This document shows positions 1 to 64,000 of a DNA stretch of 64,000 nucleotides, piece by piece. Position 1 is the stretch's first letter. Every line of letters starts with the position of its first letter. The notes below the pieces were generated by a model, which was not told where the DNA came from, made no database searches, and was given only the letters and a program-made list of their open reading frames with translations. Made by a program: the position numbers and the translations under genes. The stretch is from Tausonia pullulans (taxonomy: Eukaryota > Basidiomycota > Tremellomycetes > Cystofilobasidiales > Mrakiaceae), in contig OX637630.1 of assembly GCA_951802195.1 (NCBI GenBank), positions 124,001 through 188,000 of the forward strand. Direction: 5' to 3'.

Positions 1-906
1 CTTCCCCAGCGGGATCAGCGCCATCCTCCCCTGTGACAGCCATAAGGCCACTTGGGAGAACGCTAGCTTCGCCTGTGTGCGAGGGGGGAGATACTGCCGA
101 CTCCTCTTCGACGTCCATCGCTGAGTCCGCGGCCGCTTCCGTCGTGAATGTCTCCTCTGCCGTCGTCGCCTCAGTAGTAGTCGCCGCCTCCGCCTCCCCA
201 GCTGGGGGTTCCGACCCCTCCCCTCCCCCCGTCCCAACCGAAGGCGAAGGCGCCGCCGTCGGCATGTTCGATGACGGCGCTTGCGACGCCGATGCGCTCA
301 ACGCCGCACCAGCCGACGTCCCCCGGGCGTTGACCACTCCGAGCGCCGAGGCGGGCTTGGAGGGGAGGACGAGGGTGGGGGTGGTGTTGTTCTCAAGGCC
401 AGCGGGATCATCGTCTGAGTCGTCGTCACTAAACTCCTGTGAGACGAATGCAAGGGCTGAGACGCGTTAGACAGAAGGACGCGACGCGACGCTAGAAGGG
501 GGGGTTGAGGCTCGCCTGCTTCTTCTCGCCCTTGACCCATTTAAGGACCTGCATGGATGTATCAGCCAAGCTCGCCCCAGCTATTGAGGGACACAGCGGT
601 AAATACCTTGTACTTGGAGGACGGTGGGAGGCCTTGACGAGTTGAACGATTCGCATCAGCGCGCGCGACTCAAGCCCGCACGCATCCAAGAGAGACTCAC
701 TGCCTCCGTTTGGAATCGAAGGGGTAACCCACTCCTGGGTCCACGTTGCCGAGGGAGCGACGAGGGCGCGGGTGTCTCAAAGAGTCGAGCTGTCAGGGTT
801 GGGTGTACAACGCGCGCAAGGTGAGAAGAAGGGGCGACAGACAGGTCGAGTGGGCGTCCTCGGTGACGAAGCGGCCGCCGACGCGGCGGATGTTGGGATG
901 GGCCAT
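1..906 (-). CDS. BCL7-like chromatin-remodelling protein, 3' end beyond window
   Basis: Four exons are visible on the minus strand. The ATG at 906 opens MAHPNIRRVGGRFVTEDAH. The next exons carry TWTQEWVTPS and then SKYKVLKWVKGEKK, followed by an acidic EFSDDDSDDDP stretch and a long Ala/Thr/Glu-rich tail that runs off the left edge. The spacing of a Trp-x-x-Trp-Val block and a hydrophobic-x-Lys-Trp-Val block matches the BCL7 N-terminal domain of metazoan SWI/SNF (BAF) subunits. The role in chromatin remodelling is inferred from that family. The last visible intron (437-515) appears to be of GC-AG type, with donor CAG/GCGAGC, branch CTAAC and acceptor CACAG. The junction between exons 1 and 2 is uncertain because the best frame needs a weak GAG acceptor near 771. 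The gene is divergent from its right neighbour across 195 bp. Confidence 0.6.
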
Positions 907-1101
907 GAGGAGGAAAGCGAAAGGATGGATGGATGCTGGTGAGTGAGTGAGAGAACGACACGAGTCAAGCAGCCCTCGCTGTCGTTCTCGCTCGCGTTCG
1001 TCCGCTCTAGTCGAGACCCAACGCACCGGCCCTCGATTCTCCCAACCTCCACCCCTTCCATCGACAGGCGAGAGCAGCTGGGGGCAGCCAGCTACCTCAA
1101 C

Positions 1102-2952
1102 ATGGTTTCCCACCCCGCCGGCGCTGACCCAACGTCCCTCGGTGATGTACGATCAGCCCTACCTCCATCTCCAGGCTCCCCCGGGTACCTCGAGAACCGC
1201 TTCCGCCAGGTTTCCGCCCAGGCCCAGACGCAACTCTACCTCCCCCTTTTCGTCTCGCTCCTTTCGTGTCTCATCGTCGGCGACAACCACCTCGTCGTCC
1301 GAACGGGCCTGGCAGAGGAGGCGACGGCGAGCGCTCACGTCCAGCAGGTGCGACGCGCGGCCGCTCTCGGCGCGTCCTTGTTCGTCGTCTCGCTGACGCT
1401 GTCTCCTCCCAGATGGCCTCCAGTGTCTTTGGAAAACATACGAAGCACGTCGCCCTCACATCTGATCACACCGAGCAAGACCTTCAGAACCTCCTCGCGA
1501 TCAGACCGGCGGAAGACGCGTCGGCCCCGCCGCCGCCGACACCTTCGTATCACTTCCACCATCGGGGCCAGGGCCAGCCTGCGGCTCCTTCGTCATTGGC
1601 GTCGGCATCAGTGGGGGCGGAGTATGCATACCCGTTCCGAGGGTCGTCGGGCATGTCGTTGGACCGCAAACCTTCGTCGTCGACTATGGCGTCCGCCTCC
1701 ACCGGCTCATCGCGCGCTCGTCCTTCGTCCTTGTCATCATCGGACCCGGCCGCCTCGTCTTCCCTCCGTCCTCTTCGACCGCAGTCGCATCTCTATCCAC
1801 CACCGTCCATTGCCGAAGACGAGCCGTCGACTAATCCTACGATACCACTCTATGAAGCAGCGACATCCGAGCAGCGGCCCTCGATGTACATCCCCTCCGT
1901 TGTCGTTCTCTCTGGGCTCGAGCGTGCGAGTCATCTTGTCCTGCTGCGACTCGCCGAGGTCCTCCGAAGCAGACAGGTTGAGCTCGACGACGGTGGCGAG
2001 AATGATGAGGATGAGGACGAAGACAAGCAGGAACAGCGATACACGCCACTGCAGAAGCAGAACTCGGCTGGGTCGGCGGACCTCACGGAGGATGAGTTCG
2101 GCGGGGTGATGCGGCGATCACGGGCTGCTGTGGCTAAGAATTTTCGGCGAGAAGGAGGAGAGCAAGGCCGTGGAGGAAGCCGCAGTGCGACCGGGGCCGG
2201 AGGTGCTGCGCGAGGGAGGAGGTCCATCTGGAACTTGCCGAAGGGGTTCCTTCTCGTTTGGATGCTCCCGGACGGAGAGAGGGTCAGCGAGTGGTTTGTG
2301 AGTGACTAAAAGCTCTCTTTTCTTTACTCACATGGACTCACACCGTTCTATCTCAATCCCCCAGCTCGACCTCTTCTCCCTCTCCTGCCTCATGCGCAAC
2401 GTCCCCCCCATCGTCCCTCTCCCCCCTCCCACATCCTCTTCCTCCTCCACAACTAAACTCACCGCCCTCATCACTCCCACCGAGATCGCCCATCTCCGCG
2501 CCCTTACCCTCCTTGTCCCGCTCTCGCCCAAACTCAAAGCCTACGTCGCCGATCTCTCTTCCGCGCTTCTACATCACCCTCATTTAACGTCGCGTCTTAC
2601 ACCTCGATCGAGGAACGACACGCTGGACTTTGTGAGAATCGCGAGGGTGCTGTTCCGGCCTTTTGCTGCTGAAGGGGAGGACGGGAAGGGAGCGTCGCTG
2701 TATGCGAGCCCCGTGGACGTCGTGAGGATGTGGCGGAATGTCGTGCGCCATCGGGTTAGGCTGAGGGCAAGGGGCGAGGAGATGCTCAGGGTCGTGAAGG
2801 TCGATGCTGGCGGTGCTTCTGGCAGGAAGGAAGAGGAGGGAGAAAAGGAGGAAGAAGAGGAGGATGACAACGACGACGATGACGAGAGGAGCGACATATG
2901 GAGACAGAACGAGGTTGACCGAATCCTCGCTGAGATTTGCATGGCCGTGTGA
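1102..2952 (+). CDS. Fungal magnesium-chelatase-like (AAA+ related) protein
   Basis: Three exons, 1102-1347, 1413-2297 and 2365-2952, join in phase and give about 458 residues. The N-terminus has a hydrophobic segment ending in LLSCLIVGDNHLVVRTG. The middle has MYIPSVVVLSGLERAS, and the C-terminal third has VPLSPKLKAYVADLSSALLHHP. These blocks occur in order in a fungal family annotated as magnesium-chelatase-like. Fungi make no chlorophyll, so the substrate is unknown and the name refers only to fold similarity. I see no clear Walker A loop. Low-complexity Ser/Pro, acidic and Arg/Gly stretches separate the blocks, and an acidic Asp/Glu run precedes the C-terminal helix. Family assignment is from remembered consensus; biochemical function is not known to me. 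Confidence 0.72.
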
Positions 2953-3270
2953 GGCAAGGTGGAGGTCGTATATTGTCCTGCATTATCTCTCTGCCCATCA
3001 TCTTTTGCGCCTTCAGGTGGCAGTGTGCGTGCGTGACGACTGTGCCTGATTGGCTTTTTTGTTCTTCTCTTTACGACGGACTAGACCAGTTTTTAACGAA
3101 TGCGATGCCACGTCCATATGAATGAAGTGGGATCGGCCTCAGCCGGAGAAAGAAAGAGGAAGAGCACCGGCAATCACGAGCCCGGCGGACCGCCTGTCCG
3201 CGCAACCTCGCCCCGTCTCGGCTCAACACGATTATTCCCTCTAACTCCATCCTTTCCCCTCCCAACGATC

Positions 3271-4735
3271 ATGATCTCCCTCCGCGCTCTTACCCGCAAC
3301 GCCCCTAGCCTCACCACCGCCCGCCTCTTCCGGCCCATGTCCTCCTCCGCCGAGCCCACAATTCTCTCGACGCGGTCCGCCTCTGGCAAGGTTGCCCTCC
3401 TGACGCTCAACCGGCCCAAGGGCCTCAACGCGCTCAACTCGGAGCTCATGGCGAGGCTGAACGATGAACTCGAAGCTATTGAAAAGGAGGACGCTGTCGG
3501 GGCTGTGGTTGTTGCGGGGGCAGGAGGGAGGGCGTTCGCTGGTGAGTCGAGGGGATGGGAGGTGTTCGTCATCGCTCGCTGTGGAGAGACTGGGGGAAGG
3601 GGGGTGCTGAGTAACGACGACGTTTTGGGTCACTTTCAGCCGGAGCGGACATCAAGGAGATGCAGAATAAGACATGTGAGTCTGTGCGCGGCATCGCATT
3701 GAGAGGAGAGGTGAAGAACCGGATAGCCGATGCTAACCGTTAGCGTGCACGCCCAAGTCGCCGAGTGCTACAGCCAGGATTTCCTTCGCTCTTGGACGAA
3801 GATCAACGAGTTCCGCAAGCCGCTCATTGGCGCTGTTAACGGGTACTGCGTGGGTCTGCCGTGCCTTGTCGAATGCGTCCGAGTCGAGTTCCCTCGACTG
3901 ACAGGCACTTGGTATTTCCTAGCTCGGCGGAGGATGCGAGCTCGCGATGATGTACGTGTTCCATAAATTTTGAAGTATATGCAGTCTGAGATGGGTGCTG
4001 ACGATACTGGAGGGTTCATTGACAGGCTTGACATTCTCTACGCATCGCCGAGCGCCATGGTGCGATCTCGCCACGGCCATCGTGAGTCGCCGCCCTCTTT
4101 ACTGATCAACTCCGCATTTCATCTCCAGTTTGGTCAGCCTGAGATCAACCTCGGCATCATCCCCGGCGGTGGAGGGACCCAGCGGTCGGTCCATCTTTCT
4201 GCACTCCTCCTTTCGTCCTTTCGCTGACTTCTTCTTCAGCCTCATTCGCGCCATCGGCACCTCCCGCGCAATGGAATACATCCTTACAGGCCGTCAGTTC
4301 TCCGCCGCCGACGCTGCCTCGTGGGGCCTCGTCTCGCGCGTCGTCCCGGATGAGGAGGGTCAGGCAAAGGGCGAGGGCGTCCTCGCAGAAGCGATGAAGG
4401 TCGCCGAGGAGATTGCGGGGAAAGGGAGGTTGAGCGTGCTGGCGGCCAAGGAGGCAATTAAGATGGGTGAGTCAAGCTGATGGAAGATATACAAGGGAGG
4501 AGAGTGCTGATGTTGAAGTCTCGGGTGGCAGCCGAGGAGACGAGCCTCAGTAATGGACTCGTATACGAGAGGAGGCTCTTCCAGTCACTCTTTGCGACGA
4601 AGGACCAGAAAGAGGGTGAGTAATCATCCCTGTCTCATCTGCTGTCCAACTGGCATCAGATTCACTGATGGCTGCGGTCCTCCAGGAATGACCGCGTTTG
4701 TCGAGAAGCGCGCGGCCAAGTTTACCAACGAGTGA
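3271..4735 (+). CDS. Enoyl-CoA hydratase, probably mitochondrial (short chain)
   Basis: Nine exons; the first three are 3271-3541, 3640-3675 and 3758-about 3850. Spliced, they give a crotonase-fold protein of about 290 residues that hydrates 2-trans-enoyl-CoA in beta-oxidation or branched-chain amino-acid breakdown. The N-terminus MISLRALTRNAPSLTTARLF is Arg- and Ser-rich with almost no acid, as in a mitochondrial presequence. Visible blocks are LNRPKGLNALN (CoA binding), AGADIKEM, GAVNGYCLGGGCELAMM and FGQPEINLGIIPGGGGTQR. The Glu of GGGCELA and the Glu of GQPEINLG are the two catalytic glutamates of the family. C-terminal FATKDQKEGMTAFVEKR is the usual crotonase ending. Exon 3 uses the AAG acceptor at 3757 rather than the TAG a few bases upstream, because only that keeps the frame. 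Confidence 0.93.
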
Positions 4736-5048
4736 TGGGTCTCTCGTGGCACGATGCATGATTATTTTCACGACCCCCTATCCCCTTGACTCGATTTGCT
4801 TTTCGCTTATGAATATCCACGGCGTCGTTAAGGGAGAGACCGCTGTCACGCCGCGTCGACGCGACTTGATCGAAGATCGAAATCAGCCGCGAGAACACGC
4901 GTGTTTGTTGCTCGACCCTTCCCTTCTCTCCTCCTCCTCCCAACTACCATCCCCGCACCACCACCACCGACCTAACACGCTTCCATCCGGCCCCAAGGCC
5001 GCTCCTCAAGGCCGTTTCAGGATCTCGTCAACGTCAGTCAAGCCCAAT

Positions 5049-8000
5049 ATGTTTACAAAAGCCCCTCGGTTCCAGCCGGAGAAGGTCAGCCCCGCCTCCT
5101 CCCTCCTCTCCCTTTGAACCCCGAAACCAACCTGTCGACTTCCGCCTTCATCAGCCATCCATCGCTCCAGGACCGGGAGCCTACAATCCCAAAGATGTCA
5201 CGTCCGAGGCTTACTCGCGAGGTGGCTTCCTCGAGCGGACGGAACGGTTTCGAGAGACAAAGGTCGACCCAGGTGAGCGGGCATCTCAAGCCCTCCGCTG
5301 TCGGCTTTGTACAGAGGGCTGAGGGAGAACATCCACCCTTGGCCCAGTCCCTGCGGCTCCGCTGCAGACTTCCTCGACATACGGGGGGAACTCTCAGGCA
5401 GCTCCCCTCACCACGTCGGCGACGGCGGACAAGCGCGTCAAGCGGACCGCGTCCGAGGTGCTTTCGAAGAAGGAGGTCAGTTGGTGCCGTCATGCTGGTC
5501 GCAGACTCATTCACTAACAAGCTGGAGAAGCAGAACGAGGGCCTCATCGAGCGCAACTCAAAGCTGGAAATCAAGCTTGCCAAGACGCAGGACCGGCTTG
5601 CTGAGGCCGTCAAGGATCGGTCGAGGATGGAGAGCGAGGCGGACGTTTTGAAGCGGGAGTTCCGTGAGTGCCCATGTTTTGTTGCGAGCTTATCTCCACA
5701 GCACGGAGCTGATCGGGTAAGAAGGAAATGTCAGGGCATCGCGAGGCTGCATTCAGGTCCCAGGTACGACGAAGATTGATCTTCGCCCCATTCTAGACGC
5801 TGACAGTCCTCACTCTCTCTGTCAGCTGGAGCAATCTGAAGTGACGATTAAGAAGCTCTCAAAGAAGTCCGTCAAGGAGGACTCTCTCGAGGCGCGTCTA
5901 GAGGAGCTCCGGACGATGCACAAGGAGTCCAAGGCGAAGGTTAGTGGCCACAAGTCAGCTAGATACCCGCTGCTTCATTGACAAGCCAAGTATTGATGTC
6001 TCCTCAGAGAGACGTGGAGATTGATCGTCTCCGCTCCGAGCTAGCCAACACAGACAGGACGGCTGCCGCCCTCGCCCAAGCCCAGCAAGACCTCACTGCC
6101 GCCCGCACCTCCCACACAGACGCCCTCGCATCGCGAGACCGCGAGCTCGCCCTTGTCCGTGAGGAGCTTGCCATGGTCGTTGCGCGGACAGCCGAGTCGC
6201 AAATCGACTCGGAGCGGCGCTGGGTCGTGAAGGAGGTTGCCTGGCAGGAGGAGCGGGCGCTTCTGTCTCGAGCTGGAGAGACAAGCGGGAATGAGAAAAC
6301 AACGCTGGAGGAGGCGCTAAAGGGATCTAAGGCAGCGCTCGAGGAGATGACGGCGCTTGTTGAGTCCCTTCAGTTGGAGGATAGCTCGAAAAAGGGCCGG
6401 GAGTCGAGTCTCCGGAGCCGGGTCGATCAGCTTGAGGAGGTGGTGAAGGATGTCAGCGAGCTGTACACGCAGCTGCACGCATCGAGCGTTCCGGCAGCCG
6501 TGCATCAGCGCGCAGTGGCCGAGCTCGCGGACGCTCGATGGCAACTGGACCGTCTCGGTGCAGCGGTGGCGGAGAAGGATGGCTCTCTTCAAGTCCTAGC
6601 GGAGGAGGCGTCGGACATGGCCTTCGTCTTCGAGGGACTCCGAGCGCTCCTCAAGAACACCGAGGAGTCCGAGAACGCATCGCGGGAACTCCTCCAAACG
6701 CTGATTGGCGTCGACTCTCTCCCTTCCCCACCACCCGAACCCCTTGTCACCCCTTCCGATGTCGACCTCTTCAACATCCCCTCGAAAGCCGAGCTCTCAG
6801 TCCAACTCTGCATCTCCTCCCTCCTACTCTCGCATTCCGTCTATCTCTTATCCGCAGCCGATCACGCCCGTGCCGGCGTTATCGCCGACCGCTCAGCTGC
6901 ACTCGATGAGGCCAACGCTGCCTCTCAAGCTCAACTCGCTGCCGAGTCGGCTCTGGCGACCCTTCAGCAGCAGCTCAACTTAACCTCCGCCGATCTCGCC
7001 TCCCTCGAGCGCGATCTTGCCTCCGCTCGTGAGCGGGAATTCGGCTTCGAGAAGTCGAAGGAGGAGCTGCGTGCGCTCCAAGAGGCTCGAGATGGGTGGG
7101 AACGATCACGCGCGACAGCAGCGACGGAGTGGAAGCGGGAGAGGAAGCGACTTGTTGGAGAGCTGGCGGAGGAGAGGGAGAAGCTCAAACGGTTGGCGCA
7201 TTCGGCGGCGCAGAGCCAGCTTGCGAACGGAGCGCTCAAGGCGGAATTGGAGCTGTGAGCTTGGAAGATGGGCTCTCTTGATTGCCAACGGCTGAGGCTG
7301 ATGTTGATCTTAACGATATAGGTCACAGAGGGAGCTCGCCGACGCGCGCGACTACGAGTCAGCGTATCTGCAGAAGGTCGAGGAGAACGAGATGCTTTTT
7401 GGACTGAATGAGTAGGTTCCCTCGGCGAGGTGCAATGATGTACCTTATTTACTGACCTCTTCATTTCTCTCTAGACTTGCCGAGGAAGATGCACGACAGA
7501 TTGCCGACTTCAACTCGGAGATTATCAGCCAAGCGAATCCCGATCAGCGGATCGTCTATGTTACTCGCGTACGAGCAGAAGTAAGTCACGAGCAAGCTCT
7601 TTCTAAAGAAGTGATGCTGATTCTCGATGACAGCTTGTGGAGACGAAACGAGAGCTTCTATCACGAACGCTAGCCCTTAACCGCGTCTCGAACGACTGCG
7701 AGAATCTCCGTCGTCCGTCCACCTACCTATGCCCTCCTCTATCAAGAGTTCTTTGACTAATGACCTTGCTTTTGACAGTTGAGCTAGATGCTTATCGATC
7801 GAGCGACCTCTCCTCCAAGCCCTCGACCAAACTACTTCGGGTCTCGCGCCAGCCGCCGACAAGCGGAGGCGTCGGCTCGCTTCGCGCCTCCTCAGCCTCG
7901 ACGCGGTCGCACAGCTCTACATCAGGCCAGAGCCAATCCTTGCGGCCGGAGAGAGATTATATATCAACTCCTCTGATGGTTGGAGGTAGTCAAGGAAGAG

Positions 8001-8074
8001 GGGGAGGACGCGTCTCACCTCAGGCCGACCGAGATGATGGGACGAAGGAGCTTAGTCTGGAGGACCTCGTCTAG
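5049..8074 (+). CDS. RHAMM/HMMR-like coiled-coil protein
   Basis: At least nine exons encode a long coiled-coil protein. The short first exon gives MFTKAPRFQPEK; the next gives PSIAPGPGAYNPKDVTSEAY and GGFLERTERFRE. A PGPGAYxP motif after an F-x-KAPRF start is the signature of the N-terminal domain of hyaluronan-mediated motility receptor, a spindle and centrosome microtubule protein in animals. The middle (about 5520-7650) is almost unbroken heptad-rich Leu/Glu/Arg sequence. Near the end, NPDQRIVYVTRVRAELVETK resembles the conserved HMMR C-terminal block with its N-P-x-Q-K-I core. The Ser/Arg-rich tail ends ELSLEDLV. A role at microtubules or the spindle pole is inferred from the family. The ATG at 5049 was chosen because it starts the conserved motif directly. 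Confidence 0.72.
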
Positions 8075-9204
8075 CAGTTGTCCTACTTATCTCTACAGCA
8101 GCGTGTTTTATTTTGTAAATAGTATCTGACGACCTTATGAGCCTTTCTCCGAGCCTGATCTTGCCGTATATGGCAAGCGGTCCCTGGGGTGATTGTCGTG
8201 GCAGCTGAGACTGTAATAGTCAGTGAGATCTCTCAGCTGAGGTCTCATGCGTCTGTGGGGCCGTTCTACAAGCAAATTCCGCTTTCATTTGCACGGGCAC
8301 TGTCCCCATTAGCTATGGCGATGCCAGAAACAAACAGATGGCATTGGGAGGTAATGATAGACTTATCGCGCAGACCAGCGTGACCGCGCAGATTTGGGAG
8401 TGGGCGACCGTAGCTCGTCGTAGCTCGTGAGGCTAGCTACGAACTAACACGCCACGATATATGACTTACCTAGAAACTCATCCCGAAATACATCCCAAGA
8501 CTCCGCCCGCTGCTGCCGGGCCACACGACAAGAGGAACCCCACGGATCCGCCGATCACGGCGCGCTCGACTGCGCGTACGATGCAAAGTCAAGCCGAGAA
8601 AATATCCATCTTGGGTGTACACCTCCTTGGGCAACTTAGCCGGTGAGAGCTCTCTTTTCATCCGTAAAACCCCTTAATCTGTTTTGAAGGTCCGTGAGGA
8701 GGCTTGTGGCCAAAAGGGGATCGGCGAAAGTGCAGCAGCAGTCGGCACGCGCCGTCGCCCGCCTTCCTCGCTCGTTTGCCTTCAGCCGCCACCTTCGCCC
8801 CAGCCACTGCCTGCTTCTCCAGCGACTCACGACATTAGTCCTCAGAGACTCGATCTCGTAGCGCCTCTCGCCCGCCTATTGGCCTGTCCTTCCAGGTCCC
8901 ATCCCCTGGTCCGCCCCTCTCGGTCCCGTCGCGTCTGGTCCCCGACTGCTCGTCGCTCGTTCCTCCGCCTTCCACCAGCGACGGCCGGCGTCACTCTCGC
9001 TCTGTGAGTCTAGGTACTCTGCCGCTCTTGTACCTGTTATGGGTCTGACTCGTCGCTTGTAAAAGCGACTGAGCTTCTAACCTCAGCACCCAGGCCACTC
9101 GCGACTACGCGTACCGCCCTCGTCTCCTCCACCAACCTCGGCGACTCGACTTCGCCCACCTTCGCAACTTCTCCTACTCCTTCCACCAGTCTATCTTCGC
9201 CGCT
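8075..9204. other. Intergenic region between HMMR-like and GT69 genes
   Basis: About 1.1 kb with no convincing coding sequence. A compact imperfect repeat of GTAGCTCGT and its inversion lies at 8408-8440. The last 500 bp before the GT69 start is pyrimidine-rich and probably includes its promoter and 5' UTR, possibly with a leader intron. No tRNA or other RNA gene was recognised. Confidence 0.5.
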
Positions 9205-11497
9205 ATGGCGCACGGCAGCAGCAGCAACCGCTACCAGCTTATCCCGCTCCAGGCGTTCCCTTCGCTTCCCAAGTTCACCGCCCGCAAGAAGCATCACTCG
9301 ATCCCCCGCTGGCTGTACATCACCGCTCTCCTTGTGCCCGTGGTCGTCATCGGCTGGATCCTTTACAAGCTCGCAATCGTCACGAACGCGTTCCGGACGT
9401 ATGAGGCGAACCCGCCGGTGTTTGCGGAGCCGTTCCGCGGCAAGGGCATCGACGCCGAGCCCCGCGCGCCCGAGTTCCCTCCATGGGTGGTCACGGACTG
9501 GTCCAGCGTCGAGGCGACGGCTTGGAATGTCCGCAAGGAGCTCAACAATCGATTCCATGAGATGGGTCTCCCCGTGAGTCTGAGCCGTTCTTTTTGCGAC
9601 GGGGCGAATGATGAGGAGGCTGTGGGAAGTCGAGCCACCGAAACAGCCGAAGGGGTGTCACGCTTGACGGCGACGCCCGGCGAAGTCACGTCTTGCGCCG
9701 GTCGACTTGCTTCGAGTCAGTGCTGACAGCGTCTTCGTGCTCTTCTCAGGACTCCAGTGTCGGCTGCGAGCCCATCGTATCCAACCTCGGCATCGACCCG
9801 TCGCTCCTCCAGCAGCGATACTCACACCTCCTCGCCGGAGGCGAGCCGTCACCTTACGTGTCAGACCCTCAGGGCTTCTTTTTCGCCCTCAACCTTTTCA
9901 ACGCCAAGGCCGTCATCCCCCACCTCTTCAACACGCTCCTCTCCATTTCGACCCTCCTTGGGCCATCGAATGTGCACATCTCCATCTTTGAGAATGGCTC
10001 ATGGGATGAGACGAAGGACGCCATGGCGCACTTTGCTCGGGCCTTGACGGCGCTCGGTCAGTCGACTCGCCTCGGCCGGCCTTGCTTGGCGTGTGGCGGA
10101 CACACAAGATTGACAATTCCAGCTGTTCCTTCCTCCAGGCGTCGCCCACACATTCCGCATTGACGACCACGCCACCGACTGGGCGCACGTCGACCGAATC
10201 GAGCAGCTCGCTATTTACCGGAACGTTGCGCTCGAGCCGATCCTCGAATACTCGCCCGACAAGCCGCCCATCTTCCTTTCTTCTCGCGTCGACAACATGA
10301 CGGCGCACCCGAAGCTCCCGACGGACCTCCTCTTCGTCAACGACATCTTTTTGTGCCCGACGGACATTCTCGAGCTTCTCCATCAGCGGCGGTTTCAAAG
10401 CGCGAGTGCGTCGTGCGGCCTCGACTGGCGGGAGGCACCTCACGGCTCGATGTGGGGTTGGCTCAAAGGATGGCTGAGTAAGAACTACCGCTTTTACGAC
10501 AGTGAGTCTTTCTATTATATGCCTTTTTCTTGCAGCCCTCCCTTGACGACCAATTGACATTCATCCCTCGCTCTTCGCCTGTCAGACTGGGTCACCCGCT
10601 CCATGGAGGGTGAGTAGCTCTCTCCTTGTTTCTCGTCGCCCCCAGTAGCCACTCTCTGACGACCTTCACCCCAGGCTTCCCTCTTCGGCCACGCGTCGAC
10701 ATGTTCGGTGAGCTCCGTGACGGCGTCCGCGAGCTTTTCCACTGGGACGTCGACACGACATATCTTGTCCGATGGCGGGCTGCGCTCCCGCTCCCCGTAT
10801 ATTCGTGCTGGAACGGCATCATCGCGCTCAAAGCCCGGCCCTTCCTCCCGACGACTGTCCCCGGCGGCCACGGCTTTGCCTTCCGCAACGGCAACGCGGC
10901 CACGGGCGAGTGCGCCGCTTCGGAGTGTAAGCTCATCGCGCGCGACTTTTGGGGCATCGGCGAGAAGAAGTGGGTCCTCGTTCCAAGGGTCGCTGTCACG
11001 TACGATGAGGAGGCGTACCCAAGCGAGTACCTCGAGAAGCGTGTGAGGAGGGGAGGCGTCCGTGGGATGCTCGACGATATTGAGGCGAAGAAGTTCCGGC
11101 ATGCGCCGAGCACGGCGATGGAGCTCGAGGAGAAGATCAATTGGGATCTCGTCAAGGACCCGGAGAGGGTCGTGTGCTTCCCGTTCCATCGGGGAGATCG
11201 GCTTGAGGTTGGTCTCTCTCTCTCATCGGCCCATTCATTCAGCTACTGATGTGTGTCTCCACCCTTTTACAAGATTTGGCCGTGAGTCACAGACGTGATG
11301 AGCTCCTTCTTTGCTTTGCTGATCCTCATTTCCTCCTTTTGCGCTCATTAGCTTCTACACCGTACGTCTGGCAGCTTCGTCCTCCCTCCCGTCCTGCAAT
11401 TCTAACAACCTTTCCTCCGGCCATCCTTCAGGAGGGCTCAAGCGTCAACTCTTCCATTATTTCCGACGTCAAGAAGACGTCACCCCATATACCGTAG
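9205..11497 (+). CDS. GT69-family (CAP59/CMT1-like) alpha-1,3-mannosyltransferase
   Basis: Eight or so exons encode a type II Golgi membrane glycosyltransferase. The start MAHGSSSNRYQLIPL is followed by a single signal-anchor, WLYITALLVPVVVIGWILYK. The lumenal domain carries family blocks in order: GFFFALNLFNAKAVIPHL, HISIFENGSWDETK, LLFVNDIFLCPTDILELL, NWVTRSMEG, PVYSCWNGIIALKARPF, ECAASECKLIARDFW and IWPFYT near the end. These match Cryptococcus CMT1 and CAP59 (glycosyltransferase family 69, alpha-1,3-mannosyl transfer). The acceptor is probably a cell-wall or capsule-like mannan or a glycolipid, which is inference. FVNDIFLC contains the likely metal- and sugar-nucleotide-binding acidic residue. 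The terminal exons are tiny (ATTTGGCC, then CTTCTACACC), placed by frame and family ending. Confidence 0.9.
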
Positions 11498-11953
11498 GAG
11501 GACATCTCGGGTGGTTGGTGATGGCGCGCATCTCTCTCCCGGACGGTGGACTCTCTCCTTTTCCCATTTACCCCAGACCCCACGGACTTCCTCTGTCTTT
11601 TCTTTATTATATAACTGTGGCCTCTTGATGTCATTCGTGGACGCTCACCCCTCGCCCGTCTTTCTTGATTCGTGGCGAGCGCAAGGGACCTGCAATGCTG
11701 TATCGTCACGTACCCCGCCTTGTCTATGATCTCTCATTACAATTCCTCTTTTGAGGATCTGAGCGATGCTCCGCTCCAGTCATATTTTGGAGTGAGAGAC
11801 TAAAGCGAACCAAACGCAAGAATCGCACTCAGCCCCCGCAGGCATCCGAACGGCTGACCTCTTTCTCCCGCCGCAGATCTCCTGGCTCACAATTTTCCAT
11901 GGGGCTCATAGTCCCATCTTTGAAAGGTCTAGACAAGAAGTTTCGCTGTTATT

Positions 11954-12055
11954 CTCTCTTTAAGACACCCGAAGGTTTCCAGATCGAAACTGGAGCCCGC
12001 AACTAAACTGCGGGCTGGCGCAATGGTAGCGTGTCGGGCTCATACTTAGAGTGAG
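11954..12055 (+). other. Leader-trailer helix flanking permuted tRNA copy 1
   Basis: The 11-nt leader segment 11954-11964 (CTCTCTTTAAG) can pair with the trailer segment 12045-12055 (CTTAGAGTGAG): nine Watson-Crick pairs, one G.U and one U.U mismatch. The trailer strand starts at the first base after A37. On the leader side a 3-nt bulge (A, C, then A38) separates this helix from the anticodon stem, with the predicted cut after its second base. That geometry is the one used by tRNA splicing endonuclease at a 3' splice site. Pairing is seen in the sequence; cleavage is inferred. Confidence 0.75.
11967..12044 (+). tRNA. Circularly permuted initiator tRNA-Met(CAU), copy 1
   Basis: The 3' half (11967-12002: A38, anticodon 3' strand CCCGA, variable AGGTT, T arm TCCAG/ATCGAAA/CTGGA, acceptor GCCCGCA, discriminator A) lies upstream of the 5' half (12009-12044: acceptor TGCGGGC, TG, D stem GCGC/GCGT, anticodon strand TCGGG, loop CTCATA ending at A37). 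A 6-nt linker CTAAAC separates them. Read in tRNA order, all four stems pair (acceptor 7 of 7) and the product is 72 nt. Initiator hallmarks are the T loop with A54 and A60, and GGG/CCC at 29-31/39-41. The break is at 37/38, the normal eukaryotic intron site. Internal promoter elements are reversed (B box before A box). A TTTT at 12066-12069 may end pol III transcription. It cannot be read as a normal-order tRNA. Confidence 0.88.
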
Positions 12056-12069
12056 CCAAACCTCTATTT

Positions 12070-12778
12070 TGCTTGCCGTGGAGGAGTTGGCCTTCTTGAC
12101 TGCAGCTAGGATCGGAAACACTTTCTGCTGATCAAAGGGTGGCCTCTAGACATTGTCATTAGATCGCACGGCCATCGGATAGATGGTCGACGGCAAGGCA
12201 GAGAAGCGAGGAGGTCGTCGCCCATAACGATGAGAGGCGGGAGCTGTTCAAGGACTCCTGGATTGTGAGAGCTCTGCCCTTGACTCAAGGGCGAGGGCAT
12301 CGAATCCATCAATAGCGACAATGGATTGCCCAGTACGGTGAGATTTCTCGACCGTTTCAACGCTGATCTGTCAAACCTTCAGCTTCACAGCCCCGACGGT
12401 ACGTGGTGGCTCGTGTAGAGCGTAACCGGCAACGACCATGCACAAATTAATGGCTGAGCTCAGTGTAGGTCGTCAACTGCGCCTTTCGGCCATTTCAGAT
12501 GTAGATCCATCCAAAGCGACCTCTCAACAAGGCATTCCGAAAGCAGACACATCGTTTATCGACAGCTCCCGAGAGAGATTGGTTGGCAGAGAGGAGCTGG
12601 AGTCTCCAAAGGTCCATTAGTGACACGACGTCTCGCGGCCACGCGGCGATCGAGTGCCAGTCTGTTCGTCAGCACCTCGCACAGATACCACGCAGCTCAT
12701 CGATGAGGCGCACCACTTTAATAGCTGTCCCTGGTCTACAACCGACGACGTGCCGGTGAATGTCATGATACCCTGAGC
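12070..12778. other. Intergenic region, no gene recognised
   Basis: About 700 bp between the permuted tRNA and tRNA-Gly. The longest ORF (12438-12620, 60 codons) has no family resemblance, no splice context and ordinary composition; I treat it as chance. No further tRNA half was found on either strand. Confidence 0.45.
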
Positions 12779-12783
12779 AAAAA
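12779..12783 (-). terminator. Pol III terminator of tRNA-Gly
   Basis: Five A on the plus strand (T5 on the transcript strand) begin three bases past the discriminator base of the tRNA, the usual pol III stop position. Confidence 0.7.
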
Positions 12784-12786
12784 GGA

Positions 12787-12858
12787 TGAATGTGAGGTGA
12801 ATCGAACACCTGTCTCAAGAATGGAAATCTTGAATAATAACCACTATACGACACATCC
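12787..12858 (-). tRNA. tRNA-Gly(UCC), ordinary order, no intron
   Basis: On the minus strand the 72-nt sequence folds as a normal cloverleaf: acceptor GGATGTG with CACATTC (one G.U), TC, D arm GTATAGTGGTTATTAT, anticodon stem CAAGA/TCTTG, loop TTTCCAT with anticodon UCC at 34-36, variable AGAC, T arm AGGTG/TTCGATT/CACCT and discriminator A. The D arm is typical of fungal glycine tRNAs. It serves as an internal control: an ordinary pol III gene with T-loop TTCGATT about 0.8 kb from the permuted gene. Confidence 0.9.
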
Positions 12859-12940
12859 ATGTAACATTTGATACTACATATACACAAGCCAATGCACAAT
12901 ATGTCAAAAATAAACGTCTTACCAAACATGACTTAAATAC

Positions 12941-12960
12941 AAAAAAAAAAAAAAAAAAAA
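12941..12960 (+). repeat. A20 homopolymer tract
   Basis: Twenty consecutive A lie at the boundary between the tRNA-Gly neighbourhood and the repeat- and retroelement-rich block to the right. It may be the 3' poly(A) of a reverse-transcribed insertion or simple slippage; no target-site duplication was established. Confidence 0.6.
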
Positions 12961-13451
12961 CACAACCACCATCTCGGTGGTTCGACCAACCCCCCTCTCA
13001 CGGCACCTCGGCCGAATCTGTCGCGCTCGGTCATGTCCGCTCTCCCTCTATCTAGCTACAACTCGCTATCTCTCATAGGGTTACGTCGACCTCTACGTAC
13101 AACTCAAGATTTAAAAACATATATAAATACTGTGGTGGTGGGAAGATCGACACGCTGGGGCTGGGAGTGATACCGATGGCGAAGGGAGGCTTGCCGGTAA
13201 TGAAGGTGGTTAGTCGTTCGGACAGTTGGCGCGTGATTTTGGTCTTCTCTTCTCTTCCCCCATCCTTTCCACCCTCCTTGTTAAGATTGGCCCAGTGGTC
13301 GAGGGCTGGAAAGGACAAGTGAAGAAGGGAAGTCTGTTAGGGTTGGCCTAAGTGTTAGGATTGGCCCAAGGATCAATGGCAGAGAAGATTGGGTGAGGAG
13401 AGGAACGTTAGTGACGAAGTGTACTGAGAGCGGTGGCGGGTGATGAAAGGG

Positions 13452-13753
13452 AACTGAAGTGATGGAGGTGACACGGGCTCGTTCAAGGGTCTTGGGCAAG
13501 TTCGTCGGGTCCAAATGATAGTCAGAGTGCAGAACGAAATCTACGATGAAATGAGCGTTTTATGGACGAGTGATGAGAACAAGGGAGTGATGAGGATAAG
13601 GAAGTGATGAGAAAGTTTAGAAAGCAAAGAGTGTGGGACAGATGAGGCAACAAAGGAATAAAGGAATGGGAACGCTGATCAAGCAAGGGAAAGGCTACAC
13701 TGGCGCTGCGTTGGCCTGGCGCAGGGTCGAGGTAGCGAGTCCGCGAGATCCTG
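13452..13753 (-). repeat. LTR/leader-like repeat, copy 1 (inverted relative to gag)
   Basis: This roughly 300-bp unit recurs as a direct copy at about 13812-14098 and as an inverted copy at about 14120-14520, the latter leading into the gag region. Shared landmarks read on the minus strand include TCTGCACTCTGACTATCA, GTCCCACACTCTTTG and the AAGAC core near the gag-proximal end. Association with gag suggests an LTR or 5' leader of the retroelement, probably left as a solo copy. Ends are approximate. Confidence 0.6.
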
Positions 13754-13811
13754 ACACAAAGGGTCAACGGTTGAGTGGGATGGGCGAGGAGTGAGGTTAG
13801 GTGGAGGAGTA

Positions 13812-14098
13812 GACTGAAGTGCTCGCGGTGACACAGGCTCGTTTAAAGGTCTTGGGCAAATTTGCCAATTTCAAATGATAGTCAGAGTTCAAAACTGAAG
13901 GTACGATGAGCTGCGCGTGTTATGGACGGGGGTGAACAATGGAGGGATGAGAAAGTTTAGAAAGTAAAGAGGTGGGACAGATGAGGCAAAGTAAGGAACG
14001 AAGAAACGGAAATGCTGATTGAGTAAGGGACAAGCTACTTCGGCGCCGAGTTCACCAGCGCAGGGACGAGGTGACAAATCCGGGAGATCCGCAGATCC
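13812..14098 (-). repeat. LTR/leader-like repeat, copy 2 (inverted relative to gag)
   Basis: Direct repeat of the unit at 13452-13753, about 360 bp downstream. It shares GGTCTTGGGCAA, CAAATGATAGTCAGAGT, TTATGGACG and GATGAGAAAGTTTAGAAAG with modest divergence. The visible mismatch level implies the copies are not recent. Ends are approximate. Confidence 0.6.
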
Positions 14099-14119
14099 GG
14101 AAAATCTGTGAGGTCAGGA

Positions 14120-16200
14120 CGATCCTATTCCCCATCCCCTCTTCCTCCCTCCGCTATTTCTACTATGGATAGGTTTTCCCTCTCGTCCCCCTCCCCTCCC
14201 CATCCATACAATCCCCTCTTCATTGTTAAACTTTCTCTCCCATCCCTCCCTCTCTGCCAGGACCTCGCGAAAGCGCCACTCGGCTCCGCGCCTGTGTAAA
14301 AATCCCTCTCCCTTGCTTACTCGGCTCCCCTATCCTCGGCCTCTATTCAGCCACACTGTCCCACACTCTTTGTTGTCTCACCCTTATAACGCTCAGTTCA
14401 TTGTACATTTTGTTCTGCACTCTGACTATCACTTGGATTCAACGACCCTGCCGAAGACCTCGAAGCGAGCCCGGGCCACCTCCAGACTTCAGTCCACTCA
14501 TCCATCAAGGCCCCCTCCACACCCGTCCTCCTCAGCCTTCAACCCTCATGATAATCCCTAAATCAGTCAAAGTCACCCCTCGCCACCCGCCCGCTCTTCG
14601 CAACTCCAACATCGACACCGCCCCAGTCAACACGGACAATCCTGAAGCCGCCCCATTGGTCCCTCAAACCGCAACTGAGCTTGCCCTCGCAAACCAAGTT
14701 GAAAAACTGTGGTCTGCTATTCGAACCCTTCGACAGCATCAGCAACAGCAACAGGCATCGATTATCAACTCGCATACCCAAGTCTGGGATTACTACGGCC
14801 CTGACCCCCCCACCTTCAGTGGCAAGAGATCGGGCTCAGAGACCTTCGTCCTCAAGCTCGAAAACACTTTCTGTCTGAGACCCGTGTCCCTTGGAACCGA
14901 CGACATGAAGATTCAGTACGCGATCTCGCTCCTCACGGATGACGCCTTCAATTGGGTCCGCCCTCACCTCCTCGCCTATGATTCCGACCGCCCCGACTGG
15001 TTCGCCACCTGGCCACAATTCCGAGCCCGCCTCCTCAAAGTCTTCGGGGACACCGACCGCATCACAACCGTCCGTCAGACTCCTGCACCCCGCAACGTCA
15101 GCCGACCGACCGTCGCCTCAGTCGTTCCTCCCGCTGGACGTACCCTTTTCCCAGTCGCACCTATGGTCAGCACCTCAGCCGCAGGCCCCTTCCCCATGGA
15201 GATCGATGCCACCTCTCGGCCTCGCGGTCCCCTCTCCAACGCGGAGAAGGAGCGCCGTAGACGTGGCAGCCTCTGCCTATACTGCGCCAGCAAGGATCAT
15301 CGAGTCATCAACTGTCCCATCGCTCCTCGTCGATCCTAGAACATCTCGGCCATCTCGACAGCCAATAGCGCCAACGACGTCCCTCGTTTAGCCACCATCA
15401 AGACGCGGTGTGCCTAGCCGACCCTCCCGACTCGACGACGTCACCTTCATCTGCCAACGGACCCTCGCCTTTCGACAACATTTCTGGACCCCCTCTGTAT
15501 TCCTTCTCCAATTACACCGCGAAAATACTACCTCACAGTCCTCCCATAAATCCCCCGGTCGACCACTATCCACTATCTTCCAACCTAGTCCACTAGCTCT
15601 CCACCACCGACAGCCCCAGTTCTAAGGCTAAGGCTTCCTTCCCCGAGGAAGATCACGTCGTCCTACCCCCTTCCACCTTCTTCGGATCCATCTCCCTCGA
15701 CATCTACGCGCTTCTCGACAGCGGCGCCACCTCCAACTTCAGACGAGAGACGAGTCGATGCGCACTCGGTTCCATTTGTCACCAAGACTGCGCCTCGCAC
15801 CCTCGGGGTCGTCGACGGCCGCCCGATCGCATCCTGAGCCGTCATGCATCACATCTATCCACTGGCCCTCACCATCTCCAACATCGACACACCGAATCCA
15901 TCCAATCCATCCCTTTCGACGTCAACTCGCTCGTCCACCCCCCGGTCATCCTCCTCAGTATCCCCTGGCTCAAACGAAACAATTCCTCGATCGACTGGCC
16001 AGCGCATCACCTTGTCTTCGGCTCGCAGTACTGCTGGAGCTCCTGTCTCCAGAGCGCCCTCCACCACGCCTACATCAAGGTTTTCGGGAGGCCCTTGGGC
16101 TCGGAACTCCTCCGCTTTGGTCAGACGATCACACCATCCCTCTCAAGGACAACGCGCAGCCCCTCCTCTAATCATTCGCAGCGATGTTGACAATCATCTC
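14120..16200 (+). mobile_element. Ty3/gypsy-type LTR retrotransposon fossil (leader, gag, protease remnant)
   Basis: A plus-strand copy of the LTR/leader-like repeat (about 14120-14520) runs into a gag region (about 14550-15340). That region has a capsid-like block around PPTFSGKRSGSETF and VFGDTDRI and ends in a CCHC zinc knuckle, CLYCASKDHRVINCP. Further right (about 15660-15740) is a retropepsin-like ALLDSGATSNF motif. This order is typical of fungal Ty3/gypsy elements. No reverse transcriptase, RNase H or integrase was recognised, so the element is severely truncated as well as broken in several places. It is a fossil of moderate age, judged by divergence among its repeat copies. Confidence 0.75.
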
Positions 16201-16620
16201 CTTCTCGCCAGCGCGAGAACGGTGGCTTTCCATTCCCACGGCTTGAATCGTTGGACAGATGCGTCCGCGCCTCTTCTCGGAGCATGGCCGGCGTTGAAGT
16301 GGTCCTTGTCTGGCTCGCCAGCCTTTCGCCGATACACACAACCTCGGAATTCGGAGGACAAGGAGGACCACGGGCACGAGGAATCCAAGGCGCAGATCGA
16401 AGCTCTCACCCCAATCGACTTGAACAATGTCATCATTTCTGTTGAGGGAAAACCCACTCCCTATACCCACGTCTCCCTCTATCTCGCGGGGTCGAAGGTG
16501 ATGCCGCCGCTGGATGCGTCTGTGCAATACTGCGCCAATGGTACCGTCAACATTGATCTCCGCTTCAAGTTGCTCGAGCCTGACAACTGGTACAGGGAGG
16601 TCTACCGATTCTCCAAGTAA
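16201..16620 (+). other. Unrecognised open segment right of the retroelement fossil
   Basis: An open frame continues to a stop at 16618-16620. Its last 75 residues look protein-like rather than random, with blocks ALTPIDLNNVIISVEGKPTP, VQYCANGTVNIDLRFKLL and WYREVYRFSK. I do not recognise the family. It could be the 3' part of a host gene captured or cut by the insertion, or retroelement-derived sequence. No start or splice sites could be assigned. The roughly 350 bp after it, up to the Vps3844 gene, shows only an A-rich stretch with A9 near 16867. Confidence 0.3.
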
Positions 16621-16970
16621 TGCTACGAGGACCCGGGCTACGCCCCAGAAGTACTGCCTCGTCACCCTGCCGATTATTTGGCGGTGAATCCTGAGGGTGT
16701 TGTCATACCTTTTGAACAGTACTGAGAGGAGACGGAGAAATGGGAGGAGTAGATTCATTTGGATTTCTGGTTGTTCCTCGTTTGCTAGAACATGTATACA
16801 TTCGAGAGGGGAGGAGATCCTCCTTCGTTTGCTTCTAAAATAGTGTAAAAGAAGGGAGGAGGAACCAAAAAAAAACCCCCCAGCCATTGCTTCCCATCAT
16901 CGGCGCGAGTGGACGAGCCACTCCGACGCCCTCTCACTCCCACCCTTACTCATTCCTAGCTGGTTCATGC

Positions 16971-18973
16971 TCAGTCCCGCTTGATCGGGCCGACGGTGCC
17001 CCCGGCGAGAACGCTCGGGAGCGGGACGTTGCCGACGGTGTAGAGGAGGGCGATGGAGCCAACGATGAGAAGGAGGAGAAAGATAACAGTGAAGACGAGG
17101 AGGATGAAGGGTCTGTGGAGGAGTGTGCGCTTATGAGCAAAGAAAAGAGGGAAAGACGGGAAGGGAGAGTCACACTTACTGAGAGAGGTCGACCTTCTCG
17201 CAGGCCGCGCCCGCGTACTGCGTCCTCTTGCCGTCCTCCGTGACCTCGGAGCCGCACGAGCACGTCCAGCAGCTCTTAGCTCCTCGTTTGGTCTCACCGC
17301 AAGTGCCCCGGCCGGAGCAGCTGTCTGTGGCATTGGTGCAGGCCTCGAAGGAGGTGAGGCACTCGGAGACCGAGTAGACGGGACCAGGGGTGAAGTAGCT
17401 CGCGTTCTCGAGCTTGAGAGATGAGACTGGGGCTTGCTGGTGAGAAGAGATGAGGGAGCGGCGACGGACAGAAGAGTCAACTGATGGGGGAGTGAGGATG
17501 AGGATGAAGGGGGTCTGGGAGGCAGTCATCTGGCAGGCCAAAGAACAAGCAAATCATCGTCAGCTGTGTTCAGAGTGATAATCTCATCACCGAAGACGAA
17601 CCGAAGCAATCGATCCCTGGACGACCCCGACGGCGGCGTTGTACTCCTCCGAGCTGCGGTCGATCTGCTCAAGACCCTGGACACTGAGCGCCTCGTATGC
17701 CTCATGTTCCTCGCTTCCAGAGTCGTCAATCTCGATGAAACCATCGACCCAGCTGGAGAGAGCCTCGAGCTCTTGCTTGAGAGCGTGGCTTGCCTCTATA
17801 TGAGGGTGGGATCGGTCGGTCGGTCAGCACCTGGTGAACGCGCTTCCGCCTCGCCTCATTTGGGTCGACTCACCGGAGGATGAGAGGTCGAACGCGTCGA
17901 GGAGGAACTTGGGAAGGTGAACGTTATCCGAGATGGATGCGAGTGCGTGCGTGAGGAACGTCGACGCCCGGTGGAGGTACGGCGCGAGGAGGTCGGAGAA
18001 GTGGGAGGAGGAGAGGGTAAAGGTCGGAGGCTTCGAGATGAAGTCTGCATTTGGAAGGAGGACGGGCGGGAGCGAGGCGTCAGGAACTGGCTGATCCGAG
18101 TGAGAGGGATGGCCCGATTGTTGACAGGCGAGCGAAGCAGGCAGGCAGGCGGAGACAATTGAAAGCGCGATCTCGCCAAGCGAGCGAGCTGTAGTAGCAG
18201 CCCAGCGGCGGCTGATCCTTATTCCAAAGAAGAGGGTCTAATCGAGCAACTCTCGCCTCCAAGATGCTTCAGAGCTCTCAAGAAGGGGCCAGACAGGCCA
18301 GATGCGTTAATGCGGTTGGCCACCAACGCGCCGCTCAGGCCGCGACCGGACCCCTTAGCTACCGGAGGCCCCCCCCCCCCCGGTCAATGCATCCTCCCTG
18401 AACAACCGAGGAGGTCGAACAAGATAGGAGAACCTCAGACCGATAGTCGGCAGCATGCATGACTGGGCTGAAGCTCTCCATCTGAAGCCCACGATCGCAC
18501 ATTCAATGCAGCGAGCCGGCTCCCCGTCGAGGGGAGTTGCCAGAGCGGTGAAACGACGCTGGCGGCGGCGACAGCTGCTACAACCTCAGCCTAAACGAAG
18601 GAGCTCCCATAGCAGTGAAGGCAGGCCCAATGGTAGCAAAGAATCATCGGAAAGATAACAGGCAAGACTCACCGTCGGCATCGACAACGCCCTGAACGAC
18701 AAGAATCTTGGGCTTGGCCGACTCCGGAGCGACCGCCGCTGATCCAGTCAACATATGGACCCAGTCACCAAGAGCCGGGAGGAGATGGCCCTTGGTGGCA
18801 CCGAGGTGATGGGCGATGACGGTGTGGGCCTCATCGTCTGAAAGGGCTGGAGGCGAGGCGGTCTGGCCGTCGTGCGGGCTCGGGTGGAGATAGACCTGGG
18901 GCGCCAAGAGCTGGGCGGCGAGGGACGAGACTGGAAGGAGGACAACGGCGGCGGAGAGAAGGGGGAGACGCAT
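16971..18973 (-). CDS. Vps3844/DUF3844 ER membrane protein
   Basis: Exons on the minus strand start at the ATG at 18973 with a signal peptide, MRLPLLSAAVVLLPVSSLA. A lumenal region follows (VYLHPSPHDG, then PPTFTLSSSHFSDLLAPYL). Near the C-terminus is a Cys-rich block with CLTSFEACTNATDSCSGRG and SCWTCSCGSEV, then AGAACEKVDLSQPFILLVF and a transmembrane helix. The end GNVPLPSVLAGG is followed by a short basic tail. That Cys pattern plus the LPSVLAGG ending is diagnostic of the fungal DUF3844 (Vps3844 C-terminal) family, ER-located with a suggested role in vacuolar sorting. Intron 1 (18087-18672, 586 nt) is far longer than its neighbours. It is divergent from cysteine synthase across 304 bp. 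Confidence 0.88.
18369..18381 (+). repeat. C13 homopolymer inside a long intron
   Basis: Thirteen consecutive C lie within the 586-nt first intron of the Vps3844-like gene. Two other G/C runs in the window (44585-44597 and 61271-61283) also count exactly 13. Confidence 0.8.
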
Positions 18974-19277
18974 GGTGAACGATGGGAGGGAGAGGAGTTG
19001 GTGGTCGTTGCAGGCGAGAGGGAAGCGACGGCGAGGCCTCGATGACATCCTCGCCTCAAGCTCACCCCGACAACAGGTCGCCCGGCAACCACCACCACTC
19101 GAGCGCTCCTTGAGCCCACGCTTTGACAAGCGGCCTCGTATCGCACTATCTGCTCTCTTCTGGCGAGAGAATTGATTGGCCCACCCTCGTCAACCTTCTT
19201 CTCTTCGTCTTAGCGGCGTCCGCGCCACGCGCGTCGTACCGGACCAAACGGACACCAGCTGCTACTTCTCGCCCGCC

Positions 19278-21571
19278 ATGTCCTCTATCCTCGCCTATAT
19301 TCCGGCCTTTCTTCTCCCCCCCTCCAACAAGACATCATCCAAGTTCTCACGTCGCGTCTACGTCGGCATTGTCCTCGGCTTCGCGCTCTCGCTCTCTTCG
19401 ACTTCCCTGGCGCTCTATCTCCAGCAGCGTCGACGCGCCAAAGCCGCCCGCAAGGTCTCGCCGAGGCCAATTGAACTAAGGACCGACGAGATTGTTCAGG
19501 GCGTCGTCGGACTCATAGGTTGGTTCTTTTGGGATGAATTGCACATCTAGGTGGGGGAGGCAGCAGCAGAACGCGCCACACGTCCGCCTGGGAGCACGTC
19601 ATTTGAGAATCATCCACTAACTCTCCTACCGCTGTCGGCCTTTAGGCAACACGCCTTTGGTCCGGATCAACTCTCTAAGTGATGCACTCGGTGTTGAGAT
19701 TCTCGTATGTGTGGGCGACCGTCGCTCTAAATCAGTGGTCGCCGTTCACTAACCCCGACGCGCATGCTTCTCTCGATCGGCGCGTACCCAGGGCAAGGCA
19801 GAGGTTGGCGTTTCTCATACTTGCTCGTAGTCTCCGTCTGGTGCTTACTCTCTCTTTTATGGGCTACAGTACCTCAATCCTGGCGGCTCGCCGAAGGACC
19901 GAGTCGCCCTTCGGAGTTCGTCATTCGTACCATTCTCTTCCACTTTTCAAACACAAAGTTTAACCACACTTGTCCCACAGTTGTTGAGGACGCCGAGGCA
20001 TCTGGACTCCTTCACCCACACACCAACTCTTGTATTTTTGAGGGCACTGTCGGCTCCACCGGCATCTCTATCGCCACCATCGCCAGAGCAAAGTATGCCC
20101 TGTCTCTTGGCTCTCAGTCGAGTAACATTGGCTGACTTGCTTTTCAGGGGCTACGAGTGCGAGATAGTCATGCCCGACGACGTTGCTGTGAGTACAACAC
20201 CTCTTATTAGTCGGCTGTCGCTCAATCTTACGCTTTTACGTCTCTAGATTGAGAAGGTCGCTGTCCTTGAGTCCCTTGGAGCTCGTGTCCTCCGTGTCCG
20301 GCCAGGCAAGTTTTTGTTCTTCAATCACTGTCCTCTCCAGCTGCTCAAAGTCTTGTACTTCTATCCAGCCTCATATGTCGACGCCACCCAATTTGTCAAC
20401 CTCGCCCGATCTCGCGCCCTGGCTTTCGGCGAGACCATCCTTACCTCCCTCCCAGGCGTCAAGGACCAGCTCGGCGACGCCTCGGTCGCGCATCCGTCTA
20501 GCACAGCTGATGGCATCTCTACGCTAGCGTCCACCTCAGCCGTCGCATCTGCTGAGGCGGATGCGCTCCCAAGGACGGATGGCCGCGGGGAGGAGGACCT
20601 CGTCGTGAGCAATAAGGGCAAGATGGACGGCGAGTCCTGGAAGGATGGTCTCTCTCCTCGAGGCTTGTGAGTTCCGCTTTACTTCGTGGTCCTTCACGTG
20701 TTCTGATGTACTCTCTTCCTTTCATTTCTCCATCAGTTTCGCCAACCAGTTCGAAAACGAGTCCAACTTCCAAGCCCACTACAGCACGACGGGCCCAGAG
20801 ATTCTCCGCCAAACCAACGGCTGCGTCGACGCCTTTGTCAGCGGCGCCGGAACGGGTGGAACCATCTCGGGCGTTGGCGTGTTCCTCAAGAAGCGGCTCG
20901 GAGACAACAATGTCCGTCTGGTGCTCAGTGACCCAGAAGGAAGTGGGCTATTCAACAAAGTGCGTTGCGCATGGGAGAGACTTGCTTGCTCTTCACCGGA
21001 CCCCTCACTGACGATTGATGCATGCTCTCAGGTCAAGTATGGCGTAATGTACTCGAGTCAGGAACGCGAGGGGTCCAAACGCCGCCATCAAGTTGACACT
21101 GTCGTCGAGGGCATTGGAATCAACCGGATCACGCACAATTTCCTCCTCGGCCACCCATATATTGATGATGCCTACCAGTTCGTCGTCATCTGTTTCCCAT
21201 GTCTTTTATTATTATTATCATTATTGGTCTGACGAGCCTTTCCCTCCAGAGTAACGGACAACGAGGCGATCGCCATGGCCCGCCACCTTGTACTCAAGGA
21301 CGGCCTCTTCCTCGGCTCCTCATCCGCTTGCAACCTAGTTGCATGCGTCCGACTTATCCGAGAAGGCAAAATTAAGCCTGGAGGTCGCGTCGTAACTATC
21401 CTCTGCGACTCTGGGTCGAGACATTTGTGAGTCATTCGACGAAGCCTCAGCCGTTCTGTCTGACTGTTTGTTGATTGGGTGCGCGGCAGCTCCAAGTTCT
21501 GGAACGACGAGTACCTCAGGAACGCCGGGCTCGAGGTCTCGAGCGATATTTCGGCCATGCTTTATGAATGA
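19278..21571 (+). CDS. Cysteine synthase 2, N-terminally membrane anchored
   Basis: About ten exons encode a PLP-dependent fold-type II enzyme. The N-terminus has a hydrophobic anchor, VYVGIVLGFALSLSSTSLAL, followed by an RRRAKAARK stop-transfer, consistent with the mitochondrial outer membrane placement of fungal cysteine synthase 2. Catalytic features are GNTPLVRINSLS, the PLP lysine in NPGGSPKDRVAL, EGTVGSTGISIA, the phosphate-binding SGAGTGGTISGVG and the C-terminal LCDSGSRHLSKFWNDEY. An acidic Ser/Ala-rich insertion of about 80 residues precedes FFANQFENESNFQAHY; insertions here are a feature of this subfamily. The predicted reaction forms cysteine from an activated serine and sulfide, but this subfamily may act on other substrates. 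Confidence 0.92.
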
Positions 21572-21942
21572 TAGAACCATTCAGCAGGGCTGAAGCATTA
21601 TAAGAGTCTGAGTCAGCCCAGGAATCGATGATCCCAGAGAAGGGGTCGCGTCGACGTCGCCGCGGAAGGCAAAGTAGGAGGCCTCGACGTCTTCATGGGA
21701 AGAAGAAGGAAAAAAAAAACTTGTTGGCGAGGAACAAAGCTTGACGGGCTTTCGTCATGCCGGTGAGGGATGGTGATTTAAGGATAGAAAGGAGCGCCAG
21801 GAGCGCGCCCCGCGTTCGTGATCTCTTTCGCCGCGTGGTCATCCTCGGGCTCGGATCTCATCGCATGGAGTCGTGCTGGTGGTCCTCAGTTCTCGGATCA
21901 TTGATAATATACATGGACTGCATAAAATCGTTACATGCCCTA

Positions 21943-24411
21943 TCATCGGACTTTCGACGTCGATCCGTAGACGCTCTCCACGTGATGGAACAGAACCACC
22001 CCCGTCGCCTCTCCCAGCCCTGGCCAACCCCGATCGCCTGACGCCGTGATGAGGAATTTTGAGGAGGGATCGACGACTAGAAGGGAGGAGGGAGCGAGCC
22101 AGTGAGCCTTGCGTAGTGGACACGAGTGTGGAGGGAAACGAGGACTGACTCATAGATGAGATGACACCACTTTGATGGCCTGGAATGATCTTGAACGCCG
22201 GGGTTCGCGGCCGTTTCGTTGGCGTCGGGTCTGCTGAGATCTCTTCCAACAATGAAGAAGTTGACCAAAGCCGTATGTTGTCCTTCGATGCACTGGAAAG
22301 TACAGGTCAACTTCTCGAAGCTAGGACGTCCAAGTTGTGAGAACAGGAACGGACCAGGCTAAGTGCGTCCCGTCCGGGAAGGCGACAACACTACTAACAG
22401 GCCCCGAGTTGGACGGATTTCGAATCGAATGGAGGAGATTTGGTGTTGTCGTCGAGGAGGGCGCTCGCCGGATATCCCAGATGTCAACAGTCCCATCCCG
22501 TCTTCCCGCGTAGACGTGATTGCCTGTCGCAGAGAAGCAGGCCTGCTCGATCAAGAGAGTCAGAGAAGAGTAATACAAATGCTGCGAAGCCTGAGAGAGA
22601 AAGCAGAGAGGAGAATGAGCGCACCGACATGCACCACTTGGGTGTCTTCTCGCGGCTCTGAAGTCGACCAACGCCCCGCATCCCTCCGCTCTCTGAAGGC
22701 GAGACCCGGCGGTCCCAAAGCGTGACGGATCCATCGATGGCGGATGAGAGAAGGACGTCAGACGAGTAGGTGGCGTAGCTCTCGGGAGTCATGGCCGGGA
22801 AAGTGGGAAGCTTTTTGGCGGGAACAGCCTCAGCCGTGGCAGGAGAAGGAGCAGGAGGAGCTGCAGAGGGAGAGGGAGCGTTGGAGAAGTCGCCGAAGAG
22901 ATCCGACTCGCCGTCTGCGTCGACAGAGTCCTCTTCGCCTTCAGCATCGAGGTCCGAGAGAGTCCGCTTCGTCGGCGACGCGTCCATGTCCTCCAGGGGG
23001 ATCTTGGCCTCGCCGTTAGCCGAAGGCAGAGAGCCAGGGGCTGCTCTTGGCGTGGAGAGCTGTTGAGGGATTGGCGAAACCTCATCGAAATTTGTTCCTT
23101 TAGTTCTGCCCGAGCTGGTCGAGACCGTCGGCTGAAGCGAAAGCGATGTGATGTGCGCCGCATGACGCGGAAAGCTGCGCAATTGCTGGCCGGTGTTAAG
23201 ATCCCATTCCTAACAAAAGATATGGTGTCAGATGGTCCTCGTGAGACTCGTGCATGGTGGCTCACGATGATACCGCCGTCACGCCCTCCAGAGAATAGCA
23301 CGTCCTCAGAGTCCGTCAAGGCCAACGACGAGACGACACTGGTGTGCCCGCCAGTGAGCGTGTGCTTGATCGAGCCCATCGCATGTCGGATCGTGAACAG
23401 GTTGATGCTGCCGGTCTGAGTGCGTTTGCGGACACAAAATCAGCCCTGCCTGACTGTTCGCTGCCGGCCGAGCGTCTTACCTCCGTCCCCGACAGACCCC
23501 ACAGAGCCTCGCGCTGGATAGCCAGACTGTGGACTGCCTCTTTCCTCCGCTCCGGCCCAGCGTCGTTTCCCCACCAGCCTCTCGAGATGCCGCCGATCCT
23601 CGGCCCTTCGCGGAGGATGTCCTCGATCTTGATCGTCGGCTTGAGACCCGCGTTCGCGCTCGCATACGTGTCCCACGCGCGGATGAAGCCGTCCTCCGAA
23701 CCGGTGAGGACCCACGAGAGACAAGGTGTGGCCACAAGGGAGAAGACTGGGGAGAGGATGGGTGTCGAGACAAGAGGCTGGATGAGGAGTGCGCTTGGTG
23801 GGTTAACGTAGATAGGAGGCGAGGGGTAAAGGTGATGCCGCCGCTTAAGCGAAGGAGGCAGGGAGGGTGCCCGGGTGGCGGAGTCTGATGGTGAAGCTGG
23901 AGGTAGGAAAGGCGTGTGAGCGATAGCTGAAGATGAAGAAGAGGCCAAAATGCTTAGAAGACTGACGTATCCTGTGGTCCGCCAAAGCCTTGCCATTTCG
24001 CTGCTCGTCCAATGTTTTGGAATTGGAGCCTCCCGCTCTGCTGGCTGTCTCTGACTCATCAGCAGCCTCCATGTCTATGGCTTCCGCATCGTCTTCGTCG
24101 ACCTGTCGATAAAGCATGACCTGTCAGCCAGCTGCGAAGGGGAGATTTGGTCGCGTAACGTAATGCAACCTACATCTGAGTGATCCGAGCCGTCATCATC
24201 TTCGGAGTCGCTTGAGGCAGTAACAGATAATTAGCGCAGTTCAAGCGATACCTCTAAAGCCTAGCGATAGAAGTGCTCACCTTCCGTCGTCCTCTCTCCC
24301 ATCCGCATCGTCGTCGACGGCTCCCGGATCCGAGAGCGGCGCGTCATCGTCAAAGACGTAGGCCCCCTCTTCACCACCCTTCTCGTCAAGATCGTCTTCG
24401 TCAAAGTCCAT
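21943..24411 (-). CDS. spt8: SAGA complex subunit Spt8 (WD40)
   Basis: The minus-strand gene starts MDFDEDDLDEKGGEEGAYV at 24411 with a long acidic leader, as in Spt8. WD-type blades follow: VLTGSEDGFIRAWDTY, ALWGLSGTE, HTSVVSSLALTDSEDVLFSG then GGIIEWDLNTG, LLSSAIDGSVTLWDRR, PKWCMSACFSATGNHVYAGR then DGTVDIWDIRRA, SKDNIRLWSTSS, and the terminal IIPGHQSGVISSM and FLITASGDRGWPG. The GRRDGTV and SGDRGW blocks are characteristic of Spt8, which presents TBP to SAGA. The acidic SDLDAEGEEDSVDADGES insert lies between blades. The last exon ends VESVYGSTSKVR with the stop at 21943-21945. It is convergent with cysteine synthase and divergent from GPATCH1. Confidence 0.88.
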
Positions 24412-24691
24412 GGGTCTCTATAGGATGGGCAGATGCGTCGAGGTAATGAACCAGTCGAATCAATGCTGGGGAGGCCGACGCGTGTGGAGACGTCCAGTCG
24501 GTGACCCCAAAGACCAGAAAGACGCGAGGAGACACGGGAGGGTCGATCGTGAGATTTAGGCTGAGCGATTAGCTCCCGAGACGTGTACGAGGCGACGCCA
24601 GTAAGGCAGTCGTGGTGGATGGAGGCGTGCAAAGGGAACGAGGTTAGCCTTCGTCGCGTCCAAGCCGAGGGCGGCGTAGACCGCCGTCCGC

Positions 24692-24731
24692 AACGAAAGC
24701 TGACGAGCTGTAACGAAAGCTGACGAGCTGT
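24692..24731 (+). repeat. Perfect 20-bp tandem duplication in divergent promoter
   Basis: The unit AACGAAAGCTGACGAGCTGT occurs twice head to tail in the 539-bp space between the Spt8 and GPATCH1 starts. No named factor site was recognised. Confidence 0.85.
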
Positions 24732-24950
24732 GCCAGGTGGGAGCTGAAACTTTCTAAGAAGGGAGTTTTCTGTAATAATAGAGCATCCTTTCAGGTTCTG
24801 GGCCCTAGGCACAACGATGAGCCTGGTTGTTAAGGGATGGCCAAGATGACGGCAGTGAGCGGGTCGAGACGCGAAGCTCTCCTGACCCTCCACCTTCTCT
24901 CTCTCTCGCTTATCGCGGAAGGCATCACCAGCTGGCGGCCTCCTCCCAAA

Positions 24951-27900
24951 ATGACGAGCCGGCTTAAACATAAGCTCCAGGATGTTGAAGTCTCGAGTAA
25001 CTACAACGAGTCTTTCTGTCAAGTGCGCGTCTCATCTAGCTCCTGCTCGCTCCTGACCGAGGCGCTTTAACCACTCACTCATGGACTCGACTTGGTACAT
25101 GGCTCTATACAGATTGGAACCCCTCTACCTGCCCTGGCAGACACCAAGAAGAAGGATGCGGGAGAGTATGTGCCCGTTTGGAAGCAGGAGGTGACCGATG
25201 AGCAAGGCCGTCGACGACTCCACGGCGCCTTCACCGGCGGCTTCTCAGCTGGCTATTTCAACACTGGTGGGTGCTTCAACGTGATCTATGGGCGAAGAAG
25301 AGGCTTCTGACCTCCTCAGAACTGTCATTTATGCTCCTCCCTCCCAGTCGGCTCCAAGGAAGGATGGGCGCCGAGTGCATTCGTCTCGTCCCGCACCAAC
25401 CGTGCTTCAGCCACCCAGAAGGCGGAGGATTTTATGGACGACGAGGATAAAGCGGAGATGCGGGCAGACCAAAAACTGGAAACAAGGCAAGGCTTTGGAC
25501 TCGAAGATAAGAAGCCGCACGATGGCGCTGAAGGGTGTGTCTGTCTCTTTTGCGTTGTTCAAGTCTTCGTCTAACCTACTGATGACCTTCTGCGCTTATC
25601 TAGCGTTCCCGATTATCTATCTTCCTTAGTTCAACCGTCCTCCTCCGCGATCGGTGTCAAACTCCTCACCAAGCTCGGCTGGAGACCCGGCCAGGGCGTT
25701 GGTCCGCGCGTCACGGCGCGCGCGCTCGAGCGACAAGATGCCAAGACGTCACTCTACGATCGCTCGCTCGGCCATGGCGGCAAGGGGGCTGGGAATGCGG
25801 AGAACGACGATGGTCTGGACGAGGAGGCCAAGAAGCACCTCTTTGCGCCCCGGGACACGCCTTTGCGCGTGTACCCGCCAAAGGACGGAACAGAGGGTCT
25901 TGGCTGGGCTAAAGGCGCGGGTCTCAGCCAACCGAGCACCAGAGACAATGTGGACATCAACGAGTCTGGAGAGGGCCCGAAGAGGACTGGTGAGTGCACT
26001 CAAGCGCGTGTGATGCTCGAGCTCGCTCTCATTCTTCTCTCTCTTGCGCGATTCCCAGGCGGCTTCGGCTATGGCCTGGAGGACGCCGACGAGGACGATG
26101 CGGACGTCTACGCCACCGGCCCTTCCTCCGACATTACCTCTGGACGCGGACGCTTTGCCTTCCACCAGGACGACGGTGATGACGAAATTCTGCAGATGGG
26201 CTCCCGCGAGAGTAAAAAAGCCAAGAAGCCTCTTCAAGTTTGTCATTACCACCGTGTCGTTATCACAAAAGGCCAAGCTGAGCGCTGAATCTCTCCATTC
26301 TCGCAGCCCTCCAATGCCAACGCCTCAACGTCGACCTGGCATGATGGGCGACCGGTCGTCCGTGGCTTCACTGTCGCAGCCGCACCCGTCAAGGAAGATC
26401 GATGGTTCTCTCCACTTGAGGTCCCTAAGGGTTGGACGCCCAAGCCGTCCCGTGTGTGGGATAGGGGCAAGAAATGGGACCTGACTCCGAGTCAGGCTGC
26501 AGAGAAGGTGGAGAACGCCGGCAAGGAGCGTGAGGTCCTTACTGGGGATGAGGCATGGCGGAGACGACAGGCGATGACTTCCGACACTGTGAGTCCTATC
26601 ACTAAAGAAATTCCTTGGATGTGTCCAGGCTGATGCTGCCGCACTCGATCACTCTTTCCAGCGAGGCGCCCTCCTCGGCGAGCAGCAGATATCCCTGCCG
26701 CCGCCGCCGCCCAAGACCACATCCGAACCTCCCCTCAAGGCCTCAGCCAAGTCGGTCTTTGAGTTCATGTCAGCTAAAGACCGCGAGCGCATCGCCTCTT
26801 TCGCGGCAGCCCAAGCCGCTGGCCCTTCCGTGTCCTCAGACTCTCCAGCAGCCTCTGAACCTCGACCTCCGTCTCCTGCCGCTTTCACGGTCCCGACTGT
26901 GGATCCTCCGACGGCCAACTCTGCGCTCCATGGATTCATGCCCTTCGGCGAGGATCCGGCGAAGCAGGCTCGGTACCGCTCCTACCTCTCCTCTCAAGCC
27001 ACGGGTACCGATCCGACGGGCGTCCTCCTGACCCGGTCGGGCCAAACGCAGGAGCAGCTCTTCCACGAGTTGTCGTCCTTCCAGAAGGCTGCCCAGATCT
27101 TCCGTCCGCTCTCGGTCTCCATGTCAAGTCGGTTCACCTCATCGTCGTCCGCCGCAGCGAGCGTTGAGACGCAGCCGATCAAGGCGGGGCTGTTCGTCAT
27201 GGACGCGGAGACGAGGGCGGCCCGGCTGAAGGAGAAGGAGCAGCAAGCGGAGGAGGATCGGCAGGCCAAGCTCAAGCCCATCATCCTGGAAAACGAGACA
27301 GCGATGCAGCAGGCGGCGAGGATGGGCATGTATGGCACCATGACGAGGGAGACGAAGGACTTCTTTCCGGTCAAGCTGCTCTGCAAGAGGGTTCGTTCGT
27401 CGCGTACTCTTTCATTACCTCTGTTTGCCTCTCCCAACTGACACCTGCGCCATCATTTCCAGTTCGGTGTCAAGGACCCGCATCCGGAAGGTCCCTCCTC
27501 AGCGGATGACTCAGGGGCTTACGCCTCAGCTGGGTCAGGTCTGAAGCCCATCGTCGATCCCAACGCGTGGCAGTCCAAGGTGCGTTGTGATGGCCATATG
27601 GTCTTTTTGGGCGGACATACCTGACAGACCTTTCTGCTACCAGTTCATCCACGTCACGCCTTTGTCCCAAGTCGACTCCTCCGCTCCAGCAGAATCCTCA
27701 GCTGCTCAGGCAGCCGCTGTTGCTCTCCAATCGGTTACCGCTGACCCCAAGGCCAAGGGCGGTGTCTCTCTTGGGGAAGAAGGAGAGCTTGAAAAAGAGG
27801 CAGCCAAGCTCGAGCGGCCCCCGATGGACATCTTCAAGGCAGTACGTAGATGTCTCCTCCTGTGGCTCTTTTCGCTTTCTTTCAACTACTGATGGGGTCC

Positions 27901-28493
27901 GTTGCTCCTAGATCTTTGCCTCTGACGACGAAGACTCGTCCGACGAGGAGGAGGAGCAACACCTGGCGCCGTCTCTTAGTGCAAAGCTGGCTGCACCAGC
28001 TCATTCGACTGCTTCCCTTCCTCCGCCAGCCTCGTCAACCATAGTGGAATCGGAAGACGAGGATGTTGTCGGCCCGCTCAAGCCTCCGCCACCTTCCTCC
28101 CTCTCGGCGTCACTCGACCCGACGGGCATGGCCTTCCGGCCGACATTCAATGTCGCCCCCAAGGCCAGCCTTAGCTCGTCGGCGTCGAAGGACAAGAAAA
28201 AGAAGAAGAAGAAGGAGAAGAAAGCCATCGTTTCTTTCGGCGGTGAAGACGAGGACGAGGACGAGGCGTCCGCAGGGGCTACCGTTGAACGGGAGAGGAC
28301 GCAGCGGGAGCGGAGAGGGATGAAGCGGACGCGAGAGAGCGAGGCGGCGACGGCATCAACTGAGGAGGAGATCTGGGTGGAGAAGCCGGCGGCCCTGACG
28401 GTGGAAGGGGCGGCCGAAGAGCAGGACCGGCAGATCCTTGACGGTGGTGCAGGTCTTAAAAGGGCGAGGAGAACGGCGGCCGATTTTCTGTGA
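24951..28493 (+). CDS. G-patch domain protein GPATCH1 (splicing factor)
   Basis: About eleven exons. After [20 protein letters not shown] comes the DUF1604 block: [31 protein letters not shown] and [19 protein letters not shown]. The G-patch follows as [20 protein letters not shown], then [13 protein letters not shown]. Downstream are the family's [28 protein letters not shown] and [18 protein letters not shown]. The C-terminus is acidic then Lys-rich and ends [17 protein letters not shown]1-type proteins act in spliceosomes, probably with a DEAH helicase bound through the G-patch; in Cryptococcus the orthologue is a known splicing factor. That role is family knowledge. Start 24951 lies just before the first conserved block, with an exon-1 donor GTGCGC. 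Confidence 0.93.
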
Positions 28494-28612
28494 TGATTTT
28501 GATCGAAGCAATGATTCGAAAATAACCCTCGTCGAGACTTGAACAAACGCACTTTACGAAAATTCGCAGATTTATTGATAGGGTTCATGTACTCAACTCC
28601 CACAATCTATTC

Positions 28613-28722
28613 AAGAAGTCCGAAGGTGGCACCCGAAGGTTTCCAGATCGAAACTGGAGCCCGCAACTAACTGCGGGCTGGCGCAATGGTAGCGTGTCGG
28701 GCTCATACGTAACGGACTTCTT
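28613..28722 (+). other. Leader-trailer helix flanking permuted tRNA copy 2
   Basis: Leader AAGAAGTCCG (28613-28622) is the exact reverse complement of trailer CGGACTTCTT (28713-28722), giving ten uninterrupted pairs. Between helix and halves lie 8 nt on the leader side and 5 nt on the trailer side. These flanks share no sequence with those of copy 1, yet both copies pair. This supports a selected intron-like helix; cleavage itself is inferred. Confidence 0.8.
28631..28707 (+). tRNA. Circularly permuted initiator tRNA-Met(CAU), copy 2
   Basis: The 3' half (28631-28666) precedes the 5' half (28672-28707). Both halves are identical to copy 1; only the linker differs, CTAAC (5 nt) instead of CTAAAC. 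In tRNA order the product is the same 72-nt initiator with anticodon CAU, A54 and A60 in the T loop and three G:C pairs at the base of the anticodon loop. As in copy 1, a C precedes A38 and follows A37. The gene lies 137 bp after the GPATCH1 stop on the same strand and ends in a T6 tract. Identity of the halves against wholly different flanks argues for either purifying selection or recent homogenisation. Confidence 0.9.
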
Positions 28723-28726
28723 TTTT
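28721..28726 (+). terminator. Pol III terminator of permuted tRNA copy 2
   Basis: A T6 run overlaps the end of the trailer helix, 13 nt past A37, so a pol III transcript would contain the whole permuted precursor and its helix. Confidence 0.7.
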
Positions 28727-29427
28727 ACTGCCTCACGGGGGTACCTAAACACCGTTAGGGATCTTTCCGGAGACAAAAATAGTGGTTGTATAGGAACAGC
28801 GCGCGCGTCGGTTATTTCTTCCATGCTCAAGCTCGCTAGCACCGACGTAACCACCTGAACCTCTTAACTTGGCAGTTGAAACACGCTGCTAAAGGTTCGT
28901 GACAAGAATTACTCTTTGAGTAATTACCACCGAAGGAACTCCGGTGTGGGAGGTCGATCAGTTGTGCGCGCACCGGTCCAACGGCGTCGGACTTGTGTGA
29001 TGTTGTTTTGTTGATACATGAGCGAGGCAGCGACAGCGCGCAGTCCACGGGCCCCGCAGAAGGTGGGGAGGGTGGAGCAAGCGGCAGCAACGTGGAGTGA
29101 GAGGTGAGAGGTGCACGCACAAAGGAAGGAGGGAGAGCAGACAGGCACGCTCGCTCGCTGGGTTGATGACGGAGAGGCCTGGACTAGGTCATTTCACGCG
29201 TTTGTTGAAGGCGCGGCTGCTTTATTTTGCGTTAGTCGGTCATCCAACAAACGTAACACTCGCCACAAGGTTCCCCCTTTTGCTCCGCCGCCCTCTCCTG
29301 CCTTGAACCTTGTCTTAACTCCAGCACCCCGACGGCTCCAGCCCCTATTGCTCTATTCGCCCGTCCGCTTGGACGCCGTTCAGCCCTCAACCATATCGCT
29401 CTCCTCTTCTCAACCGTAGGCCTGCCG
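28727..29427. other. Intergenic/5' region of the PH-domain gene
   Basis: About 700 bp with no gene recognised. The left part is AT-richer than the surroundings and the last 130 bp are pyrimidine-rich, as expected for a 5' UTR. Further tRNA halves were looked for and not found. Confidence 0.45.
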
Positions 29428-32400
29428 ATGGCCGCCTCTCAGCAGCTCAACTGGACTATTCTCCCTGCCCCAACTCCCGACACCCCTAGCACGGCCATCT
29501 CGGGGTCCTCATCCTTCTGGGCCGCCGACAACGCCCACCAACTCAGCCGGCCGTCGCCCTCAAGCTCGTCCGTCTTGACCTCGGCGACCTCGATCCCGCC
29601 GGGTAGCAGCAGTGTCGTCTCTTCTTCGTTTTCCGCCCCACCACGGAGCAAACGTACTCTCATAGTGGGAGGAGGTGCAGGCTTGGTCAGCCGACGCGTC
29701 ACCAACCTCTCTCCAGCGCTCGAGGAAGACGAGACGAGCGTCTTCAGTGGCTCACCCACCATTTCCGTTGAACGGACAGGCTCGCATAGGGGCGCGACAA
29801 GGCGCGCTGCCGAGGCTATCCGCGTCAAAGCGGCCCTTTGGGAAAACTCGGGACCTGAGTTGGATGGGCTCGGTAGCAGGAGTTCCTTCGACGAGATGTC
29901 GCCGTCGTCGACTCCAACCAAGAAGGGCACTCAGCCTCTTCGAGTCGCGATCAACCCACGGCGAGCCACAAATGAATCGCCCATCCCGTCCTCTACCTCA
30001 ACACCTCATCAGCGCGTACCGACGACGATGTCGGTTAACGCCGCTCCGCGGTCCGAGAGTTCCACAACACCATCCCGCCCAGTTCGATGTCCCTCGCTCG
30101 ACTTCCCGCGCTCTTCGACGACTTCAAGTGCGGCGTTGCCCGCTAATAGCGCTGGGTCAAACTCTAGGCAAAAAGATCAGCGACTCCTCGCATTTCCTTC
30201 ATCAGCTCCACCGAATATCACTTCCTTCGGATCCTCGGCTCATCCCCCCTCGCCAACTAAGTCATCCTTTGCCTCACCTTCCACCAACACCCGCGCTCTC
30301 ATCACTCGCTTCGAGTCACCCCTCGCCACGCCTGGGCGGGGGAGCAGTCCACAGACGCTTCACATCCGCACAACGTCAGAGGGCGGTCACCCGTTCACCC
30401 TGTCGAGGTTCCATCTCGACAAGCCGCTGCCGCCAATCTCCCCACAGTCGAGAGAGAAGCGCTCTCCGCTCCGGGATGGCTTCCGGAAGCTCGCGGGCAA
30501 GTTCGGCGGCGCAGCAAGGCGGCGGCGCAAGGTGTCGGGAGGAGGCTGGAGTAGTGGAGGATCAGATCTCGACGAGGACATTGACATGCAGATTCCTGGA
30601 CGGCTGGGCCTGACACCCGTCCAGGGCAATACGCCGGAGAAGGAGGCTACCGACATCACTCCGCCGGCGCCTGCGTCGCACTCCATCGATTTGGTGCGCC
30701 GGGAAGCGTGGGTCGACATGAACCGAACCAGTGCGGAGACATTGAGGAGCCCACCTGTCGAACACCCAAAAGAGTCACAGGTACGGAGGCTGGTGCTTCG
30801 CTTGTGACGCTGCAAGGTGAGCGTGAGCTGACAATGTCTGTCCGTCGCCACTGCGCCGCATCAGACCACCACTGCCAATCACTCCTACGGTCTACATTCT
30901 CATCAGGCCTCCATCTCTTCTTCCAATTCCACCCAAACTATTCGCACCGGCTCGCTCCTCCACTACTCCGCCGAGTCTTTCCCGCCCCGCTGGGTACGCA
31001 CGACCGCGACCCTCTACCCAGGCTCTCTCGTCCTATCGTTCCTCTCTCTCCGCGAAGAGCCGACAACGCGCACCATCTCTCTTGTCATGTGCGAGAACGT
31101 GCGGACTGTTCCGGAGAAAGAAAGCCGCGTCCGGTGGGCCAACCCGATCGGGGATGAAGACGACGACGACGACGAGGGCGAGGTGCACTATCTCGAGCTT
31201 TTTTGGGCCCAGGATGCGGGCCAACAGCCAGTGGTCATTGCTGTAGAGAGCATTGCGGAAAGGCTAGCTTGGGTCAGCTCCATCTGGTGCGTGACGCGAT
31301 CCCGTCTCTCTACACCATTTACTGACAAGGTTTCTAAACATGTGCCGACAGGGACTCTATCCTTGGGGTGAGCCCCCTCTCCTCATCCCGCTCCGATTCG
31401 GACGCAACTTTCCAGGCGGTTCCGATGCACGCCAACTCGTCGCAAGATTCTCCTCCGGAAAGCGTCCCTTATATGCCACCGCGCCAACTGCCCGGGGTCC
31501 TATCCGACTCCGTCCAGTCCGCCCTTCTATCACTCTACACCGCGCATTCCGATGAGAACCAGACCAGTTCAGTGGCATCCGCCTCCACAGAACTGTCACC
31601 GACACTTCCGCTCGCACCTCAACGACCAGAGCAGATACATCGCCGACGTACCTCCGACAACAGACCCCCACGACTCAGCCGGCCGAAGCTCAGTGGCAAG
31701 GTCAACGACCTGCGGCTGAGCGTCGAGCGCATGCTCGGCGAGAACTTCGTCTACTCTGAGGACGGCTCCATGCCCATGAAGGCAGGCTCTGCTGGCGAGG
31801 GCGTCGCGAGCGAAGTAAGCTCTCATACCACGGGCTCCTCATCGGTCAGCGATGCCGAGAGAATGGAGGATCCAAGCCCGCTCGTGCCAATGGTTGAGGC
31901 CGGCTTTCCTTCGCGACAAATCAGCCAGAGTCATCACGGCGGCATCCCCATTCCACCATACTCTTCCACACGGTCGACGCACTCGGCGGGAACTCGCGGC
32001 CACCGCCCAGATTTTGTCGAATTCCAACACAGTGGCAATGAGGGGCTCTTCTCGCCGAGCGAAGGACCCCCTCCGTCGCTTGTGGGAAGCGAAGCGTCCT
32101 CATTTGATATGTCGGATCTCAACCCCTCACGCTCAGCCTCGCAGGTCCAGCGTCGTGTAACAGGGAGTAGGAGAGCCGGCGGAGACAAAGATGGCCTCAC
32201 CTACGTCCAACGACGACAGCAGCAGCTCCTCGCTCGCCAGGACTCTACATCCAGTAGCCAGGGTCCGATCGAGGTTCTTGGGCCGACTCCGAGAGGATCT
32301 TCGCTCCTGGATGTCTCGCTTGCCCGGAGCGATATTCTGACGGGTTCGATGATCAGCCCGTACCGCATTGCAAGCTCAGGCGAGGCCTCTCCGCTAGACG

Positions 32401-34310
32401 ACACCGCGTCGAACAAGGCGCTTACTCCGACCATCCAGCCGAAACCTGCACTCTCCGCTACCACTCCCGTCCCAGAATTGGCCGCCATCGACCCCACATC
32501 CATCCTTCAGCATACCTCTGCCAATGAAGCTCATTCGGCGGCACGTGGTCACTCCCTCGACGCGAAGCTCTCCTCGGTCCAGGCTGACGTAGCTCAGCTG
32601 CTCTTGCCCACGTTAGAGCAGCAGGGTCAGTTGGCACGTCTGGGGGATATGCTCGTTGAGATGGGGGATGATCTGAAGGAAATCGTCCAGCAGCTCAAGC
32701 TTGGTGGCGCTCATCGGTTGTCAGGCGAAACGACAGCTGCATTCGAGGCCACACCGAAACAACAGGTGCTCCTTCAGGGGATGTGTGTAAAGCTTGATGA
32801 TGTCCTGGATCGACTCAACGTGGCGCCTGAGACTCCTAGCAATCGCAGAGAGGGCGTTGAAACGCCGAGACCGCTTACTGCACTGACCGTAGAAGGGGCG
32901 CCCAGCTCTGGAGAGGTGGCCCCCGGACCTTCTCAGAGATCCAGCACGGAGACAAGAGATGCAGCAGATGGTCCGGATGAGGCAGCCCAGGCGGTTGCAG
33001 ATGGGGGCTCAAAAGAGGAATCTTTCGAAACGGCTTGCTCCATTTCTCCACCTGCTCCTCAAGCCCCAGCAGAGGTCAGTCTCCGCATCTCTGCTCCCGA
33101 AAAAAATAGCTTCGAAACGCTGACAAGCCTACCTGCAGCTCGTGGAAGCCCTCCAGCTCATCAAGGATCAGTCATCCCAGCGGGCTGCGCAGACCCAGCA
33201 GACCTCCGATATTGCTCGATGTTAGTCCCTTGCCACGCTTTTCCTGTTTCTTGTTACTGATGCGTCTTGTCTCCCTAGATCTCAACGAGTTAAACAGCTG
33301 GATGGAGCAGTTCGTCAAGAACGGCAACAAAGCCGTCGACGCGGTCTCGAACAAGGTCGACCACCTGAGAGACGCCATCTCCCCTCCTCCACCGCCAACG
33401 CCACAGCTCGGTGCCGAGCCGCAACCGCCGCAACAGAGCATCATGGGTCTACTCCAGCAGCTGAGGGATATCACGTTGGACTTGAGGGACAACAGCGTAA
33501 AGGGAGCTGGGACGCTGGATCCTGTTCAGCAGCGGCTCGAGGACGTGCTCGCCGTGATGGAGCAGGATCGGCAGCGTTTTATGAACCAGAACAACGGTGA
33601 GCAGACCCTGCTGCACTGACTATCTTCTGGGCAGGGTTGATTTCCATTGATTGCCTAGCCATCGACTCGGTCGTGGCTGCGATGGAGCGGCAGCGTGTCG
33701 AGAACCATACCTTCCTCCAGGCGATGGTCGTCGGTTAGTTATTGATCTTTCCCGCATTGGGATGACGGCGCGCATCCTGACAAGTTCTTTTCCACCTAGA
33801 CCTCAAGTCGGAGATTCAGGGCGAGCGACTTCGCTTCGTTGACGCAATGCATCACGCGACATCCGTTAATGTCAATAGTGAGTATTTACGCACCTGGTTG
33901 GTTCTTCCTTAGAGGCTGATCTCACAAAAATTTCCCCCAGCTCACGTTGAGGAGTTCAAGCAGCTCCTCTCACAAGAGGTAGCCCGATCTCTGGCAGATC
34001 TGGGCCGGATGCGCGAGGAAAAGAAGTCGCTTGAACAACAGTACGTGGGAACCGCTCTTGTGACTCCTTGCCAATTCTCATCTAACTCCCGACTCCTCTT
34101 TGCAGAATCGCCGAGCTCTTCGCCATCAAGGTCAAACACTCCATGCAAATCGGCGTCGGCCTACCATCCGGCGGTGCCTCTCCCGCCCCTCGAAGGGCCA
34201 GTCTCACCCGCCCCCCACCTCCTATTGGCCCACCTCCCGCGGGCCCACCGCCTTCCGTGCCTCGCGGGCCGAGCCCCTTCCAACGAGGCGCGAGTCCGCA
34301 TCATTTCTAA
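29428..34310 (+). CDS. Large PH-domain, coiled-coil protein
   Basis: About eight exons encode roughly 1,450 residues. The N-terminal 450 residues are Ser/Pro/Thr-rich and disordered. A PH domain follows (30910-31360): GSLLHYSAESFPPRWVRTTA opens it, VHYLELFW lies in the late strands, and AERLAWVSSIWDSI is the terminal helix with the conserved Trp. A second disordered region has VNDLRLSVERMLGENFVYSE. The C-terminal third is coiled coil: LVEALQLIKDQSSQ, YLNELNSWMEQFVKNGNKAV, VAAMERQRVENHTFLQAMV and VARSLADLGRMREEKKSLEQ. The end is Pro-rich. Proteins of this layout occur widely in basidiomycetes; I know of no assigned function. A membrane-bound scaffold for polarity or signalling is a guess from the PH domain. 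Confidence 0.85.
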
Positions 34311-34473
34311 GCCGTCTTTGCTATTTAATTATCTAACGTTATCTTATCTTCGTAGTCTCATCTAGCCCTTCTTATCTTTCTTGCATCTCCTCGGTGTATA
34401 AATATTGTGATACACGTTCTCCTTTCCTCCGGACAGGCCTCGACAGGAGCAGCGCATCGCATCGCTTTGAACT

Positions 34474-37400
34474 TTAGAATATGCGCTTGTGCATCGTCCA
34501 CCGACTCGTCTCCTCGATGGCGAGTTTCTTCTTCTTCGCCTTCTTCAGTGCAGCTGAGCTTGCCGCTTCCGGTTCTCCACCGCCACCGCTGCTCCCTCCT
34601 TCTTCTCCTTCCCCCTTGCTCTCAGCTTGTGAATTGTCGGGAGAAACTGCTGCGCAGACGGGCGCTCCCATGTCGTTCATGACCTTCTGGTCGTCCGTAG
34701 TCCGATCGAGAAGCGCCGAGAGCGTCTTGTTGTAGTTCTAGCGGTCAAACCCAGTCAGTCCATGCATCCGCTCTGTTCAATCGTACGGCGCGGAGGCGGA
34801 CCTGTTCATCCTTGCCCTCTCCGAGCGGGTCCCGCTCAAAGTCGTTGATCCTGTCGTCCTTGATCCGACGGGCATCCATCCCCTTGTAGCGCTTCGAGGC
34901 GAAGTTGAGAAGGTTGATTCCAAGGACGATCTTGAACACGACAAGGCTGCCGGTATCCGATTTCAGCCGGTCCATCTGCAGGGTGGGAGCGACGGAGAAA
35001 ATGTGGAGGACGCACCAGATCCAGCAGACGAACACTCCCAAGCTGATCGCCGCCCACTTGGCGGCGTCCGACATCCTTGGGTTGGCGTCCTCATCGTCCT
35101 CAAACGATGAAGAGCCCGAGCGGAGACGGGAGGCCATCCCGAGCGCCTGCATCGCAATGCGGATAACGAGGCACGTGAGAGGAAGCGATGCGAAGCCGAG
35201 GCGGCGGGAGACAAGGGGGGACTGGTCTGCGAAAGCGTGCTGTAAGTGGGGAAGAGAAGAGATCAGCGTGGAACGGTGGCGGTTTCGTTGAACTTGGATA
35301 GACCTTCTTCCGGTCGGGGATGCCATGAGCACCGGCGGTGACAAGGTCGCGGCAGAGGACGTCGGTGAAGCGCTCGTACACCGAAACTCGTATGTGGCTA
35401 TAACAAGATGATTTCAGCTCGACGATTCTCCGCTAGCCGGGGAAGAAAGAATAACACTGACTTAAACTTGGTGATACTGCAGAGAGGGTGCTCTCTCGTC
35501 AGACATACAGCGCTGAGAGTGGGAGCTGAGGTGACAAAGGGAAACTCACTAAGCATGTTTGACCCAGTCCACAGCCATCTCCGAGGCTAGGACAATCAAA
35601 GCCGGCTGATGTGGCATACGTCTTCAGTCAATGCCAGCATGTCCACCCACGCGAGAGAAAAGGAGACTGACGGAAAAGATGGTTTCGACGTTGCCCTTGC
35701 CTTTGATGAAACTCCGCGGAAGGAACGCGAAATCTGAGCCGGACATTTCGATAAGGTTCCGGAATGCAATGACGGTGAGCATGAGGCCCAGCTGGAAGCG
35801 TTCGACGATGTCTGGCCAAGTATATACGTGAGTATAAAGGTCTAACAGCGGGAGAAAAAGAAGGCTCACCGGCGCAGGCGATTTGGAAGAGATTTTCCTT
35901 CTCAAACTTCTTAAACACAGCTGCGGGAGAGACAGTTCGAGGTCAGTCTTGCTCCATCAGTCCCACCGCGCGATCACTCACAGCCTTTAATCTCTGCAAA
36001 TTGGTTTGAAACGAGAAGAGTAAGGAGCGCATAGTCGTAGGAGTTGACCGCCACGTTGAGGGAGATGAGCTGGTAGAGAAGGACGAGGGCATGCACGACT
36101 GGAGGGTGTCGGGAGGTCAGCAAATGATTTCACGATGACGCAGTTCTCGCTCTCACGCACCGACGTAGATCAGGCTTATGAGGAAGAAAAAGGTCGGCCG
36201 CATGTGAGGTTGGGTGCCGTTCTGCCTCCGGGAGAGCGTCTCGCGGGCGAAAAGGGAGTCGAGGACGTCCTGGCCAAAGGCACAACAGAGCCGGTCTGCG
36301 ATCTGTCAGATGAGCACGTCGTCAGACGACAGTCACTTGAACGCTTGGCCGGTTAGCGAACCTCAAAGGCATTGAAGATGACAACGAGTTTGATGCTGTC
36401 CTGCCTGATGATGACCAAGGAGCGTCATTCAGCCCAAAGACATTCTAGGTAGGCTCAAGGCAAAGACCGCGACCAACCCTCGAATCGAGTGGTACATGTA
36501 GCTCGCATCCGTACCCCAGACGAGCACAGCGCACGAGAGCAGGAGCAAGATGAACTTGAGCATGTCAATCTTTTGCGAGGGGGCCATCCGTCTAGGGGAC
36601 ACGGTCAGAGGAGAGTCAGCGCGGGTGATGACTGAAAGGTGGCGCGAGTTAAGAAGACCAGCCTCCGTGCCGAACGAGAAAGGGCGGCGTCCCAGTAGTT
36701 TCGAGCGAGGACGGAGAAGGCGATGAGAGATCGAATGGGGAGGATGGTGAAGACGTAGAGGAACGAGTCCAAGCAGACGAGCGAGCCGAAGGTGATTATC
36801 TGGGCATGACCGACGGCCGTTCAGCGAGAGTCCAGTTGGGTGCAGTGGATGGTACCCACCTTCTCAATGGCCAGCGGCACTTGCAAGAAGTTAGAGACCC
36901 TTTCCCCTAAAAGGATAGAATTAGAGTCAAAAGATTATTCACTAGACCGGCTCTCGCGATGCAAGGCTCACACTTCATCTCCTGAAGTGGTTAAGCGAAC
37001 GAATCGTTAGCACGCCATCTTCCTCGTTACAGACGAGGCGGCATCGACAAACCTGGTGCGAATCAAAGTCCGTCGCCCAGATCTCCTCCTGAAGATAATC
37101 CCAGAGACTCGTCGGTCTTGTCGGGCCAACATCAGCGACCGACGCCGCGCTCGCTGGCGACTTGGTAGCCTCCTCCTCCAGCTCCTCCGTCGCGAATGTG
37201 GCCTCGAGCAGACTGAGATCGAGTTTGGGCAGATCTAGCTTCACAAACGCGCCCGTTGGCGAGCTCGGGAGACTCGAGTACGCAGCAGGAGGGCGCCTCC
37301 GGGTCTGCTCGTCGTGGTCCTCCTCAGACGGGTTGAGATGCGGCGTCGAGCCGGCTGGAGGGAGGAAGTCAGAGGGGAACGACGTGGACGGCGCGTGGAA

Positions 37401-37869
37401 GGGCGAGTGCTCATGCGATGATGCATAAGCTGCAGAGAGGAAAGATTCGTCCAGGTGGTGTGTGAAGGGTGGATCTCGCGTAGAGGAGGTTGACCCTGGC
37501 GACGCGGAGTGGGTGATGTCCACGGGCGCTGGCAGCTGCGTCGGAGTGTGAAGGAGGCGCGCCGACCTGTCGGGCGAAGAGGTCGTCGGAGGCGGCGAAG
37601 CTGGCGGGGAGGCAAGGGCCGGGAATTCGAGATGGGGTGAAGGTGATCGTGAAGGGGAAGGATAGGCTCGACCCTGACAGGATACCGAGACGAGCAGTCG
37701 ACAGACAGTCCAGACGCGTCAACGAAAGGGGGATCGAGCTGGCGCACTCAGCGGAAAAGACTCCAGCTTGAGCGAGACTCACCCGTTCATCAGATTCATG
37801 GGCAGGACGAGTTGGGCTGTCGAGACTCTGAGCTCGTGAGACCGATCGGCGGGTGGGGGAGGCGCGCAT
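34474..37869 (-). CDS. TAPT1/Emp65 family ER membrane protein
   Basis: Many exons on the minus strand. Start MRASPTRRSVSRAQS (37869) leads through a Ser/Pro-rich cytosolic stretch with GRAYPSPSRSPSPHLEFP to SLWDYLQEEIWATDFDSHQ. The conserved core follows: ERVSNFLQVPLAIEKIITFG, VCLDSFLYVFTILPIRSL, ADMLKFILLLLSCAVLVW, DASYMYHSIRGQDSIKLVVI, IADRLCCAFGQDVLDSL and IVERFQLGLMLTVIAFRNL. These are the DUF747 signatures of TAPT1 and yeast Emp65, which with Slp1 forms an ER complex guarding soluble proteins from degradation. Six or more membrane segments are visible. The C-terminus is Gly/Ser/Glu-rich and ends LAIEETSRWTMHKRIF. Its 3' end is 163 bp from the PH-domain gene stop, and it is divergent from Trs20 across 306 bp. 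Confidence 0.92.
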
Positions 37870-38175
37870 CGATGCTTGCTTGTTTGCCAGCGGACGAGGA
37901 GGGATCGGATGAAGCCGGTCGGTGGAAGACGTCAACAAGACGCGCGAGAAAGGCCGAGTTCTGTTGCAGACCAGTGACGATGAAAGAAAGAGAGAGCTGT
38001 GGGACACTCGGAAGAGGTGACCCGGCCTGCGAAAGAGTTGATGGGTGCAGCAAGTGGTTGTTCGCGAGGAGGGAGCATGAAGGGAGCACTCCAGCAAGAG
38101 ACAGCGAGTGATGGCGCGTCGACGTCTCGTCTCACCCGACCTCTAACATCCACCACCTCACACCCGCTTTCTATC

Positions 38176-39084
38176 ATGGCTACCTTTTACCTCGTTCTCG
38201 TAGGGTGAGCAGGATGACAACACTTCGTTGGCGCTTCTCCCAATTGACGCGCTTTTGCTCGTTCCGGTCGTCTTCAGCCCTCTCGACAACCCGCTCTCGG
38301 AACACACCTTCCTCTCTTCTCGCCCCCAGTCTCTCTCAGCAACCCCCAGCACCTTATCGTCAACTCCATCTTCTTCCAGCCTGGCTTACCCATCATGGTC
38401 GACGTCCTCTCAGACGGCCGCATCGTCGCCGTTCGGGAACAACGTCGCAAGCCTCGCGGGCGTCAAGGACGTGGCGAGCAAAGGGAAGGGCGGCTACGAC
38501 GTGGGCCACTTGCGGCAGATGGTGGCGCACAGCAGTCTGGATCTCATCGAGGACGTCATGGTCTCGGGGAACATGTGCGTGCTCACTCATAATCGAATGG
38601 ACACCGGACACCGATGGGCTGACGGACGCGCGACGTGCTTGGTCCTCCGTCCGCCTTCTCCCTTCGTTGGATGCCACGTGTGTGTTCCGCGATCCCCCAG
38701 GTACCTCAAGTCGATAGACCGGTTCAACGAGTGGATTGTCTCGGCTTTCGTGGCGCCTTGTGGTGCGTTGGCCCTGCAGTACCCTGACCCCAGACAGCAG
38801 CGTCCCTGATATCGCCCTACCCTCTGAGCAGTCAAGTTCATCCTCCTCCACGAGGCCCGGAACGACGAGGGCATCCGGCTCTTCTTTCTCGACGTCTGGG
38901 AGGCGTACGTCAAGGTGAGAGAGTCTTGCTTGCCTGCTGACTGACGCCTGGGAGGTTATTGACGACTGCGCGCTCGCCTCAACGCATGAAGATCGCGCTC
39001 AACCCGTTCCACACGTCCAACACGCCGATACGAAACCCGCTATTTGATCTCAAAGTACGGGCGTCAGCGAAGAAGAACCTTTGA
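38176..39084 (+). CDS. TRS20: TRAPP complex subunit Trs20/sedlin (TRAPPC2)
   Basis: Five exons give a longin-fold protein: MATFYLVLVGPLDNPLSEH, then GHLRQMVAHSSLDLIEDVM, SGNMYLKSIDRFNEWIVSAF, VKFILLHEARNDEGIRLFFL and the last exon IALNPFHTSNTPIRNPLFD, ending SAKKNL. Each block aligns with human sedlin, including DNP near the start, NEWFVSAF, and NPFY with PIRS. It acts in ER-Golgi vesicle tethering as part of TRAPP. It differs from typical sedlin by a Ser-rich insertion of about 45-50 residues between the first strand region and the first helix. The exon-1 donor at 38211 follows GTAGG, fixed by restoring the V-G-x-x-D-N-P motif. Confidence 0.93.
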
Positions 39085-39532
39085 TGATGACGAATGACAA
39101 TCTTGACGACACACCCTCGACGCGCCGAGAGAAAGTTCTGAGTGAGACGTGTGAAAGCGCAGGAGCGTTGCCTCTGTAAGGTCTCGACAGGCGACTTGAA
39201 AAGGACTGGCATGAACCAGCCAGAATGATAGAGAGAGCGGAGGAGATGGTGACATCTGATGAGAAAGTAGAGTGCTCTCTTGCTCGTGCCTTTGCTCTCC
39301 GCCCCCCTTCTTATCTCCCTATTCCTACCGCCGGCAAAGATGCCCCGCAGCTTTTCTTGATCTAAGACGCAAGACAAGTACACATTTGAAGAAAGAAAGA
39401 GAGAGAGAGAGGAAAAAAGAACAAGGAAAAAGCTCTAATGTCGGCGCCTTCCTCCATCCTTCAGTGTTTTTCCTTCCGGCCAGGCATTGAATCACTGGCC
39501 GTCTCCCTTCAGTCTGTCGGATGATTGAGCTG

Positions 39533-42139
39533 TCAGCCAGGAAGCCACAACAAGGAGAGACGAGAGACATGGACGAACGAGCTCCGGCCGGCGCGCATGA
39601 TCTCGTCACATGAGAGGAGGGACGAAGCGATGTTGGCGCTGCGAGGAGGGAAGAAGAGAGGGGGAAGGGGGAGGGGGAAGCATCAGAGACGAAATGTCAC
39701 AATGGACTGAAGACAGAGAAAGGTGCACGACTAACGCGCTGTGGATCATGTGGCGCTTGACCCGGAAGTTGTCCCAGATGCCCTCGGTGACCGGGTCAAA
39801 CGGCTCACCCGTCTTGAGGTTGAGGCCGACGACGTGGCCCTCAGCCTCCTCATCCTGAAGCGCGACAATCACATCCTGGACGTCCCACCCTCCGTTGGTC
39901 GCGAGCGTCTTCGGGAGGACGAGGAGCGCCTCGGCGAATGCCTCGACACCGAGCTTAGCCCGACCCTTCGCGGCCTTCTTGACCTCGGACCGAAGGTGAG
40001 CGGCGCAGGCGACCTCGAACGCTCCCGCACCGGGAATGAGCGACTTGTCCTCGAGCGCGTTCTTGACGGCGCGGAGACCGTCGCGGAGGCCGTCGTTGAT
40101 CTGGGCGATGGTGTGCGAGTTGGGACCCTTGATAAGGAGCGTGACCGACTTGGGCGTCTTGACGTCCTCAACGAAGGTGAACTTCTCCTCGCCAAGCGTG
40201 TGCTCGTAAACAAGGCCGGCGTAGCCGAGGACATCGGGTGTGAGCTCGTCGACCGAGTTCTGCGAGGTGCCGCCACAGCAGAGCTGGAGACTAGGAGAGG
40301 GAAGAGCAAGAGGTCAGCCCCGCATGCACCCCAACGAACGCAAGACAGCCTTCCCATGACTCACCGCTCCATGTTCCTCCTCTTCGCGCGACGGAGGGCA
40401 AAGATGCCGTTCTTGGCGAGAACGTCAAGCGACATGGGGTCGATGCCCTTCTGGTTGATGATGACGAACGACTTGGGCTTCTCCTTCGAGTCGACCGCCC
40501 GGTCGCAGACAAAGTTCTTGAGCTCGACGATCTTCTTGAGCTTCGCGTCGACGAAGCGGCGCTCAGACTCAACGAGCTTCTCCCGCTGGTCAGCCGACGA
40601 GTAGAAGAACGATGAGTTGACCTCGCTGTGGCAGTAAGCGTTAGTGAGAAAAGTAGAGAGAGAAGAAGGAGAGAGTGTCTGCCTACGTCTTCTCGTACTC
40701 GAGCGAGACGTTGAGCGTCAGGACGAAGCAATTCTCGAGCCGCTTGGGCATGTCGGGATGCCGGGCGCCGTGGTCGAGGACGAGGCCGCGAATGAGGGTT
40801 GTCTCCGTGTCCATCTTGTGCTGCATCTTCATGATCTCAACCATGTGGAGGTCGATTGGCTGCGCGAAGGCATCGATGCCAGTCGCGCCCTCGGCCGGCG
40901 GCGGGGGCTGAATGAGGAGCACGGCGTCAACGACCGAGGCCGCGAGCTGGGTCGCGAGCTTGGCGTGGAGTTTGGTCGCGAGCGATGTGTGGGCGACCGA
41001 GATGAGGGTCGCACGGTCAAGGGTCGGGGTCTGCTTGAAGGTGTCCAGGAACTGGGGTAGGAGAAAGAACGCAGGGCAGCGGCAAGCAAGAGGACGTCAG
41101 AGGTCGGCTCGATCCAGACGAAGAGCGAACAGCCCAGCAGCGTTGTCTAGGAGCGAGCGAAGTGCGTCGACAGCTGCGAATGCAGACAGACAGCTGGCAC
41201 GCGCTCGAAGAGGCGAGAGAATGAGGGAAAGACACGCGCCACGAACCTTGAGCGACTCCTTCATGGCGAGGTCGTAACCCTCTCCGACGACGCGAGGGTG
41301 GACGCCCTCGGACGTATACCGCTCGGCCTGCTTGAGAAGCTCTCCAACGAGAAGGACGACCGAAGTGGTGCCGTCTCCGGTCTGCTCGTCCTGGGCGACT
41401 GCTGTCCGCGCGACCATGGCGGCCGTCGGGTTCTGACAGCAGGCGGGTTCCGGGTGAGTGCGTCGGGGTGAGCTCCATGTATGCTCGCCGCCCAAGGTCT
41501 CCAGTGCTGGAGAGAGAACGCTCGGAAGAGCACTCACCTGGATCTGCATCTCGGAGAGGAGCACTTTTCCATCCTAGAGAGACGACGACGCGCCGGCGAA
41601 AGAGAAGCGATGTAAGCAGGGAGACGCCGAGCGAAGGGAACTGGACGACGCACCTTGGTCATCTTGATGTTGCCCGAGCCATCGACGAGCATCTTGATGG
41701 TTCCTCGGGGACCTGAGAGCCGCACATGCCGACAGACAAGACAGTCAAGGGTCGACAGTCAGCTCGCGCCGCGTCGCTCTCGCTTGCTCGTGCAAAGCGC
41801 GTCTCTTCGCTCGCTCTAGCTCTGCGACGCGCAAGCGACGCCCCATAGCGGGTGTGACGCACCGAGGTTGCTCTTGACGACATTGGCGAGACCGACGGCT
41901 CCAGTGGTGTTGACCTGAGCAAGCAAAGACACGCGACGAAGGTTCGTCGTCAGCAAGCCGGCGCGCGGACACGTCTCGTCGCCGCTCCCTGCTCTCTCTT
42001 CGAGCATGAGGCCTCGAAGGCTGGGATGGCCGGCCGGCGCGAGACGTGGGCCTGCAGAGATGATGGAGAGACGTACCTGGAGGGCCTGGGCGCGCCGGAC
42101 GCTCTCCGCTCTGGGGTTGACAAGTTCAATCGCGCTCAT
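39533..42139 (-). CDS. CCT6: T-complex chaperonin subunit CCT6 (zeta)
   Basis: About nine exons on the minus strand. The short first exon gives [21 protein letters not shown]; then come [49 protein letters not shown] and the ATP-site block [20 protein letters not shown]. The apical domain holds [20 protein letters not shown] and [20 protein letters not shown]. The equatorial return has [17 protein letters not shown], and the end reads [19 protein letters not shown]. This is one ring position of the cytosolic TRiC that folds actin and tubulin. After RAGRSS the frame continues to a stop at 39533-39535; an optional extra intron would instead give a short tail ending near 39509, so the last few residues are uncertain. 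It is divergent from NAA50 across 534 bp. Confidence 0.95.
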
Positions 42140-42673
42140 GCTGGAGAGGAGGACCGAGCTGTTTGGTGGAGGGGGATGAGGTCGCGAAGGGAGCGTGAAG
42201 AACGGTGAGATGCGCGTGCGAGGAAGGGGCCGGTTCAAGCGAAGTCAGGGGGTGGACAAGCATCGTCGGGCGGTGTCTCGCCGTCGGGAGGAACGTACAG
42301 GGGAAGGAGGGAAGGAGGGAAGGATGGTGATGGTGGTGGTGGTGTGGTGGAAAGAGCAAGAACGGGCGAAATCAAGCGAAATGCAGGCCGCCGTCGTCTC
42401 GCCAGCGTCCGACCGTCCATCTGTTTCTCCCGATAACCACCAACAGCCGACTCACTCCAGCCACGCTCCACATCGCCTGCGGCCGCCTCGCGTCCATCGC
42501 CTCAGACGTGAGCCTGCGAGCTCGTAGGGCGCCGTCCTCTGCAACCGCTGATTCCCTCGATCCGTGCTCTCGCTCGCGCGCGTCTGTCTCTTGCTCTCGG
42601 CCATCGTCGTCGGCCTCATCGTCGCCCGCTCAGCCCTTTCCCACCGTCTTCAGACCACCCTTCTAGTCGGACC

Positions 42674-43816
42674 ATGGTCGCTCCTCTTCCTACGGCGGCT
42701 ACCAACGCCACCATCTCGGCCCCTGTCGCCCTCACAACTTCCAAGCCTGTCAGGCCGAACCCGAGAGTCACCCTGACCTCGGTCACTCCGAACAACGTGT
42801 CCGTCCAGTTGCTTCCCGTGCTGGTCGGTGGCCTCAGCCAAGGGGCTGACGTCGTGCTGCTCTTCTGGATGTGTCTGACTTGGCTTCTCTTAGGGGGACC
42901 TTGCGAAAGTTGAACGAAGCTGTCCGTCTCCGCCGTCCCGCATCGTCCCACGCGCCGCTGCTCTCTCTCTCGCTAACCTCTCGCTGTCTCTATCTGTCCT
43001 CCTCCCTTTGGGTCCATCATTGCTCTGTCAAACTCCATCTTCCTGATCCCGCTCCGTTACGTGCTCCTCCCACCCGCTTCCCTTCCTTCCTCTTCCGTGG
43101 ACGCGCCGCCTTCGGTTGTCTAGACCCTCGCCGTCCCGTACAGCGACAAGTACTACAACGAGGTCCTCGCTGAACCCGAGGCCTTCTCCAAGCTTCTTTA
43201 CTACGCCGACGTCCCCATTGGTGCGCCGAAGCCAGCTCCCTTCACTTTGAAAAACAGACGCGTCCCGCTCGGTCGGCCGTCTCCATGCCTCCCCGACTGA
43301 TCTGACCGTCCACCCACCCCGACAGGCTCCCTTACCTCCCGGTTCGAGCCCCCTCTCTCAACGCCGCCGACGCCTTCCACCCATCACAAGCTGCACATCC
43401 TCACGCTCAACGTCCTCCCGGCGTACCGGTCGCAAGGCCTCGGCGCGACGCTCGTCTCCGGTGTCGTCGATGCCGCGAGGGAGTTCACCGGTCTCGAGCC
43501 CGAGCCCGTCAAGAAGGACGCGAAGGACGGGAAGGACAAGGATGCGGCGAAGCCGAAGAAGAAGGAGGAGAGGGAGTGCGCGGCCGTCTTTGTGTACTGT
43601 CAGGTTGGGAACGATCAGGCGAAGAAGTTCTATGAGAGGCTTGGGTTCGAGGAGGTCAGGGTGGTGGAAAACTACTGTGGGTCGGCTCTCTCTCTCTCTC
43701 GAACGGGACGATGACGGCGATGATGACACTGACTGGTTCTATGGCTGTTCGGCCTCATTTCAGACCACAACATCGAGCCGAAGGACGCCGTCCTGCTCGA
43801 GAAGAAGCTCCGGTGA
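42674..43816 (+). CDS. NAA50: N-alpha-acetyltransferase 50-like (NAA50, GNAT fold)
   Basis: About five exons. VTLTSVTPNNV joins GTLRKLNEA (a short exon near 42896) and TLAVPYSDKYYNEVL, matching the NAA50 order TPHNI, LKRLN, FPVSYNDKFYKDV. DVPIG and LHILTLNVLPAYRSQGLGAT form strands 4-5, with the acetyl-CoA loop R-x-x-G-x-G. VFVYCQVGNDQAKKFYERLG is the GNAT C-terminal motif, followed by VENYYHNIEPKDAVLLEK, as in NAA50. It acetylates protein N-termini starting Met-hydrophobic, often with NatA. Oddity: about 30 Lys/Asp-rich residues (DAKDGKDKDAAKPKKKEER) are inserted after the CoA-binding helix. Two donors read GTCCGT; they were chosen because only they restore the motif spacing. Confidence 0.9.
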
Positions 43817-44157
43817 GGATGCATGGGACCCTTGCTTCTGGTGTCATCCTTTCCTTCCGAACGATGAAAGAGAAAAAGAGAGGAAAGAGAGAGAACCAAG
43901 ACGCGATGATAATCGTGAGGTTGTATGCAAAGAGAGGAGGTGAGAGGATAAAAGAGAGGACACAAGCAATGCGAACGATTAATGGAAGGATCAAAACACG
44001 CACAAGATCCGTAATTACACGATGAAAATGAAGGTGACAGAGATAGTGAAAACGATAGGGGGAAAAAAGAGGGGAACAAAGAAAGATAGGATATGAACAA
44101 ACACCCGAAAGAACAAGATGCGGATTCTCCCCGACTCCGAGCAGCCCTTCCACGATT

Positions 44158-47100
44158 CTATGACGACTGCCCTCTTGAAGGAGGTAGAGGAGAATTAGGC
44201 AGTTCAAACTCCTGTTGCTTCTGTTGCGGCCGCCCGGAGACAGCTACCGGCTGAGAAGTAGTGTTCCAGCTGCTCCCGCCTCCTACACTGCCCGTTCTGC
44301 CGCCCCCACCAGCGGCCGCAGCAGCGTAGTGTCGGTTCTGGGCGCGTCGGACGTCGCGTTTGACATTCCACTCGACGAGGCCATAAATGAGGGCGTCGAC
44401 GATCTGGCAAAAGACGAACTATATCAGTTCTGGAAGAATGGAAGTCGAAGGAATTGGACACACCCCTTGGGACCAGATCATCCATCGCGAGATAGCGCTG
44501 AGGATGGCAATGGGCTGGTCAACAACAAAATCGGTGATGAGGCGGATGATAGAGAGGAAGAAGAGGCAGATATACTGTGTGTGTGGGGGGGGGGGGGATG
44601 GGCGAGGAGTTTAAGGAGTGAGTGAGTCAGCTGCTGCGCATGAAAGAGGAACAAGGCAGCCCGGGACGAACGGCGAGAGGGAAGAGGATCATGAGGAATG
44701 AGGCCTTGCGATTCATGTAGCTGCTCATACTCCTGTCAAGCGGGGGAAGGAGTAAAAGGGTTCAGGACACGCATACCGACAGAGAAAAGGCGCGACAAAC
44801 TCACTCCTGCCCAACCAGCTCCCTTCCGGAGCTCCCTCTCCAATTCGCAGGCCGTGAGTGGGCCCCGCTGCCACCGTCGTCGCCACAGACGTTCCTCCCA
44901 ACGCCTGCGCTGCCCGCAGAAGCAAGAGCCTCGATCTCCAACACATCCCTCAATGAGAGTTGCTGATGATTCTTTCTCCGTCCCCTTGCGCCACCACCTC
45001 TTCCTCCCTCCAGATCAAGGCTGTCGTCGTCGACGTCGTCCCTACCATCTTCATCGTCGTCCTTCTCGCCAGACTCCTCATCTAGGAGTTCGGCGATCGT
45101 CCCAGGACGCGTTGTGGGAACCGAGGAGGCAGACCGCTGACTATTGACGAAGAAGGCGTTGGACTCCGAAGGGAAAGAGGTCTTGCTTCGTTGGGACCCC
45201 GCCGAGTCGTCGGAGCCTGATCTTGGTAGAGGGAGTGCGGAAGAGGGAGAGTTTGAGTCGACTGGGAAGGTGGGGAGCGCGATGGTGCGTGTTGCTGGGG
45301 AAACTTCCTCGGCGGACGAGGTGGAGAGCAAGTGGGGGTGCTTGGGAAGATCGGTCTTTCCAAGGGGGCAAAAGTATGAGGAAGGTGATGGGAAGGAGGG
45401 TGATGCCAGATCGACCGTCAATGACATAGGCGGCATCGTCGCATTGTCGGTTGGCGGCAACGGGTGAGGAGGAGAATGCGAAAGTAAAGGATGATGGACT
45501 GAAGCCAACGAATGGGCTCGCAGCTTCGAGGAAGCCGTCATCCAGGGCGAGGGCCGCCGGGAGGAGGCTCCTTCCGACCACGAATAGATCGAGGGCTCAG
45601 GCACGAACGCTGGGATCCGAAGATCGAGAGCCTCCCAGGGAGCCGCTGATGTCGCTGTCGCGGAGGCTCCCCTACTTCCGCCGCTGCTGCTGTTGCTGCC
45701 GGCCAGCGTCTCCGCTGCCGCCCCGTTGGTGGCGTCCGACGAATGTTTGAACCCAGACCCACTCTCACTGCCCTGGATTTCGCCGGGGAGCTTGCGACCG
45801 AGACATTTCCTCCGCCAAAAGGGAACGTTCGCCTCCAGCGAGTCTGTTGAGAGCCTTCTCCGGCGAGAGCCCATCGAGACCATCGAACCTATGGCCGGAA
45901 CGCGGTCGGCCTCTCCACCGTCATCGCCGCCTGCACTGCGATCCGAAGTGACAATCTGGTCAGGTCTCCTGAGGAAACGGAAGAGCCTGCCGTAGAGCGC
46001 GACAACGACGATGAAGACGATGCCCCTTGGGACGAGCGAGTAGATGTCGCCGAAGAATTCGGGGCCTCGATGGCCAAAGTAGCAGTATCCGCCAGTAAAG
46101 CCAAAGCCTGTGACGCGCCAGGCGACGCCTGAGGCGATGAAGGAGAGGACCCAGACGGCTGGGAAGAGAACGAGCCAGTGCCGCTGGAGGAGGCGTGTGG
46201 CCGAGGAGAGCGGGTGGAGGAGGACGAGGTACGTTGAGACGGCGAGGATGATGGCGTTGAAATACTCTGACGGGCGGGGCTTTGATTTAGAGAGAAGAGC
46301 ATGAGGGAGGACTAAATCACGACGACGTACGAGACCAGAGCGAGGCAAGCAACAGGAATGCGACGGCGTGGCAGGTCGCGTCGTCCGGCCCGGTATCGTG
46401 GATAAGATAGTGCAGGGGGGAGATGACGCCGGAGAGCCTGCAAAGTCGGAGTGAGTGAGCGGGAGTCAGTGGGGCGGCAGGTGGAGAGGGTGGCGGCGTG
46501 CGCAGCCTGCTGCTTGCTCACCCCATGGTTCTGGGAAGATCGATAACGTAGTCCGAGGATCAGCCACGGTAGCTCGAACAAGAAAGGCGATTGGACCAGT
46601 TGGGCGACTCTGGGCCCTCAGACTCCGGGCGAGGCCGCCGCCGCACGCTGGACATGGAGGATGTCTCGCTCGTATCCTCCCTCTGGTGGCGGGGCTCGAG
46701 GAGGGACCACGACTCACAGATCACCAATGATAAGGAACATCAGAAGTCGAGTCCGAACAGTCGCGGACCCGGTCTTGTGCTCCTTGTAGACGAGGCCGAT
46801 GCTACGTAGAGAAGAGAGAGGAGAGGGGAAGAGGAAGGGGGAGAAGGGAGGAGGGAGGATCAGCCCGCCCGCCTCGCACGCCAGTCTGGGAAAGGCCATC
46901 CGCGCTCTGTGCTTTGTATGGTTTCAAGAGGACAGAGAGGGCAGGAAGAAGCACGAACAGAATCCCAGCAGCTGGGGTGTGTACAGTACGTGTTCTTTCG
47001 TCAGCCCGTTGCCCATGCAGTTGTACAGACAGAGGACAGAAGACGATCGCACCTCCGAGAATCGTCAGAAACAGGATGCAGACGTCGACGAGCGACCCCG

Positions 47101-47167
47101 GCTGGCCAAGGGATTGGGAGGTCGCTGGATATTTCCACGACCGAGCCGCCAGAGAGCTGGGAACCAT
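44158..47167 (-). CDS. Seven-TM G-protein coupled receptor, Git3/cAMP-receptor-like
   Basis: Minus-strand exons give seven hydrophobic segments. The first lies in the exon starting MVPSSLAARSWKYPATSQSL; then come VRTRLLMFLIIGDL, ATCHAVAFLLLASLW and EYFNAIILAVSTYLVLLHPL, then FPAVWVLSFIASGVAW with GFGFTGGYCYFGHRGP after it, then YSLVPRGIVFIVVVALYGRL. A third cytoplasmic loop of about 430 Ser/Pro/Asp-rich residues follows. The last two segments are SSYMNRKASFLMILFPLAV and YICLFFLSIIRLITDFVVD, then IVDALIYGLVEWNVKRDVRR, typical of the Git3 C-terminal domain. The tail ends PNSPLPPSRGQSS. These receptors sense sugars or amino acids and feed the G-alpha/cAMP pathway; the ligand here is unknown. Exon edges near 46900-47060 are tentative. 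Confidence 0.85.
44585..44597 (+). repeat. G13 homopolymer in a GPCR intron
   Basis: Thirteen G on the plus strand (C13 in the transcript) lie in the intron between the sixth and seventh membrane-segment exons. Confidence 0.8.
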
Positions 47168-48676
47168 CGTTGGCGGCTGCGAGGGCTCCGGCTCGCGAGG
47201 GGAGGGTGGCCAAAGAAGGGAAAGAAGGAAGGGAGGAAGAAGCCTTGTTGACTCGCGGGCGGAGGGAGGGAGACGACGCCCCACAGCGGGCGAGCACGAC
47301 ACGTGCGAGAGGGAGGAGCGAGCTGCTGAGAGAGCCTGCCTGAGCCGCGACCTCGGCGTGGGTCTTGTGAGAGGGGATTAAGGGCTTCCCAAGACGGTTG
47401 CCAGATCGACGACGACGAGCGAGGCGAAGGGTGTGTGTGTGGTGTCTGAGTGTCGCGAAAGGCTTCAAATCAGGCTGAGATCTTCTCGCACATGACTTAG
47501 CCCTTCGCTTCCCCTTCACTCGCGCAGACAGAATGCGGCTCTGTCGGGCGCACAGGAGAGACCCCGCCGCGTGCGACTCACGAGCGGGTGATTGTTTCCT
47601 CGGCGAATTGCCCTCGGCCTCTCCCAGTTGATCGAGGGAATGTGATCGAAGGATCGCAATCTTCTCTTCCGCATGAATCTTACGTTACCCCTTTCTATTT
47701 TCCTTCCAGCTGTACACACAACATGTCGAAACACTTCCAGTCCTTCGCCCGGTGTCTCCTGGGGCTCTCAACCGCTGACCTCTTGAAGATCAGCATTTAA
47801 GACAACACACTTTCAAACGCCTCTCCCGTCCGCCGAACATGTCTGATCGGTGGACGTCTCGTCCCTTGCTCTACCAAACAAGCTCATCCTCGGTCTCTCT
47901 GATCTCCTGGGGAAACCTCCACCCGTCCGGAAAATCAAAACTGCCCTTCTCAAGCTTTGCAGGACACAGAGGAAGCCGTTGCATCACTACTAGCAGGTGG
48001 GGGTTCTCATCTCGGCACGTGCAGCCTCCTTCACTCTCAGGATGCCGCAGCTCCAAGAGGGCAGCGCCGGGAGGACAGCTCAAGGGGAAAGAGGCTGCTG
48101 TGTCCATGGGAGCGTCCTCAGGACTCTTCTAAGATCCCGGTACCGAGTTGACCCTTGTCTGTGTGTTGCAAGGATTCAAGTTGACGTAGACCGTCTCGAG
48201 AAATCAATAGTCCCGAAGGTGCGGCGCCGCAGTCTTGCAGGGGGCGGGGAGCAGGCGTCTTATTGCCACTGAATGGCTGTCGTGCATGTATGCATGACGC
48301 ATTTGTTCGAGCTTAACACCTGACGGCTTTTCTCATATTGGGGCAGGGGGCGTTTCACCTTAAGCCATGGTGCTCTTCCATGACTGTTAAATCCGGCAGA
48401 GAATCGGCCGATTCTCTCCTGTGGAGCTGGGGCGGGATGTGAAGCGTCCGCCCGAAATTGGCCCCGCCCATTCCAAGTTGAGGCACTCGCTTTCGCGGTT
48501 GCTTGCGGGGAAGACTGAGTTGCGCAGCCACCAGGGCAGGCAAACAGAGACAGAGAGCGAGCGGCGGCTCTCCGCAATATCTCCCTCTCTTCCCTTCGCC
48601 CTTCGCCGCCCGCCCCTCCCCATCAACCCAGCCGCCGTCCACAATCACCCTTCCCATTCCCGCATCCAGACTCACC
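47168..48676. other. Divergent promoter region, GPCR and tricalbin
   Basis: About 1.5 kb without a supported gene. It contains a near-perfect palindrome around 48276-48297 (GTGCATGTATGCATGACG core) and a 5-bp hairpin near 47770-47790. The last 130 bp before the tricalbin ATG are pyrimidine-rich. No RNA gene was recognised. Confidence 0.45.
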
Positions 48677-51600
48677 ATGGCTGCTCGACCACCCACTGAG
48701 GAGGAAATGCCGCCTGCAAGTGTCCTCACCCCGGAGGCCGTCAAGGCCACCGACCAGGCGAGGGGAGCCATCGTTCACGTGCGTCGCGTCCGCTTGCTAT
48801 CTCTCTCGTCTTGGATTTGGATATTAGACAGCCAGGTCTGGCGTCTAGGATGGAGAGGGAACTCTACACTCCCATCGAGCATGGGGTCAGGGCCAGACAT
48901 GACGGCCGGCTAGAAGGGGGCAGAGAAAGCTCGTATGTCTGGCAGCGCTCATTAGTCGCCTCCTTCTCCCGAGGCGACATCGATCCTGGTGTCGCCCCTT
49001 ACATCCACACCCGGTCTGGTGGGATGAAGCATGATCGACGGGCAAAGCGATGGGAGAGGGTCGTTGAGACGACGGCTGCCTTCCTTCTCTGTCGGCTATC
49101 CTCCCTCGTCGGTGTCCCTACCTCGATGACGCCCTTGCTTGCCTTAGTCGTTAGCTGGAGATCGGTCGACAGGGAACTACGGCTTTCATGTCTTCCTTAG
49201 GGCTTCTTTCTACTCGTTCTATCGGGCTAGCTTGCGTCCTGCTTCCCTTTGTTCCCTTCATCACTTCGTCACTCTTGCGCGGTCGCCTCTCAGTCCGGCT
49301 GGGCTGGCTCCCTTCTCTCCCTGTCTCTTCGCGATCACTCTGACTAACACCTCTTCCTTACTCCTTTGATCCTCCTCAACCTACAGACCTTCGATCCGAG
49401 TGACTCGCCAGCCGAAAAGGAGCGAGAGGCTGCGAGTGCCAAGGCCAAACTTGCTCCCATCGCCCGGCTCAAGAAGCAGTCAGCGACGGGCGGAGCCCGC
49501 GGTGCGTCTCTTGTTCGCCTCTTTTCAGGCTATCCACATCGTCTTGACCACCCTCTGATTGTACTCTCGTATCGTTTTGCAGAGGTCTCTATCGACACTG
49601 GCGTCGGCGCGCCGACGCCGACGGTAACGCTCTCGCCCGCGGGCGAGCCGATCAAGACGACCGTCCTCAACGGCACCTCTATTGCCAGCGGCGACATACC
49701 CACTGAGGCTGAGGAGTCTCCCAAGGGGGAACCTGTGGGTGCTCAAGGCGTACCTGGGGCGATCCCTGCGCAGCCGACCGAGGGGCTTCCTGATTGGGTA
49801 CGTCGTCGCTCTTCCCAGCATAGATCGGCGATGAGCAGGCGGAGTTCCGGCCGGGGACTGACGGCGCCTGCCTACCTGCTCTCCATCGGGATTGCCTGGA
49901 TGTCATCTACAGTATAAGATCGGGTGCGTCGGAGTAGTGTCTACTACGCTTGCTTTGATGAACGCCCTGTTGCGGAGGAGCCCGTGTCAAACTGGCCCTC
50001 GGAACCAAATTTCGGGTGTGTCACTGACCAAACAACCACCTCTCTCAGCTGGAGGCAGGTCTCTGGCATCGACGCCATGCCCACCGCCGGCGAGGCTGCC
50101 GAGCGAAGTCTGCTCGAGGCCTGGGTCAGCCAGCAGAGCTACGGAACTATGTACCACAATGTATGTGGTTCACTTGTCTCTATCCCATGGTCACATTCGA
50201 TGCTCCACTTGGCGCGCGCGCGTGCGGTTCAAACACTAACGGTTCCCCGCTTTTGTCCCTTCTATGTTAGGCCGGCGTCATCTTTTTCGCTGGTCCGTGT
50301 CTCATGTTTCTGCTCGCTTCATCTGTATTTCGTCAAAGTGGACTGAATCGGTTTCGCAGTCCTCGCCTCCCGACTCTTGACGCTTTTCCGCCTCGGCTGG
50401 GCGTCGACTATCATCCTGCTCGCGTTCTGCGCGACCTATTACGATACCTCCATCCGGCGCGTTCGCCAGTCTGCCAGGGACGACATCCAGCGTGAGCTCG
50501 TCAAGACGAGGCTCGTCACCGAGTGTGAGATTGGGATATCAGATCAACGACGGACGTGTTTGCCAGTGCTGACCTTCCTCATCGACCACCGCAGCCGAGT
50601 CGGCGGACTGGATAAATTCTTTCCTCCATCGCTTTTGGCGCATCTATGTGCGTACTCTCGTCTCGCTGCGACATGTTTGGCCTTGGCCTTCTAACATCTC
50701 GCGTAACGCCACGCAGGAGCCTGTCCTATCTGCTACGATCGTCGCATCCGTTGAAAACGTCCTTTCGACGAGCACTCCATCGTTCCTGGAGAGCATCAAG
50801 ATGACCCAGTTTACGCTGGGCAACAAGGGTACGTATGGCGGCTGGGCCTTTTTCCTCGTAGCCTGACTATGAGATCCCCGCGTGCCTGGTGACAGCTCCT
50901 CGCATCGATTCCGTCCGGACTTTCCCTAAGACTGCGGACGACATCGTCATTATGGACTGGGGACTCTCATTCACAACCAACGATATCAGCGACATGTGAG
51001 GATGTGAAGACAAGTATCCTTTACGCCAGCACGCCTTTTGATAGCTCTCTGCCCTCCTCCCGCAGTACCTCGAACGAGCTCAAGTTTAAGACGAACCCGA
51101 AGATTGTCCTCGAGATCAAGGTCGGCAAGGGGTTTATCTCGGCGCCGTTCCCAATTCTGCTCGAAGACATCTCCTTCATCGGCAAGATGCGGATCAAGCT
51201 CAAGCTCATGAATCCGTTCCCACACGTGCAACTCGTCGAGATGAGCTTCCTTGAGAAGCCGATGTGAGTTGATTCTTGGGGCAGCTAGGGGCCGCTCAGT
51301 CAATGACACGTATCCACCATCAGCTTCGACTACGTCCTCAAGCCCATCGGAGGAGAGACCCTTGGGTACGTCTGACCTCTCTAGCGTTCCTCATCCCAAC
51401 AGACGTGGTTGGCTGACCCCCTGTTTTTCTAGCTTTGATATCGGCAGCGTGAGCTTGAAGCGTCCATGCAGCTTGGTCTTGAGACCGTCGCTAATCTCTC
51501 GTTGTGTGGCAGATCCCCGGTCTCAGCCCCTTCATCCGTGATCAAGTCCACGGCATTCTCGGTCCAATGATGTATGACCCGAATGTATTCACGCTTAACT

Positions 51601-54600
51601 TGGAGCAGCTGCTATCTGGCCAGCCCCTAGGTCCGTCATCTCGTTCCCTCTCTTCTCTCTGCATTCGGAGGCTGACCCTTGCACCTAACAGACGCCTCGA
51701 TCGGAGTCCTCCAGCTCAAGGTCGTTAGCGGAAAGGGCCTCAAGTCGTCCAAACTCGGAGGAGGCCAGCCGGATCGTGAGCCCGTTGACCCAAACCGCCT
51801 TTGCTCATACAGGCGCTAACCTCAAAGCCTTCTGCCTTCGTCAGCCTTTGTCTCGATCGCTATCGCTGGTAAGACCGAGATTGCACGTACCAAGACCAAG
51901 ATGGCGACGGCAAACCCCCACTGGAACGAGGACCACTTCGTACTCATCAACAACCTTAACGACATCCTCGCGCTCTCCGTCTGGGACTGGAACGAGCACC
52001 GTACTAACTCGGAGATCGGCATCGCCAACTTCGAGCTCGCCAAGCTCAAGGAGGATGCCGAGCAACAGGGACTCACTGCTAACATCCTCCGCGAGGGTAA
52101 GGAGCGCGGCGAGATTCGGTTCGACGCCACCTTCCACCCGATTCTCAAGGCCGAGAAGAACGTCGACGGCAAGCTCGAGCCTATTCCAGAGGTGAAGACG
52201 GGTATCGTTCGTCTCGTAATCCACCAGGCCAAGGACCTCAGCTCGGCCGGTGGACTGGGCGGTGGATTGGTCGGTGGAGCTGTCAATCCTTGTACGTGGG
52301 GTCGTGCTCGCTTTCGGCTGTCTCTTGGTTCCTCCTCTGATCTTATCGCCCTCGCTTTCGCCAGACGCCAAGCTCTTTGTCGGCGGCAGCAAGGAGGCGA
52401 TTCACACCACCGGCGTGCGTCCCCCATTTCAGCTGTTCTCCCACATGGGCTGCTCTGATATTAGACCGTTGCTTCCTCTAGATTTTCAAGAATAACTTCG
52501 CCCCCAGCTGGGAGTCGCCCAAGGAGTTCCTCGTCCTCGACAAGAGCCGCTCGGTTATCACCGTCCAGGTTGTCAGTCCCGGGCCTCTTGTCTCTCCCCC
52601 TGTTATCCTGCCACTCATCATCTCCTTTCGCTCCATGTCTCTAAGATCGACGACCGCGACTTCGCCAAGGACCCGTCTCTCGGCCGGGTCTCTGTCTCGC
52701 TCAAGGATCTCCTCACGGCCCAGGAACGGCAGCAGGATTGGTTCCAGCTCTCCGGTGTGAGGACTGGTCGGATCCGCCTCTCGGCCGAGTGGAAGCCGCT
52801 CGCGCTCCCCGGAGGCATCAACGGTGGCGCCGCCTACGTCCCGCCCATTGGCATCCTGCGCGTCCATCTCAAGAAGGCGATTGACGTCAAGAACGTTGAG
52901 GGCGCGCTGGGCGGCAAATCGGACCCTTACGTCCGTGTCGTGTCGGGAGGCAACATTCTCGGCCGCACCGAGGTTTGCAATAACAGTGCGTGTCCCCCGT
53001 GGGATCTCTCCATAGCCGACTCAATATTGACAAGTCACTTCTTCTCGCCCAGACCTGAACCCGGATTGGGACCAGATTGTCTACATCCCCGTCCACTCGA
53101 CAACCGAACACGCCATCCTTGAGGTCATGGACTACCAGAACCTCACCAAGGACCGCTCTCTTGGCACGGTCGAGATTCAGATGGCTGCATTTTGCCAGCA
53201 AACGGATGATGTCCGGACGCCCTTCCATTCGACGGGTCTCAAGAGCCTGCGGGAGAAGATCCAGCTTGCCAAGGGCTTGTACAAGGGAGAGCTCTACTTT
53301 GACGTCGAGTTTTGCCCCGCCGTCGTCCGTGGTCTCGTCTTGACTGTCGTCCTCCCCTACTAAACTGACATAATCGCCCTCCCCTTCCGTCCCTTTCAGA
53401 ACCTCAAAGGAGGCGTTAATTTCGACACTCAGGAGGACACCATCTCTAGCGCTGTTGGTGCTTCCTCCGGCTCAAACTCGTCCTCCTCTGCAGCGTCAAC
53501 TGCCGCAGTCCCTGCCGCTGCTCGCACCGCCCCAGCCGACTCTACCGCCAGTCACGCGAGCCTTGAGAGCACTAGCATCATCGGTACCGCCGATGCTAAC
53601 GCCGGTGTCAACGCCGATGTCAACGCCGATGGCACTCCGAATGAAAGCAAGCAGTCTGGAGTCGTCATTTCGCGAGAGGAGCTCCTTCGCACGCAGTCTG
53701 GAGTCCTCGTTTGCCAGGTGAATCAGAATTCTTGGCTGCCCAGAGAATACAGCGCCAACGACTAACTTTCATGCCTACCAGCTCGTCTCTGGCCAGCTCC
53801 AGAGCAAGGGACGTCTCGAGGTCCTCATCGACGAGGGCTACTGGCCGGCGTTCTCGAGTGAGCGCGCTCGCTCGCACCGGGTCACCTGGGACCAGGTCGG
53901 CGAGGCATTCGGTGTGTTATCTCCCCTCCAAACGCCCTTCGGGCAGTTCACTGACGGGATGCTCCAACTTCCGATTCACAGTCAAGGAGCTCGATTTTGG
54001 CCGGGTTGTGCTGAGGATCAACGAGAATGACGAGTCGGACAAGGAAGACGTTGTCGCTCAGGTTGCGATGGACACCAAAATGTTCCTCGAGTAAGTTGCT
54101 AGCCTCAGGCCCGGCTCGCGATCCCAACTAACCCTCTCACGCTCTGCAAGCCAATGTCTCGACGCTCCCTCGGACTTCAAGCTCCTCGCCACTGACGGCT
54201 CGGGCCGCATCTCGACCGTCAAGATCTGTGCTAAGTGCGTTTCTTCGTTGCTCATTGCCACTCAGCCCAAATATTGACTTCCATCCCATCGCTTCTACCA
54301 GGTTCGTCCCCGTAGACATTAACCTCCTACCGCGCGAGCTCTTTACGGACCATGGAACCCTCGTGCTGGAGCTCGTCGATGGCGAGGGCCTCAAGGGCGC
54401 TGACCGCAGCGGCAAGAGCGACCCTTACGCCGTCTTTGAGCTTAATGGCGCGAAAGTCTTCAAGAGCGACACCAAGAAAAAGTGGGTTCGACTTCCTCAA
54501 GCACTGCTGGGGTTCAGAAGCTAACTGCCTGATACATCACTGCCCTCCAGGACGCTCACACCCGTCTGGAACGAGCGCTTCCAGGTCGAAATCCCCTCGC

Positions 54601-56065
54601 GCGCCGCTGGCAACTTCACCGTCGAGGTGTACGATTGGGACCGTGTCGGCTCCGCAGAATCGCTTGGTGCGGGTATCATCGATCTCACGCAGATCGAGCC
54701 GTTTGAGCAGACCGAGATGCGGATCGCGCTCGTGTCGGCGAAGCACGGCCAGCAGGGATCGATCCGCGTTCGGATGACGTTCCAGCCGGCCATCATCGTC
54801 AAGGCCCGCAAGGTGAGCGAGGCGCTCCTCTCCATCTTCAACTCAACGCTCTGGACTGAAGCAACGTGACCCCCTTTCAGAACACCTCCACATTCTCTAC
54901 GGCCGGACGTGCTGTCACCCAGGTCGGAGGAGTACCTCTCGGTGTCGGCAAGGCCGTCGGCAAGGGAGCCATTCGTGCGTACTATCTGTCTCTGTCTGTT
55001 GCGAGCTGTATGTTGACTTGAGCCTTTCCATTCGACGACAGACGGCGTGGTCGGAGTTGGCCACGGACTTGGATCTGTTGGTGGCTTCGCCGGTCGCAAG
55101 ATTGGCCTCGTCAAGCGTAAGGATAAGAGCGGAAAGGAAATCGTGCGTTGAGCCTGCCTCCTCATTATCATGTGGGTTCTCACACTGACTTTGAGAGCGC
55201 TCGCTCCTCAGCTCGTCGAGGAGGTTCTTCCCGAAGAATCTAGCCTGTCTGGTGTCGATACGGGCGCGGGTGTGGCCGCTGGCGGCGTTGGAGTCGCTGG
55301 TCTCCCTGAGGCCGCTGCTGAGGGCGGCTACGTTGTACCCGGTGTCACATCGACGGACTTTGTCAACCGCGGAACCCCTCTCGATGGCCACCTCTCCGTG
55401 TCCGTCATCTCGGCCAGCGGTCTCGCCGAGGAAGTCAAAGCCGTCGTTGAGATCAGGATCGGCATGCACTCGCGCAAGTCGCCACACTCCAAGCACAAGT
55501 CCTCCACCCCCGAGTGGTGCGTGTGTCCTATTGCTTATCTTCTGTCCGGAGTTGACGTCGAGCTCTCTCGTTTTTTCGTTACCCAGGGATGAGGGTCAGA
55601 TCACTTTCCCGACGGGTCCGGACACCCTCACTGCGACGGTGGTGCTCTGGGAACACAAGGCGCTTGGCAAGGACAAGCTGCTCGGTATCGCCGACGTCCC
55701 CATCTGGAACCACATTTCAGCCGCGACCCCGGACGCCGATGTCCAGGTTTCTGTGCGTTGGCGATCTTCCTCTGCCGCCGCCCTCTATCCTTCCTTCCGT
55801 CTCTTCTGATCGATATGCCTCATCCTCCTCCCTCAATCTCAATTTTCAGCTTACCGAAGGACAGGGTTCCGTTAGGCTCCGCCTCTCCTGGAGGGGAACG
55901 CCCTTGACGCCCAGGCAATCGTCGCAGAACAGCCATGCCCTTACGGTGTCAACGTCTGCGGGTGCCGTCCCGGCCTCGCCGTCGTCGGTTGGACGGGCTC
56001 AGTCGATCCGGTCGCCGTCCAAGTTCTTCTCGCGAAAGAGCAAGGACGCACCGGACCTCTCGTAA
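48677..56065 (+). CDS. Tricalbin (SMP and multi-C2 ER-plasma membrane tether)
   Basis: About 28 exons encode a protein of about 1,500 residues. After an N-terminal cytosolic region (MAARPPTEEEMPPAS to LPDW) a hydrophobic hairpin, GVIFFAVLASRLLTLFRLGW plus STIILLAFCATYY, anchors it in the ER. The lipid-transfer SMP domain runs from ESADWINSFLHRFWRIYEP to GETLGFDIGSIPGLSPFI. At least five C2 domains follow, with cores QPDPFVSIAIAG, NPYAKLFVGG, GKSDPYVRVVSGG, GKSDPYAVFELNG and a C-terminal HLSVSVISASGL. Two of them keep the S-D-P-Y calcium-loop aspartate and the N-P-x-W or T-P-V-W-N-E motif. It matches Tcb1-3, which tether ER to plasma membrane. Intron 1 (48779-49386) is 608 nt; others are 50-120 nt. 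The far C-terminus is Ser-rich and basic. Confidence 0.95.
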
Positions 56066-56510
56066 TCTTTCTCCCTTTAGGAGTCTCAATGAAAATACCC
56101 TCCTTTCCTTCCTCTCTCGCTCGTCTCGACTCATCTCTCGACCGCGATCTTTAGCTCCCGACCTGTCCGTTGTCTTTTGCCCTCCCTCTTTGTGCGTGTG
56201 GATCATGATTTTGGTCGTCAAAAGATCAACAGGAGAGAGACAAGCATGCCTACGACGAGTTTAGGAGTTCAAGAGGGATATCGACTGGACAAAGGATGAT
56301 GACAGGAGATAAGAGAAAAGAAGGTGCCCACAACGAAAGGAAGCGGAAACCAAGAGAGGGTAGTTGAGGAAGAAAGAAGCACAGCGCGGAACAAAGGGCA
56401 GAGCGAGAGATTGAGAGCGAGAGATTGAAAGCGAGACCGGGGAATGAGATAAGATGATGATAAAAGAGGGAGAGAGGCATGATGGACAGGCATGCGGGAA
56501 CGGCATCCTT

Positions 56511-59500
56511 TCAAATCAGCGAGCCAAGCTTGTACGACTTGTCGAACGGCAGCCCAACGCCAAGCCCGCTTGGACGAAGTTCACCGCTGGGGCCCTTGAC
56601 GCGAGCGCGAACACCCTTGACGATGGCGCTGATCGGTCCCCCGGCGGCGCCGTCGGCGGCGGACGCCGTCGCGGAGATGGCGGACGAGGAGGCCCTTGGC
56701 CTGCGACCGCTAGAGGCAGACCCGCTGGAGGAGGAAGCTGCCGCTTGAACGGAGAAGAAGGAAGGTGCCTTGAGGCTCCGGGCGGACGACTTGCGTGAGG
56801 GGACTGGCCGAGTTGAGACGGGCGCCGAGGAGGTCGAAGACATCGAAGGAACGGTGGCGTTCGAGTAGCGCTGCCGCTTAGGGCTAGTGATACAGTCCTC
56901 ATCGCGGTGGTCGAGGTCCACGGAGGAGGTGACAGGGGTGAAGAGGAGCGCCTCAGTCGGAGCCGACATCGCAGAGCGCGTCGAGATTGCAAACTTGAGC
57001 GACGAGACCGACGAGGTGGCGAACATAGAAGGTGCCTGAAGCTCCCAGGGCGTACGCTCGGCGCAGATTCGAAGGCGATGAGCCGCGAAACTGCTTGCTG
57101 CCGCCGAGTCGTGAGGGAGGTTGCCCGAGTTCTGGGATGACGTCGCGAGGGACAGCTCGGAGGCCGAGGGGGACGCGAGAAGGGAGGACGAGGCTGAGGA
57201 GGAGACGCCAGTATCGGCACCAAGGGGAGGGAGCTGGAGCACCGCGCGGTCGTGGTCGGAAACTGGAAATAGAGGGTGTGTTAGATATCATGATCGACGC
57301 ACAGGAAAACATACGGAAGGGGACTTACTCGACGTTGAGGGAACGTGGGTAAGCACGAAGGCCTTCAATCGATCAATAAGATCGGCCGACTGCCGCTGCT
57401 TGGTCCGCTCCGCCTCGAGCTCCGCTTGGAGGAATGCCATGTGGGCCTGTCCCATTTGTCCTAGAGGCACCATGGCCGAAGGAGTAGATCGCTGCTCCCT
57501 CTCCGCCGGCGCCGTGTGGGGCCGCCTTGCGTCCACCAGCATCGACATTGGGTCCGCCATTGGCATCGACATGGTCATTGGCGCGGGAAGCTTCTCGATC
57601 TTGGCCGCTGTGACAGAGGACGCTGCCACTGTCTGAGCCATCTCCAGCTGAGCGCGAGTCGGCGTCGGAGTCTGTAGCGGCTCCATCATCGCGGGCTCCA
57701 GCGTCTCACTGAGATAGGACTGCCCCACCGGCGGTCTCGCCACCCCCAATCGCGGGCTCGGGCCCAGCAGGTTCATTGGCCCTGTCTTCGTCCCATTCGT
57801 AGGCCCTGGCTTTGTCGTCCCTCCCTCCACACCCACCCCCGGCGACGTCGTCGTGCTCGACGTTGTCGTCTCAGCATCCTGAGATAGCTGAATGGAGGAA
57901 GGGTGGGAAGAGAATGGCTGAGAGGAGGACGCCGGCGACGACAACGAGGACGAGAGCTGGAACAGTCCCTTGACGTAGCCCGGAGCTGGACCCTTGCGCC
58001 TGTCCGGCCTGGCCGACGGCTCGTTCCGGGTCATACCCTCGAGGAGCTCAGGTTTGTCGCGGACGAAGCACGGATGCTGGAACTCGATCCAGCGGCGCGG
58101 GGTACCTTGATCCTTTGAAGAAGCGGAGTTTGCGGACTGCGACGGAGGAAAGACATCAGTGTCCGCCTTCGCCGAGACCCACTACCGAGACGCGCATACG
58201 AAGAGACTCACCAATGAGGTTGACATAGGAATAGATGCTAAAGCTGGACCAGAAACTGGAGCCAACGGTGCAGCCGGGGCGGGCACCGGGCCTGATGAAG
58301 TCTGAGCTGGCCCTGTTGCGAAAGTCGAGGCTGGCGGTGCTTGTTTAGTATCCGGGCCCACAGCCCACTTGAGCACCCCCGGAGTCAGCTGAGTTTGACC
58401 CGGGGCCGGTGTTGAGACCATCGGAGCGGGCTTGGCTGAAGCTGAGATCGACTCCGTCGTCATGAGCGGCCCAAAGCCAGTGCGTGCAGACGTCGACGAC
58501 GATGGTTTGTCGAAGCTGTAAATGTTGCACTGACGGAGAAAGGAGCTAAGGACGAGGACACCAAGGATTAACTTGAGGGGTCAAACAGCCGGCCCAGAAG
58601 AAAGAGGATTTACGAGAGCTTGTCGTGCTTGAACCAGAGCGAAAGAAGGCCGCTCGCTTCGAAGGCGGCGAGATCGGGGATAATCCAAGTCTTGGAGAGA
58701 AGGAGATCGGTTAACAAGGAGCAGAGAAGACAGAGACATGTAGAAGAAGAGAGGGAGAAAGACGCACTGTGCCCGAGGGTGTCCATGAGATATACGGCTG
58801 CGATTCAGAGTGGTTGATCATTCTGTGGAGCGAGAAGCGTGGAGAGGATCAGCCTGCCGTCAGAGGAGCCCAGATCCCGCAAGTGACGCCTGCGCACCGA
58901 TAGAGCTTTTCTGATGATCAAAAGACGGTCCTAATCAGCGCACGCTCGAATGACAGATCTTGCAAGCGGAAGAGAATGGCGCGCACCTGGAAAACGGTCC
59001 TTCTTATTGAGAAGAGCCTGAGCCTGAGACTGAGCCTGGCGAGCCTTCACAGCCCTCCTCTGTGGCTTGCTCGGCGCCACCTGCTCATCCGTGTCCATCT
59101 TCTCATCTTCTTCATCTTCATCCTCCCCCTCCCGCCCACTGTCATCCCTGAGCTTCTCCCTCGCAGCAAGCGCCGACGCTCGCGAAGAGGCACGAGACCG
59201 ACCGACGGGGATGGCCACCTTGGCGAATGCTGAACGAGTCGCAGCAATCGAGGCAGACGCCCTCCTCTGGGCGGGTTTGTGCCCTTCCTCTTCGCTGTCA
59301 CTCGAAGAGGAAGCGGACGTCCCAACAGCGTCCTCGTCGTCGTCACTCGAACTGCTGTCTTCCTCGTCGTAGACTGGCTCATCCTCACCGTCGATGACCA
59401 TGCCATCCATTAATTTGACTGTGGCGACTGGGCCAATTGAGACGGCCGGGGTGGTGCTCTGCGCCAATTTGGCGCGAGAAGTGGCGGGAAAGCTCGACGG

Positions 59501-61162
59501 GGGGTGACGCTGCCTGGCAACGTTGGTGGTCTCAGGAGATGACAAAGCTGAAGTGGTGGAAGGAGGAGAAGTCGAAACTGGAAGCGTGCGGAGCTGGCTC
59601 GGGGCGATGACCGCCACAGGAGCACCTCCAGGTAACAAACGCGCGTTCGAGGGCCGACCGATGTCGGGGTTGGTGCCAGCCAGAGTCGAAGCGGCTGGAG
59701 GTGCAGGCATCGTCCCCGATGACGAGACGTAGGCAGAGTGCTCAGAGGGCGCGCTTGACGCCGATGTCGCTGTCGAGGCGAAGGACGCGGTCGAGCCTGC
59801 GCGGAGCCGGACGATCGAAGGGGTGATGGTTGCTGGGTAGCCACCAGAGGAGACCGTTGAGCCGGTCGAAGGCGAGGGGGAAGAGAAGGCCAAGCCGAAA
59901 GGCTTCTGGCCGACGAAGCGCTGCTGGCGCTGTGCAGAAGAGAGGTCGGAGACCGTGAGGACGCCATCCTCGGCTCGCACAGCGGCAGAGTTTGCGGTGA
60001 TCCCCTCAGACTCCACCTCCTCCTTGACGAGAAAACATGGTGAGATGGGAGTCGAGCCGGGCTGGTACGAGGATGAATTGACATAGGCAGGAGAGAGAGG
60101 GTGGACCGAGAGCGTTGAGAGTGAGCGGGGGTGGGAATGGTTCGCCGTGTTCGGGGGGCGAGTGTCTGGAGCTGGGTGTGGCTGGCGCTGGGCGAGCGCC
60201 GGGCGACCTGAGGCAAGCCGACGGGCGAGGAGTCCGCTGTTACTTGTCTCCTGAGGCACAGAGAACGAGGACGACGCCAATGACGGCGTGCTCTCGTCGG
60301 AGGTCTGTCGGCGGGGCGCTGGCGGACGTTCCGGGAGGCGAAAAGCGAAAGCGCCAGACTGCTGGTCGCCCTGTGGAAATGGGGCGGTGTACAGCTGCTG
60401 CTGATCCAAAGCTGAGGGAAGGGAATATTGCGAGTACATTGACTGAGAAACTGCAGATGAGGGATTCAAGGAAGGCTGGGAGAAAGAGGCGTAGTCGAAG
60501 GCGGGGCCTGATGTCCCTGATGCATCGCTGTAGTCGAGCGAGGAGGGCTCGACAATCTCCCACTCGGTCGCGAGGAGCGTCGAGTCCGGCGGTGGGTGGG
60601 CGAACGGGTTTTCCGAGTACGTCGACGACGAGGGCCATTCTGTCGTCGTTGTGGGATCCGCTACCTGGTGGTGGAGCTGCTGGTGTTCGGCCGACGTCGT
60701 AGACCAGAGCGCGGAGCTTCTGCCGTTGTTGCTCTCAACATCCGAGGCCTCGCCAGCCTGGCGGCTCTGCTGGAGCTGTTGCCACCAAACTTGCTGGTGC
60801 ATCGGCCGCGAGCTGTCCCACCGGTGTAGGTCGGCGGTGCTATCTTCCTGCAACGACGAAGCCGGGCCTCCGCTACCACCGGCTCTCTGGCCGGGCCATG
60901 CGCCGCGGTAGATGTCGTATTCCGTGATAGGGTCCAGCGAGGACGAGTCGTACGACGCATCGAGCTGTTGCGGGAGGGAAGCCCGTCGAGGGTCGCTCAT
61001 GCCCGGCGAGTGGAGACTCAGGTCGTCGAGGGGCACGTAGGGCGAGGCGAGCGACGACGACGAGGCTGAGAAGAGGGGCGTGTCAGACCAGCGACGCCAG
61101 GGATCGTACGTCGCCGCCGATTGCAACGACGACGGCGTCGGCTCCTGCTCGTCGGTGTCCAT
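56511..61162 (-). CDS. Very large HSF-type transcription factor
   Basis: Exon 1 (58987-61162, 725 codons) encodes a low-complexity region starting MDTDEQEPTPSS: Gln/Ser/Pro-rich with acidic runs, then a basic segment KPQRRAVKARQAQSQAQALL. The HSF DNA-binding fold follows across four exons: KLYRMINHSESQPYISWTPS, TWIIPDLAAFEASGLLSLWF, KHDKLSSFLRQCNIYSFDKP and, after a long insert, WIEFQHPCFVRDKPELLEG. KHDKLSSFLRQCNIYSF equals the recognition helix KHNNFSSFVRQLNMYGF with changes. A short coiled coil (HMAFLQAELEAERTKQRQSA) could be the oligomerisation region. The C-terminus is Ser-rich and ends DKSYKLGSLI. It could be the Hsf1 orthologue or an Sfl1/Skn7-like factor. The first in-frame ATG is at 61162. 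Confidence 0.85.
58898..58910 (-). other. 13-nt micro-exon in the HSF DNA-binding domain
   Basis: The minus-strand sequence AAAAGCTCTATCG, bounded by a CAG acceptor and a GTGCGC donor, is needed to join exon 1 (phase 1) to the exon starting AATGATC and yields E-KLYR-M, the first helix of the HSF fold. Without it KLYRMI is lost and the frame breaks. Confidence 0.75.
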
Positions 61163-63287
61163 CGTGTCCAACGAGGGGGCGGGCGAGCTGACGGGGGAAC
61201 GATACGGCCGGAGGGCTCAAGGGCCGAAAAGCTTGTGAGGGTATGGGTGGGGGTTCGGCGGCAAGGGGGAGGGGGGGGGGGGGAGGATGGAGGACAGAGT
61301 TGGCGAGGGGATCCGTTCTCACACGCGCGTTTGGCGGGGTGGGGAGGGACCGGCGCCGAGCAGACTGAGTTGGGTCCGGTTCAACGTGTCGGTTGGAGAG
61401 AGGAGACCGGAGAGAAGGAGGAAAGGGCAAGGGGGAGGAGAAATTTGTGAAACAATGAGGCGGGGAGGATCAACCGGGAGAAAGGAGAACAGGCTGGATG
61501 CAAGTGGAGGGTCTCAAGTCGATAGAGCCACACGCGGCTGGCTGGCAGGATGAAGGCCGGCCCTCTTGGCGAGTGAGCCGGGACCGCAACACGAGCTGGT
61601 GCCGGGCGGGGAGTTGTGGCGCTCGGATGAAAGGGGAAAAGGCGGGGAAACTAAAAGCGAGACAAAGAGAGAGGGATAGATGGAAAGAAGAAGGGGAGGA
61701 GTCGAGAGTCGAAAGGGGAACGGGAGGATTCAGGGCTGGCTTGTTTCGACGTCGTCCGCTCCATGCACATAAGGAGCCGAGAGGGGAAGTAGAGAAAGTG
61801 AGGGGGTCGAGCGGGGTGGGGCATGCAGGACAGACACGGAGACAGACAGGCAAGCACAACGACACCTGCCTGCCTCGGAGCATACTGTTCCTCGTTTGTC
61901 TGGGATTCGCCCACGCGGGCACGCCATTGAACTATATCTCCACAGCGCATGGAGGGGCGGCGTCCGGAGATAGCAACGACCCGGCACCGGATCGCGGAGA
62001 AGCGCGGGGCAGGGCGGGGGAGAGATGATGAGATCTTTGTGTGAAGAGGAGAGAGAATCTCGCGCGCTCACGGCTCCCCCGTGCCACGCCCATACATACA
62101 TACTCCGTGCGCGATTCTCATCTCGGCACGTTAGACATTTCACGTGGTTTCTCCGCTGTCCCTTAGTCCGAAAAAAAGTGTCGATTCGGAGGGATCATGG
62201 AAGCAACCAAGGTAAAGCCTGTATCTCGGCGAGTGTGAGAGGAGAGACATTCTGCGTCGGTAGCGTATGATTGCAGCACATAACATAAGCGAGCAAGAGG
62301 CGACCGTTCTTTGTGCACACACCCTCCTCCATCCCGGCAGCCGGGCCCTGCACTGCGTGTCTCAGCTCCTGCCCCGTTTCCTGTGGCACTTTTCCTCTGA
62401 AGGACTCATTCACTCATCCCGACCACGCGGGCACCCAGACAGACCATCCTTGCCACGCTTTCTCGGCCTAGACAGGCTCACAGGCCTACACGTCCGTCCG
62501 TCTCTCGTCGTCTGTCACGGCCAGGCTTTCTTGAGAGAAGGATTATCCCTTTCGATCCGAAAATCTTCGAAGAAAAGGAGTGGCGAGCGGCGCCAGGGCA
62601 CACTTGAATCCGAAAATCCCCCTGGTCTCCTCTTCTCTCACAGTTCGGTTCATGACGTTATCTTTCTGTTAGTTCATTTCTCGTCAAGGAAGAGGCCTAG
62701 TCGGTCAACCGGTCTCTGTAGAGCGACTGGGTCCGACGGAGGTAAGTTGATTTGGTAGTTGTGCGCTACTGCTAGGGATGTTCTTTGATGAAATGCATTG
62801 ATGCTCGCTCTGTTCGAAGATCGGAGCTGAATCTGGACCGGTGTACTGGACACTTTGAACTCGCTGGCTATGCAACGTAAAAAAAAAACAAAAACAGAAT
62901 GCATTGGCAGCAATATGGACCTAGGCCTTAGATGGCGCGGTGCCATCCTTCGGTCGGCACATTGCCTCTCTCTCACGTGAGTAGGGGAAGACACCTCCGG
63001 CGGATCAGACCCCTTTAGAGTCTTGAACGTCTCTCATACACATGTTCTCTCTTTCACAGCTAACGATCAACTCTATCACACCATCGCCAGTCTGTCTGTC
63101 CGGCTGAGCGCGCCGCTGAGCCAGCCGACACGTTCCGGAATTCGAGACGGCGGTCTCGCCACTGCTGCTTTCCCACGTTAACAGAGAGCACCCGAGCGAT
63201 GCCAAGTGGTTTACAGCGAAGCGATCTTCGTAAAGAACAGATTTTTCCCTCTTAATAACCTCCGTCCAACCGACGTCCGCTCTCCTC
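61163..63287. other. Long intergenic region upstream of the HSF gene
   Basis: About 2.1 kb with no supported gene. It carries a G13 run at 61271-61283, purine-rich strand bias for several hundred bp and an A-rich tract near 62880. It is most simply the promoter and long 5' UTR of the HSF gene plus the 3' flank of the BZW gene. ORFs here are arginine-rich chance frames. Confidence 0.45.
61271..61283 (+). repeat. G13 homopolymer upstream of HSF gene
   Basis: Thirteen G within a G-rich stretch about 110 bp upstream of the HSF start codon, so probably in the 5' UTR or core promoter (C13 on the sense strand). Confidence 0.8.
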
Positions 63288-64000
63288 CTACTCGTCGTCG
63301 TCCTCGCCGTCGCTCTCGGAGGTGATGTGGTCGTACAGAGGCTGGATCGACTTGAGGAAGTACTCCTTGCCTATGGTCGTCAACGTCAACGTCATCTTTG
63401 TCAGCGCGTGTCCATAGAGTCGAGAGGATAAAGTTGACAAAAAAAAACACCACTCACCCTGCGGCTTGGCTCCCTTGTCGAACCAGTAGATGATGGCGCC
63501 GTCCGTGGTAAGGTCGGCCTCCCAGAGGGCGCGGACAAACGACGGGAAAGACTTCATTGTCGCCTGGTCGTCGTAGCATGCGACCTGGACGATTTGAAGA
63601 AGGTTGACCTGGTCCATCGGCTTCTTGCAGAACGGCGAGAGCACTGGGAGGAACGACTTGATCTTGGCGAACTGTTCGCGCGAGCCCGTCCACTCAAACG
63701 ACGACATGAGACCGTTCCAGGCCATGGTGAGGATGTCAACCGTCGGGAGCGAGTTCTCGAGCTGGACGGTGGCGAGGTGGCCAAGGGTCTGCGGGAAAGA
63801 CGGGAATTGGACGTCTCGTGTGAGCCTTCTGTATCCACTCCGATCGGCTCCGAGCGAGTGTACACGTCGTCATAGGACTCACGTTCTCCCTCCACTCATC
63901 GTTGAACTCGTCGTCCTCGCAGGCGGACTGCATGTATGTCGAGAGCTCCTCCTTGACGAGGACTGTCTGCCTCTTGCCGTACCAGTCGGCGACCTGGGGG
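63288..64000 (-). CDS. BZW/eIF5-mimic protein, C-terminal part, 5' end beyond window
   Basis: Three visible exons end in a W2 (MA3-type HEAT) domain. They read VADWYGKRQTVLVKEELSTY, MQSACEDDEFNDEWRENT, then LGHLATVQLENSLPTVDILT, MAWNGLMSSFEW, LLQIVQVACYDDQATMKSF, ALWEADLTTDGAIIYWFDKG and KEYFLKSIQPLYDHI, with an acidic SESDGEDDDE tail. The aromatic/acidic W2 motifs (AIIYWFDKG, acidic end) match BZW1/2 (5MP), which mimic eIF5 and bind eIF2 to limit initiation at poor start codons. eIF5 itself also ends in a W2 domain, but the preceding helices fit BZW better. The N-terminal two thirds lie outside the window. Confidence 0.85.

Follow-up and report, generated by a model that had tools for sequence, protein, structure and literature searches.

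Can a tRNA gene whose 3′ half lies upstream of its 5′ half be a genome's source of initiator tRNA-Met? The question is raised by a locus at 28631–28707 of the window, by which we mean the whole stretch of 64,000 nucleotides that was analysed. We put the probability at about 90% that this locus is one of 14 type II permuted genes, broken between positions 37 and 38, that are jointly the only source of cytoplasmic initiator tRNA-Met detected in the genome and are matured through splicing and a circle. The window holds two such genes, with these features:

28534 to 28544, plus strand: upstream GAAC element GAGACTTGAAC, in the version of the copy at 28631–28707, which is without a clear TATA box
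28613 to 28622, plus strand: leader arm AAGAAGTCCG, 10 bp complementary to the trailer CGGACTTCTT (by sequence and fold)
28628, plus strand: G at position −3 of the 3′ splice site, the anticodon–intron pair partner for C32
28631 to 28666, plus strand: initiator tRNA-Met 3′ half, positions 38–73 (A38 to A73), 36 nt, with an A54-U55-C56 T loop and CCA not encoded
28667 to 28671, plus strand: linker CTAAC, 5 nt, between A73 and position 1
28672 to 28707, plus strand: initiator tRNA-Met 5′ half, positions 1–37, 36 nt, anticodon CAT
28713 to 28722, plus strand: trailer arm CGGACTTCTT, the partner of the leader arm at 28613–28622 (by sequence and fold)
28721 to 28726, plus strand: T6 run, presumed RNA polymerase III terminator
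11842 to 11851, plus strand: upstream element GCATCCGAAC of the second window copy, without a clear TATA box
11967 to 12002, plus strand: 3′ half of the second window copy
12003 to 12008, plus strand: linker CTAAAC of the second window copy, 6 nt
12009 to 12044, plus strand: 5′ half of the second window copy
12067 to 12070, plus strand: T4 run, presumed terminator of the second window copy

The initial annotation had read 28631–28707 as a permuted initiator tRNA-Met gene, and had placed another locus 16.6 kb away with the same order, the same break, identical halves and unrelated flanks. Both readings are borne out: all parts lie on the plus strand, and the two window copies (L011 at 28631–28707 and L015 at 11967–12044) are 16,664 bases apart, with identical halves between unrelated flanks. 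The 5-nt linker given there describes L011 (CTAAC) but not L015, in which it is 6 nt long (CTAAAC). Put in normal order, the halves make a 72-nt initiator of eukaryotic type, with a CAT anticodon, three G-C pairs in the anticodon stem, A54-U55-C56 and no CCA; this identity was assigned by sequence and by alignment with three sequences that we take to be those of eukaryotic initiators. The acceptor pair 1:72 is U:A in all copies (window 28660–28672); in most eukaryotic initiators it is A:U. Both permuted copies were missed when ARAGORN and Rfam were run on the window, the sole report being a tRNA-Gly(TCC) gene. That gene, in normal order at 12784–12859 on the minus strand, lies around 0.7 kb from L015.

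Searching the whole genome (G000; 23,855,473 bases in 21 contigs) with the permuted unit as a DNA query returned 14 full-length permuted units and no lone half, spread over seven contigs (C1, C3, C6, C7, C9, C11 and C14). Every copy has the type II layout, with the 3′ half upstream on the same strand and a short linker between the halves; CCA is unencoded, and a T stretch is found downstream and none inside the linker, as type II genes have it. Thirteen copies have the same tRNA body; the remaining one, L020, has two changes, one on either side of a T-stem pair, which together preserve the pairing. The linkers, 5–8 nt long, read CTAAC in seven copies, CTAAAC in two, CTAAACAA in two, and CATAAC, CTTAAC and CTAAAAC in one each. 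They are more alike among copies than the flanks are, and CTAAC and CTAAAC resemble the fungal spliceosomal branch point; perhaps RNase P or tRNase Z needs the linker sequence. Near-identical flanks occur in three pairs (L009/L010, L012/L013 and L021/L022), with L014 weakly similar to L012/L013 on the upstream side only, and taking one copy from each near-identical pair leaves the 11 flank sets that we call independent. ARAGORN detected none of the 14 permuted copies in the genome, and an Rfam tRNA search was run in which 63 of 897 candidates were scored.

Position 37/38 is the canonical intron site of eukaryotic tRNAs, and in all 14 copies the break falls exactly there: the sequence is common up to A37 and again from A38, and divergent beyond. 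A misreading of normal tRNA genes in tandem, taken out of register, was ruled out, as the flanks diverge exactly at 37 and 38. Cleavage at the 3′ splice site is reported to depend on a pair between two bases, a pyrimidine located 6 nt ahead of the 5′ splice site and a purine located 3 nt ahead of the 3′ splice site, and the human enzyme is reported to require the pair and not its exact bases (PMC8479045). In every one of the 14 copies a G occupies −3, opposite C32, against an upstream G frequency of 0.22, which fits this anticodon–intron pair rule. The same genome carries a normal-order tRNA-Pro(AGG) gene with an intron at 37/38 and, by our own placement of its splice sites in one of several possible frames, an A at −3 opposite U32. 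This intron-containing gene (L008) lies around 0.7 kb from the permuted copy L016.

The splicing machinery is represented as well. Exons for the catalytic subunits of the splicing endonuclease, Sen2 and Sen34, are present in the genome, and a Trl1-type ligase is indicated by four RNA_lig_T4_1 exon matches, three of them above cut-off. Ligases of this type are reported from fungi, diatoms and plants, and not from animals (PMC4090602). The ligase gene (G000:C6:341837-342704 and 345176-345252) lies around 2.5 kb from the permuted copy L014, perhaps by coincidence.

If leader and trailer belong to one precursor opened in the anticodon loop, each leader should match its own trailer. The leader–trailer duplexes average −14.8 kcal/mol with the own trailer versus −8.5 kcal/mol with swapped trailers; the own-trailer mean is reached in none of 100,000 permutations over 12 distinct leader–trailer pairs, two of which are near duplicates. 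For 6 of 12 leaders the own trailer is the best of the 12. Relative to dinucleotide-shuffled trailers, the 11 independent flank sets have a mean z of −2.23 (range −0.27 to −4.48), and control placements farther out (n = 55) have a mean z of 0.01, with three at −2 or below. Pairing is weak in three of the 11 sets, which we count against the match: L009 (z = −0.83), L016 (−0.27) and L021 (−1.02). Leader and trailer are predicted to form, with the anticodon–intron pair, the splicing motif that belongs to the type II arrangement. Chance is excluded as the origin of the permuted order.

Computed folds of the precursors agree in part with this arrangement. The minimum-energy structures of 13 of the 14 precursors contain three of the tRNA stems (anticodon, acceptor and D) and a leader–trailer helix that spans 10 to 21 pairs. 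None of those 13 has the canonical T stem, which gives way to a slightly better-scoring GGUUUC/GAAACU hairpin (GAAACC in L020). Forcing the full cloverleaf raises the energy above the minimum by 0.5 kcal/mol for 12 copies, by 1.6 for L020 and by 2.0 for L015. The minimum-energy structure of L015 has no anticodon stem, D stem or leader–trailer helix, and a helix of 13 pairs comes back in its forced cloverleaf. The joined normal-order tRNA folded alone forms the same GGUUUC/GAAACU hairpin, which is therefore a property of the unmodified body and not of the permutation; base modification in the cell may settle the competition between T stem and hairpin. By sequence, then, the molecule is an ordinary initiator, and by computed fold it is one in part only, with the T stem displaced and L015 a miss.

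Transcription of a permuted gene poses a problem of its own, since the reversed A and B boxes are described as unsuitable for TFIIIC (PMC3978253). An external promoter would solve this problem, and the flanks hold candidates for one. Upstream, GAAC occurs at −119 to −90 in all 11 independent sets (window −125 to −86), a frequency that the best 4-mer of any kind did not attain in 200 shuffled sets (at most 9 of 11); in a fixed window of −130 to −91 it is found in 10 of 11 sets versus 1.8 expected. Eight of the 11 sets also have a TATA-like sequence at −65 to −46, where 0.14 would be expected, the exceptions being L019 and the two window copies, L011 and L015, which may be weak for want of a clear TATA box. 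Downstream, a run of at least four T is found at all 14 copies, starting 14 to 30 nt past the gene; within 40 nt such a run is present in 11 of 11 sets, versus 1.9 in shuffles and 0.9 in the flank background.

The combination of GAAC and a TATA 30–65 nt later is found in 11 of the 14 permuted copies (8 of 11 sets) versus 1 of 22 distinct normal tRNA genes, a tRNA-Ala gene (L029); 18 of these normal genes had only 94–100 upstream bases available, and some TATA was seen in seven of them and some GAAC in eight. Read in reverse complement, the fuller element becomes GTTCRTATCC and looks like a tRNA B box; our guess is that the upstream element binds TFIIIC. Two U6 genes (L077 and L078) score above the family cut-off, and both are preceded by a TATA-like sequence and followed by CTTCGTATCC, which looks like a B box and whose reverse complement is similar to the element found upstream of the permuted genes; a third U6 match (L079) stays under the cut-off. 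The fuller form GGATAYGAAC occurs 46 times genome-wide versus 25 for a reversed control, with five sites at permuted copies, one in the window at 44089 and 40 elsewhere. Of these 40, not one yielded a tRNA with ARAGORN, nor any Rfam match up to E = 0.1, and a TATA was correctly placed at one of them; the motif was therefore rejected as a marker of further genes.

Does the genome also hold an initiator gene in normal order? A whole-genome search with the joined tRNA at E ≤ 10 gave 28 matches, which are both halves of the 14 permuted copies. The initiator D-arm pattern, allowing at most one mismatch, hit 22 sites in the genome, none a normal-order initiator: the 14 exact matches are all permuted copies, and of the eight with one mismatch one is a normal tRNA-Arg(TCT) gene, and the remaining seven do not correspond to tRNA genes. 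When the pattern was the joined anticodon arm GGGCTCATAACCC, again with at most one mismatch, the search found 19 sites genome-wide with neither an exact match nor a normal-order initiator among them, namely the permuted copy L019, nine sites in a Copia element and nine without a tRNA at the site. Such pattern and DNA searches would miss a normal-order initiator diverged in both the D arm and the anticodon arm. The initial annotation had proposed that the permuted form is the cell's working initiator and had named as support that only permuted copies exist; the three genome searches uphold the latter, and we infer the former.

The permuted copies might instead be relics, or have another role, with a normal-order initiator in an unassembled or too-diverged stretch. 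The assembly may omit stretches, the genome searches covered patterns, DNA, proteins and families, and promoters or helices are weak in some copies; yet 13 of 14 bodies are identical, the T-stem change in L020 is paired, G stands at −3 in 14 of 14 copies and flanks are matched within copies, and we regard this alternative as improbable.

The nine anticodon-arm sites in the Copia element bear on the joined product itself. They belong to one repeat family (L128–L133, L136, L141 and L142, on contigs C4, C5, C7, C17 and C19). In L128, the site that was scanned, an RVT_2 reverse transcriptase frame of copia type ends ahead of a presumed LTR, and a Pol_BBD frame follows after the LTR. A putative primer-binding site, TCGGGTTATGAGCC, is present at 9 of 9 sites, 5 bases past the presumed LTR end. 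Its 14 nt of complementarity to the joined anticodon arm straddle the junction, with 8 tRNA positions ahead of 37/38 and 6 behind it. The LTR ends are themselves deduced, the end in question being placed from L142, where an inverted copy breaks off at that point and lacks TCGGGTTATGAGCC. Because the search that turned up the site had this very arm as its query, its weight lies in its position after the presumed LTR and not in the match alone. Ty5 and Drosophila copia are reported to prime from the anticodon region of the initiator tRNA (PMC5371799, PMC10886601), and fungal Copia and Helenus elements are described as priming in the same way, with primer sites that match the mature, intron-less tRNA (PMC10886601). 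The position of the Copia site across 37/38 suggests that the joined initiator tRNA probably exists in the cell, or did when the element last moved. Three of the Copia sites, all on C4, are identical over 2.2 kb, which would point to recent movement or recent duplication.

Dispersal of the permuted copies themselves by a SINE-like, tRNA-derived mobile element, such that they are not the working initiator, would account for 14 dispersed copies and for pairs with shared flanks (L009/L010, L012/L013 and L021/L022). Flank similarity above threshold is confined to those three pairs and to the upstream side of L012/L013 versus L014, however, independent copies share only the tRNA and the upstream elements, and no normal initiator was found, so we hold this origin to be very unlikely.

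In the reading that we prefer, a permuted gene that is the working initiator, RNA polymerase III would transcribe the leader, 3′ half, linker, 5′ half and trailer up to the T-run from an external, upstream promoter consisting of the GAAC element, mostly with TATA. The linker would close the acceptor stem of the precursor and leave the anticodon loop open, with leader and trailer forming an intron-like helix, a fold suggested by the computed folds and the match of leaders to their own trailers. The signals for tRNA splicing endonuclease (Sen2, Sen34) are in place, and it would cut off leader and trailer at 37/38, guided by the tRNA body and the C32–G(−3) pair. Trl1 ligase would then join 37 to 38 into a circle still holding the linker and, on algal precedent, RNase P and tRNase Z would excise the linker before CCA is added. 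The algal pathway is reported to run through a single transcript, endonuclease excision, ligation to a circle, cleavage by RNase P and tRNase Z, and CCA addition (PMC3978253).

Separate transcription of the two halves, later joined as a split tRNA, has a precedent in the archaeon N. equitans (PMC3978253), but the linker, at 5–8 nt and without a T-run, is too short for a promoter, and leader–trailer complementarity suits a single transcript opened at the anticodon loop; we give this route even less credence than spread by a mobile element. An assembly or sequencing artefact, in favour of which there is nothing beyond the caution of the initial annotation, which itself judged an artefact or a single chance rearrangement very unlikely, is scarcely credible in the face of 14 copies on seven contigs with 11 independent flank sets and six linker sequences, and would not produce a leader and trailer that match better within copies than between them.

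Going beyond the single locus, we consider it likely that in this fungus all cytoplasmic initiator genes have been replaced by the 14-copy permuted family, under a dedicated external polymerase III promoter (an inverted-B-box-like element, mostly with TATA), and that Copia primes on the joined product. The cell would then probably have to splice its initiator RNA into a circle before any protein synthesis, all translation initiation would depend on tRNA splicing and a circular precursor, and permutation would extend to a kingdom with tractable genetics. The 11 independent flank sets, which keep the pairing (weak in three) and G(−3), may serve as a natural experiment on recognition by the splicing endonuclease, and they hint at how a gene with its internal promoter boxes reversed is transcribed. 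Because ARAGORN found none of the 14 copies, genomes seemingly without an initiator merit re-examination.

The wider content of the genome and the window was also surveyed, and on balance makes the host very probably a fungus; that it is a basidiomycete is our hunch. The genome gave 11 matches to Zn_clus, a domain nearly confined to fungi, in a search whose control genomes were all prokaryotes. An RPB2 exon scored best with chains that we take to be from fission yeast (3h0g) and other yeasts, with mammalian chains behind, and for a CCT6 exon presumably mammalian chains scored above a chain that we take to be from budding yeast. The initial annotation had referred to red yeasts, a label that is unproven here, a genome search for aromatic ammonia-lyase giving zero matches. 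Within the window, GC content is 54–61%, SPT8-like matches fall below the family cut-off, and a protein search had two matches, a near-identical protein that carries no name and a distant one. On contig C21 of the genome (18,821 bases; L032), a tRNA-Arg(TCG) gene adjoins a tRNA-Ser(TGA) gene, which suggests a mitochondrial contig.

How might such a family arise? A fungal system for comparison is offered by Copia and Helenus elements such as Copia-28_PHord, in which PHord presumably denotes Puccinia hordei, the barley rust. The tRNA-iMet genes that these fungal elements use are reported to carry an intron downstream of the anticodon; they are alike with the present genes in an interruption just after the anticodon and in priming from the mature anticodon loop, and differ in that the interruption is reported as an intron (PMC10886601). 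Permuted genes have been proposed to originate by tandem duplication with loss of the outer halves (PMC3978253). An intron-containing fungal iMet gene is a plausible ancestral state, and we infer that its tandem duplication with outer-half loss would yield exactly the observed order. Given the iMet introns reported in fungi (PMC10886601), intermediate states are possible in relatives, which makes a duplication origin testable.

Permuted tRNA genes have been reported from red and green algae, nucleomorphs and one archaeon (PMC3978253, PMC4494063, preprint PMC12633428), the green alga Auxenochlorella being added by the 2025 preprint (PMC12633428). Among the matches listed from the openly licensed literature we found no earlier fungal permuted tRNA, and a literature search found no basidiomycete genome paper noting a missing initiator. 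The gapped initiator pattern gave four chance matches only, in viral_contigs (one stretch) and genome_contigs (three stretches), two of them across neighbouring bacterial-type tRNAs and two without a tRNA gene found.

The permuted tRNA-iMet of Micromonas, as tabulated in Table 1 of PMC3978253, is alike in the tRNA concerned, the 37/38 break, the 3′ half lying first and an hBH-type junction suited to the eukaryotic splicing endonuclease. It differs in belonging to green algae with one listed gene per species and linkers of 12 and 47 nt (PMC3978253), whereas here what is very probably a fungus has 14 copies with linkers of 5–8 nt, a common upstream element and no normal-order initiator found. 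Cyanidioschyzon merolae (Soma et al. 2007, as reviewed in PMC3978253) is described as sharing a downstream T stretch and a CCA that is not encoded; the TATA-like sequence upstream of its genes has a counterpart in 8 of the 11 flank sets here, and the circular RNA intermediate detected in that alga is only proposed here. Its iMet gene, by contrast, is reported to be broken at 50/51 and to have a linker of 74 nt, and 11 of the 43 tRNA genes of the alga are permuted, at several positions (PMC3978253), whereas the permutation described here is known for the initiator only, at 37/38. The tRNA-Ser of the Bigelowiella natans nucleomorph resembles the present genes in its 37/38 break and 5-nt linkers and differs in being a tRNA-Ser of a reduced algal nucleus, according to the accounts in PMC3978253 and PMC4494063. 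The kind of gene is thus already known, from the Micromonas iMet broken at 37/38 and the 5-nt linkers of nucleomorphs; what is new is the detection of no normal initiator beside it, the very probably fungal host, the 14 copies and the upstream element that they have in common.
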